This document shows positions 1 through 64,000 of a stretch of 64,000 nt of DNA, in pieces. The stretch lies in contig CABZSS010000002.1 of NCBI GenBank assembly GCA_902528375.1, positions 1 to 64,000 on the forward strand. The letters are read 5' to 3'. The position numbers were made by a program, and so were the translations under genes. The notes beneath the pieces are model-generated. The model saw nothing but the letters and a program-made list of their open reading frames with translations, was not told the DNA's origin and did not search any database. How positions within the stretch are numbered: position 1 is the first letter of the stretch; each line of letters opens with the position of its first letter. This DNA comes from an uncultured Pelagibacteraceae bacterium. GTDB taxonomy: Bacteria > Pseudomonadota > Alphaproteobacteria > Pelagibacterales > Pelagibacteraceae.

Positions 1-2
1 AT

Positions 3-326
3 AAAAATTTAGGTTTTAAGAATATTACGAGAAATAACTTTGAAATAATAGGTTCCGCCCACAATGTCACGGAGCTTAAAATAAAAGAAAAACAAGGTTG
101 TTCAAGTATATTTTTAAGCCCTATTTTTGAAAATCAAAAAAAGAAAAAATTTCTTGGTGTTGTTAAAACAAACTTTCTTAAAAATTTAACAAAAAATCAA
201 ATTGTTTTACTTGGAGGGATTAATTTTAAGACACTTAATAAGGCTAGGATGTGTTCTCCTAGTGGTATAGCGGCTATATCTTGGATAAAAAAAAACGGCC
301 CTAGTATAAATACCGGGCCGTTTTAA
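3..326 (+). CDS. ThiE/TenI-like thiamine-phosphate synthase family protein (5' partial)
   Basis: The gene is cut by the left edge; only the C-terminal 107 residues are visible, reading in frame from base 3 to the TAA at 324. The fragment has the TIM-barrel signatures of the ThiE/TenI family: GSAHNVTE (usual VSxHxxxE), SIFLSPIF (usual Y-x-G-P-I-F), LLGGIN (usual A-I-G-G-I) and a closing GIAAISWI. ThiE couples HMP-PP with thiazole phosphate, and TenI relatives have other roles, which this piece cannot distinguish. The last dozen codons double as the stem of the terminator serving the convergent porin. The ORF track missed it because it has no start in the window. Confidence 0.8.
   Translation, partial: KNLGFKNITRNNFEIIGSAHNVTELKIKEKQGCSSIFLSPIFENQKKKKFLGVVKTNFLKNLTKNQIVLLGGINFKTLNKARMCSPSGIAAISWIKKNGPSINTGPF
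287..324 (-). terminator. Rho-independent terminator of the porin gene, overlapping the thiE-like 3' end
   Basis: AAAACGGCCC (292-301) pairs perfectly with GGGCCGTTTT (315-324) across a 13-base loop. Read on the minus strand, the hairpin is followed by nine uninterrupted T residues (complement of A287-A295), a textbook intrinsic terminator just past the porin stop codon. On the plus strand the stem ends with TTTT and then AATTTC, so it may also stop the thiE-like transcript. The left arm and U-tract lie inside coding sequence. Confidence 0.9.
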
Positions 327-344
327 TTTCGAAACTAAATTAAA

Positions 345-1424
345 TTAGAATGCAAATCCTAAAGCAATTTCAGTTACACTTTGGTCAGCTGCGTTGTCGT
401 CATGCGCTGGATTAGTTACTTCCATGTTGTATGCTTTAATTGACATACCGCCCATAGAGTAAGCTACCTGTAACGAATCAATTTCCTGAGTTATATCGTC
501 ATCAGTAGTTGCCGCTGTTTTAGCGTCATCCTGAGAATCGTAAGTACTGTCAGCAACAGTGTATGAGATTGACATATTTTCGTTTACGTTAAACGCAATC
601 GACATCTGTTCATCTTCATAGATACCACCAGCAGTTCTTCTTGTCTTAACTGCATCTACTGTATCGATAGCTCTTGTTACACCTGCATCAAGATACGTCT
701 CTGAGTAACCAATTGATATTGGTCCCATTGAGTATTTTGCATACCATGCACCATTGAACTCGTCTCTAGTTGAGTCTACATCGGCAATAACTGGTTTTCT
801 AAGTTCTCTTTCAGCACCGTAGAAACCAAGTGTTAAGCCCTCGTAACCGATCGTTAGACCAAGTTCTTGACCTGCACCGTATGTTTGGCTGTAAGTTTGT
901 TGACCACCATCATTTACGGAAGTGTCACCTGCTTGTGGTGCATAACCAGCACGTAATGTCATTGTTGCACCCATCATCTCTAATGTTGGAGATGTGTACA
1001 TAACATGGTTATTATCCATGAAGTCACCCATTTTGTTCGCAGGTGTTTCAATACCGTCAGATGCTTGCTCGTATACTTGAGGAACTTCCTCATCAAAATA
1101 ACCAGCTGCTGAACCAGTACTTGCACCAAATTGGAACGAACCAAGAGATGGTGTAGTGATTGTAGTTGTTGATCCTGAGATTGCGTAATCATCGTCTAAA
1201 GTCGTAGACATAGAAAACGTTGTACCGTTATCTAATTCACCACCACCTGAGAAAGTTACGTCTCTGTCTGAACCTAAACCTCTACTAGTATTTCCACCGC
1301 CTTTACCAAATTTTAAAGTAGTGTTAATACCCCCAGAAACAGACATTTCGCCTGCAACTGCTGAACCTAAAGTCACTAGCGAACCTGCTAATGCTGTAAG
1401 TCCTATTTTTTTAAAGTTATTCAT
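345..1424 (-). CDS. Outer-membrane porin
   Basis: This 359-aa protein begins with a signal peptide (MNNFKKIGLTALAGSLVTLGSAVAG, cleavage near residue 25). It continues as a Gly/Ser/Thr/Asp-rich alternating pattern typical of beta-barrel strands and ends in GFAF, the C-terminal Phe needed for BAM insertion. It resembles the general diffusion porin abundant in SAR11, probably the main route for small solutes through the outer membrane. An AGGAG sequence (complement of 1429-1433) sits four bases before the ATG. GC content is clearly higher than in most neighbours, in line with heavy expression. It stands alone, with its own terminator and a 181-bp upstream region. Confidence 0.9.
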   Translation of the reverse strand: MNNFKKIGLTALAGSLVTLGSAVAGEMSVSGGINTTLKFGKGGGNTSRGLGSDRDVTFSGGGELDNGTTFSMSTTLDDDYAISGSTTTITTPSLGSFQFGASTGSAAGYFDEEVPQVYEQASDGIETPANKMGDFMDNNHVMYTSPTLEMMGATMTLRAGYAPQAGDTSVNDGGQQTYSQTYGAGQELGLTIGYEGLTLGFYGAERELRKPVIADVDSTRDEFNGAWYAKYSMGPISIGYSETYLDAGVTRAIDTVDAVKTRRTAGGIYEDEQMSIAFNVNENMSISYTVADSTYDSQDDAKTAATTDDDITQEIDSLQVAYSMGGMSIKAYNMEVTNPAHDDNAADQSVTEIALGFAF

Positions 1425-1605
1425 AAAACTCCTTTTTTTGTTGTATTCATATGAACAGAGGTTTTTTATCAGAAAGTGATTAAAACACTTGATTTTTAGT
1501 AAAAATAGCGTTTTTTTTCTTACTTTGTGATATTTTTGTCACGCTAAAAAGGACCATTTTAAATAATTCTGAGATAATTTTTATTTTCTGGTATCTATAA
1601 TTTCC
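1425..1605. promoter_or_regulatory. Divergent promoter region between porin and DUF3576 lipoprotein genes
   Basis: This 181-bp AT-rich region lies between two divergently transcribed genes and is long by the standards of this genome. It must carry the porin promoter (minus) and that of the DUF3576-leuS operon (plus). A good porin Shine-Dalgarno sequence is visible at 1429-1433. Homopolymer T and A runs near 1500-1530 may form bent DNA. I cannot assign -10/-35 boxes with confidence. Confidence 0.5.
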
Positions 1606-2169
1606 ATGAAAACGAATTTAGTCAAATTTATCACTTTTATAATTTTTACATTATTTGCTTTAAATTCGTGTGGAATTTACAAAAGATCAGACGTTAAAGA
1701 TAATCCCGTAAATGTAGAGGAGAGAGTTAAAAAAAATATTCAAGAAGGTAGAGGAATAAGATTTGGTAAAGGTGCCACAAGAGGAGGAGATTTTGATTTT
1801 GCATCTTCAAATCCTCTTTGGAGAGGTGCTATAGATGTAATGGATTTTGTACCGTTAACAAATGCAAGTTACTCAGGAGGAATAATAATTACCGAGTGGT
1901 TCTCTTCAGAAAATACAAATAGAGAATTGAAAATTACAATTCGGTTTATGACGAATGAAATTAGAGCTGATGCGATTAAAGTTTTAGTATTTGAAAAAGT
2001 ATGTAATGAGAATAATAAATGTAAAACAAATAAAGTTAAATCAAAACTTGAAGGTGAGCTTAAAATAGCTATTTTGAAAAAAGCAGCTTTATTTGAAAAG
2101 GGTGATTTCAAAAAATACAGAGAAACTGAGGGAAAAAATAAGGCAAAAAGATTAATTAAAAAAAACTAA
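1606..2169 (+). CDS. DUF3576-family lipoprotein
   Basis: The 187-aa protein has a lipoprotein signal: a hydrophobic N-terminus ending in LNSC-G, a lipobox with Cys at residue 22. The mature part contains NPLWRGAIDVMDFVPL and SGGIIITEWF, matching the DUF3576 family of alphaproteobacterial envelope lipoproteins, which usually sit directly upstream of leuS and lptE, as here. The last ~50 residues are very Lys-rich. The function is unknown; an outer-membrane assembly role is inferred only from its lptE-containing operon. leuS starts 11 bp downstream. Confidence 0.8.
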   Translation: MKTNLVKFITFIIFTLFALNSCGIYKRSDVKDNPVNVEERVKKNIQEGRGIRFGKGATRGGDFDFASSNPLWRGAIDVMDFVPLTNASYSGGIIITEWFSSENTNRELKITIRFMTNEIRADAIKVLVFEKVCNENNKCKTNKVKSKLEGELKIAILKKAALFEKGDFKKYRETEGKNKAKRLIKKN

Positions 2170-2180
2170 TTTTTTCGTAA

Positions 2181-4718
2181 GTGGATAGATATAATTTCAA
2201 ATCAATCGAGGAAAAATGGCAAAAGTTTTGGGATAAAAACAAAACTTTTAAATCAAAAAAGGATTTTTCTAGAAAAAAATTTTATTGTTTAGAAATGTTT
2301 CCATATCCATCAGGAAAAATTCACATGGGACATGTTAGAAATTATACGATTGGAGATGTCCTAGCTAGATTTAAAAAATTACAAAACTTTAATGTTCTTC
2401 ATCCAATGGGATGGGATTCATTTGGAATGCCTGCTGAAAACGCAGCAAGAGAAAACAATCTAGATCCAAAAGAATGGACAGAAAAAAATATTTCTACTAT
2501 GAAAACCCAACTTAAAAGATTAGGTCTTTCAATTGATTGGGATAGAGAAATATCTACGTGTTCGCCTAATTATTACAAACATCAACAACTCTTTTTTTTA
2601 GAGCTATACGATAAAGGCTTGGTTTATAGAAAAGAAAACTACGTTAATTGGGATCCAGTTGACCAAACTGTTCTTGCAAATGAACAAGTGATAGACGGTA
2701 AAGGGTGGAGATCTGGCGCACAAGTAGAGAGAAAAAAATTAAATCAATGGTTTTTTAATATTTCTAAATTTTCGGAACAATTACTCAATGGTTTAGATAA
2801 TTTAGAAGAATGGCCTAATAAAGTGAAAACAATGCAGAAGAATTGGATTGGTAAATCTTTTGGTTGCGAAATTAATTTTAAAGTTGAAGGAGATCTGCCA
2901 ATAAAAAATATAAAATGTTTTACAACTAGACCCGATACATTATTTGGTTTTTCTTTTCTTGCTTTATCTATAGATCACCCTTTGACAAAATATTTTGAAA
3001 AAAATTCTGAATTTCAAAATTTTAAAGAAAAGTGTTCAAAAACTGGGACTACTGAGGAGTCTATTGCCCAGGCTGAGAAAATTGGTTTTAAAACAAATCT
3101 ACAAGCTCTTAATCCTATGGATCCTAAAATAAAAGTTCCTGTATTTTTTGCGAATTTTGTGCTTATGGATTATGGTTTCGGGGCAGTTTTTGGATGCCCC
3201 GCACACGATCAAAGGGATTTTGAGTTTGCAAAAAAATATAAATTAGACATTAAAACTGTTGTTAGACCAAAAAATAGAAACAGTGATTTTCAAGTAGAGG
3301 ATGAAGCTTTTATTGATGATGGTGTTATGATCAATTCATCTTTTTTGGATGGTCTTGAAACGCCCGGAGAAGCAATTGAAAAAAGTATTGAGTATTTAAC
3401 AAAAAATAATTTAGGAAATAAAAAAATTAATTTTAGACTCAAAGATTGGGGGATATCACGTCAGAGGTATTGGGGATGTCCTATACCTATTGCGTATAAT
3501 GAAAAAGGAAATATTATAAAGGTTCCAAAAGAAATGTTACCTATAAAACTCCCAGAAAAGATAGACCTCAACACAAAAGGAAATCCTCTAGATCATCAAA
3601 AAAAATGGAAAAAAATAATAATCAATGGAGAAAAATGTAATCTAGATACTGACACTCTAGATACTTTTGTTGACTCCTCCTGGTATTTTCTTCGTTTTTG
3701 CTCACCAGAGAATAATGAATATGGTTTTGATAAAGAAGATATAAAATATTGGATGCCCGTTGATCAATATATAGGTGGAGTCGAACATGCGATATTACAT
3801 TTATTGTACTCAAGATTTTTTATGCAGGCTTTGGGTTTTAAAAACCAAAATTTTATTTCACCAGAACCATTTCAAGGTTTGTTTACACAAGGAATGGTAT
3901 GTCATGAGACTTACAAAGATGAAAACAATAAATGGCTAAGTCCGGATGAAGTTTTTACGGATAATGGAAAAGATTTTTTTAAAACTAAGGATAAAAAAAA
4001 AATTTTAGTTGGACCATCTGAATCAATGTCAAAATCAAAGAGAAATACTATCGATCCTGAGAAAATAATGGATCAGTTTGGTGCTGACTCAGTTAGATTT
4101 TTTATATTATCTGATAGTCCTCCTGAAAAAGATGTTCAATGGTCAGATCAAGGTATGATTGCATCCTACAAATTTGTTCAAAAATTTTGGCTTTTGCATA
4201 AAAAAATCATTAATGAGTTTAAAAATAAAAAAAGAAAGAATGAGAATGTTAATTTGACTATCTATACAAATAAGTTAATCGAAAAATTCACACTTAGTCT
4301 AGAAAAGTTCAACATGAATGTTTTAATAGCATACCTTCACGAGACATATAATTTTTTAAATAAAGAAATAAATAACCTGGAAATTAAAGATTTGAAAGAA
4401 AACTACTTGAAGATATTAATTTTGATGTTTCCAATTCTTCCACATCTGATATCCGAATGTTTAATGGATATCAAAAGAGATAGTGAAATTTCTTGGCCTT
4501 TGCCTCAAAAAGAATTTTTAGAGGAGAAATACGTAAATATAGTAATTCAAATAAACGGTAAAAAAAAATCTTTAATTAAAATTGAAAAAGATCTTGATGA
4601 GAATAAACTTTTAGAGAATGTTAGAAAAGATAAAAAAGTTTCAAATTTACTCGCAAAGAAGAGTGTTTTTAAACATATAATTGTTAAAAATAAGCTGATA
4701 AATCTAATTGTAAAATGA
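2181..4718 (+). CDS. leuS: Leucyl-tRNA synthetase
   Basis: This class I aminoacyl-tRNA synthetase charges tRNA-Leu in the cytoplasm; at 845 aa it has the normal bacterial length. The HIGH-type motif appears as HMGH (residues 48-51) after MFPYPSG, the CP1 editing domain carries [10 protein letters not shown] (~247-257), and the KMSKS loop reads MSKSK near residue 616. I accept the GTG start at 2181: [13 protein letters not shown] is the conserved family N-terminus and the next Met (residue 39) falls inside the catalytic domain. The end overlaps lptE by four bases (ATGA), so the two are translationally coupled. Confidence 0.97.
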
Positions 4719-5179
4719 AATTTATTATACCGATTATAATTTTATCCATAATATTAACTAATTGTGGTTTTAAACCAATTTACAGTTCAAAGAACAGTAA
4801 TTTCGAAATTATAGAAATTGTAAATGAAAATGAGAACAAAAATTCATTCGCTGTTGAAAAAATGATCATGTCACTCTCTAATCAGGAATCGATTAAAAAG
4901 TTTAAACTAGAAATGAATTACAAACAAACTTTCTCGACAATTTTAAAAGATAGCAAAGGAGATCCATCCAAAAAGAAATTATCTATCTCTGTTAATTTAG
5001 TCATCAAGAATGAAGGGGGGAATATTTTAAATAGTAAAAATTTTAGTGAAGAATTTAGTTATGATGTACAAAGTGATAAATTCAATATGGGTCAATACGA
5101 AGATAACATTACTAATAATTTAAATAATAAGATATCGAATGATATTATCTTTTTGCTAGGTACTTTAAATGATAATTAA
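4715..5179 (+). CDS. lptE: LPS-assembly lipoprotein LptE
   Basis: The 154-aa protein has a lipoprotein signal (lipobox LTNC-G, Cys at residue 17) followed by GFKPIYSS, the usual LptE/RlpB opening. LptE plugs the LptD barrel and helps deliver lipopolysaccharide to the outer leaflet. The position between leuS and holA is the common proteobacterial arrangement and supports the call, since the family is poorly conserved in sequence. It overlaps leuS by 4 bp and holA by 11 bp. Confidence 0.85.
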
Positions 5180-6155
5180 GAGTTTTGAAATAAATAGAAA
5201 AAAATTTGATAAAGAAAATTTTTTTTTAATCTATGGTGAAAATGAAGGCCTGAAAAATGAAATAATTAAAAATCTTGAGAAAATTTTTGACGGGAGTGTT
5301 GAAAGTTATGATGAGACACAAATTATTAATAACAATGAAATGTTTTATGAAAAAATATTTAATCAATCTTTTTTCGAGAAGGAAAAGATAATAATCATAA
5401 ATAGATGTTCTGACAAAATTTTTGAAATTATTGAAAATATAATTGAAAAAGAAAACTCTGATATAAAGATCGTATTAAATGCAGGTGTACTTGATAAAAA
5501 ATCTAAATTAAGAAACTTATTTGAAAAAAGTAGTGTGCTAATAATAGTACCAACTTATAAGGACAACTCAATTACTTTAGCTAATATTGCAAAAAGTTTT
5601 TTTAGCAATTATAAAATTAGTATTTCGCAAGAAACTATTAATCTTTTAGTAAATCGATGCAATGGAGATAGAGGTCATCTAAAATCTGAATTAGATAAAA
5701 TTTTAATCTACATTCATGCTAAAAAGAGTATTAATCTAGAGGAAATATATAAATTAACTAATTTGGCTGAAAACTTTAATATAAATGAATTAGTAGATAC
5801 AGCTTTATCAAAAAACTCACAAAAAACATCAGACATCATAAATGAAAGTAATTATAAGTCAGATGATGGAATATTAATTTTGAGAACATTTCTACAGAAA
5901 GCAAAAAGATTGCTTAATCTTTATGAGAAACTAAATGAAAATACAAGTAAAGATAGTTTAGTAGACAATTACAAACCACCGATTTTTTGGAAAGATAAAC
6001 CGATAGTTAAAAAACAACTTGAAAATTGGTCAAAATCAAAAATAGAAAATTTAATAATTAATATAAATAAAACAGAGGTATTCTTAAAAAAAAACAGCTC
6101 AGTTAGTTTGATGTTAGTTTTTAATTTTATTTATGAAACTTCTGAAAGAAATTAA
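5169..6155 (+). CDS. holA: DNA polymerase III delta subunit
   Basis: This 328-aa HolA-like protein is the clamp-loader delta subunit, which opens the beta clamp. The N-terminal AAA+-like domain lacks a functional Walker A, as expected (LIYGENEGLKNEIIK). The sequence continues with the VPTY-D, NRCNGDRGHLKSELDKI and ILRTFLQKAKRLL segments typical of HolA. It starts inside lptE and ends convergently, overlapping the parB stop by 4 bp. The position behind leuS-lptE is classical. Confidence 0.93.
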   Translation: MIIKSFEINRKKFDKENFFLIYGENEGLKNEIIKNLEKIFDGSVESYDETQIINNNEMFYEKIFNQSFFEKEKIIIINRCSDKIFEIIENIIEKENSDIKIVLNAGVLDKKSKLRNLFEKSSVLIIVPTYKDNSITLANIAKSFFSNYKISISQETINLLVNRCNGDRGHLKSELDKILIYIHAKKSINLEEIYKLTNLAENFNINELVDTALSKNSQKTSDIINESNYKSDDGILILRTFLQKAKRLLNLYEKLNENTSKDSLVDNYKPPIFWKDKPIVKKQLENWSKSKIENLIININKTEVFLKKNSSVSLMLVFNFIYETSERN

Positions 6156-6997
6156 TAATATTTTTTGATAATTTCTATGAGATGATTTAATTGATCCAAA
6201 TCTCTATAATCAAAAGATATAGATCCTTTGTTGTTTTTCTTGCTTGTTATTTGAGTTTTGAGACCTATTTTTTCCACAAGATCAGTCTCAATTTTTTTAA
6301 TATTCGGGTCCTTTGATATTTTGATTGAGTTAGTTGGAGATTTGTAAAATCTTACAAGATTTTCCGTTTGTCTTACGGAAAGATTTTTTTTTATTATTTT
6401 TTTTGCAATTTGATCGGAATTACCAAGACCAACTAAAATTTTGGCATGCCCTGGAGTAATCTTATTAGCTTTTAATAAATCAGTTATATAACTTGATAGT
6501 GTTAGAAGTCTTAAACTATTAGTAATGTGACTTCTACTTTTTCCTATAAATTTAGCAACTTGTTCTTGATCATAACTAAACTCATCGATCAACCTTTTAT
6601 ACCCTTCTGCCTCTTCTATTGAATTTAAATCATGTCTTTGGACATTTTCAACAATACCAAATTCAAGCGCCTTTTTATCATCAGCGTCAACAACAACTAC
6701 CGGTACCTCATGCAAACCTGCTCTTTGAGCTGCCAACCACCTTCTCTCTCCTGCTATTATCTCATATTTATTTCCACTTGATGGCCTTGCAATAATTGGC
6801 TGAATGATACCTCTAGACTTAATTGAATTAGTTAACTCCTCCAAGCTTTCTTCATCAAATGTTTTTCTTGGTTGATATCTATTTCTAATTAAATCACTAA
6901 CTGAAATTTTATTGTTTTTTGAGACTGCTTTTGTATCTCCTATTAAAGATGATAATCCTCTTCCTAATCCTTTTTTATTTTTAAAAATACTGGTCAT
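6152..6997 (-). CDS. parB: Chromosome partitioning protein ParB
   Basis: The 281-aa protein binds parS and spreads as a CTP-dependent clamp to load the segregation complex. Residues 10-20 (GLGRGLSSLIG) are the ParA-interacting N-terminus. GERR at 83-86 and ENVQRHDLN at ~117-125 are the CTPase motifs, a helix-turn-helix lies at ~141-165, and the C-terminal dimer domain follows. parA lies immediately upstream with a 4-bp overlap. A perfect parS lies 1.4 kb away in rsmG, which makes a complete local ParABS system. Confidence 0.97.
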   Translation of the reverse strand: MTSIFKNKKGLGRGLSSLIGDTKAVSKNNKISVSDLIRNRYQPRKTFDEESLEELTNSIKSRGIIQPIIARPSSGNKYEIIAGERRWLAAQRAGLHEVPVVVVDADDKKALEFGIVENVQRHDLNSIEEAEGYKRLIDEFSYDQEQVAKFIGKSRSHITNSLRLLTLSSYITDLLKANKITPGHAKILVGLGNSDQIAKKIIKKNLSVRQTENLVRFYKSPTNSIKISKDPNIKKIETDLVEKIGLKTQITSKKNNKGSISFDYRDLDQLNHLIEIIKKYY

Positions 6998-7794
6998 GCT
7001 GCCGTTACAAAACTCGATTCTTGAGCCAGAAACTCCTCTGTGAATTTGATATAAGATTTACTTCCTGGACATTGTTTATCGTATATTAAAACTGGAACCC
7101 CATGTGAAGGTGCTTCTGATAAACGAACATTTCTAGGAACTACAGTTTGATAAACTTTTTCTTTAAAATAGTCTCTTGCATCTGTTTCAACTTGTGCAGA
7201 TAGTCTGTTTCTTTTGTCATACATCGTTAATAAAATTCCTCTTACAGATAAATTTGGATTGAGACCAACCTTAATACGATCAATAGTTTTAATAAGTTGA
7301 GTTATCCCCTCAAGAGCAAAAAATTCTGTCTGCAAAGGCACAACTAATGAGTCTGATGCCACTAAAGCCATTACGGTTAATAAACTCAGTGAAGGTGGGC
7401 AATCAATCAGGACGTAGTCGTATGAGTGACTAGAATTGTTTAAATATGCGGTTAATTTAGTCTTTAAAAGATATGCTCTATTTTCGTCATCTGCGGTTTC
7501 AACCTCCAAACCAGATAAATCAACATTTGATGTTACGATATCTAAATTTTGGAAGTTAGTCTTCTGAATTGAACTATGAATCTCCTCTTTTCCGTTCAAA
7601 ACTCCATAAATTGATTTGCTAGTATCTGCTACATTAGACAAACCTAATCCTGTTGTTGCATTTCCTTGTGGGTCCAAATCTATAACTAGTATTTTTTTTC
7701 CATTTAAACTAAGTCCTGCCGCTAAATTAATTACGGTCGTCGTTTTCCCAACTCCGCCCTTTTGATTAATGACTGAAATAATTTTTTCTTTCAT
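6994..7794 (-). CDS. parA: Chromosome partitioning ATPase ParA (Soj)
   Basis: This 266-aa deviant Walker ATPase has its P-loop KGGVGKTT at residues 12-19, followed by the LDPQGNATTGLG and DCPPSLSLL motifs. It binds DNA in the ATP state and pulls ParB-parS complexes apart. It overlaps rsmG (upstream) and parB (downstream) by 4 bp each, so rsmG-parA-parB forms one coupled unit. The length and small N-terminus fit chromosomal, not plasmid, ParA. Confidence 0.97.
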   Translation of the reverse strand: MKEKIISVINQKGGVGKTTTVINLAAGLSLNGKKILVIDLDPQGNATTGLGLSNVADTSKSIYGVLNGKEEIHSSIQKTNFQNLDIVTSNVDLSGLEVETADDENRAYLLKTKLTAYLNNSSHSYDYVLIDCPPSLSLLTVMALVASDSLVVPLQTEFFALEGITQLIKTIDRIKVGLNPNLSVRGILLTMYDKRNRLSAQVETDARDYFKEKVYQTVVPRNVRLSEAPSHGVPVLIYDKQCPGSKSYIKFTEEFLAQESSFVTAA

Positions 7795-8429
7795 TTTTTT
7801 TTACTCACTTTATTTATTTTTATTATGATTGAGTCTTTTTCTGTTACGCTTTTTTTCTCTATAAATTCTAAATTCCAATTTTGTAGACATTGTTCAATTG
7901 AACTCTTTCCACTTTTTCCTAGAAACAAAATGATGTCTTTATAATCATTAAAGTTTTTCGTTACTAAATCTAAAATAACCGGCAAAGGTTTAAATGCTCT
8001 TGCCACAATCAAATCAGAGTTTAATTTTTTTTGATCAAAGATATTTTGATTTATTACTTCTGCGTTAAGTTCGAATTTATTAATTACTTTTTTTAAAAAA
8101 TTGCTTTTTTTAAAACTTTTTTCGTAAAGAAAAAATTTCATCTTCGATTTTTGTTTTTTTTTGATTATTGCTATAACTAAACCAGGTAAACCTGAGCCGG
8201 ATCCTAAATCAGTGCAAGATAGATGATTTTCATCAATTAAATCAATGATTTGTGCACAGTCAATTATATGTCTATCTCTGGCTAATTCTTCAGTATGTTG
8301 GCTAATTAAATTAATTTTTTTGTTCTCATCCAAAATCATTTCTTTAAATTCATCTAGTTCAAGAAATGTTTCACGTGAAACATTCAAAGTGTTTAGTTTT
8401 GAGTAATTAATTTTATGCGAATCTATCAA
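7791..8429 (-). CDS. rsmG: 16S rRNA m7G527 methyltransferase RsmG (GidB)
   Basis: The 212-aa SAM-dependent methyltransferase carries the SAM loop [10 protein letters not shown] at residues 74-83 and LVVAR-like [10 protein letters not shown] further on. It methylates G527 of 16S rRNA. The N-terminal codons for NVSRET (residues 16-21) spell a perfect 16-bp parS site. It overlaps mnmG and parA by 4 bp at either end. Confidence 0.95.
8367..8382. other. parS: parS centromere site (ParB-binding palindrome)
   Basis: TGTTTCACGTGAAACA is an exact match to the consensus bacterial parS 16-mer, a perfect palindrome. It lies inside rsmG, from the last base of codon 16 to codon 21, so the encoded NVSRET is dictated by the site. 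It sits about 10 kb from the proposed origin and 1.4 kb from parB. I found no second perfect copy in the window by eye. Confidence 0.95.
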
Positions 8430-10297
8430 GCTATCTTCTTAATAGACTTTCTTTTAAGATGTGACAACAGAATAAATACTGCCGCTGGGGTTATACCGTC
8501 AATTCTGAGTGCTTGACCCATTGTTTTTGGCCTAATTTGCTTAAATTTTGACTTTACTTCGTTTGAAAACCCAGAAAAACTATCATAATTAATGTTATCT
8601 GGGATTTTGAGATTTTCATCTCTTTTAAAAGCTAATATATCAGCACTTTGTTTCTTCAAATAACCCTTGTAATGGGCATTGGTCTCTAATTGTTCGTCTA
8701 TATCCTTAGATATAAAGCTTAATTCAGGCCAAATCTCCCTAATTTTATCCATAGTCACACCTTTTTGAGCAAGTATGTTGCTAGCTGTCCTTAAAATTCC
8801 ATCTTTTGCAATTTTTACACCGAATTTAGATACCTTTGAGGGTGAAATTTTTAATTTATCCATTTTGTTTGAAATATTCCTCAAATTTTTACTTTTTGAA
8901 TTAAAAAATTCAGTTCTTTCTTTTGATACTAAGCCAATATTTATTCCTATTTCAGATAATCTTAAATCAGCATTGTCAGATCTAAGAGTTAATCTGTATT
9001 CAGCTCTTGAAGTGAACATCCTATAAGGCTCAGCAACCCCTTTAGTTACTAAGTCATCTATCATGACACCGATATAAGCTTGAGATCTATCTAAAATTAA
9101 TGGTTCTTTATTTTGGATCGATAAAGCTGCATTCGCCCCAGCAATCAATCCTTGTGCTGCTGCTTCTTCATAACCAGTAGTTCCGTTTATTTGTCCTGCT
9201 AAATAGAAATTTTTAATCTTTTTAGTCTCTAAGGTTGAGAAAAGCTCTCTAGGGTCAATATAATCGTATTCTATAGCATATCCAGGCCTTATAATTTTAA
9301 CATCCTCTAAACCATTGATATTATGACATATTTTGTACTGTATCTCTTCTGGAAGAGATGTAGAAATACCATTTGGATACACTGTATTATCGTTAAGGCC
9401 TTCAGGTTCTAAAAAGATCTGATGTCTAGTCTTATCTTTAAATTTATAAATTTTATCTTCAATAGATGGACAGTATCTAGGACCAACACCCTTAATACTT
9501 CCGGAATACATTGCACTCTTTTTTAAGTTTTCAGAAATAATCTCGTGAACTTTTTTATTTGTGTAAGTCATACTACATGAAATTTGATCGTTATAAACTT
9601 TTTTAGTTAAGAAAGAGAAAAATGAGATATCTTTATCTGCATCTTGTTGTTCAAGGTTATCATAATTGATTGTAGTACCGTCTAACCTTGGAGGAGTTCC
9701 AGTCTTTAGTCTACCTAATTTAAAATCATATTTTCTTAATTGATCCGATAAACCTAAGGTCGGTTTTTCATCATACCTACCAGCTGGCGTTTTTTTATCA
9801 CCTATATGTATTAAACCATTTAAAAAAGTGCCAGTTGTGAGAATTACCTTGGAACATTTGATTTCTGTGCAGTCTACTGCCCTGAGACCTTTTATCTCAT
9901 TATTTTCAATTATAAATTCATTTATTGACATTGAAAATATGCTTAAATTACAATAGTTTAATAGTTTTGACTGCATTTCTTTTTTATAAATAGACCTATC
10001 ACTTTGTGTTCGCAAACCTTGTACAGCTGGTCCTCTGCTCCTATTTAAAAGTCTAAATTGAATACCAGATTTATCAGCTATGTCTCCCATAACACCATCT
10101 AAAGCATCTATTTCTCTTACTAAATGCCCTTTACCTAGCCCACCGATTGCAGGGTTACAAGACAACTCGCCTATAGTGTTCGTGTCGTTCGTAAACAATG
10201 CAGTTGTAACACCCATTCGAGCAGAGGCAGCAGCTGCTTCACACCCAGCGTGACCACCACCAATTACAACAACATCAAATGAAAAATTATTTTTCAT
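8426..10297 (-). CDS. mnmG: tRNA uridine-5-carboxymethylaminomethyl modification enzyme MnmG (GidA)
   Basis: This 623-aa FAD- and folate-dependent enzyme works with MnmE on the wobble uridine (U34) of several tRNAs. The N-terminal dinucleotide fold [13 protein letters not shown] (~9-22), [24 protein letters not shown] and GLIAGANAA are family signatures, and the length is typical. It overlaps rsmG by 4 bp. The 116 bp upstream, before mnmE, hold nothing I can identify. Confidence 0.97.
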
Positions 10298-10413
10298 ACG
10301 TAGAATTTATAATTGATGAGGAATTTTACAAGTTTTAACAAAAAAACATTAAAAAACTGGCTAATACCAATGATTTAGTTAAAAAAGATACTAAAAATCC
10401 AGCAAAATTGTGG

Positions 10414-11745
10414 TTATTTGCCAATACAGAAATCGTTGAAAATACTACCTAATATAGCCTCTACATCGACTTTTCCGACAATTTTACCTAAACTGACTTG
10501 TGCCAGCCTAAGATCTTCTGCCCCTTTGTCGAAATCTAAAGACTCAGTTTTGTCTTTAAAGTTTTGTAAGTTTTTTAAGCACTCTTTTAAATTATTTTTA
10601 TGTCTCTCTCTAGTTACAAAAACATCATCACTAAATTTCATATCAGTAATTAAATTTTTTTTAATACGATCTAATAATTCATCAATGTTTTTTTCTTTAA
10701 GAAAAGACACAGAAATTGGATCATATTTATTAAGTCTATCTTTCACATCAAATTTATTAAGGTCAGATTTGTTAATTACTAAGATAGTGTTCTTATTAAA
10801 TAGATCATTCAAAAAACCATAGAAATCAACATTTTTTGGCTCTATAACAACTATTCTAAGATCAGCTTCCTCCGCTTTTTCAAAGGCAAGCTTAATGCCT
10901 TCTTTTTCAATTACATCTTTTGAGTCTCTTATACCTGCAGTGTCTGAAATTATAACTGGATAACCGTAAAAATTTAAATTTGTTTGCAATACATCTCTAG
11001 TAGTACCTGCAACATCAGATACTATTGCAACATTTCTTTTACTTAAATAATTCATCAATGTTGATTTACCGGAGTTGGGGGGTCCAACTATAGCGATTTT
11101 ATAACCTGTTCTTATTCTTTCCCCAACTTCATAACTCAATAATATTTTTTTAATTTCATTCTCAATAATAGATACATCTTTTTTAACATCATCAAGAACA
11201 TTGGAGGGTAAATCTTCATCCGGGAAATCTATCTTTGCCTCAATTTTTGATAAAACTTTGATTAAATTCTCTCTGAGCTCATTAAATTTTAAAAATGATT
11301 TACCTTTTATAATATTTTGGGCTTGTTCCATTTGAATTTCAGTTTCTGCTGCTATTAAATCTCCTATGGCTTCAGCTTGAAGAAGATTTATTTTCCCATT
11401 TAAAAAAGCAAGCTTTGTAAATTCTCCTGGTTCCGCTAATCTACATTTTTTTGTGCTTAAAAGTGTTTCTTGAAGTTCTTTGACTACTGCTTTGCTTCCA
11501 TGAACATGTAATTCTGCCATATCCTCACCTGTATAACTTTTTGGGCCAGGGAACCACAAAACTATGCCTTGATCTATTGGTCTATTGTTGTTGATATTGT
11601 TTAATTCTAGAAGAGTTGCCTCTCTAGGCGTTGGCATTGCCTTGTTTGTTAATGCTTTAATAAGGAAACTTGTATCAGGGCCAGAAATTCTAATTATAGC
11701 AACTCCGGAAGCCCCTATTCCTGTGGATAGGGCACAAATTGTCAT
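10414..11745 (-). CDS. mnmE: tRNA modification GTPase MnmE (TrmE)
   Basis: MnmE is the potassium-stimulated GTPase partner of MnmG. I start it at the ATG at 11745 (MTICALSTGIGASGVAI), the conserved beginning; the ORF-track version adds 30 unrelated residues. This gives 443 aa. The folate-binding N-domain is followed by the G-domain P-loop GPPNSGKSTLMN, DTAGIR and NKSD, and the protein ends in FCIGK with the essential Cys. The 49-bp gap to the divergent sulfotransferase gene is the likely promoter. Confidence 0.96.
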   Translation of the reverse strand: MTICALSTGIGASGVAIIRISGPDTSFLIKALTNKAMPTPREATLLELNNINNNRPIDQGIVLWFPGPKSYTGEDMAELHVHGSKAVVKELQETLLSTKKCRLAEPGEFTKLAFLNGKINLLQAEAIGDLIAAETEIQMEQAQNIIKGKSFLKFNELRENLIKVLSKIEAKIDFPDEDLPSNVLDDVKKDVSIIENEIKKILLSYEVGERIRTGYKIAIVGPPNSGKSTLMNYLSKRNVAIVSDVAGTTRDVLQTNLNFYGYPVIISDTAGIRDSKDVIEKEGIKLAFEKAEEADLRIVVIEPKNVDFYGFLNDLFNKNTILVINKSDLNKFDVKDRLNKYDPISVSFLKEKNIDELLDRIKKNLITDMKFSDDVFVTRERHKNNLKECLKNLQNFKDKTESLDFDKGAEDLRLAQVSLGKIVGKVDVEAILGSIFNDFCIGK

Positions 11746-11794
11746 AAATATATTATATATTGAATTTAATATAAGGATATCATTAAAATATATT

Positions 11795-12628
11795 ATGATC
11801 ATTTGGTTAGCGTCATATCCGAAAAGTGGAAACACTTGGTTACGTATGTTTTTAAAAAGTTATTTTCTTAAATCAGATGAAAAACTGAGCCTTGAAAGCT
11901 CAATTCTAGACAACTTTAAAGCTCAAGGATTTCCTGATCAAGTAATATTAGATCATCTTAAAGTAGATTATTATAAGTTTGAAGAGATAGTAAAAAATTG
12001 GGAAGCTTTGCAAAACTATATAAATTTAAATAACAAAACAAACTTTGTTAAAACACATAATGCAATGTGTACTGTGGGCTCTTATAAATTTACATCATTT
12101 AAAAATACTATTGGAGCAATTTACCTAGTTAGAGATCCAAGAGATGTTTTAGTATCTTATTCTCATCACTTAGGCTCTGACTACGAGAAAACTTTTGTTC
12201 ATTTATCCTCATCTTATAGTTATGAATATCCATCCTCAGGTGGCAAAAGTTACGAAAAAACTCTCATGGGCACATGGTCAGAACATTATAATTCCTGGAA
12301 AAATTATAATTCTTGCAAGGTTCTAATTCTTAAATATGAAGATATGATCTTAAATGAACTCGATACTTTTACAAAAGTAATAAATTATATAAAGGAAATT
12401 GATGGAACTGAGTTTAATATGGATAAACTAAAAAAAGCTCTAAAACTAACTCGGTTCAATGAGTTACAAAAAATGGAAAAAACTGAAGGATTTAAAGAAA
12501 AAGGTAAGGGTGCTCTTTTTTTTAGAAATGGAAAAATTGGTACATGGAAAGATGAAGTTCCAGTAAATATTATAAAAAAAATTGAAAAACTTTTTCAAAA
12601 AGAAATGATAGAACTAGGCTATTTATAA
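11795..12628 (+). CDS. Sulfotransferase-domain protein
   Basis: This 277-aa protein begins at the ATG at 11795; the ORF-track start lies inside mnmE and adds 70 spurious residues. The PAPS 5'-phosphosulfate loop YPKSGNTWLR (8-17) and 3'-phosphate motif VRDPRDVLVSYSHH (~112-125) are clear, and FRNGKIGTWKDE near the C-terminus matches the cytosolic sulfotransferase ending. It should move sulfate from PAPS onto a hydroxyl or amine of an unidentified acceptor. Its 3' end overlaps convergently by 10 bp with a GT41 glycosyltransferase gene, so the two may act on the same surface glycan or protein; that link is inference. Confidence 0.88.
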   Translation: MIIWLASYPKSGNTWLRMFLKSYFLKSDEKLSLESSILDNFKAQGFPDQVILDHLKVDYYKFEEIVKNWEALQNYINLNNKTNFVKTHNAMCTVGSYKFTSFKNTIGAIYLVRDPRDVLVSYSHHLGSDYEKTFVHLSSSYSYEYPSSGGKSYEKTLMGTWSEHYNSWKNYNSCKVLILKYEDMILNELDTFTKVINYIKEIDGTEFNMDKLKKALKLTRFNELQKMEKTEGFKEKGKGALFFRNGKIGTWKDEVPVNIIKKIEKLFQKEMIELGYL

Positions 12629-14319
12629 TTTTTATTAATTTCTATTATCATTTGATCAAGGGACCGACAAAAATCATTAGTAAACTGTTTAGTATCAAAT
12701 AAAGGTGTTTGATAAATTCGATTAAAAAGATCTTTTCTAATGGTATTTAATACACTTATACTTGACGCATAATAGGATGCTTTTTCTATATAATCTTCGT
12801 CAGTAATTGCAATAAAATTACTTAAATTTGCATTTTTTAAAATGCTTTCACCACATCTTGAATTAAAATTATATCCTTTTTTTGTTAGCACAGGAACGTT
12901 TTTCCACAAAGCTTCAAATGTTGTGGTAACTCCATTAAATGGAAATGTGTCTAAACATAGGTCTATCTTGTTGTAAGTATTTAAATGGGACAAAAAATCA
13001 TTTCTTTTAGTTTTTTTTAATATTTCAAGTGAGTTTGATAGCCCCTCTTTTTCAAATCTTTTTTTAATTACATCTTCACAAATATATAAAGATGATTTGA
13101 GGATTATTTTTGAGTTTTTAACTTTTTTTAATATCTTTATCCAAACATCAAGGACTTCATCATTTATTTTCATAAAATTGTTTAAAGACCCAAAGGTAAA
13201 ATAATTATTCCTATTAAACGGTAATTCGTTAAAAAGACGTTCATTTTCAAAACCACAATGCGAATTCCAAATTTTAGGAAGTTTGCAAATTTTTGGCCCA
13301 TATTCTGTTTCTTCTTCTTTTACAGTATTTATGTCAGCTAAAATAAAATCTATTTCGTTAAGACCCGATGAATTATTAAACCCTAGCCATGATATCTGTA
13401 GAGGGCAAATTCTTGTATTGAAAATAGATATTCTGTTTGAGGACCATAAGCCGGCGAGATCAAACAAAATATCAATGTTTGAGTTTTGTATTATATTTAC
13501 AGTGTCTTGATCTGATTTATTTCCAAGATCAATCCAATCGTCAAAAAGATCTTTAAAAATCTGCGTTGTTTCATCTTGTTCCTCAACGCGCAAAAGGGAT
13601 AATCCGTATGATTTAAATTTTGTTTGTTTTAAATCTTTTATCAAATTTTTTACGAAATAAGATATTGAATGAGATTTACAAAAATCAGGAGACAAAAATC
13701 CTATATTAATATTTTTCTTTTTTGTATCAATTTTGGATAATTTTTTGGCATCGAAAGAACTGAAAACTTTTGAAAATTTTTTTTGGAAATCACCAAAATC
13801 TTTTTGTCGCCAACTACTCAAGTACATTTGAGAAGTAATATAAACTGTTCCAAAAAGCTTATTTAATTTTTTGAATTTTAAAAGTTCTTCTAATTTTGAA
13901 ATTCTCTCTTTATGTTTTAAAAGATATTTATATAAGTCAATACCATGCGCTAAATACCTTTCATTATTTGAGAACTTTTTACTAGCGTCGGAGTACATTT
14001 TTTCAGATACAATTAAATTGTTTACTTTATCAGACTCTTTCCGACCCATTTCAGCACAAAGCTTAATGTGATTACATAAGGCATCTAATGAAATTTCGCC
14101 AAAATTATCTTTATTAAATGCTGCTTCAAAGTCTTTCAAAGCATAGTCAACATCTCTATCAGTTTTACCTTTCTGGGATGCTCTACAAATACCTAGTAAA
14201 TTTAAAATGGCGGGGGACCTGTCTTTTTCTGTGGTAGATGACTCTAATTTAAGAATGATTTCACTATATCTTTTTTCATAAAAAAGTTTTTTATATTTTG
14301 ACAAATTTGCGTCATTCAT
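12619..14319 (-). CDS. SPINDLY/OGT-like GT41 glycosyltransferase
   Basis: I start this 566-aa protein at the ATG at 14319; the track uses a TTG two codons earlier. The N-terminal ~180 residues are helical and TPR-like. The C-terminal half has the GT41 pattern: NIGFLSPDFCKSHSISYF, ILFDLAGLWSSNRISIF, LQISWLGFNNSSGLNEIDF, FGSLNNFMKIND and LDTFPFNGVTTTFEALW. GT41 enzymes transfer GlcNAc or another sugar from a nucleotide sugar to Ser/Thr of proteins; donor and acceptor are unknown here. The usual DLxGHT is DLAGLW, so the GHT motif is altered. It stands alone between the sulfotransferase and rho genes. Confidence 0.85.
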   Translation of the reverse strand: MNDANLSKYKKLFYEKRYSEIILKLESSTTEKDRSPAILNLLGICRASQKGKTDRDVDYALKDFEAAFNKDNFGEISLDALCNHIKLCAEMGRKESDKVNNLIVSEKMYSDASKKFSNNERYLAHGIDLYKYLLKHKERISKLEELLKFKKLNKLFGTVYITSQMYLSSWRQKDFGDFQKKFSKVFSSFDAKKLSKIDTKKKNINIGFLSPDFCKSHSISYFVKNLIKDLKQTKFKSYGLSLLRVEEQDETTQIFKDLFDDWIDLGNKSDQDTVNIIQNSNIDILFDLAGLWSSNRISIFNTRICPLQISWLGFNNSSGLNEIDFILADINTVKEEETEYGPKICKLPKIWNSHCGFENERLFNELPFNRNNYFTFGSLNNFMKINDEVLDVWIKILKKVKNSKIILKSSLYICEDVIKKRFEKEGLSNSLEILKKTKRNDFLSHLNTYNKIDLCLDTFPFNGVTTTFEALWKNVPVLTKKGYNFNSRCGESILKNANLSNFIAITDEDYIEKASYYASSISVLNTIRKDLFNRIYQTPLFDTKQFTNDFCRSLDQMIIEINKNYK

Positions 14320-14374
14320 AAACAAATATTATCAAATAAAGGGTTTATTTAAATAAATTAATAAGTCCTATTTC

Positions 14375-15646
14375 TTAAGAGGGTTTATTCATAGAATTAA
14401 AAAACTCGTTGTTGCTTTTGGTATTTTTAAGCTTAGAATTTATAAACTCTATTGCATCCATTGACCCCATCGGAGCTATGATACGTCTAAGAACATTCAT
14501 TTTTTGAAGATCATTTTTATCGAAAAGAAGTTCCTCTCTTCTTGTCCCCGATTTTGTAATATCAATTGCTGGAAATATTCTTTTTTCAGATATTTTTCTA
14601 TCTAATATAGTTTCGCTATTACCTGTTCCTTTAAATTCCTCAAATATAACCTCATCCATTCTGCTTCCAGTATCTATTAACGCAGTAGCGATAATTGTTA
14701 ATGACCCACCCTCTTCAATGTTTCTGGCTGCTCCAAAAAATCTTTTTGGTCTTTGAAGTGCATTAGCGTCTACACCGCCCGTTAAAACTTTTCCTGAGGA
14801 TGGAACAACAGCATTATATGCTCTTCCAAGTCTTGTTATTGAGTCTAAAAGAATTACGACATCTTTTTTATGTTCCGTCATTCTCTTAGCTTTTTCTATT
14901 ACCATTTCTGCTACTGCAACGTGCCTTTGCGCAGGTTCATCGAAAGTTGAGCTTATTACTTCACCTTTTACAGTACGCTGCATATCAGTTACTTCCTCAG
15001 GTCTTTCATCAATAAGCAAAACCATCAGATAACATTCCGGATGATTTGCAGTAATCGAATTAGCTATGCTTTGTAAAATCATAGTTTTTCCTGCCTTTGG
15101 TGGGGATATAATCAAAGATCTCTGACCCTTTCCAATTGGACTTACAAGATCAATTAACCTTGGTGTTAAATTTGGTTTTTTTTCAACTGTATTTGATTCA
15201 ACTTCCATAACTATTTGTTTGTTGGGATATAGAGGTGTTAAATTGTCGAAAGCAATTTTGTGTCTTGATTTTTCAGGATCTTCAAGATTTATCTTGCTCA
15301 CTTGAAGCAAAGCAAAATATCTTTCTCCCTCTTTTGGCGCTCTAACAGGCCCTTCGACGGTGTCACCTGTTCTTAAACCAAATTTTCTAATTTGACTTGG
15401 GCTGACGTAAATATCATCGGCTCCAGGTAAATAGTTTGACTCAAGAGCTCTTAAAAAACCAAATCCATCTTGAAGAAGTTGAAGTACGCCCATTCCGGTA
15501 ATCTCTTCACCTTTCTCGGCAAGTTTTTTTAGTATTGCAAATAAGATTTCTTGTTTCCTAAGTGTGCTAGCATTTTCTATACCTAGCTTTTCAGCTTGTT
15601 CAATTAGTTGTGCAGGGCTCTTTTTTTTAAGTTCTTGAATTTTCAT
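14375..15646 (-). CDS. rho: Transcription termination factor Rho
   Basis: This 423-aa RNA-dependent ATPase has an N-terminal Rho-N helical domain ([22 protein letters not shown]), a cold-shock RNA-binding domain ([15 protein letters not shown]), Walker A SPPKAGKT, Walker [17 protein letters not shown], and the Q/R loops near [20 protein letters not shown]. Length and motifs are standard. It lies in the classical rho-hemJ-hemH-hemE order on the left side of the proposed origin, with a 52-bp spacer to hemJ. Confidence 0.98.
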
Positions 15647-15698
15647 TTGGGGAGATAAGTAATTTGATTAAATTAATATAATATATATTTATGATATT

Positions 15699-16139
15699 TC
15701 AACCTCCTAATGGCTTTAAAATTGCAAAAAATATGATCAAAATTAACAGTATAGTTGGTATTTCATTAATAATTCTAAAATATTTTGAGCTTGATGTATT
15801 TCTGTCATCTTTAAAAGCTCTTAAACACGATCCAAGATAAAAGTGATAAGCCGTTAGAGTAACTACCAAAAAAAATTTAACTTGCATCCAAAGCGCACTT
15901 AGTAATTCAAGGCCAACAGAGTGTATTAGGGCCAAACCAAATATCCAAGAAAGCAACATTGCTGGATACATAATGTAGAAATACAATTTTCTCTCCATTA
16001 CTTTAAAAACTTTACAAACCTCAATATTTGATGAGTTTTCTGTGTGATAAACAAATATTCTTGGCAAGTAAAGTAATCCGGCCATCCAAGAAATTACAGC
16101 AATTAAATGTAGGGATTTAAATATTAGATAATAATTCAT
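15699..16139 (-). CDS. hemJ: Protoporphyrinogen IX oxidase HemJ
   Basis: The 146-aa protein has four predicted membrane helices and the family's conserved His and Arg/Lys residues (FKSLHLIAVISWMAGLLYLPR; AYHFYLGSCLRAF). HemJ oxidises protoporphyrinogen IX to protoporphyrin IX, the penultimate step of heme synthesis, in bacteria that lack HemG and HemY. The 4-bp overlap with hemH, which performs the next step, supports the call. Confidence 0.93.
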   Translation of the reverse strand: MNYYLIFKSLHLIAVISWMAGLLYLPRIFVYHTENSSNIEVCKVFKVMERKLYFYIMYPAMLLSWIFGLALIHSVGLELLSALWMQVKFFLVVTLTAYHFYLGSCLRAFKDDRNTSSSKYFRIINEIPTILLILIIFFAILKPLGG

Positions 16140-17137
16140 TTTCTTATGCTCTTGTTAATTAAGTGCACCAATAATTTTATATGATCCTCGTTATCATTTA
16201 AGCAAGGAATTGTGTCAAATCTTTCCCCACCAGACTCTAAAAAGCTTTCTTTTCCCTGAATAGAAATTTCCTCAAGGGTTTCAACGCAATCAGAGGAGAA
16301 ACCAGGAGAAATTACTAAGATATTTTTTTTTCCCTCTTTGGGTAAACTTTCCAAAGTTTTATCTGTATAGGGCTGAAGCCATTCTTGTGGACCAAATCTT
16401 GATTGAAAAGTTGTCAAAACGGGTATGTCTTTATTAAACTTTTCTTTAATCAATCTAGTGGTTTTGTGACAATAGCAATGATATGGATCACCTTTGTCAA
16501 AATATTTTTTTGGTATGCCGTGATAAGATGCTAATATTAAATCAGGTTTCCAATTAATGCTGCTCAGTTTGTTATTTATAGAATTCACAATTGCTTGAAT
16601 ATAAAGTGGTTCAGATTCGTAGTGAGGAATAATTTGAAGACTGGGCTGCCATCTCATTTTCATTAGCGTCCTGTACACTTCATCACAAACCGTAGCTGTT
16701 GTTGCTGCTGCATACTGTGGATACAGAGGAAGTATTATAATGTTTTCACATCCACTTTCTTGTAAATTAAGCATTTTACTCTTTATGCTTGGATTTCCAT
16801 ATCTCATTGCATAATCAACAATCAAGTTTTCATTAGATATAATAGATTTCACTTTTTCAGCTTGCTTAATAGTATAATAACGTAAAGGTGATATATTTTC
16901 TTCTTTCATCCATATTTCTTTATACGCTTTAGCTGTTTTAGAGGGTCTAAAAGTAAGAATAAATAAGTTTAAAATAATTTTCCATAAAAAAGGATTTACT
17001 TCTATAACCCGTCTGTCTGATAAAAATTCATTTAAATATTTTCTTATATCCCACCATCCTGTAGAATCTGGTGTCCCAAGATTGATTAATAAAACACCAG
17101 TCTTTCCAAAGTTTACTTGAGGATGATCACTTTCCAT
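16136..17137 (-). CDS. hemH: Ferrochelatase
   Basis: This 333-aa enzyme inserts Fe2+ into protoporphyrin IX. The N-terminus GVLLINLGTPDS is diagnostic. The catalytic His lies in SYHGIPKKYF, and GDPYHCYCHKTTRLI and SPGFSSDCVETLEEI follow the family pattern, including the Cys residues that bind a [2Fe-2S] cluster in some members. It overlaps hemE by 11 bp and hemJ by 4 bp, so hemE-hemH-hemJ reads as one transcript running away from the proposed origin. Confidence 0.96.
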   Translation of the reverse strand: MESDHPQVNFGKTGVLLINLGTPDSTGWWDIRKYLNEFLSDRRVIEVNPFLWKIILNLFILTFRPSKTAKAYKEIWMKEENISPLRYYTIKQAEKVKSIISNENLIVDYAMRYGNPSIKSKMLNLQESGCENIIILPLYPQYAAATTATVCDEVYRTLMKMRWQPSLQIIPHYESEPLYIQAIVNSINNKLSSINWKPDLILASYHGIPKKYFDKGDPYHCYCHKTTRLIKEKFNKDIPVLTTFQSRFGPQEWLQPYTDKTLESLPKEGKKNILVISPGFSSDCVETLEEISIQGKESFLESGGERFDTIPCLNDNEDHIKLLVHLINKSIRK

Positions 17138-18134
17138 TAAAACTCCTAACTTCTTCTACTAAATATCTAACCATATCCGGGTTTGTTTCCGGTAAAACTC
17201 CGTGTCCTAAATTGAATATATATCTTTTTTTATCGAAAGTTTTTAAATATTTTGTCACTTCATTTCTTAAAATTTCTTTATTTTGAAGTAAAATTTTTGG
17301 ATCAAAACCTCCTTGGACAGGAATATCAATAGTATCTCTAATGATTGAAGGATCAACATTATAATCGATACTAATTATGTCTGGGTTAACATTATCTACA
17401 AATTTTTTGTAATTATTGATGTTTCGTGGAAAACAAATTGAGATTGTTTTTTTTTGTCTTATAAAATCAACTAAACTTTTGTTGGGCTTATAGACGAAAT
17501 ACTCTAGGTCTTCTTCTGGAAGAAGTCCGGCCCAACTATCAAAGATCTGAATTATAGATGCGCCACTTTTAATTTGAGCTTCAATGTGTATTTTTAAGAA
17601 TTCGTCTAACTTCATTAAAATATTATTAATATATTTATCTTTTGGAAAGACATTAAAATTTCCTTCTTTCGGGGACTTTCTGTTAAGCATGTATAGTAAA
17701 AGGGTCCACGGAGCACCAATAAAACCTATAGTATCTTTATTGTTTATGGATAATTTTTTTTTTGTTTCTTTAACTGTTTCATAAACTGGATTTAGTTTTT
17801 TAAGAAAACCTTCCTTTTTAACAGTATTTAATATATTTAAATCAAGCTTATTTAAATCAGGTCCAAAATTTTTTTTAAAATTTACTTGTTGACCGAGTGC
17901 GTATGGAACTAGCAGAATGTCAGAAAAAATTATAGCAGCATCAAAATCAAACCTAGTAATTGGTTGTATTGTTATTTCAGATGATAATTTAGTATTTAAA
18001 CATAGTTTAATAAAATCTTGATTCTTTTCTCTTATGGATCTGAATTCTGGCAAATATCTACCAGCTTGTCTCATTAACCATATAGGAGTTCCAGAGAATT
18101 TATTATTTATGTAATCTTGTATAAGAGTATTCAT
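17127..18134 (-). CDS. hemE: Uroporphyrinogen decarboxylase
   Basis: This 335-aa enzyme removes four carboxyl groups from uroporphyrinogen III to give coproporphyrinogen III. MRQAGRYLPE (21-30), the family fingerprint with catalytic Arg residues, is intact, as are FDSWAG and NLGHGVLPETN. It is the first gene left of the hemE/ppsR gap, the position used as the origin marker in several alphaproteobacteria. Confidence 0.97.
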   Translation of the reverse strand: MNTLIQDYINNKFSGTPIWLMRQAGRYLPEFRSIREKNQDFIKLCLNTKLSSEITIQPITRFDFDAAIIFSDILLVPYALGQQVNFKKNFGPDLNKLDLNILNTVKKEGFLKKLNPVYETVKETKKKLSINNKDTIGFIGAPWTLLLYMLNRKSPKEGNFNVFPKDKYINNILMKLDEFLKIHIEAQIKSGASIIQIFDSWAGLLPEEDLEYFVYKPNKSLVDFIRQKKTISICFPRNINNYKKFVDNVNPDIISIDYNVDPSIIRDTIDIPVQGGFDPKILLQNKEILRNEVTKYLKTFDKKRYIFNLGHGVLPETNPDMVRYLVEEVRSFNGK

Positions 18135-18413
18135 ATAATTAAATATTATCTATATTGTTTGTAGTATGTACTGTTAATAATGGTAGTTAATGTTTTTTAA
18201 CAAGTTTATAACAGTTTTTTCACATAAGATTTATAAAATTTACCTTTGAATTCTTTGAGTTTTAATCAATTATCATTTTTTTATCTAAAAAGTATAATAT
18301 TTATCAACATGGTTAAAAATGTATATAAATGTGCACTTATACATTAAAATCTTTGAATAGAATTTTTATTTATTTTATGAAGCAACTTATACACACAGAT
18401 ATACTTTTTATAC
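18135..18413. other. oriC: Probable chromosomal replication origin (oriC) in the hemE-ppsR gap
   Basis: This 279-bp region is the longest non-coding stretch in the window and is very AT-rich. It holds a perfect DnaA box TTATACACA (18387-18395), one-mismatch boxes TTATCAACA (18301-18309) and TTATATACA on the minus strand (18320-18328), and weaker two-mismatch copies at 18337-18345 and 18408-18416. Genes run leftward on its left and rightward on its right. The hemE/RP001 (ppsR) gap is the experimentally known origin locus in Caulobacter and the proposed one in Rickettsia. parS and parAB lie about 10 kb away. Confidence 0.85.
18387..18395 (+). promoter_or_regulatory. Perfect DnaA box
   Basis: TTATACACA matches the TTATNCACA consensus at every position. 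It lies 19 bp before the ppsR start codon, so DnaA binding here could also affect ppsR transcription. Confidence 0.8.
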
Positions 18414-19235
18414 ATGATTAATACATATGATATATATTTAATATCCGACTCAACAGGAGAAACATTGGAAAGAATATTTCTTGCAATTAAAGCTCAATTC
18501 AAAAACTTTAAGTATAAAACACACTTTTATTCTTTTACACGAACAGAAAATCAAATTTCTAAAATTCTTGAAGTCTCACAAAGACAACACAATGTTATAG
18601 TATTATACACAATTGTTGACAATAAATTAGCTAGACATTTATCCAATGAGTGTAGTTCCAAAAATATTCCATGCTTTGGCATTTTAGGGGATTTGATTAT
18701 TAGTTTTTCAAAACTTTTGGATCAAAAAGCTCTCAATGTTCCTAGTAGACAACACATAATGGATGATGAGTATTATAAAAAAATCGAAGCCATACAATTT
18801 ACAATGAATCACGATGATGGTAATTCAGTAGAAGACATTGATAAATCTGATATCATCATTCTGGGTGTAAGCAGAACAAGTAAAACGCCAACTTCGATTT
18901 ATTTAGCAAATAAAGGAATGAAGATATCAAATATACCATTGGTAAATGAAAACTCTGTTCCTGATATATTAAAAAAAAATCCTCAAAAAAAATGTATAGT
19001 TGGTTTGACCGCAGAACCTAATAGGTTGGTAGATTTACGTAAAAATAGGATGCAATCAATTAAAGATAATGAAAGCACAGAGTATACAAATTTAGATAAT
19101 GTGCAAAAAGAAACGGAAGACGCACGAAAACTCTTCCAGAAATATAAATGGCCAAGTATTGATGTAACAAGGAAATCTGTAGAAGAAACAGCTGCGTCAA
19201 TTCTTAAGATACATGATATTTTTAATCAAAAATGA
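18414..19235 (+). CDS. ppsR: Pyruvate,phosphate dikinase / PEP synthase regulatory protein (DUF299)
   Basis: This 273-aa bifunctional Ser/Thr kinase-pyrophosphorylase phosphorylates and dephosphorylates PPDK or PEP synthase with ADP and Pi. SDSTGETLERI near the N-terminus and the P-loop-like GVSRTSKTPTSIYLA (~150-165) are the family hallmarks. It is the RP001 homologue that flanks alphaproteobacterial origins and starts the plus-strand operon ppsR-maf-aroE-coaE-dnaQ. It overlaps maf by 4 bp. Confidence 0.94.
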   Translation: MINTYDIYLISDSTGETLERIFLAIKAQFKNFKYKTHFYSFTRTENQISKILEVSQRQHNVIVLYTIVDNKLARHLSNECSSKNIPCFGILGDLIISFSKLLDQKALNVPSRQHIMDDEYYKKIEAIQFTMNHDDGNSVEDIDKSDIIILGVSRTSKTPTSIYLANKGMKISNIPLVNENSVPDILKKNPQKKCIVGLTAEPNRLVDLRKNRMQSIKDNESTEYTNLDNVQKETEDARKLFQKYKWPSIDVTRKSVEETAASILKIHDIFNQK

Positions 19236-19816
19236 AGTCAATAATTTTGGCATCAAAGAGTGAAATAAGAAAAAAAATATTGGATGAAAACAATATAAAT
19301 TGTACAATTGAACCGTCCAATTTAGATGAAGATGAAGTGAAAAAATCTTTAATAAACCAAGGAGCAACACCAGAACTTATATCTAAAAATTTAGCCGAAT
19401 TAAAAGCGAATAAAGTTAGTCAAAAAAGAATGGGAGAAATGGTTTTAGGTGCAGATAGTGTAATTGATTTAAACGGAAAACTTATCTCAAAACCAACAAA
19501 TAGAACAGAAGCTATGAATATTTTGAGCTCACTAAACGGTAAATCACATTTTCTTATAAGTTCAGTTTGTATATCTTTAGACGGAAAAATGATTTGGAAT
19601 TATACTGAAAAAGCTGAAATGAAAATGAAGAACTTTTCTAAAGAAGAGTTTAAAATATATTTAAGTAAAATTTCAGATAAAAACTTATATTCTTACAATG
19701 TTTATCAAATAGAAGGGGAAGGGAAAAAATTATTCAGTGAAATTAAGGGAGACGTTAATACAATAATGGGTCTACCGATTAAGATTATAAGAAAATATTT
19801 GGAAAATATTAAATGA
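19232..19816 (+). CDS. maf: Maf-like nucleotide pyrophosphatase
   Basis: The 194-aa Maf/Ham1-fold protein starts with IILASKSEIRKKIL, the family's substrate-binding S-x-x-R region, and has LGADSVIDLNGKLISKP with the conserved metal-binding Asp. Maf proteins hydrolyse non-canonical or modified nucleoside triphosphates, and some members arrest septation. This sequence cannot show which substrate it prefers. It has 4-bp overlaps with ppsR and aroE. Confidence 0.92.
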   Translation: MKSIILASKSEIRKKILDENNINCTIEPSNLDEDEVKKSLINQGATPELISKNLAELKANKVSQKRMGEMVLGADSVIDLNGKLISKPTNRTEAMNILSSLNGKSHFLISSVCISLDGKMIWNYTEKAEMKMKNFSKEEFKIYLSKISDKNLYSYNVYQIEGEGKKLFSEIKGDVNTIMGLPIKIIRKYLENIK

Positions 19817-20601
19817 AAAAATTTTGTGTTATAGGAAATCCAATCGATCACTCTTTATCTCCAAAACTTCATAACTTTTGGCTCAAAAAAAACAAGATTG
19901 AAGCAATTTATGAGAAAAAACTTCTTGAAAAAAAAGAAATTCCAAAACTAATTGAGAGTATCAGAGAATCAGAAATAAATGGCGTCAACGTTACAGTTCC
20001 ATTTAAAAATTCAGTAATACCGTTTTTGGACAGCCTCAGTTCTGAGGCAAAAAAAACGAACTCTGTAAATACTATTTGTATAGAAGATGATAAAATAATA
20101 GGCCACAATACAGATATTGCTGGATTTGAATTAGCCATAAGGTACATCAATTATGATGTTAAAAGAAAAAAGGCGCTTATAATAGGAGCTGGCGGAGTTA
20201 GTCCTTCCATTATCCTCGCTTTACAAAACATGGGATGCGAAAACATCTCTTTAACTAATAGAACATTTGAAAAAGCAAAAAAAATAAAAGAAATTTTTAA
20301 TGACATAACCATTCAAAAATGGGGTGATATTCCCGAGTTTGATATAGCTATTAATGCGACGAGCGTTGGCTTAAATAAAGAAAATTTTGATTTGGATTTA
20401 AATAAGTTCGGAAATAATAAATTTTTTTACGATGTAATTTACAATCCAAGTGAAACAAATTTTCTAAAAGAGGCAAAGGTTAATGGTAATAAAACAGAAA
20501 ATGGTAAAATGATGTTTATATATCAGGCCCACCAATCTTTTGTTTTGTGGAATAAGGTATTACCAAAAATTGATGAGAAAACAATAGAAATCTTAAAATG
20601 A
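19813..20601 (+). CDS. aroE: Shikimate dehydrogenase (NADP+)
   Basis: This 262-aa enzyme reduces 3-dehydroshikimate to shikimate in aromatic amino acid synthesis. The substrate-binding start NPIDHSLSPKLHN, catalytic-Lys motif NVTVPFK, the HNTDIAGF loop, the NADP-binding GAGGVSPSI and NATSVGL are all present. It has 4-bp overlaps on both sides, in the classical maf-aroE-coaE-dnaQ order. Confidence 0.96.
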   Translation: MKKFCVIGNPIDHSLSPKLHNFWLKKNKIEAIYEKKLLEKKEIPKLIESIRESEINGVNVTVPFKNSVIPFLDSLSSEAKKTNSVNTICIEDDKIIGHNTDIAGFELAIRYINYDVKRKKALIIGAGGVSPSIILALQNMGCENISLTNRTFEKAKKIKEIFNDITIQKWGDIPEFDIAINATSVGLNKENFDLDLNKFGNNKFFYDVIYNPSETNFLKEAKVNGNKTENGKMMFIYQAHQSFVLWNKVLPKIDEKTIEILK

Positions 20602-21170
20602 GAAGAATTGCGCTAGTTGGGGATATCGGTTCAGGAAAAACATTCATTTCAAATTTATTTAGATACCCAGTTTTCAATGCTGATTTGGTTGTCTCAAATC
20701 TTTACAAAAAAGATAAATTTTTATTTAAAAAAATTAAGAAAAGATTTCCTGATAAGGTGAGAAACTTCCCTTTGAAAAAAGAGGAACTGCTTAAAATAAT
20801 TTTCCAAAATAAGAAAAATTTATATGCTTTAGGCAAAATAATTCATCCAATAGTAAGAAAAAAAATGGAAAATTTCTTTAAAACAAATAAAGAAAAAAAA
20901 TTTGTTGTTTTGGATGTCCCTTTATATTTAGAAAACAGATTGAATAAAAAAAAAGATGTTATCATTTTTGTTGAAGCCAATAAAAAAAAGATTAAACAAA
21001 AACTCAATAAAAGAAAAAATATCAATTCAAAGTTGATAAATATACTAAGAAGAAATCAACTACCGATAAACTTAAAGAGAAAAAAATCAACCTACATTAT
21101 AAAAAATAATTTTATTAGAAACACTGCTAAGAAAAATGTAAAGTTAATTTTAAAAAAAATAAGCAAATGA
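20598..21170 (+). CDS. coaE: Dephospho-CoA kinase
   Basis: This 190-aa P-loop kinase catalyses the last step of coenzyme A synthesis. Walker A GDIGSGKT is at residues 8-15, followed by FNADLVVSNLY (substrate Asp) and VVLDVPLYLEN. The sequence is extremely Lys/Asn-rich and somewhat short (usually ~200 aa), but the key motifs are intact. It is coupled to aroE and dnaQ by 4-bp overlaps. Confidence 0.93.
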   Translation: MRRIALVGDIGSGKTFISNLFRYPVFNADLVVSNLYKKDKFLFKKIKKRFPDKVRNFPLKKEELLKIIFQNKKNLYALGKIIHPIVRKKMENFFKTNKEKKFVVLDVPLYLENRLNKKKDVIIFVEANKKKIKQKLNKRKNINSKLINILRRNQLPINLKRKKSTYIIKNNFIRNTAKKNVKLILKKISK

Positions 21171-21832
21171 AAGAAATAGTGCTTGATACGGAGACTACTG
21201 GTCTCTCAGTTGAAAATGGACACCGAATAATCGAGATAGGCTGTATAGAACTTGAGGATCAAATTTTGACCTCCAATCGTTTTCATTGTTATTTAAATCC
21301 TCAGAGGAAAGTTTCGGAAGAAGCTTTTAAAGTACATGGATACTCAGACGAATTTCTGTCTGATAAAAAAAAATTTCATGAAATAGCTGATGACTTTTTA
21401 AAATTTATTGATGGTACAAAATTAGTAATACATAATGCCCAGTTTGATTTATCTCATTTGAATAATGAATTAAAATTATTAGGGAAAAAACCAATATTAA
21501 AAGATCAAGTAATCGACACTTTGGATTTAGCAAGAGAGAAATTTCCTGGCTCTCAAATTAGTCTTGACGCATTATGTAAAAGATTTCGAATTGATAACTC
21601 TAAAAGAAAATTACATACTGCTTTAATTGACTGTGAGCTATTATCCAAAGTCTATGTAAACTTAATTGATCAAAAAGAGCCAAAATTAAACTTTTCAGAG
21701 AAAAATGATAATATGGAAATTAATAAAAGCTCAAAAATAAGTTTTTGCAAAGATATTATTCAACCTTCTTCAAACGAATTAAATGAACATCAAAATTTTC
21801 TCAAAAGATCTCTTAAAAAAAATTACTTTTGA
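21167..21832 (+). CDS. dnaQ: DNA polymerase III epsilon subunit (3'-5' exonuclease)
   Basis: The 221-aa proofreading exonuclease has Exo I DTETTGL (7-13), Exo II HNAQFDLSHLN and Exo III HTALIDCELL, giving a complete DEDDh active site. The C-terminal ~40 residues are variable, as expected for the alpha-subunit tether. It ends the rightward operon that begins at the proposed origin and overlaps the convergent secB gene by 10 bp. Confidence 0.95.
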   Translation: MKEIVLDTETTGLSVENGHRIIEIGCIELEDQILTSNRFHCYLNPQRKVSEEAFKVHGYSDEFLSDKKKFHEIADDFLKFIDGTKLVIHNAQFDLSHLNNELKLLGKKPILKDQVIDTLDLAREKFPGSQISLDALCKRFRIDNSKRKLHTALIDCELLSKVYVNLIDQKEPKLNFSEKNDNMEINKSSKISFCKDIIQPSSNELNEHQNFLKRSLKKNYF

Positions 21833-22251
21833 TCTTTTTCAAATAGTTCTTTAAAATTTATCTTCTTTTCTAACTTTATTTCTGGATAACCAATTGATTT
21901 TACTATCTCAAAAAATTTTTTTTCAATTTCAGGATACATTTCAGTAGGCACATCACTTAGAAAAATTCTTTTTAACTCATCTTTGTTTACAGCCGCTTCC
22001 TCGACCTTAATAACGGCAGTATGAATCATTTCAAAATATGCTTTTTTGTCCTTATCATTTTTATTATCAAAAGTTAATTTTATATTCACCTCTGCCATAT
22101 TATTTTTTAATGGCAAAGAATTTATATCTATTCCTAGAGAATATTTTGGAATATTGTCTTTTAAATATATGTAATTTTCAGTCCCAGCTATTTTTGAAGA
22201 GACATCTTTTATATATGAGGTAAGTATTTTATAATTTTTTGTCATTTTCAT
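21823..22251 (-). CDS. secB: Protein-export chaperone SecB
   Basis: The 142-aa protein has the SecB fold signature: YIKDVSSKI near the N-terminus, then alternating beta-strand segments (SLGIDINSLPL, AEVNIKLTF), the acidic export-related tail and FKELF near the end. SecB keeps preproteins unfolded and passes them to SecA. Conservation is low, but the dnaQ | secB-fxsA | timA order is well known in alphaproteobacteria and supports the call. It overlaps fxsA by 23 bp (17 if the Met at residue 3 is used). Confidence 0.85.
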   Translation of the reverse strand: MKMTKNYKILTSYIKDVSSKIAGTENYIYLKDNIPKYSLGIDINSLPLKNNMAEVNIKLTFDNKNDKDKKAYFEMIHTAVIKVEEAAVNKDELKRIFLSDVPTEMYPEIEKKFFEIVKSIGYPEIKLEKKINFKELFEKDQK

Positions 22252-22660
22252 TATCCTTATCTACAAATTCCTCTTCAATCAAATCATCTTTAATATACAC
22301 TTCATCTTTATCTTTCGCTTTTTTTGTGATCAATTTAAAAATCAATTTTCTTGTTAAAGGAAATATTATTAAGAAACCTAAAATGTCAGTAGCAAATCCT
22401 GGCAAAATTAATAAAATGGCTGCTACTGCTAATGCTGCTCCAGACATTAACTCAAATAATGGCATTTGATTTTTATAGAGTTGAGAGACCCCAGACTTAA
22501 GAGTGTTTAAACCTTCGTACCTAACATAAAAGACACCAATTATAGCTGTAAAAAATATGAGAGAAATAGTTGTAAAAGCTCCGATTTGGCTTCCAATTTT
22601 TATAAATAAATAGATTTCTAAGATTGGGATCAAAATTATCAATAAAAGCGCTGTGTTCAT
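22229..22660 (-). CDS. fxsA: FxsA-family cytoplasmic membrane protein
   Basis: The 143-aa protein has an N-terminal helix with the LIPILEIYLFIKIG motif, two or three more membrane helices (FTAIIGVFYVRYEGL; AALAVAAILLILPGFATDILGF) and a charged C-terminal tail. This matches FxsA, named for relieving phage T7 F-exclusion when overproduced; its normal role is unknown. It is upstream of and overlaps secB. Confidence 0.9.
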   Translation of the reverse strand: MNTALLLIILIPILEIYLFIKIGSQIGAFTTISLIFFTAIIGVFYVRYEGLNTLKSGVSQLYKNQMPLFELMSGAALAVAAILLILPGFATDILGFLIIFPLTRKLIFKLITKKAKDKDEVYIKDDLIEEEFVDKDNENDKKL

Positions 22661-22718
22661 TTGTCTTTAATTTAAATTGCTTGTTGAAATTAAGCAATAG
22701 AGTAAATATTATTTAAAT

Positions 22719-23306
22719 ATGAATTATAGCTTTGAATATTTAGATATTATTTTGTTGGCCATGATAGCTGGCTTTATTTTTTTAAGACTAAGAGGAATTT
22801 TAGGCAAAAGATCAGGTTATGAAGACGATATTTCCAATAGCTTCCCACATGAGATGCCAGAGATGAAGTCTGCAGAAAAACCAAATTACAGAAATTTTGA
22901 TGAAAATGCAAAAAAAGATTTTATCGAAGGGGCAAAGGTAGCTTACGAGACAATCATTACAAATTTTTCAAAAGGATCAATAAAAGATATTAAAAACTTA
23001 TTAGATGGAAGAGTTTTAAATCAATTTCAGGAAGCAATTTCTAATAGAGAAAAAAACGGGATAAAGTCGGAGACAACTTTTATTGGAATAAACTCAGCAG
23101 AAATTAAAAACCACGAGCAAAAAGAAAATGTTCTTGAAGTAACAGTAGATTTTATAAGCGAAATTATATCATGCAACAGGGATAAAAATTCTAAGATTCT
23201 GACAGGTGACCCAGAAAAGGTTAAAAAAGTATATGATACTTGGAGATTTTCCAGAAACTTAAGTTCCAATGATCCAAATTGGATTTTGGTTGAGACTAAT
23301 ACTTAA
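22719..23306 (+). CDS. Tim44-like (TimA) membrane-associated protein
   Basis: The 195-aa protein has one N-terminal membrane helix (YLDIILLAMIAGFIFLRLRGILGKR), a short acidic/Pro linker and a C-terminal Tim44-like domain (DFIEGAKVAYETIITNFSKG; WRFSRNLSSNDPNWILVET). The closing pattern D-x-W-x-F-x-R and NWILV is typical. Bacterial TimA/Tim44-like proteins are linked to inner-membrane biogenesis, and the divergent position next to fxsA-secB matches other alphaproteobacteria. A 58-bp shared promoter gap separates it from fxsA. Confidence 0.9.
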   Translation: MNYSFEYLDIILLAMIAGFIFLRLRGILGKRSGYEDDISNSFPHEMPEMKSAEKPNYRNFDENAKKDFIEGAKVAYETIITNFSKGSIKDIKNLLDGRVLNQFQEAISNREKNGIKSETTFIGINSAEIKNHEQKENVLEVTVDFISEIISCNRDKNSKILTGDPEKVKKVYDTWRFSRNLSSNDPNWILVETNT

Positions 23307-23309
23307 TAT

Positions 23310-23726
23310 TTGAGCAAAAAAATATCAGACAAAGATTTTCAAGATTGGAAGAATTTCGTTAAAAGCAAAGATAAGATTATCCCAAAAGATAGTGACAGCC
23401 CATTAACGAGTAAAAATATATCAACGTTTGCTATAGATCTGCATGGTTTAAGTCTTGATCAAGCTAACAAAATTGTTGAAAAAACTATTAGTGATTGTTT
23501 TGAAAAACATATTTCAAAAATAAATATAATTACCGGCAAAGGTACAAGATCTAAATCTTTCGAAGATCCTTATAAATCATCTGAATTAAGTATATTGAAA
23601 CATTCTATACCTGAATTTATTAATTCTAATGATGAACTTATGAAAAAAATTAAAAATATAGAAAATGCCAAAAAGAACTCAGGATCTTTTAACGTTTATT
23701 TAAAATCAAAGAATAAATTTAGATAA
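23310..23726 (+). CDS. Smr-domain protein
   Basis: The 138-aa protein is read from a TTG start three bases after the timA-like stop; no ATG fits before the domain. The C-terminal Smr (MutS2-type small MutS-related) domain shows [12 protein letters not shown] and [11 protein letters not shown], the LDxHG and TGKG motifs of Smr nucleases. Stand-alone Smr proteins cleave RNA or DNA; the substrate is unknown here. It ends convergently with hslU, overlapping by 21 bp. Confidence 0.88.
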
Positions 23727-25070
23727 ATCATTATCTTTTACTAATTGTCCAAGATTTTCATTTACATATTTTGAATCAATTACAATTTTTTCACCTGATC
23801 TGTCTGTTGCTGTAAAACTAATTTCATCCAAAACTCTTTCAATAATAGTGTGAAGTCTTCTTGCACCAATATTTTCAACAGATGAGTTTACTTCGCTTGC
23901 TAGATTAGCAATTGTATCAATTCCATCCTCTGAGAATTCCAAATCAACATTTTCAGTTTTTAATAATGCCTTATACTGTTTAATTAAACTGTTATCTGGT
24001 TCTTTTAAAATTCTTTTAAAGTCAGAACTGTTTAATGCATCAAGCTCAACTCTTATTGGCAATCTTCCTTGTAATTCTGGAAGTAAATCAGAAGGCTTTG
24101 CTAGCTGGAAAGCTCCTGATGCTATAAATAATATATGATCTGTTTTTACTGGTCCATACTTTGTACTTACAGTAGTGCCTTCTATTAATGGTAACAAATC
24201 TCTCTGAACGCCTTCTCTTGATACATCTCCACCAACTCTATCAGTTCTTGCAGAAATTTTATCAATTTCATCTAAGAAAACAATTCCGTTATTTTCAGTC
24301 ACATTTTTTGCAGATTTAATAATTTTATCTTCTTCAATAAGTTTATCAGCCTCTTCATTTAATAAGATTTCATGAGACTCTTTTACAGTCATTTTTTTCT
24401 TTTTTGATTTTTTGCCCATTGATTTACCAAGCATGTCACCAATATTTATCATTCCAATATTTGCTCCAGGCATTCCAGGTATTTCAAAACTTGGCATATT
24501 TCCACTTTCATTAATCGGAACTTCGATTTCGTTTTCGTCTAAATCTCCATCCCTAAGTCTCTTCCTAAAACTTTCTCTTGTGGCTACACTTGCTTTGTTT
24601 CCTACTAAAGCATCTAAAACTCTCTCTTCAGCGAGTTTTTGTGCTTTAGTGTGAACCTCTTTTCTTTTCTTAACTTTTTCCATCGCAATTGCAATTTCTA
24701 GCAAGTCTCTAATAATTTGTTCCACATCTCTTCCGACATAACCAACTTCAGTAAATCTTGTAGCTTCGACTTTTACAAAAGGTGCTTCAGCTAATTTGGA
24801 TAATCTTCTTGATATTTCAGTTTTACCAACACCCGTTGGTCCAATCATTAATATATTTTTAGGCAAAACCTCGTCTCTCATTTCACCTTTTAAAGCCTGT
24901 CTTCTCCATCTATTTCTTAGAGCAATAGCAACAGCTCTCTTGGCTTTGTTTTGCCCCACAACATATCTGTCCAATTCAGATACAATCTCCCTTGGCGAAA
25001 GAGAATCTATGTGATTCTTTTTTTCCTCAGAATTTTTTTTTGGGAATGATTTAATATTTGATTTTTCCAT
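23706..25070 (-). CDS. hslU: HslU ATPase subunit of HslUV protease
   Basis: This 454-aa AAA+ unfoldase begins its domain with [17 protein letters not shown]. It has Walker [10 protein letters not shown], the pore-loop region [10 protein letters not shown], an I-domain insertion, Walker [11 protein letters not shown], and sensor 2 [10 protein letters not shown]. It feeds substrates to HslV. hslV lies directly upstream, its stop abutting the hslU start codon. Length is normal. Confidence 0.97.
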
Positions 25071-25585
25071 TATATTTTTTCAATTCTAATATTATTATTT
25101 GTAAATACACAAATATCAGCTGCAACTTCAATTGCTTTTTTTGCAACTTCTTCAGCATTTAATTCTGTATCCATTAAAACTTTTGCAGCTGCAAGTGCGT
25201 AGTTTCCACCTGATCCAATTCCAATAACATCACCTTCTGGCTCTAAAACGTCTCCGGTACCTGAAATTATAAAACTTTTTTCTTTATCACCAATTGCCAT
25301 TAATGCTTCAAGTCGTCTCAAATATTTGTCAGTTCTCCAATCTTTAGCGAGCTCGACTGCTGCACGCGTTAAATTTCCTGCGTGTTTTTCAAGTTTAGCT
25401 TCTAGTCTCTCAAAAAGAGTTAATGCATCAGCTGTTGAACCCGCGAAACCTGCAATCACATTTCGTTTCTCAATTTTACGGACTTTGTTAGCATTGCTTT
25501 TAATTACCGTATTTCCCATACTGACCTGACCATCACTTGCCACAACTACGTCATTTTTTTTCCTTACTAATACAATCGTTGTCAT
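25070..25585 (-). CDS. hslV: HslV protease subunit
   Basis: This 171-aa proteasome-like peptidase starts [27 protein letters not shown]. After Met removal, Thr2 is the N-terminal nucleophile. [17 protein letters not shown] and [15 protein letters not shown] are family motifs. It forms a dodecamer with HslU. It is divergent from hisB across 89 bp that should hold both promoters. Confidence 0.97.
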
Positions 25586-25674
25586 GAGATATAAATGGAT
25601 ATTAATTTCTAATCTTCAAGTGGGAAATTAGTTTTGTTGATATGACTAAATAATATAGATATACGTAGGTATAA

Positions 25675-26265
25675 ATGAAGCGAAAAGCATCTATAACAAG
25701 AAAAACAAAAGAGACAAAAATTGACGTTGAATTAAATATAGACGGCAAAGGTCAATTTAAAATAGATACCGGCATAGGTTTCCTTGATCATATGCTTGAA
25801 CAACTTTCTAAACATTCATCGATTGATTTAAAGGTAAAAGCAAAAGGTGATACACACATAGATCTTCACCATACAACAGAGGATACCGGTATTGCTATTG
25901 GTGAATGTCTTAAAAAAGCATCAAAAAAATTCATTGGGATAAAAAGATATGCTCACGCAATGATACCGATGGATGAAACTTTAACTAGAGTTGCCTTAGA
26001 TGTTTCAAACAGGCCGTATTTAATTTGGAAAGTAGATTTAAAAGTAGAAAAACTTGGGGAAATGGATACGGAACTATTCAAAGAATGGTTTCAAGCTTTT
26101 TCACAATCCGCAGGAATTACATTGCATATTGAGAATTTATATGGGGACAACAGTCACCACAAAGTAGAGTCGTGTTTTAAGGGTTTAGCAAGATCGCTTA
26201 GAGCAGCACTTGAAATAGATCCAAAAAATAAAAAAGTAGTACCATCTACTAAGGGCTCTTTATAA
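25675..26265 (+). CDS. hisB: Imidazoleglycerol-phosphate dehydratase
   Basis: The 196-aa monofunctional HisB catalyses the sixth step of histidine synthesis. The Mn-binding His-rich motifs are intact: [31 protein letters not shown] and [17 protein letters not shown]. No phosphatase domain is fused, as usual outside enterics. It is the first gene of hisBHAFE, six bases before hisH. Confidence 0.97.
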
Positions 26266-26271
26266 AAATTA

Positions 26272-26898
26272 ATGAACGTAACAATTGTTGATTACAAATC
26301 AGGGAACATAAGCTCTGTCATTAACTCATTTAAAGAAGTAGCTCAAAATAAAGTAAAAATTGAAGTTACTTCTGAAGTAAGCAAAATTCAATCCACTGAC
26401 AAAGTTGTTTTACCAGGCCAAGGATCGTTTAAAAGCTGTGTGGATGCATTACAATCTATTAATGGACTTGTGGATTGTTTGAATGATTTTGCAATAAATA
26501 AAAAAAAACCTCTTCTTGGAATTTGTGTTGGATTTCAAATGTTTGCAGACGTTGGGTATGAGGAGGCAGAAACAAAAGGGTTATGTTGGATCCCAGGAAA
26601 AGTGACAAAAATAGATAATCAAAATGGCAAATATAAGCTTCCTCACATAGGATGGAACCAAATAAATTTAGTAAAAGAGAGTAAAATTTTTAGAGATATA
26701 AAAGATAAATCACACATGTATTTCGTTCACAGTTATGAGTTTGTCCCAACTGACAAAAATTCTATCTCAGCAACAACTGACTATTCATCAAAACATGTTT
26801 GTGCAGTTGAAAAAGAAAATATTTTTGGCACTCAATTTCATCCAGAAAAAAGCGATAAAACTGGATTAAAAATAATCAATAACTTTATAAATTTATAA
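26272..26898 (+). CDS. hisH: Imidazole glycerol phosphate synthase glutaminase subunit
   Basis: This 208-aa class I glutamine amidotransferase supplies ammonia to HisF. The oxyanion strand is VVLPGQGSF, the nucleophile Cys is in LGICVGFQMF, and the His/Glu pair is in FGTQFHPEKS. Its start follows hisB closely, and hisA begins at the base after its stop. Confidence 0.96.
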   Translation: MNVTIVDYKSGNISSVINSFKEVAQNKVKIEVTSEVSKIQSTDKVVLPGQGSFKSCVDALQSINGLVDCLNDFAINKKKPLLGICVGFQMFADVGYEEAETKGLCWIPGKVTKIDNQNGKYKLPHIGWNQINLVKESKIFRDIKDKSHMYFVHSYEFVPTDKNSISATTDYSSKHVCAVEKENIFGTQFHPEKSDKTGLKIINNFINL

Positions 26899-27615
26899 AT
26901 GAAGATATTTCCAGCAATTGATATTAAAGATAAAAAGTGTGTAAGATTAATTAAAGGTGACTTCAGTCAAAAGACAGAATATCAAATATCACCAGTCGAA
27001 CAGGCAACACAATTTATTGATAAAGGTTTTAAAAATTTGCACATTGTTGATCTTGATGGAGCTTTAACAGGAGAAACAGTAAATCTTGATATTATTAAAG
27101 AGATCGTAAGTAAATTTGATTTTAAAGTAGAGGTAGGTGGAGGTGTGAGAGATTTTGATAATATCCAAGAATATGCTGATATAGGTGTAGATAAAGTAAT
27201 CTTAGGAAGTGCAGCTATTAAAGATAAAAATTTTTTGAAAAAAGCTTGTAAGAAATTTCCCAAAAAAATTGCATTGGGTTTGGATGCAAAAGATGGAAAA
27301 CTTTCGTTATCAGGTTGGAAAGAAAGTTCAGGCATATCTACTTTAGATTTTTTGAATGAGGTAAATGACTATGGTATTAGTAGATTAATTTTTACTGACA
27401 TTAATAAAGATGGAACAAAAGAAAGTCCTAATTTTGAGGAATCATTAAAAGTTGCTGAGATTTCAAATTGTCCTGTAATAATTTCTGGCGGTGTTTCATC
27501 GATAGAAGATATCAAAAAAGTCAAAACATTAAAAAATGTTGAAGGTGTTATAGTTGGTAAAGCAATATACGATGGTGATATTAAACTAGAGGAGCTGGCT
27601 AAAGAAGATGCTTAA
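26899..27615 (+). CDS. hisA: ProFAR isomerase
   Basis: The 238-aa TIM barrel isomerises ProFAR to PRFAR. It begins [19 protein letters not shown] with the catalytic Asp, and has [21 protein letters not shown] and the second-half catalytic Asp in FTDINKDGT. The two half-barrel phosphate motifs are both intact. It overlaps hisF by 8 bp. Confidence 0.97.
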
Positions 27616-28363
27616 AAATAGAATTATACCTTGTTTAGATGTCAAAAATGGTCGCGTAGTTAAAGGTATAAACTTTGTTGATTTGAAAGATGCAGGCGAT
27701 CCAGTCGAGCAAGCAAAAATCTATAGTGATGGCGGAGCCGATGAGATTTGTTTTTTAGATATTACCGCCTCAAATGAGAATAGAGATACTATTTACGAGG
27801 TTGTTGAGAAGACCTCAAAGAAATGTTTTGTGCCTTTAACAGTAGGTGGTGGCGTAAGAAGCGTTGATGATATAAATAAATTATTAAACTGTGGTGCTGA
27901 TAAGGTTTCAATTAATACCACGGCAGTAGAAAATTCTAAAGTTGTGGTTGATAGTTCAAAAAAATTTGGTTCGCAATGTATTGTCGTTGCAATAGACGCC
28001 AAAAAAAATGGAGATAAATGGGAAGTTTTCACTCATGGTGGAAGAAATAATAGCGGAATTGATGCATTGGAATATGCAAAAATAATGGAAGAAAGTGGGG
28101 CAGGCGAACTACTAGTTACTTCAATGGATAGAGATGGAACGCAGGTTGGTTACGATATTGAATTAATATCAAAGATATCTTCAAAGGTAAATATTCCGCT
28201 AATTGCCTCTGGTGGTGTTGGAAATCTTGATCACTTAGTAGAGGGTATTAAATCGGGTAAAGCTAGTGCAGTTCTCGCGGCATCAATATTTCATTACGGA
28301 AAATACTCAGTGAAAGAAGCCAAGCAATATTTGGAGTCTAAAGGAATTCCTGTTAGAACTTGA
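27608..28363 (+). CDS. hisF: Imidazole glycerol phosphate synthase cyclase subunit
   Basis: The 251-aa TIM barrel uses HisH-derived ammonia to make IGP and [23 protein letters not shown] with catalytic Asp11, [17 protein letters not shown] and [13 protein letters not shown] with the second Asp are conserved. The AICAR product feeds PurH, encoded at 34.4 kb in this window. hisE starts two bases after its stop. Confidence 0.98.
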
Positions 28364-28364
28364 C

Positions 28365-28637
28365 ATGCTAAAAATTCTGGAAGATATAATTTTAATGGTA
28401 AGAGAAAGGAAGACTAAACCTCAAAGTGAATCTTATACAAATAGATTGTTAGCAAACAAAGAATTGTCAGTAGAAAAGGTTAAAGAGGAAGTTAAAGAAT
28501 TAATTGAGGCTGTGGAAAATAATACAAATAAAGTTCATGAGACAGCCGATGTATTGTATCATCTGATTGTGTATCTCGAGGCAAATAACGTCAAAATTGA
28601 AGATGTTATGAAAGAACTAGATAAAAGAAAAAAATGA
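28365..28637 (+). CDS. hisE: Phosphoribosyl-ATP pyrophosphatase
   Basis: The 90-aa all-alpha MazG-like enzyme catalyses the second step of histidine synthesis. The core EEVKELIEAVENN and ETADVLYHLIVYLEAN (metal-binding E-x-x-E and E-x-x-D) is clear. SYTNRLLANKELSVEKVKEE matches the HisE N-terminus. It overlaps the HIT gene by 4 bp. Confidence 0.93.
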   Translation: MLKILEDIILMVRERKTKPQSESYTNRLLANKELSVEKVKEEVKELIEAVENNTNKVHETADVLYHLIVYLEANNVKIEDVMKELDKRKK

Positions 28638-28999
28638 GCTACGACGACAATAACATTTTTGCAAAAATTCTCAGAGGCGAGATACCATGCAAAAAAATCT
28701 ATGAGGATGATTTTGTTTTATCTTTTCACGACATTAACCCACAAAAAAAGGTCCATGCTTTAGTAATTCCAAAAGGGAAATATGTAAACTTAGAGGATTT
28801 TACATCGAAGGCCAGTTCAGAAGAAATAGTTGGACTTATGAAAGGTATTTCAACTGTTGCAAAAAAGATTGGTATATCGAGTACAGATAACGAAGGATTT
28901 AGAACTTTATCAAACGTTGGATATAATGGAGGTCAAGAAGTGCCTCACCTACACTTTCATTTGTTTGGTGGCGAAAAAGTAGGGAAAATGGTCCAATGA
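28634..28999 (+). CDS. HIT-family nucleotide hydrolase (HinT-like)
   Basis: The 121-aa protein has the histidine triad HLHFHLFGG near residues 107-115, which hydrolyses purine phosphoramidates and related nucleotides through a His nucleophile. IFAKILRGEIPCKKIYEDD and HDINPQKKVHALVIPK are standard HinT segments. Its position behind hisE is common in alphaproteobacteria. It is coupled to hisE and the next gene by 4-bp overlaps. Confidence 0.93.
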   Translation: MSYDDNNIFAKILRGEIPCKKIYEDDFVLSFHDINPQKKVHALVIPKGKYVNLEDFTSKASSEEIVGLMKGISTVAKKIGISSTDNEGFRTLSNVGYNGGQEVPHLHFHLFGGEKVGKMVQ

Positions 29000-29505
29000 T
29001 TATTAGCGTAAAGAGAAATTTTTTAGAATTAAAAAATATTAATGACCTTATTAAAAAAGATAAGCCAGAAGAAAACTACTCAATTGAAAAGACAAAACCA
29101 GATTTTCAACTGAATAAGTTTTTCTATAAGCAAATTGGGAAAAAATATAGATGGACTGACAGACTAGTTTGGACTGATCTCCAATGGTCCAATTATGTTT
29201 CTAATAAAAATTTAGAAACTTATGTAATAAAAAATGGAGACGATTTAGTAGGTTATTTTGAACTGATATTTCATTCAGAAAAAAAAGAGACAGAACTTGC
29301 ATATTTAGGTTTGTTCGAAGATTATTTTGGCAAGGGAGTTGGGGGTTATGCTTTATCGACTGCAATTATAAAATCATTCGAAAAAAAAATCAAAAGAATG
29401 TGGGTTCACACTTGTACACTAGATCATCCTAATGCGATAAAAAATTATTTAGCAAGAGGGATGAAAATTTTTAAAGAGGAAAAACTAAATATAAGAGCTA
29501 GCTAG
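28996..29505 (+). CDS. GNAT-family N-acetyltransferase
   Basis: The 169-aa GNAT-fold protein has an acetyl-CoA loop FGKGVGGYALSTAII (variant of R/Q-x-x-G-x-G/A) and a C-terminal LDHPNAIKNYLARGMKIFKEE, where N and the LARGM segment match GNAT motif B. The acceptor is unknown. It is the last gene of the his operon and ends convergently with lolA, overlapping by 4 bp. Confidence 0.85.
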   Translation: MIISVKRNFLELKNINDLIKKDKPEENYSIEKTKPDFQLNKFFYKQIGKKYRWTDRLVWTDLQWSNYVSNKNLETYVIKNGDDLVGYFELIFHSEKKETELAYLGLFEDYFGKGVGGYALSTAIIKSFEKKIKRMWVHTCTLDHPNAIKNYLARGMKIFKEEKLNIRAS

Positions 29506-30047
29506 TTATAAAGATTGAGATCAAAAATATTTTCAGGTAATTTTTGATTAATATTTTTAACGACAATATTGGACCTTACTTTGTTGCCATATAAATCAAT
29601 AGTTTCCCACCCTTTAATTAAGTGGTTATTCTTATCAAAAAAAATATTCAATTGATTATTTTCATCATTAATTGAAAGAAGAAAATTTTTTTCTTTTTTG
29701 ATAACATTTCCTTCAATCTTTGAGATTAAAAATTCTTTGTTAAGAATATATTTAAAGTATGTGTTTTCAGTTTTGTAAGTATTTGCAAAGCTTGAATTTT
29801 TATTTCTAATTAAAAGTGTCTTTCCGTTTGATACAATTATCTTCCCAGATTCATCATATGTACAAATCATTTTGTTATCAAATGAAATTATACAATTACC
29901 AGTCTCTTTTTTATCATTTATGAATTGTTCAAAATCAAATGCAAAATTTTTGATATCAGAAATTTTTTTTATGATTTTAGGATCTGAGTGAGCAAACTTT
30001 TGACCAAATATAAAAAAAAAAACTAAGATGAGAAAAATTGTTCTCAT
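29502..30047 (-). CDS. lolA: Outer-membrane lipoprotein carrier LolA-like
   Basis: The 181-aa protein has a cleavable signal peptide (~residues 1-21, ending KFAHS) and a LolA-like beta-rich body: FAFDFEQFI, GNCIISFDNKMIC, IIVSNGKTLLI and the NHLIKGWETIDLYGNKV repeat. LolA ferries lipoproteins across the periplasm. Sequence identity to model LolA looks low, but adjacency to ftsK, sharing the junction base, is typical. Two Cys residues in the mature part are unusual. Confidence 0.85.
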   Translation of the reverse strand: MRTIFLILVFFFIFGQKFAHSDPKIIKKISDIKNFAFDFEQFINDKKETGNCIISFDNKMICTYDESGKIIVSNGKTLLIRNKNSSFANTYKTENTYFKYILNKEFLISKIEGNVIKKEKNFLLSINDENNQLNIFFDKNNHLIKGWETIDLYGNKVRSNIVVKNINQKLPENIFDLNLYN

Positions 30048-32101
30048 TATAATAATTCTCTTTTACCAACATGATTAGCTTTACTGACAACGCCTCTACT
30101 TTCCATAATATCTATTATTCTTGCGGCCCTGTTGTAACCTATTTGAAGTTTTCTTTGTAAAAAGGAGGTTGATGCTTTTCCCTCAGATTTAACTATTTCC
30201 AGTGCTTTATTGTAAAGTTCGTCATCTTGATCTGTGCCGTTAGAGTCATCATCAGATGGACTTTCAGAGGATAAATTTAAAATTTCATCAACATATTCCG
30301 GATCTCCTTGTGATTTAAGAAAAGAATTTATTTTTTCAATTTCATTATCCGAAACAAATGGCGCATGAATTCTTGTAATTCGATTAGCAGAGGACATAAA
30401 AAGCATATCTCCTTTCCCTAATAGTTGTTCAGCACCTTGCTCTCCAAGAATTGTTCTACTATCAATTTTTGAAGATACCTGAAAAGAAATACGAGTTGGG
30501 AAATTTGCTTTGATAGTACCTGTTATAACATCAACGCTAGGTCTTTGTGTTGCCATTATTATATGAATACCCGCAGCCCTGGCCATTTGAGAAAGTTTTT
30601 GAATACAATTTTCAATATCTTTACTGGCTACAAGCATAAGATCTGACATTTCATCCACAATAACTACAATGTAGGGCATAGAAATTTTGTGTTTAGCGTT
30701 GTAACTATCAATATTTCTAACGCCAACTTTTGTCATTAACTTATATCTATTTTCCATTTCTTTTACTACCCAACCTAAAACTGAAGCAGCTTTTTTAGCT
30801 TCAGTTATCACAGGACATAATAGATGGGGAATTCCTTCATATGTCGAAAGCTCTAACATCTTAGGATCAATTAAGATGAACTTACAAATTTCCGGTTTGT
30901 GTCTATATAACAATGAAAGAATAATTGTATTTATACATACAGATTTTCCAGAGCCGGTGGTACCAGCAATTAGAAGATGTGGCATTGAAGTTAAATCTCC
31001 TATTAATGGTTGACCAGAAATACTCTTACCAAGGGCTATTGGTAATTTTAAATCCTTATTATTAAATTTTGGACTAGATATTATTTCCCTCAACATAACA
31101 TTGTCTCGAGATGAATTTGGGAGCTCAATACCGATAGTACTAGATCCTGGAATTGTAGAAATTCTTGCAGACTCAGAGCTTGTATTTCTTGCTATATCTT
31201 CAGAGAGGCTTATAATTTTTGAGACTTTAACTCCCGCAGCAGGTTCAAACTCATTAAGGGTAACAACTGGACCCGTACTTATTTTTGCTATTTTTCCTTG
31301 CACACCAAAATCTAACAATACTTTTTCCAAAAAATCAGCATCAATTTTTTTTTCTTCTTTTGCATTTTTAACTTTCTTTTCTGGAACCTTAAGGAAATCA
31401 AGTGAAGGAAGTTTGAAAGCACCTACCTTTTTAGTCTCAGAAATGGACTCACTGAGGTTAAAAGTTTCTTGAACAGTTTCTTTTTCTTTAGATTGTGGAT
31501 CCTGACTTATGATTTGATCTTTAACTTGGTTACCTTTTTTCTTTCTTATGAATATTTTAATCCAATATGAACTTGGATTTAAACTCAGCACAAATAAAAG
31601 AATAAAAGTTATTAAAGAGAAATAATAAGTAATTTTATTATTCAAAAACTCAAGTTTTAAAAAAACTGACTCATTTAAAAAATTACCAACAAATCCACCA
31701 TTTCCATTAATATAAAGAAAGTAGGGTGATGTTAAAAAAACACTAAAAAAGAAAGTCCCGATTAAACTATAGCAAACTACTAAAAAAATATTATTTACAA
31801 TAATACTCGGTGTTTTTTTAAAAAAAATATTAATTGCTGAAAAAATAATTGTTATAGGGATGAAATAACTTATTAATCCAACCGTTTGAAAAAAAAAATC
31901 TGATATTATACTTCCATTAATTCCGAGCAAATTTTTAACTTTTTGTCCCTCAGAAAATATAAAATTTGGGTCATCCGGCGTGTAAGATACCACTGCCAAA
32001 GACAGTAAAATTGCTAACAAAAACAGCCCAATCGCAAAAATTTCAACTAAGCGATTAAATATAAATGCTTTTAGATCGATATTCTTAATTTTTAAATTCA
32101 T
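30047..32101 (-). CDS. ftsK: DNA translocase FtsK
   Basis: The 684-aa protein has four N-terminal membrane helices (residues ~15-170), a short charged linker, then alpha/beta motor domains. Walker A GTTGSGKSV is near residue 380, followed by LIDPKMLELSTYEGIPHLLCPV, Walker B VVIVDEMSDLM and ATQRPSVDVITG. The C-terminal gamma winged helix (TSFLQRKLQIGYNRAARIID) would read KOPS. FtsK coordinates septation with terminus segregation by activating XerCD. The linker is short compared with E. coli, as in many alphaproteobacteria. Confidence 0.97.
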   Translation of the reverse strand: MNLKIKNIDLKAFIFNRLVEIFAIGLFLLAILLSLAVVSYTPDDPNFIFSEGQKVKNLLGINGSIISDFFFQTVGLISYFIPITIIFSAINIFFKKTPSIIVNNIFLVVCYSLIGTFFFSVFLTSPYFLYINGNGGFVGNFLNESVFLKLEFLNNKITYYFSLITFILLFVLSLNPSSYWIKIFIRKKKGNQVKDQIISQDPQSKEKETVQETFNLSESISETKKVGAFKLPSLDFLKVPEKKVKNAKEEKKIDADFLEKVLLDFGVQGKIAKISTGPVVTLNEFEPAAGVKVSKIISLSEDIARNTSSESARISTIPGSSTIGIELPNSSRDNVMLREIISSPKFNNKDLKLPIALGKSISGQPLIGDLTSMPHLLIAGTTGSGKSVCINTIILSLLYRHKPEICKFILIDPKMLELSTYEGIPHLLCPVITEAKKAASVLGWVVKEMENRYKLMTKVGVRNIDSYNAKHKISMPYIVVIVDEMSDLMLVASKDIENCIQKLSQMARAAGIHIIMATQRPSVDVITGTIKANFPTRISFQVSSKIDSRTILGEQGAEQLLGKGDMLFMSSANRITRIHAPFVSDNEIEKINSFLKSQGDPEYVDEILNLSSESPSDDDSNGTDQDDELYNKALEIVKSEGKASTSFLQRKLQIGYNRAARIIDIMESRGVVSKANHVGKRELL

Positions 32102-32161
32102 AAAGAATCAAATTTATCACTTTGTATCATTTAATATTTATTGTTAAAATTAAAAATATTT

Positions 32162-33250
32162 ATGAAAATTTGCTTATTTGGAAAAAACTTAACGAACTTA
32201 ATTTTATCTCAAGTATTAATAAAAAAAGGGATATCAGTTCATATGTACCATCAAAAAAAAAATAAGTTAGCAAAAATTAACTATAATAGGACTATTGGAT
32301 TATCCTTCGAAAATATTAAGTTTTTAAAAAAGCACAATATAGATATTGAAAAAATTGGTCAAAAAATAAGTAAAATTTTTCTCTATAAAAACGATTCCAA
32401 AGAAACTTTTTTAAAGTTTGATAATAAAAAATCACTTTTCTTTATAGTGAAAAATCACCTTTTATTTGACAGGGTCTATAAAAAACTCAAGAAAAGGAAA
32501 GAATTTAAAGAAAGTAATATCAAAAAGGATTCTGATTACTTAAAGTTGTTAAAAAGAAAAGATTTTCAGTTTTTTGTTAATTCAGAAACGAATAACATAA
32601 TAAATAAGAAATTCTTTTTTCAAAACATAAAAAAAGATTACAAAAGCACATCCTATATTTCTGTGATTGACCATCAAAAATTAAAAAATAATACGTCAGT
32701 TCAGGTTTTTACAAAAAGAGGTCCCTTAGCTTTCTTGCCAATTTCTAACTCGAAAACTTCCTTAGTTTATTCAGTAACCGATAAGTTAGATATAAATGAA
32801 AATGAATTTAAAGAGCTTGTTAAAAAATATAATAAATTCTACAAAATCAAAAAATTTTATAACATAGATAAATTTAAGTTAAATTTCTTTTTATCAAAAA
32901 AATATACTTGCAAAAATATCTTATCCTTTGGAGACACTCTTCATAAAGTCCATCCTTTAGCAGGGCAGGGATTTAACATGACAGTAAGAGATATAAAATC
33001 TTTAACTGATCAAATTCAAAAAAATAAAGATCTAGGTTTAGAGCTATCAACTGCTATCATAGCTTTTGAAAAAGACAGGAAACATAATAATTTCTTTTTT
33101 GCGTATGGCATTGACTTTCTTCACAATTTTTTTGAAAAAGAAAACAGATTTAAAATACTAGATAACAAAAAAATTTCAGAGACTTTAGATAACAGTTTTT
33201 TCTTAAAGAAAATTTCAGAGAAATTTGCAAATAAGGGATTTAATTTTTAA
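32162..33250 (+). CDS. Degenerate UbiH/UbiF/VisC-like flavoprotein hydroxylase
   Basis: I start at the ATG at 32162 (MKICLFGKNL), giving 362 aa; the track adds seven residues. The C-terminal half has FGDTLHKVHPLAGQGFNMTVRD, the FAD/hydroxylase signature of the UbiH/VisC family (G-D-x-x-H-x-x-H-P-x-x-G-Q-G-x-N). The N-terminal nucleotide-binding loop is degraded: only the first Gly of GxGxxG remains (LFGKNLTNLIL). It may be a divergent ubiquinone-ring hydroxylase or a relative that has lost normal FAD binding. It is Lys/Asn/Phe-rich and divergent from ftsK. Confidence 0.75.
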   Translation: MKICLFGKNLTNLILSQVLIKKGISVHMYHQKKNKLAKINYNRTIGLSFENIKFLKKHNIDIEKIGQKISKIFLYKNDSKETFLKFDNKKSLFFIVKNHLLFDRVYKKLKKRKEFKESNIKKDSDYLKLLKRKDFQFFVNSETNNIINKKFFFQNIKKDYKSTSYISVIDHQKLKNNTSVQVFTKRGPLAFLPISNSKTSLVYSVTDKLDINENEFKELVKKYNKFYKIKKFYNIDKFKLNFFLSKKYTCKNILSFGDTLHKVHPLAGQGFNMTVRDIKSLTDQIQKNKDLGLELSTAIIAFEKDRKHNNFFFAYGIDFLHNFFEKENRFKILDNKKISETLDNSFFLKKISEKFANKGFNF

Positions 33251-33895
33251 TTACTGGATAGTTTTATTACTAAAGTTATCTTTAAGATATGTATTGATTA
33301 TTTGTTCTAATTTTTCTTTTCTATAATTAAGATTCTTTGTTTCTAGAAGCATTTGTTTTTCTTCAAGCGTAAAAGGAGAAGCCATCGCTAAAGTATTAAT
33401 TGTTTGACTTAAGTCTTGTTTTTCAAATTCTTTCCAATTTATTAGGTAACCTTGTTTCTCAAACAATGATCTTAAATTATCAAATATAAGTCTTAAATCT
33501 GTAAATTTAATTGGCTCTTTTTTTTCATTAAGATCTTGTTCAAAATCTTTATGATCGATTTCACACATTCTATACGATTTGTCACTTTTGATTTCATTTA
33601 TAATTTTAAATCTTATTAAACCATTTAAAATGACTATGTATCTTCCATCATCAGTCTCATTAAAACTAGTTATTTTTCCCATACAACCAATTTTAAATAG
33701 ATCAGGTTTTCTTGTATCCCCGGTTTTTTTTGGTTGAATCATACCAATAATTCTATCGCTCTTCATACTGTCGTCTATCATTTGAATATATCTTGGTTCA
33801 AAAATATTTAGAGGAGCACTCGTATTTGGAAAAAATATAAAATTTGATAATGGAAAGACAGGTATTTTTTTTGGTAATTTTGTTTGGTTGTTCAT
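33251..33895 (-). CDS. LON peptidase N-terminal-domain protein
   Basis: The 214-aa protein (ATG at 33895; the track uses an upstream TTG) matches the stand-alone Lon substrate-binding domain: IPVFPLSNFIFFPNTSAPLNIFEPRYIQMI, then GCMGKITSFNETDDGRYIVILNGLIRFKI. There is no ATPase or protease domain. Such proteins are widespread in alphaproteobacteria; the function is unknown, perhaps protein quality control. It converges with the UbiH-like gene. Confidence 0.9.
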   Translation of the reverse strand: MNNQTKLPKKIPVFPLSNFIFFPNTSAPLNIFEPRYIQMIDDSMKSDRIIGMIQPKKTGDTRKPDLFKIGCMGKITSFNETDDGRYIVILNGLIRFKIINEIKSDKSYRMCEIDHKDFEQDLNEKKEPIKFTDLRLIFDNLRSLFEKQGYLINWKEFEKQDLSQTINTLAMASPFTLEEKQMLLETKNLNYRKEKLEQIINTYLKDNFSNKTIQ

Positions 33896-34021
33896 AATCA
33901 AATTGTAGCAAAGTGTTTAGATAATATCTATACCAAAGCTTAAAGAATTCTTAATTTAGACCAATCAATTTGTCGCTTGCTATATTTTTAAAAAGCCTTT
34001 AACTTCAAAGTAATTAAATAG

Positions 34022-34096
34022 GCGGGCATAGCTCAGTGGTAGAGCGTCTCGTTGCCAACGAGAAGGTCGTGGGTTCAAGTCCCATTGCCCGCTCCA
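34022..34096 (+). tRNA. tRNA-Gly (GCC)
   Basis: A complete cloverleaf can be read. Acceptor GCGGGCA pairs with TGCCCGC, the D arm is GCTC-AGTGGTA-GAGC, the anticodon stem TCTCG/CGAGA surrounds loop TTGCCAA with anticodon GCC, and the T arm is GTGGG-TTCAAGT-CCCAT. The discriminator is T, and the CCA end is encoded. It would read GGC and GGT codons. Confidence 0.97.
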
Positions 34097-34108
34097 TTAA
34101 GAGTATAT

Positions 34109-34447
34109 ATGAGTGATTTAGCAGAAAAAAAATGTATTCCTTGCGAAGGTGGAATTCCAAGCTTTAAAATTGATGAAATACATAAATATTTAAAAAAAGT
34201 TGACGGTTGGGATGTTAAACCTGATGAAAGTAAAAACTATTATTTAATTAAAGAATTCAAATTTAAAAATTTTCTTGAAAGCCAAGAATTTGTCAACAAA
34301 GTTGGAAGAATTGCTGAAAGTGAAGGTCATCATCCTGATATTTGGTTTGGTTGGGGATATGCAAAGATAAAGATATTTACTCATGCCATAAATGGTCTTG
34401 CTGAAAGTGATTTCATACTCGCAGCTAAGATTGATAAAATCTCTTAA
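34109..34447 (+). CDS. phhB: Pterin-4a-carbinolamine dehydratase
   Basis: I start this 112-aa protein at the ATG at 34109; the ORF-track start lies inside the tRNA, whose read-through produces the spurious MPTRRSWVQVPL leader. The body has GWDVKPDE, FKNFLESQEFVNKVGRIAESEGHHPDIWFGWGYAKIKIFTH, with the family's catalytic H-H-P-D and later His. The enzyme dehydrates 4a-hydroxytetrahydrobiopterin and is also found in bacteria without phenylalanine hydroxylase. It converges with purH with a 4-bp overlap. Confidence 0.93.
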   Translation: MSDLAEKKCIPCEGGIPSFKIDEIHKYLKKVDGWDVKPDESKNYYLIKEFKFKNFLESQEFVNKVGRIAESEGHHPDIWFGWGYAKIKIFTHAINGLAESDFILAAKIDKIS

Positions 34448-35991
34448 TGTTTAAAATGTCTTGTTTTTGAAAAGACGAGGATAGTTTTTGTCTTATTTGC
34501 AAAATTTATAACCTCTTTATCTCTAATAGATCCACTTGGTTGAATTATAGCCTCAACACCAGCCTGAACTAAAGTTTCAATCCCATCTATAAAAGGAAAA
34601 AAAGCGTCGGATGCAGCTACAACTTTTTCTTTACTATCAATTTTCCTCAATTTTTTCATTTTACTTACAGCAATCTTGCAGCTATCCAGTCTACTTGGTT
34701 GTCCTGATCCTATGCCAATAGTTGCATTATTTTGAGAGATTACAATTGCATTTGATTTTACAAATCTACATACATTAAATGTAAATAAAAGATTGTTTAA
34801 TGTTTCATTTGAAGGTTTGATTTTTGAAACAATTTTAAAATCACTTCTTTTGAATATCTTAGTATCAGAAGATTGTGAAAGAAAATTATTCATAATTGAT
34901 GTATTTTGTTCAAAATTAAGTTCTTTCAATGAGCTAGAGTCAATTAATCTTAAATTTTTTTTTCGTTTTAATATCTTTAGAGCGCCACTTTCAAAACCGT
35001 TTGCAACAATCACTTCATAAAACTTATTTGAAATTTCTTTAGCAACTGTTTTATCGACTTTATAATTACATGAAATAATACCCCCAAAAGCACTCGTAGG
35101 GTCACACTCATATGCTTTTAGATAGCTATTGATCTTTTTTTTATTTAATGCGACTCCACAAGGATTTGCATGTTTGATAATTACTGTGGAATAATCTTTA
35201 GTAAATGATTTTGATAAGGATATACCTGTAAAAATATCGTTATAATTATTATAACTTAATTTTTTTCCATTTAGTTGCTTTATATTTATTTCTTTGTTTA
35301 AAGAATAGACATTTGCGCTTTGATGAGGATTTTCCCCGTATCTTAAATTTTCAACTAAATTTCCAGTAATTAATTTCTTTTTTGGTGGCTGCGAGTCATT
35401 GTTAGCTTTATTTAGATAGTCTGTAATTTTTGTATCGTAATACCCAGTTTCAAGAAAAGCGTCTCTTGATAATATTTTTCTAAAATCAAGACTTGTTGAT
35501 CCTCTATATTTGTTCATTTCATTTTGAAGTGCAATATATTGATTTGTGTCTGTAATGACTGCCACATCCTCATAATTTTTTGCTGCCGCTCTAACTAAAG
35601 TTGGTCCACCAATATCGATATTTTCTATTATTTTTTTATCATTTCCTGTTTTTACCACTTCTTCAAAAGGATAGAAATTTACAATAACTAAATCTATATT
35701 CTTGATATCAATTTTCTTAATTTGTTTTCGATGCTTTTTATTGTTCCTTTTGAATAAGATTCCTCCATAAAGTTTTGGATGTAAGGTTTTTACTCTTCCA
35801 TCTAATATTTCTGGAGAATTAGTAAAATCACTTATTTCAATACTCTTATAGCCAAGTCTACTAATTTTTTTATAAGTGCCTCCAGAACTTAATATCTCAA
35901 CTTTAAATTTTTTAAGAACTTTTAAAATTTTTGTAAGTTCAGACTTGTTAGAAACTGAAATTAAGGCTCGATTAATTTTTTTTAAATTCAT
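34444..35991 (-). CDS. purH: Bifunctional AICAR transformylase / IMP cyclohydrolase
   Basis: The 515-aa enzyme performs the last two steps of IMP synthesis. The N-terminal IMP cyclohydrolase domain (ALISVSNKSELTKI; GRVKTLHPKLYGGIL) is followed by the transformylase domain with YGENPHQSA, IIKHANPCGVA and a C-terminal FFPFIDGIETLVQAGVEAIIQPSGSIRD. Length is normal. It overlaps the heparinase-like gene by 4 bp; AICAR made by HisF enters here. Confidence 0.97.
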   Translation of the reverse strand: MNLKKINRALISVSNKSELTKILKVLKKFKVEILSSGGTYKKISRLGYKSIEISDFTNSPEILDGRVKTLHPKLYGGILFKRNNKKHRKQIKKIDIKNIDLVIVNFYPFEEVVKTGNDKKIIENIDIGGPTLVRAAAKNYEDVAVITDTNQYIALQNEMNKYRGSTSLDFRKILSRDAFLETGYYDTKITDYLNKANNDSQPPKKKLITGNLVENLRYGENPHQSANVYSLNKEINIKQLNGKKLSYNNYNDIFTGISLSKSFTKDYSTVIIKHANPCGVALNKKKINSYLKAYECDPTSAFGGIISCNYKVDKTVAKEISNKFYEVIVANGFESGALKILKRKKNLRLIDSSSLKELNFEQNTSIMNNFLSQSSDTKIFKRSDFKIVSKIKPSNETLNNLLFTFNVCRFVKSNAIVISQNNATIGIGSGQPSRLDSCKIAVSKMKKLRKIDSKEKVVAASDAFFPFIDGIETLVQAGVEAIIQPSGSIRDKEVINFANKTKTILVFSKTRHFKH

Positions 35992-37616
35992 ATTTTTTCA
36001 ATCGACCAATTTATTTCTTCTTCTTCATTCGAGATAAATCCATTAATAAATATATTTAGATTTTCTGAAAAAGAATTTTTTCTTCCAAAATAAAGACCTT
36101 TTTCAATATCAAAAATTTCTTTATCACAAGTAAATTTCCAACCAGATTTTTTCAGCTGTATTAATATAGATTTTTGATCTTGTGTTTTGATCGCATTTGT
36201 ACCGGGCATAAGATGGAATCGAATTTCATATTCCAAATTTTGAAAACCCCTTTTGGATATAATTTTATCAGTCCCGATGAATTTGTTCTCGTTTTTGAGA
36301 AAGATAAGATCTCTTTGAATATTTAGGCCATATTTTTTTTGGTAACCATCATGTTTTGCTGAGATATGCCATTTATCTTGATCGTCCTCTATTCTTTTGT
36401 CGAATATTTTTAGATTAGTTTTTAGAAAATTTTGACCATTAGGATTTTTTGAAAAAGAACATGAAGAACTTTCATCAATTGAAATAGTTGAATGCGATGC
36501 TGTTGATTTTGAAATAATATTTAATTTATGTTTAAAATCTTGATAGTACCCACAATTAGTAATGAGTTTTTCGTTGTCATAATATAGTTCAAAAGATAAT
36601 GCTCCAGATTGATATTCTGATGAATTTTTCTTTTCTGGGGATGAACCAACATCCATAGCTAAACAATTTTTTTTATGTGAGAGAATTGCGTATCCGCCTA
36701 AATTATTTAAAGTATTCTTAAATTTATAATCATGGATTTTAAGAAAATTTTGAAAATCAAGATTATTTATTTCTTGATTACCATTAAACAAAAATTTCTT
36801 ATCATTTTCCTTAAAGAAAAATGCATAACATTTTCCTAAATAATAGATAATTTCATTTAGATGTTCAGGAATTTCATTCTGTGAGTCTCTTAGAAGCTCC
36901 CTTATAAATATCAAATACTTCATGTAAAAAAGTAATTGTCTGGGACTTCTTGATTTTGGAAATCCATCTAATTCGAAAGATGAATTAATAATTTTTTTTA
37001 ACAAATTTAATCCAAATTCTAGATATTTTGTTTGGCCACTAAAAGATAAACTAGCGAGAATAATTGCAGCACACCCCAACATTTTATCGTTTAGAGTTGT
37101 AGAGTTATCAATCTCATTCATTAGATGATTAACTTGTTTTTTTATATTTCTAGATAATAAAATTTTATAATTTTCTGTTGCATCCTCATAAGTAATCTGA
37201 CTATTGGAAATCCACGAAATAACTCTTTTAGCTAAGGTATCAGTTTCCCAACTTTTGGGAGAATAGCTTTCATAATTTTCAATCCAGTTCGATATTATAT
37301 TTTGAGTAATTTTTTTTGATGATTTTAAGTTAATGGTAAACAACCAGTAAAAACTATGAATCTTTTTAAAATCTTTATCATTAAGATCAATTTTATTCCA
37401 AACATCCTCAAGACTAAAATCTTCTACTCTAAAGCTTCTCTCTTTTGATTTAATAATACAGTTTAACAAACTTAAATTTGGAATATAGTTTAAGCCTCCT
37501 TCAAATACTCTAGATATCCTTCTATTGTAAATATTCGAGTTGAGATATATTTTTCTAATTTGTTTATAAAGATAAGAAAGAGAATTATTCAAAAATTTTT
37601 CTTTAGCTATCATCAT
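35988..37616 (-). CDS. Heparinase II/III-like protein
   Basis: This 542-aa protein has an N-terminal alpha-helical domain (~1-300; WETDTLAKRVISWI, FELDGFPKSRSPRQLLFYMKYL). A C-terminal beta-rich heparinase II/III-like domain follows, with YAILSHKKNCLAMDVG, GALSFELYYDNEKLITNCG and ASHSTISIDESSSC. Members cleave acidic polysaccharides or act on cell-envelope glycans. I see no signal peptide, which suggests a cytoplasmic role. It sits in the rpe-to-purH operon, an arrangement also seen in other alphaproteobacteria. The substrate is unknown. Confidence 0.85.
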   Translation of the reverse strand: MMIAKEKFLNNSLSYLYKQIRKIYLNSNIYNRRISRVFEGGLNYIPNLSLLNCIIKSKERSFRVEDFSLEDVWNKIDLNDKDFKKIHSFYWLFTINLKSSKKITQNIISNWIENYESYSPKSWETDTLAKRVISWISNSQITYEDATENYKILLSRNIKKQVNHLMNEIDNSTTLNDKMLGCAAIILASLSFSGQTKYLEFGLNLLKKIINSSFELDGFPKSRSPRQLLFYMKYLIFIRELLRDSQNEIPEHLNEIIYYLGKCYAFFFKENDKKFLFNGNQEINNLDFQNFLKIHDYKFKNTLNNLGGYAILSHKKNCLAMDVGSSPEKKNSSEYQSGALSFELYYDNEKLITNCGYYQDFKHKLNIISKSTASHSTISIDESSSCSFSKNPNGQNFLKTNLKIFDKRIEDDQDKWHISAKHDGYQKKYGLNIQRDLIFLKNENKFIGTDKIISKRGFQNLEYEIRFHLMPGTNAIKTQDQKSILIQLKKSGWKFTCDKEIFDIEKGLYFGRKNSFSENLNIFINGFISNEEEEINWSIEKI

Positions 37617-37619
37617 AAA

Positions 37620-38279
37620 TCAAATTGATTTCAGAAAATCTATATTCTTTTTTATATCTCCATTATTTTCTTTAAAAATTGTAGTCCCTGATACTAAGAC
37701 ATTTGCACCAGCATCAATTACTGATTTGAAATTTGAAAAGTTAATCCCACCGTCAACTTCAATATCAAAATTTAGTTTTTTTTTATCTTTTAAATCCTTC
37801 AAACTTTTTATTTTTTCTAAAACATCAGATATGAATTTTTGGCCACCAAAACCTGGATAAACACTCATGATTAGTATAAGATCTACTTTATCTAAATAAT
37901 CTCCAATGATATCAATTTTAGTATCTGGATTTAAAGATACACCTACCTTTTTTTTAAAACTTTTAATCTCATCAATAGACTCTTGTAAATTGGGGGTTGC
38001 CTCAGGATGAATTGTAATGATATCCGCACCTGCATTTGCAAAATCCTTTATGTATTTATGAACTGGATCAATCATTAAATGAACATCAAATGGAAGTGAT
38101 GTTTTACTTCTCAAAGCTTTTATAACAGGTGGTCCAATAGTTATATTTGGCACAAAGTGACCGTCCATCACATCGACATGAATCATGTCAGCACCTGCTG
38201 CTTCAAGTTTTTTGATATCTTTTTCCAAATTGCTGAAATCAGCTGAGAGAATTGATGGAGATATTTGAATTTTTTTCAT
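37620..38279 (-). CDS. rpe: Ribulose-phosphate 3-epimerase
   Basis: The 219-aa TIM-barrel enzyme interconverts ribulose-5-P and xylulose-5-P in the pentose phosphate pathway. ISPSILSADFSNLEKDI, MIHVDVMDGHFVPNITIGP, DVHLMIDPVHKYI, SVYPGFGGQKF and VDGGINFSNFK carry the metal-binding His/Asp residues of the family. It precedes the heparinase-like gene by three bases. Confidence 0.97.
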   Translation of the reverse strand: MKKIQISPSILSADFSNLEKDIKKLEAAGADMIHVDVMDGHFVPNITIGPPVIKALRSKTSLPFDVHLMIDPVHKYIKDFANAGADIITIHPEATPNLQESIDEIKSFKKKVGVSLNPDTKIDIIGDYLDKVDLILIMSVYPGFGGQKFISDVLEKIKSLKDLKDKKKLNFDIEVDGGINFSNFKSVIDAGANVLVSGTTIFKENNGDIKKNIDFLKSI

Positions 38280-38322
38280 TGATACTTAGAATACTAGTAT
38301 CAATTTTTGTTTTTTTTTTGAA

Positions 38323-38673
38323 TCAATTTTTACCAAAAATTTGATATATTTGAATAGCAATTTCACTTTCTAATGGAAATGATAACATTCCCATTACAGA
38401 ATAGCCCAATAGATAAGGCATTAAGTAAAATCTAAACATGTAAAAGAACCAAGCAACATAAAGCGGAACCAAGGGTTTTATAATGAAAGACGGAGTGATA
38501 AATGCAAATATCTTGATAAATGGGTCAGTCATTTTAATAAATATCTTCATAAAGAAGAAATTAGAGTCTTCCCTTTGAAATATGTTCATCGCAACTCTTC
38601 CAATTAGTGTCCACATAATTACGCCCATGACGTAATCAATTAAATAGACCATTGGATGAAAGTTTGCGTACAT
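38323..38673 (-). CDS. YggT-like small membrane protein
   Basis: This 116-aa protein has two or three membrane helices. The pattern WTLIGRVAMNIF ... FIKMTDPFIKIFAFITP ... PLVPLYVAWFFYMF resembles the YggT fold (helix, T-D-P, I-x-P, helix) seen more clearly in the gene at 47864. The function is unknown. A stem-loop 17 bp upstream separates it from the symporter genes, so it probably has its own promoter or receives read-through. Confidence 0.6.
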   Translation of the reverse strand: MYANFHPMVYLIDYVMGVIMWTLIGRVAMNIFQREDSNFFFMKIFIKMTDPFIKIFAFITPSFIIKPLVPLYVAWFFYMFRFYLMPYLLGYSVMGMLSFPLESEIAIQIYQIFGKN

Positions 38674-38689
38674 GAGTTTAAAAAGATTG

Positions 38690-38711
38690 AAGGGGCGAAA
38701 ATTCGCCCCTT
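38690..38711 (-). terminator. Probable intrinsic terminator after the symporter gene
   Basis: AAGGGGCGAA pairs perfectly with TTCGCCCCTT around a two-base AA loop. On the minus strand it lies 14 bp past the symporter stop and is followed by CAATCTTTTT, a displaced U-tract. The GC-rich stem stands out in this AT-rich genome. Confidence 0.8.
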
Positions 38712-38724
38712 CGAAAGTATTTAT

Positions 38725-40545
38725 TTAGTGTTGTTTACCAAGTATCGTCTTACCGCTAGGCACACGTACTTCGTCAACCATTCTTTGAGTAGCAGCATCA
38801 GGTGCTTTAGTCAATAAGCTGACTACGACCATAGATACTAAGCTTACTAAAGATCCGATTATTCCAAATGTCAACTGAGTAACTCCCCAGAAACCAGGAT
38901 AACCATTTCTTACTGCAACTAAGTAGACAGTTCCAGAAATTAGACCAAGTAGCATTCCAGCAACAGCACCTTGTGCGTTTGCTCTCTTCCACCATACTCC
39001 TAGTACAAGTGGGAAGAACAATCCTGACATCGCAAAGTCAAAAGCCCAGATAACTGAACCTAAGATACCTTGAATTTCAAGCGCTGCAATTGTTGCTCCA
39101 GCAAAACCAATTAAAACAAGTAATACCCTTGCAACGATAAGTCTTTTCGCTGTCTCTGCTTTCGGGTTAATCATCTTGTAATAAATGTCGTGAGATAAAG
39201 CGTTTGATATCGCTAACACTAATCCGTCAGCTGTTGACATGGCAGCAGCCATACCTCCAGCAGCAACTAGACCAGAAATTACATATGGTAATCCTGCTAT
39301 CTCTGGAGTAGCCAATACAACGGCTTTACCACCCATGAAAAACTCGTTTAATTCAAGTGTTCCATTTCCGTTAAAGTCGCTTACAAACATTAAGTTTGCT
39401 TGGTTCCAGTTTTGATACCAGTCAATCGCCTGAACTTCAGTGATTGATTTACCAATAATTCCAGTAGCTAAGTTTGGATCCATAAGTGATAGTTTAGACA
39501 AAGTCGCTAACATTGGCGCTGAAGAGTAAAGTAGGAATATAAAGAATAGTGACCAACCTACTGATCTTCTCGCAGCTTTCACACTTGGAGTAGTGAAATA
39601 TCTCATCATAACGTGTGGTAATGAAGCCGTTCCAGCCATCATACAAATCGCTAATGAAATAAATTTCCAAGGCGTTGTGTTAACTTCTGAGTGCGCTTTA
39701 GTTATACCTGCTAAGCCTTTTGGCACCTGTTTCAAATCAGCTGCAGAGTTTTTAATTTCACCAAGACCAAACTGAGCTTCTAACTCAGCGATCCTCGCTA
39801 CTTCATCTGCTAACATTAGGTGTGGAAATACTCCTGCACCCATTTTGTTACTGATCCAGAAAACTGGTAACAAGTATGCTATAATCAGTACGATGTACTG
39901 AGCAACTTGTGTCCAAGTAACCGCTCTCATTCCACCAAGCATTGAACACATCAATATACTTGCAAGACCGACGTACACAGCAATGTTAAAAGGAATATCT
40001 AGTGCAACTGATGCAATAGTTCCTGTAGCATTTATCTGTGCTGTCACGTATGTGAATGAAGCAACCGTTAAGACTATTACCGCAGATAGTCTAGCTAAGT
40101 TTCCGCCATATCTAGTTCCTATAAAATCTGGAACCGTGTAGCAACCAAACTTTCTCAAGTAAGGTGCTAATAGCGAAGCAACTAGTACATATCCACCCGT
40201 CCAACCAACAAGCAATGCCATATAGCCGTAACCTTTAAAGTAAATTCCTCCAGCCATCGCAACGAATGAAGCACCAGACATCCAGTCTGCTGCAGTCGCC
40301 ATTCCGTTGAATACTGTTGGAACCTGTCTTCCAGCTACGTAATATGCATCTGTTTGCATTGTACGTGATAGGTAACCAATTAACGCATAGATTAAAACTG
40401 TAAACGCCACAAAGAAAATACCAATTAACTTTGCTGACATTCCAGCTTGTTCAGCAATCGCCATTAAGATTATGAAAACTAAGAAACCACCTGTGTAGGT
40501 TCCATAAATCTTAGGAAGATTGTCTATAAATTTACCTTTAAACAT
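38725..40545 (-). CDS. Sodium:solute symporter, large subunit (ActP-like / VC_2705 subfamily)
   Basis: This 606-aa member of the solute:sodium symporter family has about 13 membrane helices. TMQTDAYYVAGRQVP, MATAADWMSGASFVAMAG and YLRKFGCYTVPDFIGTRYG match the ActP (acetate) and VC_2705 subfamilies. The partner DUF4212 small subunit is encoded immediately upstream, and an acetyl-CoA synthetase gene lies 1 kb away, so acetate or another short monocarboxylate is the likely substrate. The gene is richer in GC than its neighbours, suggesting strong expression. Confidence 0.88.
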   Translation of the reverse strand: MFKGKFIDNLPKIYGTYTGGFLVFIILMAIAEQAGMSAKLIGIFFVAFTVLIYALIGYLSRTMQTDAYYVAGRQVPTVFNGMATAADWMSGASFVAMAGGIYFKGYGYMALLVGWTGGYVLVASLLAPYLRKFGCYTVPDFIGTRYGGNLARLSAVIVLTVASFTYVTAQINATGTIASVALDIPFNIAVYVGLASILMCSMLGGMRAVTWTQVAQYIVLIIAYLLPVFWISNKMGAGVFPHLMLADEVARIAELEAQFGLGEIKNSAADLKQVPKGLAGITKAHSEVNTTPWKFISLAICMMAGTASLPHVMMRYFTTPSVKAARRSVGWSLFFIFLLYSSAPMLATLSKLSLMDPNLATGIIGKSITEVQAIDWYQNWNQANLMFVSDFNGNGTLELNEFFMGGKAVVLATPEIAGLPYVISGLVAAGGMAAAMSTADGLVLAISNALSHDIYYKMINPKAETAKRLIVARVLLVLIGFAGATIAALEIQGILGSVIWAFDFAMSGLFFPLVLGVWWKRANAQGAVAGMLLGLISGTVYLVAVRNGYPGFWGVTQLTFGIIGSLVSLVSMVVVSLLTKAPDAATQRMVDEVRVPSGKTILGKQH

Positions 40546-40808
40546 TAGTCATCCTCTCTTTCAGTAAAGCCGAACTCTTCGTCAATTTTTTCTTGTCTAT
40601 TCGCAAACCAAAAAATTAGTATTACGAAAATTCCAAGAGAACCTTGACATGTCATGTAATAAGACAACGGATATCCTAGCGGTCTTATTGATGACGCTTC
40701 CATCTCGGCGCCGAAGAAAAAGATGCCAATAGAGAAAACAAACCAGATCGCTAATGTAATAAATAGCAACATTCTAGTTTTTTCCCAGTGTTGTTGTTGT
40801 TTTGACAT
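40545..40808 (-). CDS. DUF4212 sodium:solute symporter small subunit
   Basis: I start this 87-aa protein at the ATG at 40808 (MSKQQQHWEKTRML), which has a strong GGGAGG ribosome-binding site just upstream; the track start 17 codons earlier reads through that site. Two membrane helices (LLFITLAIWFVFSIGIFFFG; YYMTCQGSLGIFVILIFWF) and the HWEKTR motif define DUF4212, the small subunit that accompanies VC_2705-type symporters. It shares its last base with the symporter start, as expected for a two-subunit transporter. Confidence 0.9.
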   Translation of the reverse strand: MSKQQQHWEKTRMLLFITLAIWFVFSIGIFFFGAEMEASSIRPLGYPLSYYMTCQGSLGIFVILIFWFANRQEKIDEEFGFTEREDD

Positions 40809-40930
40809 TTTTTTTCCCTCCCTATAGGTTAAAAGACGAAACATTACCCAAAATGACATAGATTGGAACCCCTAAAAATGTTACAAATGACTGTGTTTTT
40901 TCACAATTAAACAACTTGCAGTAGAAAATA

Positions 40931-41554
40931 ATGTTAAAATACAAATTCAATTTAAAGGACATAAACCTTTCTGATTTCAAAGTCTATTTACTTGCGATGT
41001 TTAAAGCAGTGCTTCCAAAGAGTAAGTTGAGGAATTTGGATGACCTAAAAAAATTTATTCAACAGAAATCAGCTTGGGTGACCCAAGTTACACTCTATAA
41101 TTACTTAAAAACCAGAATGGGAACTAGATATGTTTTGCATTTCGACAATGAAGTTTTTTTATCCTCAATTAATAAAGCAAAATGGAATATTTATTATGTA
41201 GCTCTCCAAGACCTAACTTTTTATAGTTTCTCATATTTAAATTACTTCTTCAAATATAAAGATACAGCAAAATCGAAAATGATTTATGAAGAGATTCTGC
41301 AAGATGAACTCAAGAACGGAATGCCAGAGGATATTATTGCAAAAGGGAAAGCAACTTTTGATAAAAGATTAGAAGAAATTGATTGGAGAAAATATTTTAG
41401 TTCTTTGCCATTTAATAAGAGCGCTTTGGCTTTGTATGAATGGGCACCAATTGCTGAAGAACTAAAAACTTTGGATAGAAAAATTGTTTTAAACTCTATG
41501 ATATTGAAGTGGGATAATATTAAAGAAGAATTCGAAAAGAGAATTAATTTTTAA
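40931..41554 (+). CDS. Conserved hypothetical protein
   Basis: I do not recognise this 207-aa protein. It is soluble-looking, mixed alpha/beta and rich in aromatic residues ([23 protein letters not shown]). An acidic helical middle and [29 protein letters not shown] at the end are probable conserved points. It lies divergently from the symporter operon and converges on acs with a 4-bp overlap, so it may belong to acetate uptake, but that is only position. There is no signal peptide. Confidence 0.75.
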
Positions 41555-43644
41555 ATATTTTTTCTTTCATCAACAAGACTTTTTACAACACTAGGATCTG
41601 CTAACGTTGTAGTATCACCAAGTTGATCATGTTCATTTGCTGCTATCTTACGTAATATTCTTCTCATTATTTTTCCAGATCTCGTTTTTGGAAGTCCTGG
41701 TGAAAAATGAATTATATCAGGTGTAGCTATAGGTCCAATTTGTTTTCTTACCCAAAGTTTTAACTCTCTTTCTAAGTCTCCGTCTGGATTTTCACCAACG
41801 TTGAGTGTCACGTAACAGTATAAGCCGTTTCCTTTTATGTCATGAGGATAACCCACAACAGCAGCCTCTGCTACTTTAGGGTGAGCAACAAAAGCACTTT
41901 CTATTTCAGCAGTACCTAAGTTATGACCTGATACAATTATAACATCGTCAACTCTTCCAGTAATCCAATAATAACCATCTTTATCTCTTCGACACCCATC
42001 ACCAGTAAAATATTTTCCATCAAATTGAGAAAAATATGTTTCAATAAACCTATTGTGATCTCCGTAAACGGTTCTCATTTGTCCAGGCCATGATTGAGCA
42101 ATACATAATCTTCCTTGGGCCTCACCTTTTAAAACATTTCCATCTTTGTCAACTATTACAGGTTTTATTCCATAGAAAGGTTTAGTCGCTGAACCTGGTT
42201 TAAGATCTATTGCCCCAGTTTGTGGACTTATTAATATTCCACCAGTTTCCGTTTGCCACCAAGTATCTACAATTGGACACTTACTATCTCCTACAGTTTT
42301 ATAATACCATTCCCACGCTTCAGGATTAATTGGTTCTCCAACAGTACCTAAAAGTTTTAAACTTTTTCTTGAGGTTTTTTTAACAGGTCCTTCCCCCTCT
42401 CTCATTAAAGCCCTGATTGCAGTAGGAGCTGTATAAAAAATATTAACTTTATATTTATCGACAATTTGCCACCATCTTGAGCTATCAGGGTAAGTTGGAA
42501 TTCCTTCAAACATAATTGTCGTTGCTCCGTTGGCTAAAGGTCCATAAATGATATAACTATGTCCTGTGATCCAGCCAATGTCCGCAGTGCACCAATAAAT
42601 ATCTTTTTGTTTATAATTGAATATGTATTGATGTGTCATAGAGGCATAAACCATATAACCTCCTGTAGTATGAAGCACTCCTTTAGGCTTACCTGTTGAA
42701 CCAGATGTGTACAGAATGAAAAGAGGATCTTCTGCGCTCATTTCTTCAGGCTCACACACAGAAGAAACATTTTTTGTTATGTCATGATACCAAACATCTC
42801 TGTCTTCATTCCAATTAATATTATTTCCCGTTCTTTTTACAACAACACATTTTTTTACATTTGTGCAACTCAACAAAGCTTCATCTGTTATTTCTTTCAA
42901 CGGAATTGTTTTTCCACCTCTGACCCCTTCATCAGCAGTCACGACATAATCTGAATTACAGTCATTAATTCTGCCTGCAATACTGTCGGGCGAAAATCCG
43001 CCAAAAATAATTGAGTGTATTGCACCAATTCTTGCACAAGCTAGCATTGTGTATGCAAGCTCTGGTATCATAGTTAAATAAATCGTTACTCTATCACCTT
43101 TTTTTACACCAATACTTTTTAGTCCGTTTGCAATTTTAGATACCTCTAAGTGGAGTTGTTTGTAGCTTATTTTCTTCTGAACTTTCGGATCATCTCCCAC
43201 CCAAATTATTGCTGTTTTATCTTTATCGTTTTTTAGGTGTCTATCAATACAGTTTGCCGAAGCATTCAGAGTTCCATCATAAAACCATTTAATATGTACA
43301 TCAGATTTACTGTACTTTACGTCTTTAATTTTAGAATATGGCTTAATCCAACTTATTCTCTTTCCCTCTTTTCTCCAAAAAGAATCATTTTCTTTCAAAG
43401 ATTGATTGTATTTTTTTTCATACAACGTCTTTGTAACCAAAGCTTTTTTAATCCATTCTGATTTAGTTTTATAAATTTTTTCATGATCTTCTATTGTTTT
43501 ACTGATCGACGATTTCTTTTTCCTTTTTTTGGATTTAAAGGACTTTCTTTTTTTGGATTTTCGTACAACCTTTTTTCTCTTTTTTGCAGGTTTCCTTTTT
43601 TTAATCTTTTTACTTTTTTTCTTTTTTTTAGTTTTTTTTGGCAT
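41551..43644 (-). CDS. acs: Acetyl-CoA synthetase with Lys/Arg-rich N-terminal extension
   Basis: This AMP-forming enzyme activates acetate. [19 protein letters not shown] (P-loop), WWQTETGG and [14 protein letters not shown] are intact, as is [11 protein letters not shown] with the catalytic, acetylation-regulated Lys. At 697 aa it is ~50 longer than usual because the first ~45 residues are almost only Lys, Arg and Ser ([13 protein letters not shown]...); the normal Acs region begins around [18 protein letters not shown]. Start alternatives downstream lack an obvious site, and the ATG lies one base after the EVE-gene stop, so translation from it is plausible. Confidence 0.95.
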
Positions 43645-43645
43645 A

Positions 43646-44059
43646 CTAAATATTACCCATTTTATTTAATATTTTCCAGCTTTTAGAGTCAATTGGCATT
43701 ACTGATAATCTACTTTGTTTAATAAGGGGGATTGTACTTAAAGAGCTATTTTTTTTAATATCCTCCAATTTTATGGTATTTTTTAATTTTTGCTTAAATC
43801 TTACCATGACAGCAACGAACATTTTTTTTTTATCTGTTGGATCTAAAAAGGCTTCTTTTATCACTTCTACTATACCAACGATTTCTTTTCCAATATTTGA
43901 ATGATAAAAGAAACAAAGATCACCATTTCTCATTTTTTTTAAATTATTTCTTGCTTGATAATTTCTTACTCCATCCCATATCGTCCCTTTGACACCTGCT
44001 TTTTCTTGTTGAGTGAGAGACCATACATCTGGTTCAGATTTTATTAACCAATATTGCAT
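43646..44059 (-). CDS. EVE-domain protein
   Basis: The 137-aa protein matches the EVE (PUA-like) domain: [40 protein letters not shown] and [18 protein letters not shown] proteins recognise modified bases in DNA or RNA. It lies between tsaD and acs, two bases from either, in one minus-strand operon. Pairing with tsaD is compatible with a link to tRNA modification, but that is inference. Confidence 0.92.
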
Positions 44060-45130
44060 TTAAATTTTTACTCCAGCACCTTTAAGAAACTTTGCTTTGT
44101 TATCTAATTGCCACCTTGGATTCACTTCAAAATTATGTTTGTCAAATTTTTTCTTCTTGTATCTCTCCAGACCTGCTAACGCTATCATCGCTGCGTTATC
44201 AGTACATAATTTTAAATCAGGAAAATAAACTTTAAATTTTTCTTCTTGGCATAATCTTTTTAAAGTAATTCTGATTTGTTTGTTAGCAGCAACACCACCC
44301 GCAACTACAAAAGTTTTATTTTTCGGATAAAGCTCCAAATGTTGTTCAATAGCTTTTTTCGTTTTTTTATACAAAATATCAAGAACTGTTTTTTGAAAAC
44401 TTGCTGCAAGATCGTTTTTATCTTTGTCCGTCTTTATGGACTCTTTTACTCTTAAGATTGCTGTTTTCAGACCAGCAAAAGATAAATTACATCCACCTCT
44501 ATTTAAAATAGGCTTTGGTAGCATGAACCTATTTTTATCACCGATCCTTGCCAATTCTTCTATCTTAGGTCCACCTGGGTAACCAAGATTTAAAAGTTTT
44601 GCTGTTTTATCGAATGCTTCACCGAGCGCATCATCTATCGTTGTACCAAGCCTTTTGTAGTCACCTAATTTTTTAACTGTTAAGTATTGAGTGTGTCCAC
44701 CTGAAATTAAAAAAAGTAGATATGGATATTTGATATTAAAATTTAATTTTGGGCTTAAGGCATGTCCCTCTAAATGATTGACAGCTATAAAAGGTTTTTT
44801 TAACGATAAAGACAAAGCTTTTGCAAAATTTAAACCAACTGATAAACAAACTATCAAACCAGGCCCAGCAGTTGCCGCAACAGCATCAATATCTTTCAAT
44901 TTTACTTTACTAATTTTTAAAGCTTTCCTTGTCATAATGTCAATCTTATCAAGGTGTGCTCTTGCAGCTAAATCTGGAACTACACCACCAAATTTTTTAT
45001 GAATTTCAAATTGACTTGAAACAACATTCGATAAAATTTTTGGTCTATTTTTTCCATTATCTCTCAATATGGAAACAGCAGTCTCATCACAACTAGTTTC
45101 TATGCCAATAATGATTGTTTTTTTTTTCAT
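44060..45130 (-). CDS. tsaD: tRNA N6-threonylcarbamoyladenosine synthase TsaD
   Basis: The 356-aa ASKHA-fold protein transfers the threonylcarbamoyl group to A37 of ANN-decoding tRNAs. GIETSCDETAVSIL, AAGPGLIVCLSVGLNFAKAL, the metal-binding AVNHLEGHALSP and VVAGGVAANKQIR are all present. The divergent tsaD | hemC arrangement is conserved in alphaproteobacteria; the 50-bp gap should hold both promoters. Confidence 0.97.
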   Translation of the reverse strand: MKKKTIIIGIETSCDETAVSILRDNGKNRPKILSNVVSSQFEIHKKFGGVVPDLAARAHLDKIDIMTRKALKISKVKLKDIDAVAATAGPGLIVCLSVGLNFAKALSLSLKKPFIAVNHLEGHALSPKLNFNIKYPYLLFLISGGHTQYLTVKKLGDYKRLGTTIDDALGEAFDKTAKLLNLGYPGGPKIEELARIGDKNRFMLPKPILNRGGCNLSFAGLKTAILRVKESIKTDKDKNDLAASFQKTVLDILYKKTKKAIEQHLELYPKNKTFVVAGGVAANKQIRITLKRLCQEEKFKVYFPDLKLCTDNAAMIALAGLERYKKKKFDKHNFEVNPRWQLDNKAKFLKGAGVKI

Positions 45131-45180
45131 AAAAGCTTTTTATTAATGTAATTTACTCTAAAAATAAAAAAATTAAATAA

Positions 45181-46080
45181 ATGGAAAAACTTATAATTGG
45201 TTCTCGAAGAAGTAAATTGGCATTAAAATACGCTGAAATTGCAAAAAAAGCTTTTCTTAAAGAACTTGATATTGATATAGAAATTAAAAAAATTATCACA
45301 GATGGTGATTTAGTTTTAGATAGAAGGACTAGTGAAATTGGAGGCAAAGGAGAGTTCATAAAAAATATTGAAAAAGAACTTATTAATAAAAATATTGATG
45401 TAGCTGTTCATTCTTTAAAAGACGTTCCATCCGTTAAAACTAAAGGTCTTAGGATGGAGTGTTTTCTTAAAAGAAATGACCCCCAGGAAGTTTTAATTAA
45501 TAAAGAAAACTTAACATTTGATAAAATTAAAAAAAATTCAATAATTGGCACTTCTTCATTAAGAAGAGAATTTCAGTTAAAATATTTTAGATCAGACTTG
45601 AACTTTAAATTAATTAGGGGGAACATTGACACCAGAATTAAAAAATTAGATGAGGATCAATATGACTCGATTATATTAGCAAGGGCCGGTCTATCGTCTT
45701 TATCTATGGAAAACAGAATATCAGAGGTTTTTGAATGTAAGAAAATAGTTCCTCCAGCTGGTCAAGGAACAATTGTTATACAGTCTAGAGAAGACGATGA
45801 TAAATTAAATAGCATTCTTTCAAAAATTAACCATTTTGAAACTTCAATCGAGGCAAAAGTTGAAAGAAAAATTTTAAGTACTTTAGAGGGTGACTGCAAC
45901 ACTGCAGCTGGTATATATGCTAATGTAATAGGTAAGAATTTAAATATTATAGCTGAATTATTTTCTAATGATGGAAATAAAAAATTTACTTTTGAAGATG
46001 AATGTAAAATAGAAGAAGCTCTAAAAATTGCTGAAAAAGCTGGTGATGATTTAAAAAAACAGTTCGAGATGGATAAATAA
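45181..46080 (+). CDS. hemC: Porphobilinogen deaminase
   Basis: This 299-aa enzyme polymerises four porphobilinogens to hydroxymethylbilane. IGSRRSKLALKYAE, VHSLKDVPS, IGTSSLRREFQL, IRGNIDTRIKKL and the dipyrromethane cofactor Cys in LEGDCNTAAG are conserved. hemD follows at the next base. Together with hemE, hemH and hemJ (15.7-18.1 kb) the window encodes five heme-pathway enzymes. Confidence 0.97.
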   Translation: MEKLIIGSRRSKLALKYAEIAKKAFLKELDIDIEIKKIITDGDLVLDRRTSEIGGKGEFIKNIEKELINKNIDVAVHSLKDVPSVKTKGLRMECFLKRNDPQEVLINKENLTFDKIKKNSIIGTSSLRREFQLKYFRSDLNFKLIRGNIDTRIKKLDEDQYDSIILARAGLSSLSMENRISEVFECKKIVPPAGQGTIVIQSREDDDKLNSILSKINHFETSIEAKVERKILSTLEGDCNTAAGIYANVIGKNLNIIAELFSNDGNKKFTFEDECKIEEALKIAEKAGDDLKKQFEMDK

Positions 46081-46779
46081 ATGCATGTTTTGTTAACTAG
46101 ACCTTTAGAAGACTCAATAGATTTAATTAAGAGATTTAAAGACAAAGGTTTTACTGTATCTCATCTTCCTTTAATTAAAATAAATAAAATAGACTATCCA
46201 AAACTTAATAGTTCTGAATATAAGACCATCGTTTTTACAAGTTCAAATGCAATCAGAAATTTAGATACAAAAGATTTTGATAAAAAAAGTTTATGTTTTT
46301 GTGTTGGCGATGCAACAGAAAAAACTGCAAAACAAAAAGGTTTCCATAATACATTTTCGGCCGGTGGAAATGTAAAAAATTTGCAAGAATTAATCTTGCA
46401 AAATTTAGAAAAAAAAACTGAGAAAATTTTGTATATTAGCGGAGAATTAGTTTCATATGATTTGGATAAAGACCTCATCAAAGAAGGATTAAATGTTCAA
46501 AGATTAACTAATTATAGCGTTTCTCACATTGAGGATTTAAGTTCTAATTTTTTAAGTGAACTTAAAAAAAAAATTCCAGATATTGTTTATATATATTCTC
46601 AAAATAGCGCTGTAAGTTTTTTAAATTTGATTAAAAAATACCAGTTGGATGATTATTGGATGAAAACCAATTTAATGTGTATAGGTGAAAAAACTTCATC
46701 GGTGTTAAATGAGCTAAAATGGAAGAAAATCTTCCTATTTAATCCTGGTGAAGAAGAATTTTTATTATATAAAATTTAG
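46081..46779 (+). CDS. hemD: Uroporphyrinogen-III synthase
   Basis: The 232-aa protein cyclises hydroxymethylbilane with inversion of ring D. HemD is poorly conserved, but LLTRPLEDS at the N-terminus, IVFTSSNAIRNL, CVGDATEKTAKQKGF, ILYISGELVSYDL and the closing MCIGEKTSSVL follow the family pattern. The location right after hemC makes the call firm. An mscS-family gene starts two bases later. Confidence 0.92.
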   Translation: MHVLLTRPLEDSIDLIKRFKDKGFTVSHLPLIKINKIDYPKLNSSEYKTIVFTSSNAIRNLDTKDFDKKSLCFCVGDATEKTAKQKGFHNTFSAGGNVKNLQELILQNLEKKTEKILYISGELVSYDLDKDLIKEGLNVQRLTNYSVSHIEDLSSNFLSELKKKIPDIVYIYSQNSAVSFLNLIKKYQLDDYWMKTNLMCIGEKTSSVLNELKWKKIFLFNPGEEEFLLYKI

Positions 46780-46781
46780 AT

Positions 46782-47867
46782 ATGGAAGTTTTTATAAATT
46801 TTAAAGATCTATTTCTTTCTGTTTGGGACCAAGGAATTTTAGGAATTGATATTGGTCAAATCTTAATTGGTCTAGGAATATTTCTGATTTTTTTAATTTT
46901 TAGAGGCCTTATAAGCAAACTAATTCTTAAAAAATTAGAAATTATATCTAAGAAAACAACGAATAAACTGGATGATACGTTTGTAAAATCTTTGGTTGGT
47001 CCCGCAAGATTCTTGCCAGTGGTATTAGGTTTCTTTTTTGCAAGTTATTATATGACCTTTAGTGATGAAACCAGTTCATTCGTTGATAATGTTAATAGAA
47101 CATTAATTACTATATTGTTGTTCTGGATTATTCATCAGATAATAGAACCAATATCATATATCTTAAGCGGATTAGATAGAATTTTAACTCGTGAATTAAT
47201 TGGCTGGATAATTAAATCATTAAAGATACTTATTTTTATACTTGGTGCTGCAGCCGTATTAGAATTATGGGGAATTAAAATTGGTCCAATCATTGCAGGA
47301 CTAGGTTTATTTGGTGTTGCAGTTGCGCTAGGTGCACAAGACTTATTTAAAAATTTAATATCAGGGATATTAGTACTTGTTGAAAAAAGATTTAAAATGG
47401 GTGACTGGATTTTAGTTGAAGGCACTATAGAGGGCATTGTTGAAAAAATTGGATTTAGATCTACTACAATTAGAAAGTTCGATAAATCATTAGCTATAAT
47501 TCCAAATTTTCAATTTGCTGAAAATGCTGTAATAAACATAAGCCAAACTACAAACTGGCTTATAAGCTGGACAATTACACTTCAGTACGACACTACTATA
47601 GAGCAACTTAAAAATGTGCGAGATCAAATTGAAAATTTTATTAAAGAAAGTAAAGATTTTGATACAAAAGTTGGTTTAGCGGTAAGAGTAGATAAATTTT
47701 CTGACAGTTCAATAGACATGTATGTTAGATGTTTTACTCAAACAGGTAGCTGGAATGAGTGGCTTAAGGTTAAAGAAAGATTGGCTATTGGTATTAAAGA
47801 AATTGTAGAACAAAACAAAGCATCGTTTGCATTTCCTAGTCAATCAATTTACGTAGAGAAAAAATGA
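46782..47867 (+). CDS. MscS-family mechanosensitive channel
   Basis: The 361-aa protein has an extended N-terminal membrane part (four to five helices) and the diagnostic pore helix and beta domain: GPIIAGLGLFGVAVALGAQDLFKNLISGILVLVEKRFKMGDWI, then GFRSTTIRKFDKSLAIIPNF. MscS-type channels release solutes on hypo-osmotic shock. It follows hemD by two bases and overlaps the yggT gene by 4 bp. Confidence 0.93.
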   Translation: MEVFINFKDLFLSVWDQGILGIDIGQILIGLGIFLIFLIFRGLISKLILKKLEIISKKTTNKLDDTFVKSLVGPARFLPVVLGFFFASYYMTFSDETSSFVDNVNRTLITILLFWIIHQIIEPISYILSGLDRILTRELIGWIIKSLKILIFILGAAAVLELWGIKIGPIIAGLGLFGVAVALGAQDLFKNLISGILVLVEKRFKMGDWILVEGTIEGIVEKIGFRSTTIRKFDKSLAIIPNFQFAENAVINISQTTNWLISWTITLQYDTTIEQLKNVRDQIENFIKESKDFDTKVGLAVRVDKFSDSSIDMYVRCFTQTGSWNEWLKVKERLAIGIKEIVEQNKASFAFPSQSIYVEKK

Positions 47868-48151
47868 TAATAATTTACATAGTTGCTATGACCATTCTAA
47901 AATATTATTCATACATAGTGATTGCAAATGTTGTTTTAAGTTGGTTAGTAGCTTTTAATGTAATTAATACCGGAAATAGATTTGTTTACTCTGTTTTGGA
48001 CTTCACATACCGAATGACTGAACCTTTTTTAAATAGGATAAGGGCTTTTTTACCAAATCTTGGTGCATTTGATATTTCTCCTATAATATTACTTATGTTG
48101 ATATGGATTATGCAAATGTGTATGGAGTATTATATTAGACCAATAATATAA
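47864..48151 (+). CDS. YggT-family membrane protein
   Basis: The 95-aa protein has two membrane helices. IVIANVVLSWLVAFNVI, TYRMTEPFLNRIRAFLPNLGAFDISPIILLMLIWIMQM is the full YggT signature (SW, TEP, R-x-x-P, DxSP). YggT proteins are linked to osmotic tolerance and cell-division-related functions in other bacteria; the adjacent mscS is consistent with envelope stress. folD starts six bases later. Confidence 0.9.
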   Translation: MIIIYIVAMTILKYYSYIVIANVVLSWLVAFNVINTGNRFVYSVLDFTYRMTEPFLNRIRAFLPNLGAFDISPIILLMLIWIMQMCMEYYIRPII

Positions 48152-48157
48152 AAAATC

Positions 48158-49006
48158 ATGAATTTAATTGATGGAAAAAAAATTGCTGCTGAATTAAAAA
48201 ACAAACTAAAGGTGGAAGTTGATGGTATTAAGAAAAAATTCAAAAAAGTTCCAGGGTTGACAGTAATTTTAATTGGTGATTTAGCACCAAGTCAAATTTA
48301 TGTAAAGAACAAAGAAAAATCCGCTAAGGAAGTTGGATTAAATTCTGAAGTAATAAGATATGCAAACGATGTAGATGAAAATACTATTTTAAAAAAAATT
48401 AATGATTTAAACGAAGATAAATCGGTATCTGGAATTTTAGTTCAACTTCCTTTACCAAAACATATTAATAAAAAAAAAGTAATAGAGTCTATTAGTCCCA
48501 GCAAAGATGTTGATGGTTTTCACCCAATGAATGTGGGAAATTTGTCCTCTGGTTATGAAAGTTCAGTGCCTTGCACACCTCTTGGATGTTATCTTCTTCT
48601 AAAAAAAATTGAACCTAATTTAAGTGGTAAAAAAGCAGTAATCATAGGTAGATCCAATTTGAATGGAAAACCAATGGCTCAATTACTTTTAAAAGAAAAT
48701 TGTACTGTTACAATAACTCATTCTAAAACAAAAAATTTAAAGTCAGAATGTCTATTAGCAGACATCATAATTGCAGCTGTGGGTATCCCACAATTGGTAA
48801 AAGGTGATTGGGTAAAGAAAGATTCAATAATAATTGATGTAGGTATTAATAAAATTGATAAAGGAATTGTAGGAGATGTAGATTTTGATCAAGTTTCTAA
48901 AAGGGCAAAAGCATTAACACCTGTTCCAGGAGGAGTTGGCCCAATGACTATTGCTTGTTTGATAAAAAATACAATTGACTGTTTTAAAAGAATTAATTCA
49001 AATTAA
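48158..49006 (+). CDS. folD: Methylenetetrahydrofolate dehydrogenase / cyclohydrolase
   Basis: The 282-aa bifunctional enzyme interconverts 5,10-methylene- and 10-formyl-THF. LAPSQIYVKNKEKSAKEVG carries the catalytic Tyr and Lys, and GILVQLPLPKHIN, the DVDGFHPMNVG loop, the NADP motif GRSNLNGKPMAQLL and PVPGGVGPMTIACL are typical. Its 10-formyl-THF feeds PurH. It converges with a GT41 gene, overlapping by 14 bp. Confidence 0.97.
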   Translation: MNLIDGKKIAAELKNKLKVEVDGIKKKFKKVPGLTVILIGDLAPSQIYVKNKEKSAKEVGLNSEVIRYANDVDENTILKKINDLNEDKSVSGILVQLPLPKHINKKKVIESISPSKDVDGFHPMNVGNLSSGYESSVPCTPLGCYLLLKKIEPNLSGKKAVIIGRSNLNGKPMAQLLLKENCTVTITHSKTKNLKSECLLADIIIAAVGIPQLVKGDWVKKDSIIIDVGINKIDKGIVGDVDFDQVSKRAKALTPVPGGVGPMTIACLIKNTIDCFKRINSN

Positions 49007-50678
49007 ATAAATCTAATATAACTTTATTAAATTCTAAACCTGCTTTTTTTGTATCAAATAACTTTTCCTCAGCGGCTTTTCTGTATTTACTTTTCAATTC
49101 ACCAATATCATCTCTATTTGCATAGTTAACGGCTAGATCAACATAATTTGGAATGTTCTCGGCTATTGGTGGATCCTTGATCTCCATTTGCTTATATGCG
49201 CCTAACACTAATCTCGATTTAATATGCTCAGTCGGGAGTGTTACAGATGGTGTTCCAAAAAGCATGGACTCAAAAAAAGAATTCCCTGCGCCATAATAGA
49301 TGGGATCGAGCAGTACAGAGGCCTTCCCAAGATGAAGAAGATAATCATGATAATTTAGAGGATCTAGAAAAATAATTCTATTCGAGTCGTATTTTTCACT
49401 GCCGCTTAATCGATTTATTAATTTCTTATACCAAACTTTATTTTTATCTTTAATAAAGTAAACGATAGCTTTTCTGTCTTTGTGAAGTATATCAAAGATT
49501 ATTTGATCAAAATCGGGATGAAGCTTAAATAAAGTTTGTGGACAAGAATAAATATTTTTTCTCTTAAGAACATTCTCAGAGAGTTTTTTTTTACAGACTG
49601 GTTTTGAATAGATCATTGGCAAATGCTCAATTAAAAGTAGTTTTTCAGAATAGTGTTTTTGAGTGTTGTCATTTACACAGTTTTTTGAAATTAAGTAATA
49701 GTCTATAGATTTACTACCCGTTGTTTCTGGATGACCGAAAGTAGTAATTTGATATTTTGCCAATCTAATTAAGGCAAGGTAATAAAATTCTATGGACATT
49801 CCAATATCAGGATAAAAAATTATATCGAGCTCAAAATATTTAATTACGTTTATTTTCTCAGAGAGTTTAACTGGAAGTATTTCATTTTTTAACACACCTT
49901 CTTTCTCTTTTTCCTTAAATTCATTAAATATGTTACCTGGGTGAGTTTTCTGAGAATGGAAAATAAATGTTTCAAATTTAGTTCTATCGAGACTAAAGAT
50001 AAGATTTTTATAAAGTTTTCCAATCGTATGGTCAGTAAAAAATTCAGATATTATTCCAATTCTAATTTTTCCTTCAATTACTTCGTTGGCACGTGTTTCT
50101 TGATTTAAAACTTTGTACAATTTTTTAAATGCCTGCACATTTCTTTTGTTTAAATCAAGGTTATCCCAATCACTGTATGATAGGTCAACATGAGGAGGAA
50201 CTATTATTTGATCTTTGTCATAATCTAATTTTTTTTGAAAATTTACATTTAGTATTTTCTCAATTTCCTTCTCTATTTTTTGTCTATATTTTTTAATTTC
50301 CTCTTTGTTAAATGGAATTTTTGGAAAAAATAAATTTTTTTGTATTTCCCATTTTTCATTTATTAAATTTTTTTTTAAACCTTCATCTACAACTGAAATT
50401 GCGTCTTCTAACTTGTCCTGATCTTTTAAAGTTGAAGCTAAAATTTGATATACAAAAGGTTCATCCGGTTTAATATTAATAATTTTTCTTAAACAGTTTT
50501 CTGTTTTTTCAAATTCTTTCAAGTGAGCATAGCAGTGAGCTAAGTTTCTTAATATAGACAAATTATCTGGATGATTTTTTACAAGTTTTTCAAAAAGTCC
50601 TGCAGATTTTTCATAGTCTTTTTTTTGTAAATGACTGTAAGCTATTTTAAAAAGTTCATCTGCAGAATATTTCTTCAC
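48993..50678 (-). CDS. TPR-containing SPINDLY/OGT-like GT41 glycosyltransferase (second copy)
   Basis: This 561-aa protein has about three clear N-terminal TPR units (DELFKIAYSHLQKKDYEKSAG; LSILRNLAHCYAHLKEFEKTE; PFVYQILASTLKDQDKLEDA), a linker, and a GT41 domain. The domain includes IGIISEFFTDHTIGKLYKNLIFSLD, YQITTFGHPETTGSKSIDYY and LDPIYYGAGNSFFESMLFGTPSVTLP. It is a paralogue of the protein at 12619-14319, but the N-terminal repeats are better preserved. It probably O-glycosylates proteins; donor and targets are unknown. It is monocistronic, with a 53-bp gap to the SDR gene. Confidence 0.87.
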   Translation of the reverse strand: MKKYSADELFKIAYSHLQKKDYEKSAGLFEKLVKNHPDNLSILRNLAHCYAHLKEFEKTENCLRKIINIKPDEPFVYQILASTLKDQDKLEDAISVVDEGLKKNLINEKWEIQKNLFFPKIPFNKEEIKKYRQKIEKEIEKILNVNFQKKLDYDKDQIIVPPHVDLSYSDWDNLDLNKRNVQAFKKLYKVLNQETRANEVIEGKIRIGIISEFFTDHTIGKLYKNLIFSLDRTKFETFIFHSQKTHPGNIFNEFKEKEKEGVLKNEILPVKLSEKINVIKYFELDIIFYPDIGMSIEFYYLALIRLAKYQITTFGHPETTGSKSIDYYLISKNCVNDNTQKHYSEKLLLIEHLPMIYSKPVCKKKLSENVLKRKNIYSCPQTLFKLHPDFDQIIFDILHKDRKAIVYFIKDKNKVWYKKLINRLSGSEKYDSNRIIFLDPLNYHDYLLHLGKASVLLDPIYYGAGNSFFESMLFGTPSVTLPTEHIKSRLVLGAYKQMEIKDPPIAENIPNYVDLAVNYANRDDIGELKSKYRKAAEEKLFDTKKAGLEFNKVILDLFNLN

Positions 50679-50731
50679 AATATTTAAAAGAATATATTAT
50701 TTTTGCAAAAATGGTATTTTAATAATCTAGA

Positions 50732-51448
50732 TTAAGTTAATTTTGATCTTCCACCGTCCACACCTATTATTTGTCCTGTTATCCAAGAACTTTCATCGGT
50801 TAATAAAAACTTCGCCATTGCTGCAGCATCTTTACCTTCACCAATCCTTTTCATAGGATGTGCTTTAGCTATACCTTCAGCAATTAATTTATTTTTCAGC
50901 ATTGGTTCAGCAATTTTTGACTTTGTTAAGCTAGGCGCTATGCAATTAACTCTTATGTTTGGAGCGAATTCAGCTGCTAAAGAAACTGTAAGACCTTCTA
51001 AAGCACCTTTAACTGAAGCAATAATACTATGATTTGTAAAACCTCTTCTGACCGCAACCGTCGAAAATATTACAACAGAGCCCTTATTTTTTTTTAGACT
51101 TTCTTGGAAATTTTTAATCGTTTCCACAATAGGATAAAAGTTTAAATCAAAACATTTTTGAAAATCTTCTTTTTTTACCATTCTCAACGGTTTTAAATCA
51201 ATTGAACCTACACAATATGCAATACCTTTAATTTCGTCATTCGCAAATTGACTTTTTAAGTCTTCAATTTTTTTGGGATCAAGCACGTCAACAACAGTAA
51301 ATTTACAACCTGTCTCCGAAGAAATACTTTTTAAACTTTCTTCGCTTCTTCCAATAAGCTGAACATCATTGTTATTTTCAGCCATCATTTTTGATAAATT
51401 TGAGCCTATAGAACCTGTCGCACCAAATATTAAATATTTTCCTGACAT
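50732..51448 (-). CDS. Short-chain dehydrogenase/reductase (SDR)
   Basis: The 238-aa SDR has the NAD(P) motif FGATGSIGSNL (8-18), an Asp-binding segment and AYCVGSIDLKP in place of NNAG. It ends SSWITGQIIGVDGGRS, as classical SDRs do. In the usual Y-x-x-x-K position I read NHSIIASVKGALEGL: the Lys is present but Tyr is replaced by Ile or Ser, so catalysis may be altered. It is divergent from the photolyase gene (28 bp), an SDR-photolyase pairing that suggests a shared function. Confidence 0.88.
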   Translation of the reverse strand: MSGKYLIFGATGSIGSNLSKMMAENNNDVQLIGRSEESLKSISSETGCKFTVVDVLDPKKIEDLKSQFANDEIKGIAYCVGSIDLKPLRMVKKEDFQKCFDLNFYPIVETIKNFQESLKKNKGSVVIFSTVAVRRGFTNHSIIASVKGALEGLTVSLAAEFAPNIRVNCIAPSLTKSKIAEPMLKNKLIAEGIAKAHPMKRIGEGKDAAAMAKFLLTDESSWITGQIIGVDGGRSKLT

Positions 51449-51476
51449 ATCATATAATAGTATTTATAAACAAATT

Positions 51477-52964
51477 ATGAAATTGTTTATTACACTTGGA
51501 AATCAACTATTTCCATTAAAATACTTAAGCCGCTTCAAAAATGACCATCTTTTTTTTATGGCGGAAGACCATGGCTTATGTACTTATGAAAAGCACCATA
51601 AGCTAAAAATATTACTATTTTTATCTTCAATGCGATCATACGCAGAAGATTTAAAAAAAAATAATTTTAAAATAATTTACTCGAAGATTGATAACCCTGC
51701 CTTTAAAAACGACTATGTTACAAAAATACATAAGGTTATTAAAAAGAATAAAATTAAAGAAATTTCCTTTTTTGAAATTGAAGATAAACCGTTTGAGAAG
51801 AAAATTTTGGATTTTATCAAAAAAAATAAGATTAAACTAAACATAATAAGAACTCCAATGTTTTTAAATTCAAGAGATGATTTTAAAAAATATTTATCTA
51901 AATCAAAAAAACCATTCATGGCAGTGTTTTATAAGGAAACAAGAAGAAAGATGAATATTTTAATGAATGGTGAAGATCCAGTTGGGGGCAAATGGAGCTT
52001 TGATGAAGATAATAGAAAAAAACTTCCCAAGGGAACAAAAATACCAGCTTTCCCAAAAATAAATGAAACCACTCATACAAAAAACTTAAAAGCGATAATA
52101 GAAAAAAATTTTTCGAAACATCCTGGTTCAACAAAAAATTTTTGGTTTGCGACAGAATTTAAAGATGTAATTAAACTATTAGATTTTTTTATCGAAGAAA
52201 AATCAAATTTATTTGGGGATTACGAGGATGCTGTCGATCAAACCAATAATATATTATTCCATAGCGCACTTAGTCCTTATTTAAATCTAGGAATAGTTAC
52301 ACCTGAAATAATATTAGATAGGATTTTAACTAGTCACAAAAAGAAAAAAATAAAGATAAATTCTCTAGAGGGTTATATTCGCCAGGTAATTGGTTGGCGT
52401 GAGTTTATGAGAGGAATCTACCAAAATTTCGACTCGAAATTAGAGACAGGAAATTTCTTCAAACATAAACGAAAAATGAAGGCCTCATGGTATGAAGGAA
52501 ACACTGATTTACCACCTTTAGATTATGCAATCAAAAATGCTAACTATCATGGTTGGTCTCATCACATAGAAAGACTAATGATATTATCTAACATAATGAA
52601 CCTTTGTGAGATTAAACCAATTTATGTTTATAAATGGTTTATGGAAATGTTTGTTGACTCGTCGGATTGGGTAATGTCACCAAATGTTTATGGCATGGGA
52701 TTGTTTAGTGATGGAGGAATATTTGCAACTAAACCATATATTTGTGGTTCAAGTTATTTTTTAAAAATGATGGATTTTAAAAAAGGAGATTGGTGCAATA
52801 TTATGGATGGTCTTTATTGGAGATTTATCAACAAAAACAGAAAATTTTTTTTAAAAAATCCAAGACTATCAATGATGGTAAGAATTTACGATAAAATGAA
52901 CTTAGATAGAAAGAAACTGATATTAAAAGAAGCTGATAATTTTATTAAAAAAAATACTTTTTAA
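51477..52964 (+). CDS. Cryptochrome/photolyase-related protein (DPRP, PF04244-type)
   Basis: I start at the ATG at 51477 (MKLFITLGNQLFPL), giving 495 aa; the track start lies within the divergent SDR gene. The N-terminal antenna domain (HLFFMAEDHGLCTYEKHHK) is that of the prokaryotic FeS-BCP/(6-4) photolyase family. The FAD domain has RQVIGWREFMRGIY, WHHIERLMILSNIM, FVDSSDWVMSPNVYGMGLFSDGG and KPYICGSSYFLKMM. Of the cysteines usually binding a 4Fe-4S cluster, only some remain (LCEI, YIC, DWC); the common C-x-x-C pair reads FKKGDW. It probably repairs UV lesions using light, possibly without the cluster. Confidence 0.9.
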   Translation: MKLFITLGNQLFPLKYLSRFKNDHLFFMAEDHGLCTYEKHHKLKILLFLSSMRSYAEDLKKNNFKIIYSKIDNPAFKNDYVTKIHKVIKKNKIKEISFFEIEDKPFEKKILDFIKKNKIKLNIIRTPMFLNSRDDFKKYLSKSKKPFMAVFYKETRRKMNILMNGEDPVGGKWSFDEDNRKKLPKGTKIPAFPKINETTHTKNLKAIIEKNFSKHPGSTKNFWFATEFKDVIKLLDFFIEEKSNLFGDYEDAVDQTNNILFHSALSPYLNLGIVTPEIILDRILTSHKKKKIKINSLEGYIRQVIGWREFMRGIYQNFDSKLETGNFFKHKRKMKASWYEGNTDLPPLDYAIKNANYHGWSHHIERLMILSNIMNLCEIKPIYVYKWFMEMFVDSSDWVMSPNVYGMGLFSDGGIFATKPYICGSSYFLKMMDFKKGDWCNIMDGLYWRFINKNRKFFLKNPRLSMMVRIYDKMNLDRKKLILKEADNFIKKNTF

Positions 52965-52991
52965 AATCATAATAGTGTACAAAAGTTAAAG

Positions 52992-53699
52992 ATGTCTAAT
53001 TCTTTGCAGATTTTAATGCCCGCTTACAATGAGGGTAAAAATATTAAAAATCACATAACGAAAATTAATAATATTTTAAAAAAGAAAATTAAATATTCAT
53101 TCTTAATTTGTGAGGATGGTAGTTCTGATAATACGTTAGAAATTCTAAAAAAATTGAAAAAAAAATTTAAAATTCAAATATTGTCTAAAAAAATAAAACA
53201 AGGGTACTCTACAGCGGTGATGTCCGGTATCAAAAAAGCTAATGCTGATTATTTATTAATAATGGACTCAGATGGTCAATGTGACCCAAGACAAATCTTT
53301 AAGTTTTGGAATGTACGAAAAAAAGCTGATTTAGTTGTTGGATATAGAATAAAGAGAAGAGACTTTTTATATAGAAAATTTTTTTCAGATTTCGCAAAGT
53401 TTGTCTACGGATTTTTTTTTAAAGTTAAACTTAAAGATCCAAGTTTTGCCTTTTCTCTAATTCGAAAGGATGTTTACAAATCTCTTCAAAGCTTCACTCC
53501 ATCTATGCCAGAGGGATTTTTTTGGGAATATAACGCCCGGGCAATCTACAAGGGTTACAAAATATTAGAAATAGGAATTAAACACAAAAAAAGAAAATAT
53601 GGTGAGACCCAAATTTTCCGTGTTTGGAGACTACCAAAAATTGCACTAATAAATTTTATAGGATTGCTGAGAATAAAGTTTGATCTATTAATGAATTAA
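52992..53699 (+). CDS. Family 2 glycosyltransferase (dolichyl-phosphate mannosyltransferase-like)
   Basis: The 235-aa GT2 protein has LMPAYNEGKNI, ICEDGSSDNTLEIL and the donor-metal motif MDSDGQCDP, followed by a basic region and PEGFFWEYNARAIYKGYKI. It has no membrane helices beyond a possible C-terminal amphipathic segment. It probably transfers a sugar from a nucleotide donor to polyprenyl phosphate or a glycan. The next gene, one base away, encodes a polytopic protein, so the pair could make or extend a lipid-linked sugar. Confidence 0.88.
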   Translation: MSNSLQILMPAYNEGKNIKNHITKINNILKKKIKYSFLICEDGSSDNTLEILKKLKKKFKIQILSKKIKQGYSTAVMSGIKKANADYLLIMDSDGQCDPRQIFKFWNVRKKADLVVGYRIKRRDFLYRKFFSDFAKFVYGFFFKVKLKDPSFAFSLIRKDVYKSLQSFTPSMPEGFFWEYNARAIYKGYKILEIGIKHKKRKYGETQIFRVWRLPKIALINFIGLLRIKFDLLMN

Positions 53700-53700
53700 T

Positions 53701-54930
53701 ATGATTGAGAATATAAAAAAAGATTGGACAAATTACTTCCAAATTTATGTCTTAATACTTATTTTTTTTGGAATTTTTTTTCTTTATTCAAAACACGATG
53801 TTGGAAATGACTCTAGTCTTTCAGATTGGCTTATAAACTATGAAGGAGGTTTTGTTCGCCGGGGATTAATAGGAGAAATAATAACAAATTTTTCAACCAT
53901 ACTGTCTATAAACTTAAGAGACTCAATATTAATTTTTCAAATAATTTTTTTCTTAAGTTATTATTTTTTGATTATGTTCTTTTGTAAAAAATTAATTCTA
54001 AATAGATTATTAACTTTAGCGATTTTTTCTCCAATTTTAATTTTATACCCAGTCGCAGAGATAGAAGTATTGGGACGAAAAGAATTAATAATTTTTACTA
54101 TTTTTTTATCTTATCTATTCTTTGATATTAAAAATTTAAAGATTCAATATATCTATAAATTAATTTTATTTCCAATAAGTATTTTAACATGGGAGCCAGT
54201 ATTTTTATTTTTTCCCTTTATTCTTTTAATTGATCTATTTGTTTTTAAAATTCAGAAATTCGATAAAAAACTTTTATATATTGCACTCAGTTATTTTGTA
54301 TCAATATTTTTCGTTATACTAATTTATCTAAATCCATTCTCCCAGGAGAATTATTCTGTAATGAGTGATTTTCTCAAAAATCAATTTGGTGAAAAATGTT
54401 ATATGTCCTGTCACTTTGTTGGAAATCAATCTGCAAATTCTTTCTCTGAACTTTTTCAAAATTTTTTAAATAAATTTAAATTCACTTATGCTTTAAGATA
54501 TTTAATTATAATTGTGGTTGGATTTTTTCCTCTGTGTCTACTCTTTGTTTATTCCTCAATTAATGGTAAAAATCAGATATTGATTATTTCAAAATCTAAA
54601 AATCTTTTTTTTCCTTTTTTATTAGCTTTTTTACCAAGTACGGTCTTATATTTAGTTATGTATGATTGGGCAAGAGTAGTTCATATTAGCTACACTTTTT
54701 CCCTATTAACATTTTTGTATTTACTAAAAGAAAATTTTATTCAACTTTCAAATCAAAAAATTCAAACAAATTATTTTTCGAAAATACCAAAAAAATTTTT
54801 TATAATAGTATTTTTTTTATTTGCATTTGGCTGGAACCCAAAAGTTGTTATGGTTGATGATGTGGCGTCAAAGCCTATTTATGCAACTCCCTATAAATTC
54901 TATAAATATTTTATTAAAGGTAAATTTTAA
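53701..54930 (+). CDS. Polytopic membrane protein, possibly glycan-related
   Basis: This 409-aa protein has roughly ten membrane helices and a conserved-looking N-terminal periplasmic loop DWLINYEGGFVRRGLIGEI, seen in uncharacterised membrane proteins next to glycosyltransferases. A short soluble loop contains two Cys (EKCYMSCHFVGNQSAN). It resembles GT-C or EpsG/Wzy-type proteins in architecture, but I find no decisive motif. It is tightly linked to the preceding GT2 gene (1 bp) and the following DCC-family gene (1-bp overlap). Confidence 0.75.
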   Translation: MIENIKKDWTNYFQIYVLILIFFGIFFLYSKHDVGNDSSLSDWLINYEGGFVRRGLIGEIITNFSTILSINLRDSILIFQIIFFLSYYFLIMFFCKKLILNRLLTLAIFSPILILYPVAEIEVLGRKELIIFTIFLSYLFFDIKNLKIQYIYKLILFPISILTWEPVFLFFPFILLIDLFVFKIQKFDKKLLYIALSYFVSIFFVILIYLNPFSQENYSVMSDFLKNQFGEKCYMSCHFVGNQSANSFSELFQNFLNKFKFTYALRYLIIIVVGFFPLCLLFVYSSINGKNQILIISKSKNLFFPFLLAFLPSTVLYLVMYDWARVVHISYTFSLLTFLYLLKENFIQLSNQKIQTNYFSKIPKKFFIIVFFLFAFGWNPKVVMVDDVASKPIYATPYKFYKYFIKGKF

Positions 54931-55301
54931 TGAAGATAAAAGTTTTTTTTAACAATTCATGTAATATCTGCAAAATGGAAATCGACCATTACAAAAAACA
55001 TTCAAATGATAATTTAGAATGGGTTGATATTACAAATAATCAGGAAGCAATAAATCTTACTTCAAAGTCGTCAGCAGAATTATTAAGAAGATTACATGTA
55101 ATCGATAACGGCGAAGTTATAGGGGGAGCAAAAGCTTTTGTAATTATTTGGTCTAAAATTCCAAAATATAAATTTTTAGCTAAATTATTTAGTTTCAAAC
55201 CTTTTTTTATAATTTTTCATTATCTTTATGAATTTGTTGCTTACTTTCTTTTTTTGAAAAACAAACATCAACTAAATGAAGAAACAAAATCTACCAACTA
55301 A
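54930..55301 (+). CDS. DCC-family (DUF393) thiol-disulfide protein
   Basis: The 123-aa protein begins with [17 protein letters not shown], the C-x-x-C position of the DCC/DUF393 thioredoxin-like family (usual VYYDGxCxxC). It continues with [24 protein letters not shown] and a C-terminal hydrophobic helix. Members are thought to be membrane-associated thiol oxidoreductases; the substrate is unknown. It overlaps the DUF2256 gene by 26 bp. Confidence 0.9.
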
Positions 55302-55404
55302 ATTATGCCCAGTTTGTGAAAGACCTTTCAAATGGAGAAAAAAATGGAGACTGAATTGGGAAAAAGTAAAATACTGCTCCAAAAAATGCTCATCAAAAAG
55401 GTAA
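55276..55404 (+). CDS. DUF2256 small zinc-finger-like protein (42 aa, not in the ORF track)
   Basis: This reading frame encodes [24 protein letters not shown], then CSKKCSSKR, with two C-x-x-C-type pairs and the R-P-F-x-W-R-K-K-W core of DUF2256. The 42-aa length is typical of the family. It starts inside the end of the DCC gene and ends inside the start of the CRTAC1-like gene (19-bp overlap), so the three are coupled. DUF2256 genes are frequently found near photolyase or cryptochrome genes, as here. A zinc- or iron-binding role is inferred from the cysteines. Confidence 0.92.
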
Positions 55405-56831
55405 ATTACCTAAAAAAAATTTTAATAACTTCCTTTCTAATATTACCAATAAATAATTCTAGTGCAGAATTTTTTCGAGATCTATCGAATATTATAGAGT
55501 TTAACGAGACAAGACTTAGTTATGGGGTATCAGTGACAGATATTAATATGGATGGAAATTTTGAGTTTATAGTTACAGGTTTTGGTTATCCAAATCTAGC
55601 ATTAACTTATATTGATGGTAAATTGAAGAATATAGCTCAAGATGAAATTTTTATAGATCAATTTAGAAAAACTATTGGGGTCGCAGCGTGTGATATTGAT
55701 AAAGATGGCTATGAGGAGATTTATTTTTTAAATACTGATACTTACAGCGGAACAAAAAAATATTCTGATAGATTAATTGATAAAAAAGATGATTATTATT
55801 TTGATCTATTCGAAATTGAAAAAAATAAAGAAAGTCTAAATTTAACTGCAGGTAGATCTGTAGTTTGTGTCGACAGAAAAGGTACTGGTGAATATGGTAT
55901 TTACGTAGCGAATTATGGTGGACCTACAAGATTTTATGAATTTGAAAATTTTAAGATAATAGACAAAGCTGGCTACCTAAATTTAAGAAATGTAACAGGT
56001 GGAAGAGCAGTAGTCTCAGGACATATATTAACTGACAGAGCTGATATATTTGCTGCAAATGAAAGAGGTGCGAATTTTCTTTTAAAAAATAATAATGGAA
56101 ATTTTGAGGATGTCGCATTTGATTACAGAGTTGATGATGTAATTCAGAATGGAAGGGGAACTGCATTGTCAGATATTTATTATCGAGGAAGATTAGATAT
56201 TTTGAGTGGAAATTGGTTAGGTTATCATAGAGCCTATGTTTTAGAAAATAACAAATTTAAAGATATAGGAAACAAAGATTTTGATAAACCCTCAAAAATT
56301 AGAACAATTATTTCTGCAGACTTTGATAATGATGGATTTGACGAAGTTTTTATGAACAACATTGCAGAACCAAATAAGTTATTTAAAATAACTGAAAAAG
56401 GTAAGTTTGAGGAGATAAAATTAAAAACAGCACTTGAAACTGAAGGATTTGGAACTGGAGCAGCAGTTGCTGATATTGATAATGATGGAATTCTTGAATT
56501 ACTGGTTTCTCGAGGAGAAAGTAAAGCTCAATCTTTGACTTTGTATAAAGCAAATGTTGAAAAACAAAGTAAATTTTTAAGAATTAAACCAATCAACAAA
56601 TTTGGGGCTCCTGCAAGAGGCGCTACCGTAACCTTGATATCTAACAAAAGAAAACATTCAAAAACAATAGACGCTGGCTCAGGTTATTTATGCCAAATGG
56701 AACCTGTGGCACATTATGGAATTCGAAAAAATGAAAAAAATTTTAAAGTAGAGGTCAAATGGACTAATGGGAAAATAGATTTTATTGATAAAATTAAACT
56801 TAATCAAACAATTACCATAAATCAAAAATGA
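55386..56831 (+). CDS. CRTAC1-like secreted protein with FG-GAP/VCBS repeats and ASPIC/UnbV domain
   Basis: I choose the ATG at 55386, giving 481 aa with a good signal peptide ([19 protein letters not shown], cleavage near residue 27); the track start 18 codons earlier hides it. The body has calcium-binding repeats of the type [32 protein letters not shown] and [11 protein letters not shown], which form a beta-propeller. The C-terminal ~90 residues ([37 protein letters not shown]) are the ASPIC/UnbV domain. It is exported; the function is unknown, perhaps adhesion or binding. Confidence 0.9.
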
Positions 56832-57514
56832 AAAAAATTTTAATTAAATGCCTATTATTAGTAGTTTTATTTCAAATTGAAGTGGTTGCTGAAGAAAAGA
56901 ATTATCATAAAGAGCTAATAACTGATTGGTCTAGAATATTTCCAGATAAAAATAGAAATGCTGCTGGACCTAAATTTTTTAAGTATATTATAGACAAAGA
57001 AAATACTTATAAAGATTTCATCGAGTATAATAAGTTATTTTGTGCTGTTTCTGGATCATTAATTGATCCTGATAGTGACTCGGAGTTTTTATTTGTTAAA
57101 GAGAGTAAATCAAATAGTAAAATCTGTGGCAATTATTACAGATGTTGTGTTCCATGCTCTTGTGATGTCATGAAGTATTCGGAAGTTCAAAAGATGAAAT
57201 ATAAATTTACAGATGGTCTAAAAGAATTTTACGTTATAACAATTAAAAATCCATGTAACAAAACTGATTTTCCAAATAGAGTAAACAAGAATTATTTTTG
57301 TAATGGGAAAAAAATCAATAGTAATCAAGTATATAATCTAGATAACAGAATAGTTATAGGTTTATTGCACAACGGAAGACTTTGTAAAAAAGATGATATA
57401 AATTTGGTCAAAAGTCATCAAATTACTGGTCAATATTGTGAATTGAGAAATAATACACCCCTTGAGAAATTAGATGCTGGTATGGGTGATATTTTTATTA
57501 AGCTTGCAAGATAA
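56828..57514 (+). CDS. Cys-rich secreted protein of unknown function
   Basis: This 228-aa protein has a signal peptide (ILIKCLLLVVLFQIEVVA, ~1-21) and about ten cysteines in the mature part, including the cluster YRCCVPCSCDVMKY. It is paired by a 4-bp overlap with the CRTAC1-like protein. I do not recognise the family. The cysteines suggest disulfide bonds or a metal centre in the periplasm; a DCC-family thiol protein encoded two genes upstream could be its partner. The 3' end overlaps the photolyase-like gene by 17 bp. Confidence 0.8.
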   Translation: MKKILIKCLLLVVLFQIEVVAEEKNYHKELITDWSRIFPDKNRNAAGPKFFKYIIDKENTYKDFIEYNKLFCAVSGSLIDPDSDSEFLFVKESKSNSKICGNYYRCCVPCSCDVMKYSEVQKMKYKFTDGLKEFYVITIKNPCNKTDFPNRVNKNYFCNGKKINSNQVYNLDNRIVIGLLHNGRLCKKDDINLVKSHQITGQYCELRNNTPLEKLDAGMGDIFIKLAR

Positions 57515-58649
57515 ATTTTGATATTATTTTAGGAATATAATTTTTAAAATTAAAAAAACCTTTATTACAATATTGCCAGGAATACTCATCGAGCTTTCTG
57601 TACAAAAAGTTAAGTTTAATGTTATTTGAATTTAAATAATCTAAATTTTCACCAACTGAGGGATATAAACCTATTATATTTTCACCTATTCTTTTGACTT
57701 CACTTACATCTATAATTTCACAATCAATCGATTGATCTTTTAATCTTTGCTCCTGATCTTTAGTTAAATGTGACTTAAATTTAATAACTTTTTCACTAAG
57801 TTTTATGGATCTATTTTCATTTTTATTTGAAACCAAATAGACTTTTTTAAATTTATTATCTTTAAAATCAGTATTTTCAAGAGAGAGATTGTTTTCAAAA
57901 ACTAATAAGTTATTTTGACTAATATCTTGAGGATTAGCAAAATTTTGTTTTATGATTGAGTATGTCTTTTCAGAAACTTTTGGTGGCGCGTTTTCATTCA
58001 ATTTAATATTGTTGAATCTATTATTTGTAAATTTTTTGATATTCCATTCACTTGCTAAATAATGTTTTCCTTGAGTTTGTACTCCGGCAACCCATCTCCA
58101 TCCAAGTGTATTTGATGCAGCATCACCATCATAGAGATGTTGCATAAAAAATTCTGCACCTAGTTGCCAAGGTAAATTTAATGTGAATATCCAGATACTT
58201 GCAAACCACATTCTCGTGTGATTATGAAGATAATTGTTTTCTTTTAGTTCTTTAACCCATTCATTAAAGCATTCGATATTAGTATTTCCCTCTATCGCAT
58301 TTAAGTATACTTTATTTTCCACGAATTTTTTTCTTATGCCGTTCAAGCTTACTAAATAGTCAGTCCATACGTTTGGTCTTAACTCAAGCCAACCCTTCCA
58401 ATAAGTTCTCCAAAGAACCTCCTGTATAAACTTTTCATTTTTTGAAAAGGAAAACTTCGCAAGTGACTTTTTGATAATTTCAATTTCATTAAGAACTCCA
58501 TGAGTTACAAAAGGCGATAAGCAGGAGACGTTATCTCTTTTATCAGGACCAAAATCAAAGTTTCTCAATCTTGAATACTCAGACAAATTACTTTCGATAA
58601 ATTTATCTAAATTTTTTAAAGCAGTTTTTCTTGAAGGTTCAAAATTCAT
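57498..58649 (-). CDS. Photolyase/cryptochrome FAD-binding-domain protein lacking an N-terminal antenna domain
   Basis: Residues 1-~215 of this 383-aa protein are the photolyase FAD-binding domain: SCLSPFVTHGVL, EVLWRTYWKGWLE, LHNHTRMWFASIW and DGDAASNTLGWRWVAGVQTQGK. The protein starts directly at this domain (EPSRKTALKNLDKFI), so the usual N-terminal Rossmann/antenna domain is absent. A C-terminal ~150-residue segment follows, opening NLLVFENNLSLENTDF, and may be alpha/beta. Whether it is a photolyase, a light sensor or an enzyme is unknown. It shares the photolyase/DUF2256 neighbourhood. Confidence 0.9.
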   Translation of the reverse strand: MNFEPSRKTALKNLDKFIESNLSEYSRLRNFDFGPDKRDNVSCLSPFVTHGVLNEIEIIKKSLAKFSFSKNEKFIQEVLWRTYWKGWLELRPNVWTDYLVSLNGIRKKFVENKVYLNAIEGNTNIECFNEWVKELKENNYLHNHTRMWFASIWIFTLNLPWQLGAEFFMQHLYDGDAASNTLGWRWVAGVQTQGKHYLASEWNIKKFTNNRFNNIKLNENAPPKVSEKTYSIIKQNFANPQDISQNNLLVFENNLSLENTDFKDNKFKKVYLVSNKNENRSIKLSEKVIKFKSHLTKDQEQRLKDQSIDCEIIDVSEVKRIGENIIGLYPSVGENLDYLNSNNIKLNFLYRKLDEYSWQYCNKGFFNFKNYIPKIISKFILQA

Positions 58650-58700
58650 AACAAGGCCAAGAGATATATAATTGTTTTAATTCAATCTCCAGGCCTTGTT
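58650..58700. repeat. Inverted repeat before the photolyase-like gene
   Basis: AACAAGGCC (58650-58658) and GGCCTTGTT (58692-58700) form a perfect 9-bp inverted repeat with a 33-bp AT-rich spacer. One arm abuts the start codon of the photolyase-like gene, the other lies 8 bp from the stop of the nuclease gene. There is no U-tract, so it is not a typical terminator. It could be an operator or the scar of an insertion. Confidence 0.6.
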
Positions 58701-58708
58701 GACGCATA

Positions 58709-59407
58709 TTATATTGCTATATCTTGATGATAATTTTCATATCCACTTGCTTCTCTTAAATAATTGCAATGTGAACAACTATTTCCTGCCGCAGGAATTT
58801 TATCTTGTGACAGGAGCGCTGTTACTTCTCTTAAAAATTCAAAGAAAGCTTCATCATTCCTCGGTATTTCTTGCCAACTAACACTATTTTTAAAATAGTA
58901 ATCTTTATTCTCTTTAAGAAGTTTAGTTGGTTCTACAACAAAAAGACCAAGTCTGCTTACAGGTGCAAGAGCTGGTTTTCCCTCTGCAGCGTTCTCTAAA
59001 CATAAAGCATAAGAATGTAATTGTCTCGAATACCTTTCAACATTAGAGTCTTTCACACTTGATGTTTTAAAGTCAACAACTCCAAAACTTTTATCATCAA
59101 ACCCAAGAACAGTATCGCTCTTACCTTTTAGATAAATGCTATTTCCTGTTCTACGGTCCTTGAAAGTTTTAGATTGCAACCAACGGTCTCCAAAAATTAC
59201 TTTTCCAGCAGGTAATGATGGATCAATATCTCTTGGAGATTTTCCCTCAAAGTGATCTTTCATTATGCCGTCTATTTTAATAAAGATGGTTGGCATGATA
59301 CCCCTAGGTCTTGATAGACCTTCTTTAACTTTAAGATAGAAACATCGAGGACATTCCGAATAAAGAAATGTTAAGTCACTCGGGCTTAGTTTAAACAATT
59401 TGCTCAT
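58709..59407 (-). CDS. PD-(D/E)XK nuclease, Cas4/RecB-like, with four cysteines
   Basis: The 232-aa protein has motif II GKSDTVLGF (D98), motif III VDFKT (D112, K114) and the RecB/Cas4 motif QLHSYAL (Q129), a complete PD-(D/E)XK active site. Cys pairs CPRC (19-22) and CSHC (211-214) flank the nuclease fold, resembling the Fe-S-binding ends of Cas4 and AddB-type nucleases, although Cas4 has a 1+3 spacing. No cas genes are nearby. GC content is clearly above the genome average. It may act in phage or mobile-DNA recombination or defence. Confidence 0.87.
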   Translation of the reverse strand: MSKLFKLSPSDLTFLYSECPRCFYLKVKEGLSRPRGIMPTIFIKIDGIMKDHFEGKSPRDIDPSLPAGKVIFGDRWLQSKTFKDRRTGNSIYLKGKSDTVLGFDDKSFGVVDFKTSSVKDSNVERYSRQLHSYALCLENAAEGKPALAPVSRLGLFVVEPTKLLKENKDYYFKNSVSWQEIPRNDEAFFEFLREVTALLSQDKIPAAGNSCSHCNYLREASGYENYHQDIAI

Positions 59408-59429
59408 AAATATATATTGATTTTAAACT

Positions 59430-59453
59430 CCCAGCAGCATTACTGCTGCTGGG
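59430..59453. terminator. Strong GC-rich stem-loop between the GIY-YIG and nuclease genes
   Basis: CCCAGCAGCA pairs perfectly with TGCTGCTGGG around a TTAC loop, a 10-bp stem with flanking AAACTC...GAGTTT that could lengthen it. On the minus strand it is followed by a GAGTTTAAAATC sequence with only a weak U-tract. It lies 8 bp after the GIY-YIG-domain gene, so it is probably its terminator or an attenuator before the nuclease gene. Confidence 0.7.
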
Positions 59454-59460
59454 CATGAGT

Positions 59461-60189
59461 TTAAATAACCAACCCTCCTTCAGTTTTAAGCACTGGTGGA
59501 AGCACTTTGTTATATTTAGGAAAAGTTCCATACTTATCTTTGAAAGAACAAATATGTTTCCTCTCTATCTTAAACCTCTCCGCTTTATCATCGATTATCG
59601 AATATTGAATACAATCAAAATCCAATTTATCTTTGATATGCTGAGAAGCTCTTAGCCGTAGATTGTTTGTTGAACCAATTTCAACAACGTGGCCCTCTTT
59701 AAGATATCTATAGACCCCCCCTTTTTTAGGAAGCTCTTTGTAACTTTGAACCTTATTTTCAAAATTTGCTTCAATAGTTACTTGATAGATATTGTCCTGT
59801 ATTTGCTTTACAAACAACCTTCTCTCAGATCTGCTAGATGAGTTACGCATTGCATCAAATCTAGGAACTCTATCAATGAGTTCCTTGCATGAAACGAAGA
59901 AACGAGGTGTTCCACCATTGTTTCTTTGCGCATGAGTAAGAGGTAATGTTGTACCTCCATTCTCAATTTCCTCATTAGTAAGAAGAATGAACAAATTGTT
60001 TGCTGTGCTATAGTCATCTCCTTTGATATCTAAAGCAAGCTTACAACGCTTATATCCACTCTTGATTATTTTTCTGCTGAAAGCCGTATTAAAACTAAGA
60101 CCTTGCTTCAGCACCACTATTTGAGGCTCATCCATTAAAAGATGAGATTGCCTTTTAAAAAAAGTAAGATTATTTATATCTACTGACAT
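59461..60189 (-). CDS. Protein with C-terminal GIY-YIG domain
   Basis: The 242-aa protein has an unrecognised ~150-residue N-terminal domain and a C-terminal GIY-YIG fold. GGVYRYL (157-163, GIY position) is followed by VVEIGSTNNLRLRASQH (168-184, YIG position with conserved Arg), E209 in FKIERKHI and N227 in PKYNKV. All GIY-YIG catalytic positions can be filled, though GVY and EIG are variants. A GGAGG ribosome-binding site precedes the ATG, which lies inside the 3' end of the upstream gene (10-bp overlap). It is probably a nuclease of a mobile or defence cassette. Confidence 0.8.
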   Translation of the reverse strand: MSVDINNLTFFKRQSHLLMDEPQIVVLKQGLSFNTAFSRKIIKSGYKRCKLALDIKGDDYSTANNLFILLTNEEIENGGTTLPLTHAQRNNGGTPRFFVSCKELIDRVPRFDAMRNSSSRSERRLFVKQIQDNIYQVTIEANFENKVQSYKELPKKGGVYRYLKEGHVVEIGSTNNLRLRASQHIKDKLDFDCIQYSIIDDKAERFKIERKHICSFKDKYGTFPKYNKVLPPVLKTEGGLVI

Positions 60190-60500
60190 AAACCCTCCTT
60201 TTTCATAACCTCAGAAACATCAATTGCTATAAAGCTAATCTGAACATCGCCATCAAGCTTATCAGTCAACTTTCTTACAATAGGTGGAGTTGCAGCAATG
60301 CACTCAATTTTAGCGACAAATGTTGCCTCTATCATTTCAGCTATTTGCTTAACCCATTCCTGAGGTCTTTGATATTCATCCTTTGTCAAAGTAATAGATC
60401 TTTTAACAACGTTAAGAATACCTGTTGTTTCTTCACCTGTTTTTATTTTTACTGGAACAGGTAATAACTCCAGATTACTTGGTTTTTCCATTTTCTTCAT
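60180..60500 (-). CDS. Unknown 106-aa protein of the nuclease cassette
   Basis: I start at the ATG at 60500 (MKKMEKPSNLELL), which has GGAG six bases upstream; the track uses a TTG overlapping that site. The protein is alpha/beta with VPVKIKTGEETTGIL and EYQRPQEWVKQIAEMIEATFVAKIECI. I do not recognise it. It overlaps the GIY-YIG gene by 10 bp, so the two proteins are made together. Base composition matches the two nuclease genes downstream. Confidence 0.75.
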   Translation of the reverse strand: MKKMEKPSNLELLPVPVKIKTGEETTGILNVVKRSITLTKDEYQRPQEWVKQIAEMIEATFVAKIECIAATPPIVRKLTDKLDGDVQISFIAIDVSEVMKKEGLCQ

Positions 60501-60623
60501 GGTTTTCTCCAAAGTGCCAAAAACTTTTTTTCAAAGACTAAGTTTTTGAACATTAATTTAATGTCTTGCTTTGAAAATAATGAATGGATTTTTAAAATTC
60601 TTTCAAAAAACTGGTTTATATTT

Positions 60624-61463
60624 TTATAAAATATCGCAGTTTTTTAAAAAATTTTCTATTTTTTCATAACAGTTGTTATAAAGGTCTGTCTCGTTAGATA
60701 TACTTTGAGGAATAGTGAGAGTTTCTTGCTCTTTCTCGCCAAAGTTTAAAAAATTAAAACTTCTAAATTGTATAAATATTTTGATAATGCTGTTTTTCTT
60801 AGTTGGATATTCACGGAAATCAAAGTCAAAAGGAACTAAAAAATTTCTAGATCCAGCGAAAACATCAATTTTTTCTTTGTTTAGTAATTCAAAAGCTTTT
60901 CTTGAAACTTGAAAAGAGCGAACATAATGGGATCTATCAACAAATTTTACTCCATCAACCGAATATTGTCTGCCCAAACAATCAGCAATTATAGCGGCAT
61001 TATTTGTAGAACTTTCATTAATATTTTTACTAATATTAATATTCAGAGACCTGTGGAAATTAGGTAAAAAGTAAACATTTTTATTATTTTTGAATCGTTC
61101 TTTGATAATTTCTTTTGATATTTCAAAACTTCTTTCCAATCTTTTTTCTGCATTATGCCATAGTTGATCCCACAAATGATCAAATGTCTCAAACTTAATT
61201 AAATCTATTTCTCGATCTAAATTATCTTGTACTTTTAGATCTTTATATTCAGGTAGTTTGATAAATCCTTGATCATATAGCTCGGATAATAGTTCGTTAA
61301 ATTTATGACTAGTAATGTCGTCATTCTCTTTTTTTACCTTGTATAAATATGGGCGGTTATGTTTTGAGATACCCTTTTCATCTGATGTAAGGTCTTCTTT
61401 GTTTTCGATTAATTTATTTAGTTGTTTAACTATTTTAAGAGGTGCATATTTTAAGCTATCCAT
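60624..61463 (-). CDS. Unknown 279-aa protein
   Basis: I do not recognise this protein. It is highly charged and rich in Lys, Asn, Phe and Ile, with a helical N-terminal half (HLWDQLWHNAEKRLERSFEISKEI) and a mixed C-terminal half with FLVPFDFDFREYP and IQFRSFNFLNFGEKEQETL. No signal peptide or membrane helix is visible. Unlike the three genes downstream it has the low-GC composition of the genome. A 123-bp non-coding gap separates it from them. Confidence 0.7.
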   Translation of the reverse strand: MDSLKYAPLKIVKQLNKLIENKEDLTSDEKGISKHNRPYLYKVKKENDDITSHKFNELLSELYDQGFIKLPEYKDLKVQDNLDREIDLIKFETFDHLWDQLWHNAEKRLERSFEISKEIIKERFKNNKNVYFLPNFHRSLNINISKNINESSTNNAAIIADCLGRQYSVDGVKFVDRSHYVRSFQVSRKAFELLNKEKIDVFAGSRNFLVPFDFDFREYPTKKNSIIKIFIQFRSFNFLNFGEKEQETLTIPQSISNETDLYNNCYEKIENFLKNCDIL

Positions 61464-61500
61464 CTTAATTATTTAGTAATTAGCTATTATATTTCAATGA

Positions 61501-61635
61501 CTATTTTACTCTAAACTTTTTTGAAGCTTTAAAACCTGCCATGTAGTGCTTTGCAAGAGATTTAGGCCTTTTATGACCTCTTCTTTTATATTCTGCTGTT
61601 ACAGATGCTAACGTAGGTTGTTTCTTTTTCTTCAT
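61501..61635 (-). CDS. Small basic protein coupled to argG (44 aa, not in the ORF track)
   Basis: The frame reads MKKKKQPTLASVTAEYKRRG, then HKRPKSLAKHYMAGFKASKK and a stop. Its ATG overlaps the argG stop codon (ATGA), the junction type used throughout this genome, which supports translation. About one third of the residues are Lys or Arg, so it may bind nucleic acid. No family is recognised. It is the last gene of the argG unit. Confidence 0.65.
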   Translation of the reverse strand: MKKKKQPTLASVTAEYKRRGHKRPKSLAKHYMAGFKASKKFRVK

Positions 61636-62813
61636 AACTTATTCTTATGAAATTTTATAAATCTTTCAACGTTTGATTTGTTAAAAGTTTTATTCTCTTC
61701 AAAAGAAACTTTTTTCATTGAGTAAGCACTGCTTTTTGTCACTCTCGATTGAATTGTAACATTACCTTTGTAAAGTTTAAGCTTAATACTTCCATTTACC
61801 TTGGTTCTTTTTAGATCCACTATTTTTTGTAATTTAAATCTTTCTTTTGAGAACCAATAACCGTTATAAATTAATTCCGCATATCTTGGCATAATAGAAT
61901 CTTTTTTATGCATAGTATCTTTATCTAATGTTACAGACTCCATTGCTCTATGAGCAATTAAAAGCAATGTTCCACCTGGTGTTTCATAAACTCCTCGTGA
62001 TTTAATTCCGATAAATCTGTTTTCAACTAAATCAACTCTTCCAACTCCATTTTTTCCACCGATTTGATTTAATTTTTCTAAAAGTTTTTCTGGATTTAAT
62101 TTTTTTCCGTTAATACTAACCGGATCACTGTTTTTGAAACCAATGGAAACATATGTGGGTTTATTAGGTGCCTTTTCCGGTGAAGTTGTTCTTTGAAAAA
62201 TAAATTCCGGGGCTGAATTTTTTGGATTTTCTAAAACTTTACCTTCAGTTGATGTGTGAAATAAATTATCGTCTACTGAAAAAGGCGGTGCACCTTTTTT
62301 ATCTTTTGGAATTGAGATGTTATGTTTTTTTGCATAATTAATTAAATCTGTTCTTGATTTTAATTTCCAGATTCTCCAAGGAGCTATCACCTTTATTTTT
62401 GGGCCAAAGTAATGATATCCAAGTTCAAATCTCACCTGATCATTTCCTTTACCTGTTGAACCATGCGAAACAGCGAAAGCTTTAAATTTTTTTGCGACCT
62501 TAATTTGATCTTTTGCGATTAATGGTCTCGCAATTGATGTCCCAAGAAGGTAAACCCCTTCGTAAATTGCATGACCTCTAATCATTGGGAAGACATATTC
62601 TTTTACAAACGTATTTTTTAAATTGTTAATAATTATTTTTTTAACACCAAGTTTTTTTGCGTTTTTAACAATTTTCTTTCTGTCCATTTCTTGACCAATG
62701 TCTGCAGTGTAGGCAATTACTTCGCTATCGTAATTTTCCTGTAACCATTTTAAAATAATAGATGTATCAAGTCCGCCTGAGTAGGCTAAAACAATTTTTT
62801 TGTTTTTTTTCAT
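61632..62813 (-). CDS. argG: Argininosuccinate synthase
   Basis: The 393-aa enzyme joins citrulline and aspartate with ATP. The N-terminal PP-loop is LAYSGGLDTSIILKWL, and AYTADIGQE, GSTGKGNDQVRFE and GVGRVDLVENRFIGIKSRGVYETPGG are conserved. Length is normal for the short bacterial type. It has an 8-bp gap from the IalB-family gene and an ATGA overlap with the small basic gene. Confidence 0.97.
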   Translation of the reverse strand: MKKNKKIVLAYSGGLDTSIILKWLQENYDSEVIAYTADIGQEMDRKKIVKNAKKLGVKKIIINNLKNTFVKEYVFPMIRGHAIYEGVYLLGTSIARPLIAKDQIKVAKKFKAFAVSHGSTGKGNDQVRFELGYHYFGPKIKVIAPWRIWKLKSRTDLINYAKKHNISIPKDKKGAPPFSVDDNLFHTSTEGKVLENPKNSAPEFIFQRTTSPEKAPNKPTYVSIGFKNSDPVSINGKKLNPEKLLEKLNQIGGKNGVGRVDLVENRFIGIKSRGVYETPGGTLLLIAHRAMESVTLDKDTMHKKDSIMPRYAELIYNGYWFSKERFKLQKIVDLKRTKVNGSIKLKLYKGNVTIQSRVTKSSAYSMKKVSFEENKTFNKSNVERFIKFHKNKL

Positions 62814-62821
62814 TTAAGATA

Positions 62822-63328
62822 TTAAGCGCAACTTTTTTTTGCAGTATTATAAGCCTTTGTGAAACCCATTAAAGAATAGTGATCAATTGTTTGAGATCCA
62901 GATTGATTATATCCCGTAATCATAATTCTTGATCCCTTTTTCATAACATTAACCATCTTTCTTTCTAAACCTGTGTCGCCTATCCAAGCAAAATTTTCTT
63001 TTTTAACATCAAACTTAATTTTATTTTTTCCAGATTTAGCTGTAATTGAATTTTGAGTGTTATATTGGTAACCAGATGTAATACTTACTTCATCTTTAAT
63101 TTTATCAGCTGGTCTGAAACTAATAAATAATCTTGCCTCTCTTGGATTTTTTTTCGGTGATTGTAAAACTGGTTTTGATTGAGCAAAGCAAAGTTTTTTT
63201 GATCCATCAGTAACTACTATCGTTTCCCAGTCTTTGAATTTGCCAACTTTTTTAATTTCCTGAGCTGAGGCTTCAGAGACAATTAAAAGACAAAATAATA
63301 ATACTGTGATTTTATTTATTAAGGACAT
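62822..63328 (-). CDS. Invasion-associated locus B (IalB) family periplasmic protein
   Basis: The 168-aa protein has a signal peptide (ITVLLFCLLIVSEASA, ~1-22) and the IalB pattern: FKDWETIVVTDGSKKLCFAQSKP, EARLFISFRP and a C-terminal DHYSLMGFTKAYNTAKKSCA. The family is common in alphaproteobacteria, including free-living ones, so the name does not mean virulence. It overlaps the aldo/keto reductase stop region by 10 bp. Confidence 0.9.
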   Translation of the reverse strand: MSLINKITVLLFCLLIVSEASAQEIKKVGKFKDWETIVVTDGSKKLCFAQSKPVLQSPKKNPREARLFISFRPADKIKDEVSITSGYQYNTQNSITAKSGKNKIKFDVKKENFAWIGDTGLERKMVNVMKKGSRIMITGYNQSGSQTIDHYSLMGFTKAYNTAKKSCA

Positions 63329-64000
63329 GGATTTGGATATATTTTTTGAACTTCGTTAATTTCATTAATAATTTCATTGTTCAATTTTACATTTACACTT
63401 TCTACATTTGTTTTCAACTGTTGCATAGTCGTAGCACCAATTATTACACTTGTTACAAAAGGCTGTATTTCACAAAATTTTATGGACATTTGAGCAAAAT
63501 CCAAATTAAATTTTTGAGAAATTTTGTAATATTCCTCAATAGCTTTAATGCTATTTTCATTATTGTAGCGAGTGAAATCTTTAAAAAGATCTATTCTTGA
63601 ACCTTTTGGCATATTATTATTTCGATATTTTCCTGTGAGGTAACCAAAAGCTAATGGGGAATAAGCCAACAAACCACTTTGTTCTCTGACCGAGATTTCG
63701 GCAAGACCAACTTCATAAGTCCTATTGAGTAAGTTGTAAGGATTTTGAACAGCCATCATCTTGGGTAAATTTTTTAACTTTGAAAGCTCAAGACATTTTG
63801 CTAAACCCCATGCAGTTTCGTTTGAGAGGCCCACATATCTAATTTTACCTGCATCCACGAATTTTTTTAAATTTTCTAAAATCTCCTCAAAAGCAATCCA
63901 ATTTTTTTCATTTGAATCGTGTTCGTATCCTTGCTTACCAAAAAAATTAGTATTCCTTTCAGGCCAATGTAATTGATATAAATCGATATAATCAGTTTGC
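63319..64000 (-). CDS. Aldo/keto reductase (5' partial, cut by the right edge)
   Basis: The frame continues beyond the track's Met at 63858 to the window edge, adding TDYIDLYQLHWPERN, the conserved aldo/keto reductase segment with the catalytic His. GKIRYVGLSNETAWGLAK, VQNPYNLLNRTYE and YSPLAFGYLTGKY match the Tas/YajO-type NADPH-dependent subfamily. About 227 C-terminal residues are present, and the first ~110 lie outside. The substrate is unknown. Confidence 0.92.
   Translation of the reverse strand, partial: QTDYIDLYQLHWPERNTNFFGKQGYEHDSNEKNWIAFEEILENLKKFVDAGKIRYVGLSNETAWGLAKCLELSKLKNLPKMMAVQNPYNLLNRTYEVGLAEISVREQSGLLAYSPLAFGYLTGKYRNNNMPKGSRIDLFKDFTRYNNENSIKAIEEYYKISQKFNLDFAQMSIKFCEIQPFVTSVIIGATTMQQLKTNVESVNVKLNNEIINEINEVQKIYPNPCP

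Follow-up and report, generated by a model that had tools for sequence, protein, structure and literature searches.

The hemE–ppsR intergenic region

The DNA analysed here (the window) is a stretch of 64,000 nucleotides from an uncultured Pelagibacteraceae bacterium. Between the divergently oriented genes hemE and ppsR it contains 279 non-coding bp, whose existence, claimed in the original prediction, is confirmed by gene calls and by the matches of the two flanking products to PF01208 and PF03618. Its features are as follows.

18135–18413, no strand: whole element, candidate oriC, 279 bp from the hemE start to the ppsR start
17127–18134, minus strand: hemE, uroporphyrinogen decarboxylase, flanking gene (PF01208, E = 7e-82)
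18414–19235, plus strand: ppsR (RP001, COG1806), flanking gene (PF03618, E = 4e-89)
18100–18155, no strand: probable unwinding element, the least stable DNA of the window, starting inside the 5' end of hemE; an A+T-rich stretch is found there class-wide
18156–18167, plus strand: degenerate DnaA-trio array TGT-TTG-TAG-TAT with two canonical NAN trios (18162–18167) and a 4-bp spacer to the box
18172–18180, minus strand: inverted DnaA box TTATTAACA, adjoining the trios and followed by conserved GGTAGTTA (class-wide form GGGGATTA)
18194–18224, plus strand: three weak boxes, TTTTTAACA, TTTATAACA and TTTTTCACA, in tandem at 11-bp steps, ending at 18202, 18213 and 18224
18301–18309, plus strand: DnaA box TTATCAACA, left half of a central inverted pair
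18320–18328, minus strand: DnaA-like box TTATATACA, which completes this inverted pair on the right
18337–18345, plus strand: weak box TTATACATT, recognised by its sequence
18387–18395, plus strand: canonical DnaA box TTATACACA, a perfect match
18408–18416, plus strand: box TTATACATG, which runs into the ppsR start codon

Ferrochelatase lies past hemE and maf past ppsR. The predicted turn of gene strand from leftward to rightward holds locally, and the gap has the divergent hemE/COG1806 placement that characterizes Cori-type origins. It also shows the above-average A+T content and unstable DNA of such origins: A+T amounts to 81.7% in the gap compared with 70.2% in the window, and when the 279-bp stretches of the 64 kb are ranked by nearest-neighbour stability, the least stable one begins at 18100 and overlaps with the gap. 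The extreme A+T content noted originally is confirmed. Beside rho, at 11585–14325 and 4–7 kb from the element, the window encodes a sulfotransferase (PF00685) and a glycosyltransferase of family 41 (PF13844), which may form a variable insertion concerned with the cell surface.

DnaA boxes of the gap

The perfect DnaA box of the original prediction is present (TTATACACA at 18387), and instead of the two one-mismatch boxes claimed there are four relative to TTATNCACA, at 18172 (minus), 18216 (plus), 18301 (plus) and 18320 (minus). The gap had been described as poor in DnaA boxes because a strict TTATCCACA-type consensus was used; by the form prevailing in the clade, TTATN(A/C)ACA (TTATNMACA), it contains about seven to nine candidates. 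Strict counting of TTATNCACA, which yields one box in the gap, was rejected as a misleading test, the total in the whole window (two found, 3.5 expected) being at chance level. When TTATNMACA with at most one mismatch was used, the gap contained seven boxes, the maximum for any 279-bp stretch of the window. In G012, a complete genome from the same genus, two TTATNCACA fall within 280 bp of each other nowhere but in the equivalent gap, and the same holds for three TTATNMACA. The genome-wide uniqueness of the box cluster that marks Cori-type origins is therefore seen with the relaxed consensus, both in the G012 genome and in the window.

Motif discovery with no preset consensus returned a TTATNAACA-type motif, the leading words of which include TTATACATG, TTATTCACA, TTATTAACA, TTATCAACA and TTATAAACA; TTATACATG is the most over-represented 9-mer among the aligned gaps. 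TTATNMACA was counted 85 times across 35 dereplicated gaps, compared with 7.2 ± 2.8 times in dinucleotide shuffles (12-fold), and same-strand box pairs exactly 11 bp apart occur 17 times compared with 0.7 times in shuffles. Judged from these sequences, the DnaA boxes of the clade appear to be relaxed to TTATN(A/C)ACA, having drifted towards A and T. A second perfect TTATACACA lies inside ppsR (18603–18611); among the few relatives matched, the 9-mers at this codon pair differ, and it was set aside as probably a chance product of codon choice.

A probable unwinding module on the hemE side

The inverted box at 18172 is preceded by a three-base periodicity. In 44 anchored gaps, T occupies positions −16, −13, −10 and −7 upstream of this box in 95, 84, 80 and 84% of cases, and each periodic T is usually followed by A, so that the repeats on this strand read 5'-TAG/TAT-3' and point at the inverted box. 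Strict NAN trios number two in the window and at least three in 22 of the 35 dereplicated gaps.

The basal unwinding system described for Bacillus subtilis and many other bacteria (PMC8287927) shares with this arrangement an inverted box, a 4-bp spacer, 3-bp repeats and A+T-rich DNA, and in both the repeats have the same polarity, 5'-TAG-3' when read in the direction of the box and 3'-GAT-5' in the opposite direction. The published rule asks for at least three consecutive 3'-NAN-5' trios with a DnaA box no more than 16 bp away, the average spacer being 4 bp, and deviant trios lacking the central A are foreseen (PMC8287927). In the window the box TTATTAACA at 18172 stands 4 bp from the trios; unlike in the basal unwinding system, however, the central A is kept in only two trios in this species, one short of the rule. 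The element therefore works at most like a basal unwinding system and is no strict member of that class.

Many other Alphaproteobacteria display, at the same place, the succession of A+T-rich DNA, a GTAGTTGTAGT-like stretch and CCTGTGGATAACGGGGATTA or a variant of it. A two-block module model trained on non-SAR11 Alphaproteobacteria alone, when run over both strands of each gap, gave a best match that coincides exactly with the SAR11 site in 26 of 35 gaps, the one in the window among them. Derived from G+C-rich Alphaproteobacteria, the model is informative only when the scan is confined to gaps; run over the entire window or a whole genome, it failed to distinguish the gap from other sequence. 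These comparisons indicate that the hemE side carries what appears to be a class-wide unwinding module, composed of A+T-rich DNA, trios and an inverted DnaA box, in a form that is degenerate in this species.

Conservation and two natural rearrangements

The gap was compared among Pelagibacteraceae relatives with both genes in reach, one genus (g5, see below) excepted. The divergent hemE–gap–ppsR arrangement is kept in every one of these relatives, with 104 distinct gaps of 261–288 bp, and position, length and sequence are conserved among them. Short blocks, spaced at 11 and 3 bp, make up the conserved sequence, and the intervening DNA diverges freely. Among other Alphaproteobacteria, all 30 loci examined have the same divergent arrangement, with gaps of 284–1037 bp. 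Those relatives that bear names were deposited as single-cell genomes of Pelagibacteraceae. Two single-cell records (AAA795-M22 and AAA795-F16; L116 and L146) carry the title Candidatus Pelagibacter ubique, although the identity of their ppsR to that of the window is 86% and 74%.

The element is present in a single copy. When 30 SAR11 gaps, excluding close relatives of the window and of G012, were combined into a profile, this profile recovered the gap in the window with an E value of 2.3e-21, the next match being antisense inside the gap itself (0.037); in the complete G012 genome the equivalent gap was recovered with an E value of 1.1e-19 and the next match had an E value of 2.

Two natural rearrangements separate the element from its neighbours. 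In a sister family of the same order (L186–L196, three genera), ppsR is missing from all 11 genomes, and in each of them hemE faces maf across a gap of 271–280 bp. In genus g5, both complete genomes have rho in place of hemE opposite ppsR (2/2; loci L313, L314 and L234), and in one of its genomes (G148) the hemE match lies ~577 kb from ppsR. The rho–ppsR gap of this genus carries TTATAAACA boxes at −226, −183 and −14 from ppsR, and the profile aligns over two such gaps from columns 8–271 and 13–270 (E values of 0.005 and 0.013), which leaves out very little of the element. The moved hemE has no TTATNMACA box upstream of it. The element survives both the loss of ppsR and the move of hemE and is therefore kept for itself, not as the promoter of either gene.

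Strand asymmetry and the dnaA locus in complete relatives

The window's own genome consists of 29 contigs, and skew was taken from complete relatives. In G012 (1.343 Mb) the gap lies at about 1,262,080. The cumulative skew minima are at 1,290,841 (GC) and 1,230,855 (AT), both maxima lying near 0.62 Mb (0.616), and the GC-skew minimum is spread over a plateau some 90 kb wide. A symmetric origin fits best at 1,288,000 (5% range 1,263,000–1,303,000); the gap lies ~1 kb outside this range and attains 95% of the symmetric-origin maximum. The skew optimum is thus 26 kb from the gap in a lineage whose skew is noisy. Mean GC skew across the gap changes from about +0.06 to −0.09 in the relative G327 and from +0.03 to −0.03 in G246; these values were averaged from listed tiles and denote a coarse sign change. 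Skew at fourfold-degenerate sites gave no clear pattern.

The skew switch that is typical of Cori-type origins is accordingly found in these three relatives, and in G012 both GC skew and gene-strand bias turn within about 26 kb of the gap. Skew supports the region, not the base. An array of DnaA boxes at dnaA was named in the original prediction as evidence that would refute it. In G012, dnaA is located 62 kb from the gap, and no such array was detected at dnaA in this genome or in the rpsT–dnaA interval of the window's genome.

Host clade and replication proteins

Of the SAR11 16S rRNA probes, four match G012 exactly and one more matches it with a single mismatch; the 5S rRNA gene of this genome lies ~48 kb from the 16S gene. 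An identity with HIMB59 or AEGEAN-169, considered on account of the small A+T-rich genomes and the genus structure, was ruled out by the probe matches and the split 5S gene, and by the same evidence from this congeneric genome the assignment of the window to a SAR11-type genome stands. A 5S gene apart from 16S–23S has been reported for SAR11 and not for HIMB59 (PMC3815206).

The DnaA protein of the window's genome has intact AAA+ and DNA-binding domains, and its best match among solved structures is full-length DnaA (8btg). Pelagibacter is reported to be devoid of ctrA (PMC2877005). The strict CtrA site TTAA-N7-TTAA, another mark of Cori-type origins, does not occur in the window's gap, and CtrA sites form no conserved pattern among the gaps. 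The CtrA-less gap represents a variant and not an exclusion, because hemE-side origins without CtrA sites, such as that of Ehrlichia ruminantium, have been accepted (PMC1914354). IHF sites likewise form no conserved pattern: the consensus WATCAN5WTR has one match in the gap, at 18271, none in 28 of the 35 dereplicated gaps, and 55 in the window.

Alternative explanations

An improbable account of the gap is that it serves as a mere divergent promoter or 5' untranslated region for hemE and ppsR, perhaps regulated by DnaA, with replication starting elsewhere. A gap between divergent genes must hold both promoters, and the box TTATACATG overlaps the ppsR start; however, the gap outlives ppsR in all 11 genomes that lost it and hemE in both genomes in which it moved, its length is nearly fixed, the 3- and 11-bp arrays are no promoter features, and skew and strand bias switch at the gap. 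Still less probable is a true origin at a nearby site such as the tsaD/hemC region, ~29 kb away in G012. There, a small group of DnaA-like sites (1,290,809–1,291,072, contig C1), apparently at tsaD/hemC, sits on the GC-skew minimum, with three position-matrix sites near 1,290,809. These sites are nevertheless in or beside coding sequence (gene names were read from the sequence), TTATNMACA occurs there at most twice compared with three times in the G012 gap, the sole tight cluster of the window is the gap, and the minimum is itself part of the broad plateau.

The conservation of a non-coding stretch within a streamlined genome could also betray a structured RNA or a small gene. We consider this explanation extremely unlikely: Rfam gave no match up to E = 1 in 17900–18700, and the conserved blocks are short, spaced at 11 and 3 bp and separated by freely diverging DNA.

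A highly probable compact origin at the hemE/COG1806 locus

The conserved position, length and sequence of the gap, the survival of the element after loss or move of its flanks, the skew switch in relatives and the class-wide structure all uphold the predicted origin at the hemE/RP001 gap. We assign a probability of roughly 0.94 to the gap 18135–18413 being the oriC of this SAR11 (Pelagibacteraceae) bacterium, a compact alphaproteobacterial origin of the hemE/COG1806 type. Most likely it is a CtrA-free oriC of this type that is opened by DnaA on the hemE side. DnaA binding, hemE-side unwinding and bidirectional initiation at the gap are what we infer from its architecture. DnaA would bind the inverted box at 18172 and the adjacent 11-bp array of weak boxes (18194–18224), with help from the inverted pair in the centre (18301/18320) and from the boxes nearer to ppsR (18387 and 18408). 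A DnaA filament may then run leftwards from the 18172 box onto the 3-bp repeats (18156–18167) and open the A+T-rich DNA at 18100–18155, where the helicase would be loaded and from where two forks would depart in opposite directions. Published read coverage of SAR11 has a V shape with a single origin and a single terminus (PMC9589681).

A more tentative proposal, to which we give somewhat less than even odds, is that SAR11 possesses its own DnaA-box code (TTATN(A/C)ACA, low-affinity-like and arranged in an 11-bp array) together with an origin of ~270 bp that is near-minimal and CtrA-free, strong boxes having given way to weak ones acting cooperatively and to degenerate trios. If true, initiation would follow a streamlined logic in a bacterium that ranks among the most abundant of the ocean. 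The gap adds a compact origin to the known hemE/COG1806 type; what might turn out to be new is the shift in the box code.

We found no description of a SAR11 origin sequence in the open-access literature. An origin located at the level of the base would supply the zero point for estimates of replication rate from ocean metagenomes. A published SAR11 study was obliged to use an empirical terminus as its anchor (PMC9589681), and in GRiD the fragments that bear dnaA are assigned to the origin (PMC7852909), whereas dnaA lies ~62 kb from the gap in the complete relative. The origin sequence also predicts the bases that a SAR11 shuttle plasmid would need. With each of its two neighbours naturally removed in one lineage or another, it offers a compact origin in which the drift of DnaA boxes and unwinding repeats under extreme A+T pressure can be compared.

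Comparison with known origins

The gap shares its flanking genes, an A+T-rich stretch and DnaA boxes with Cori of Caulobacter crescentus and the hemE/COG1806 origins of Rickettsia (PMC1914354). Unlike these, it contains no strict CtrA site and its boxes are shifted to TTATN(A/C)ACA; in Cori, CtrA sites and DnaA boxes number five each, alongside a single IHF site (PMC1914354). The predicted origin of Wolbachia (hemE/COG1253; PMC1914354) resembles that of SAR11 in staying beside hemE after the other neighbour was rearranged, but SAR11 displays both changes, the loss of ppsR in the sister family and the move of hemE in one genus. At 279 bp, the gap is shorter than those of all 30 other Alphaproteobacteria examined. 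The longest of these, the 1037-bp hemE–ppsR gap at locus L210, contains many DnaA boxes and a TATTAGTAGTATTAG array adjoining hemE.
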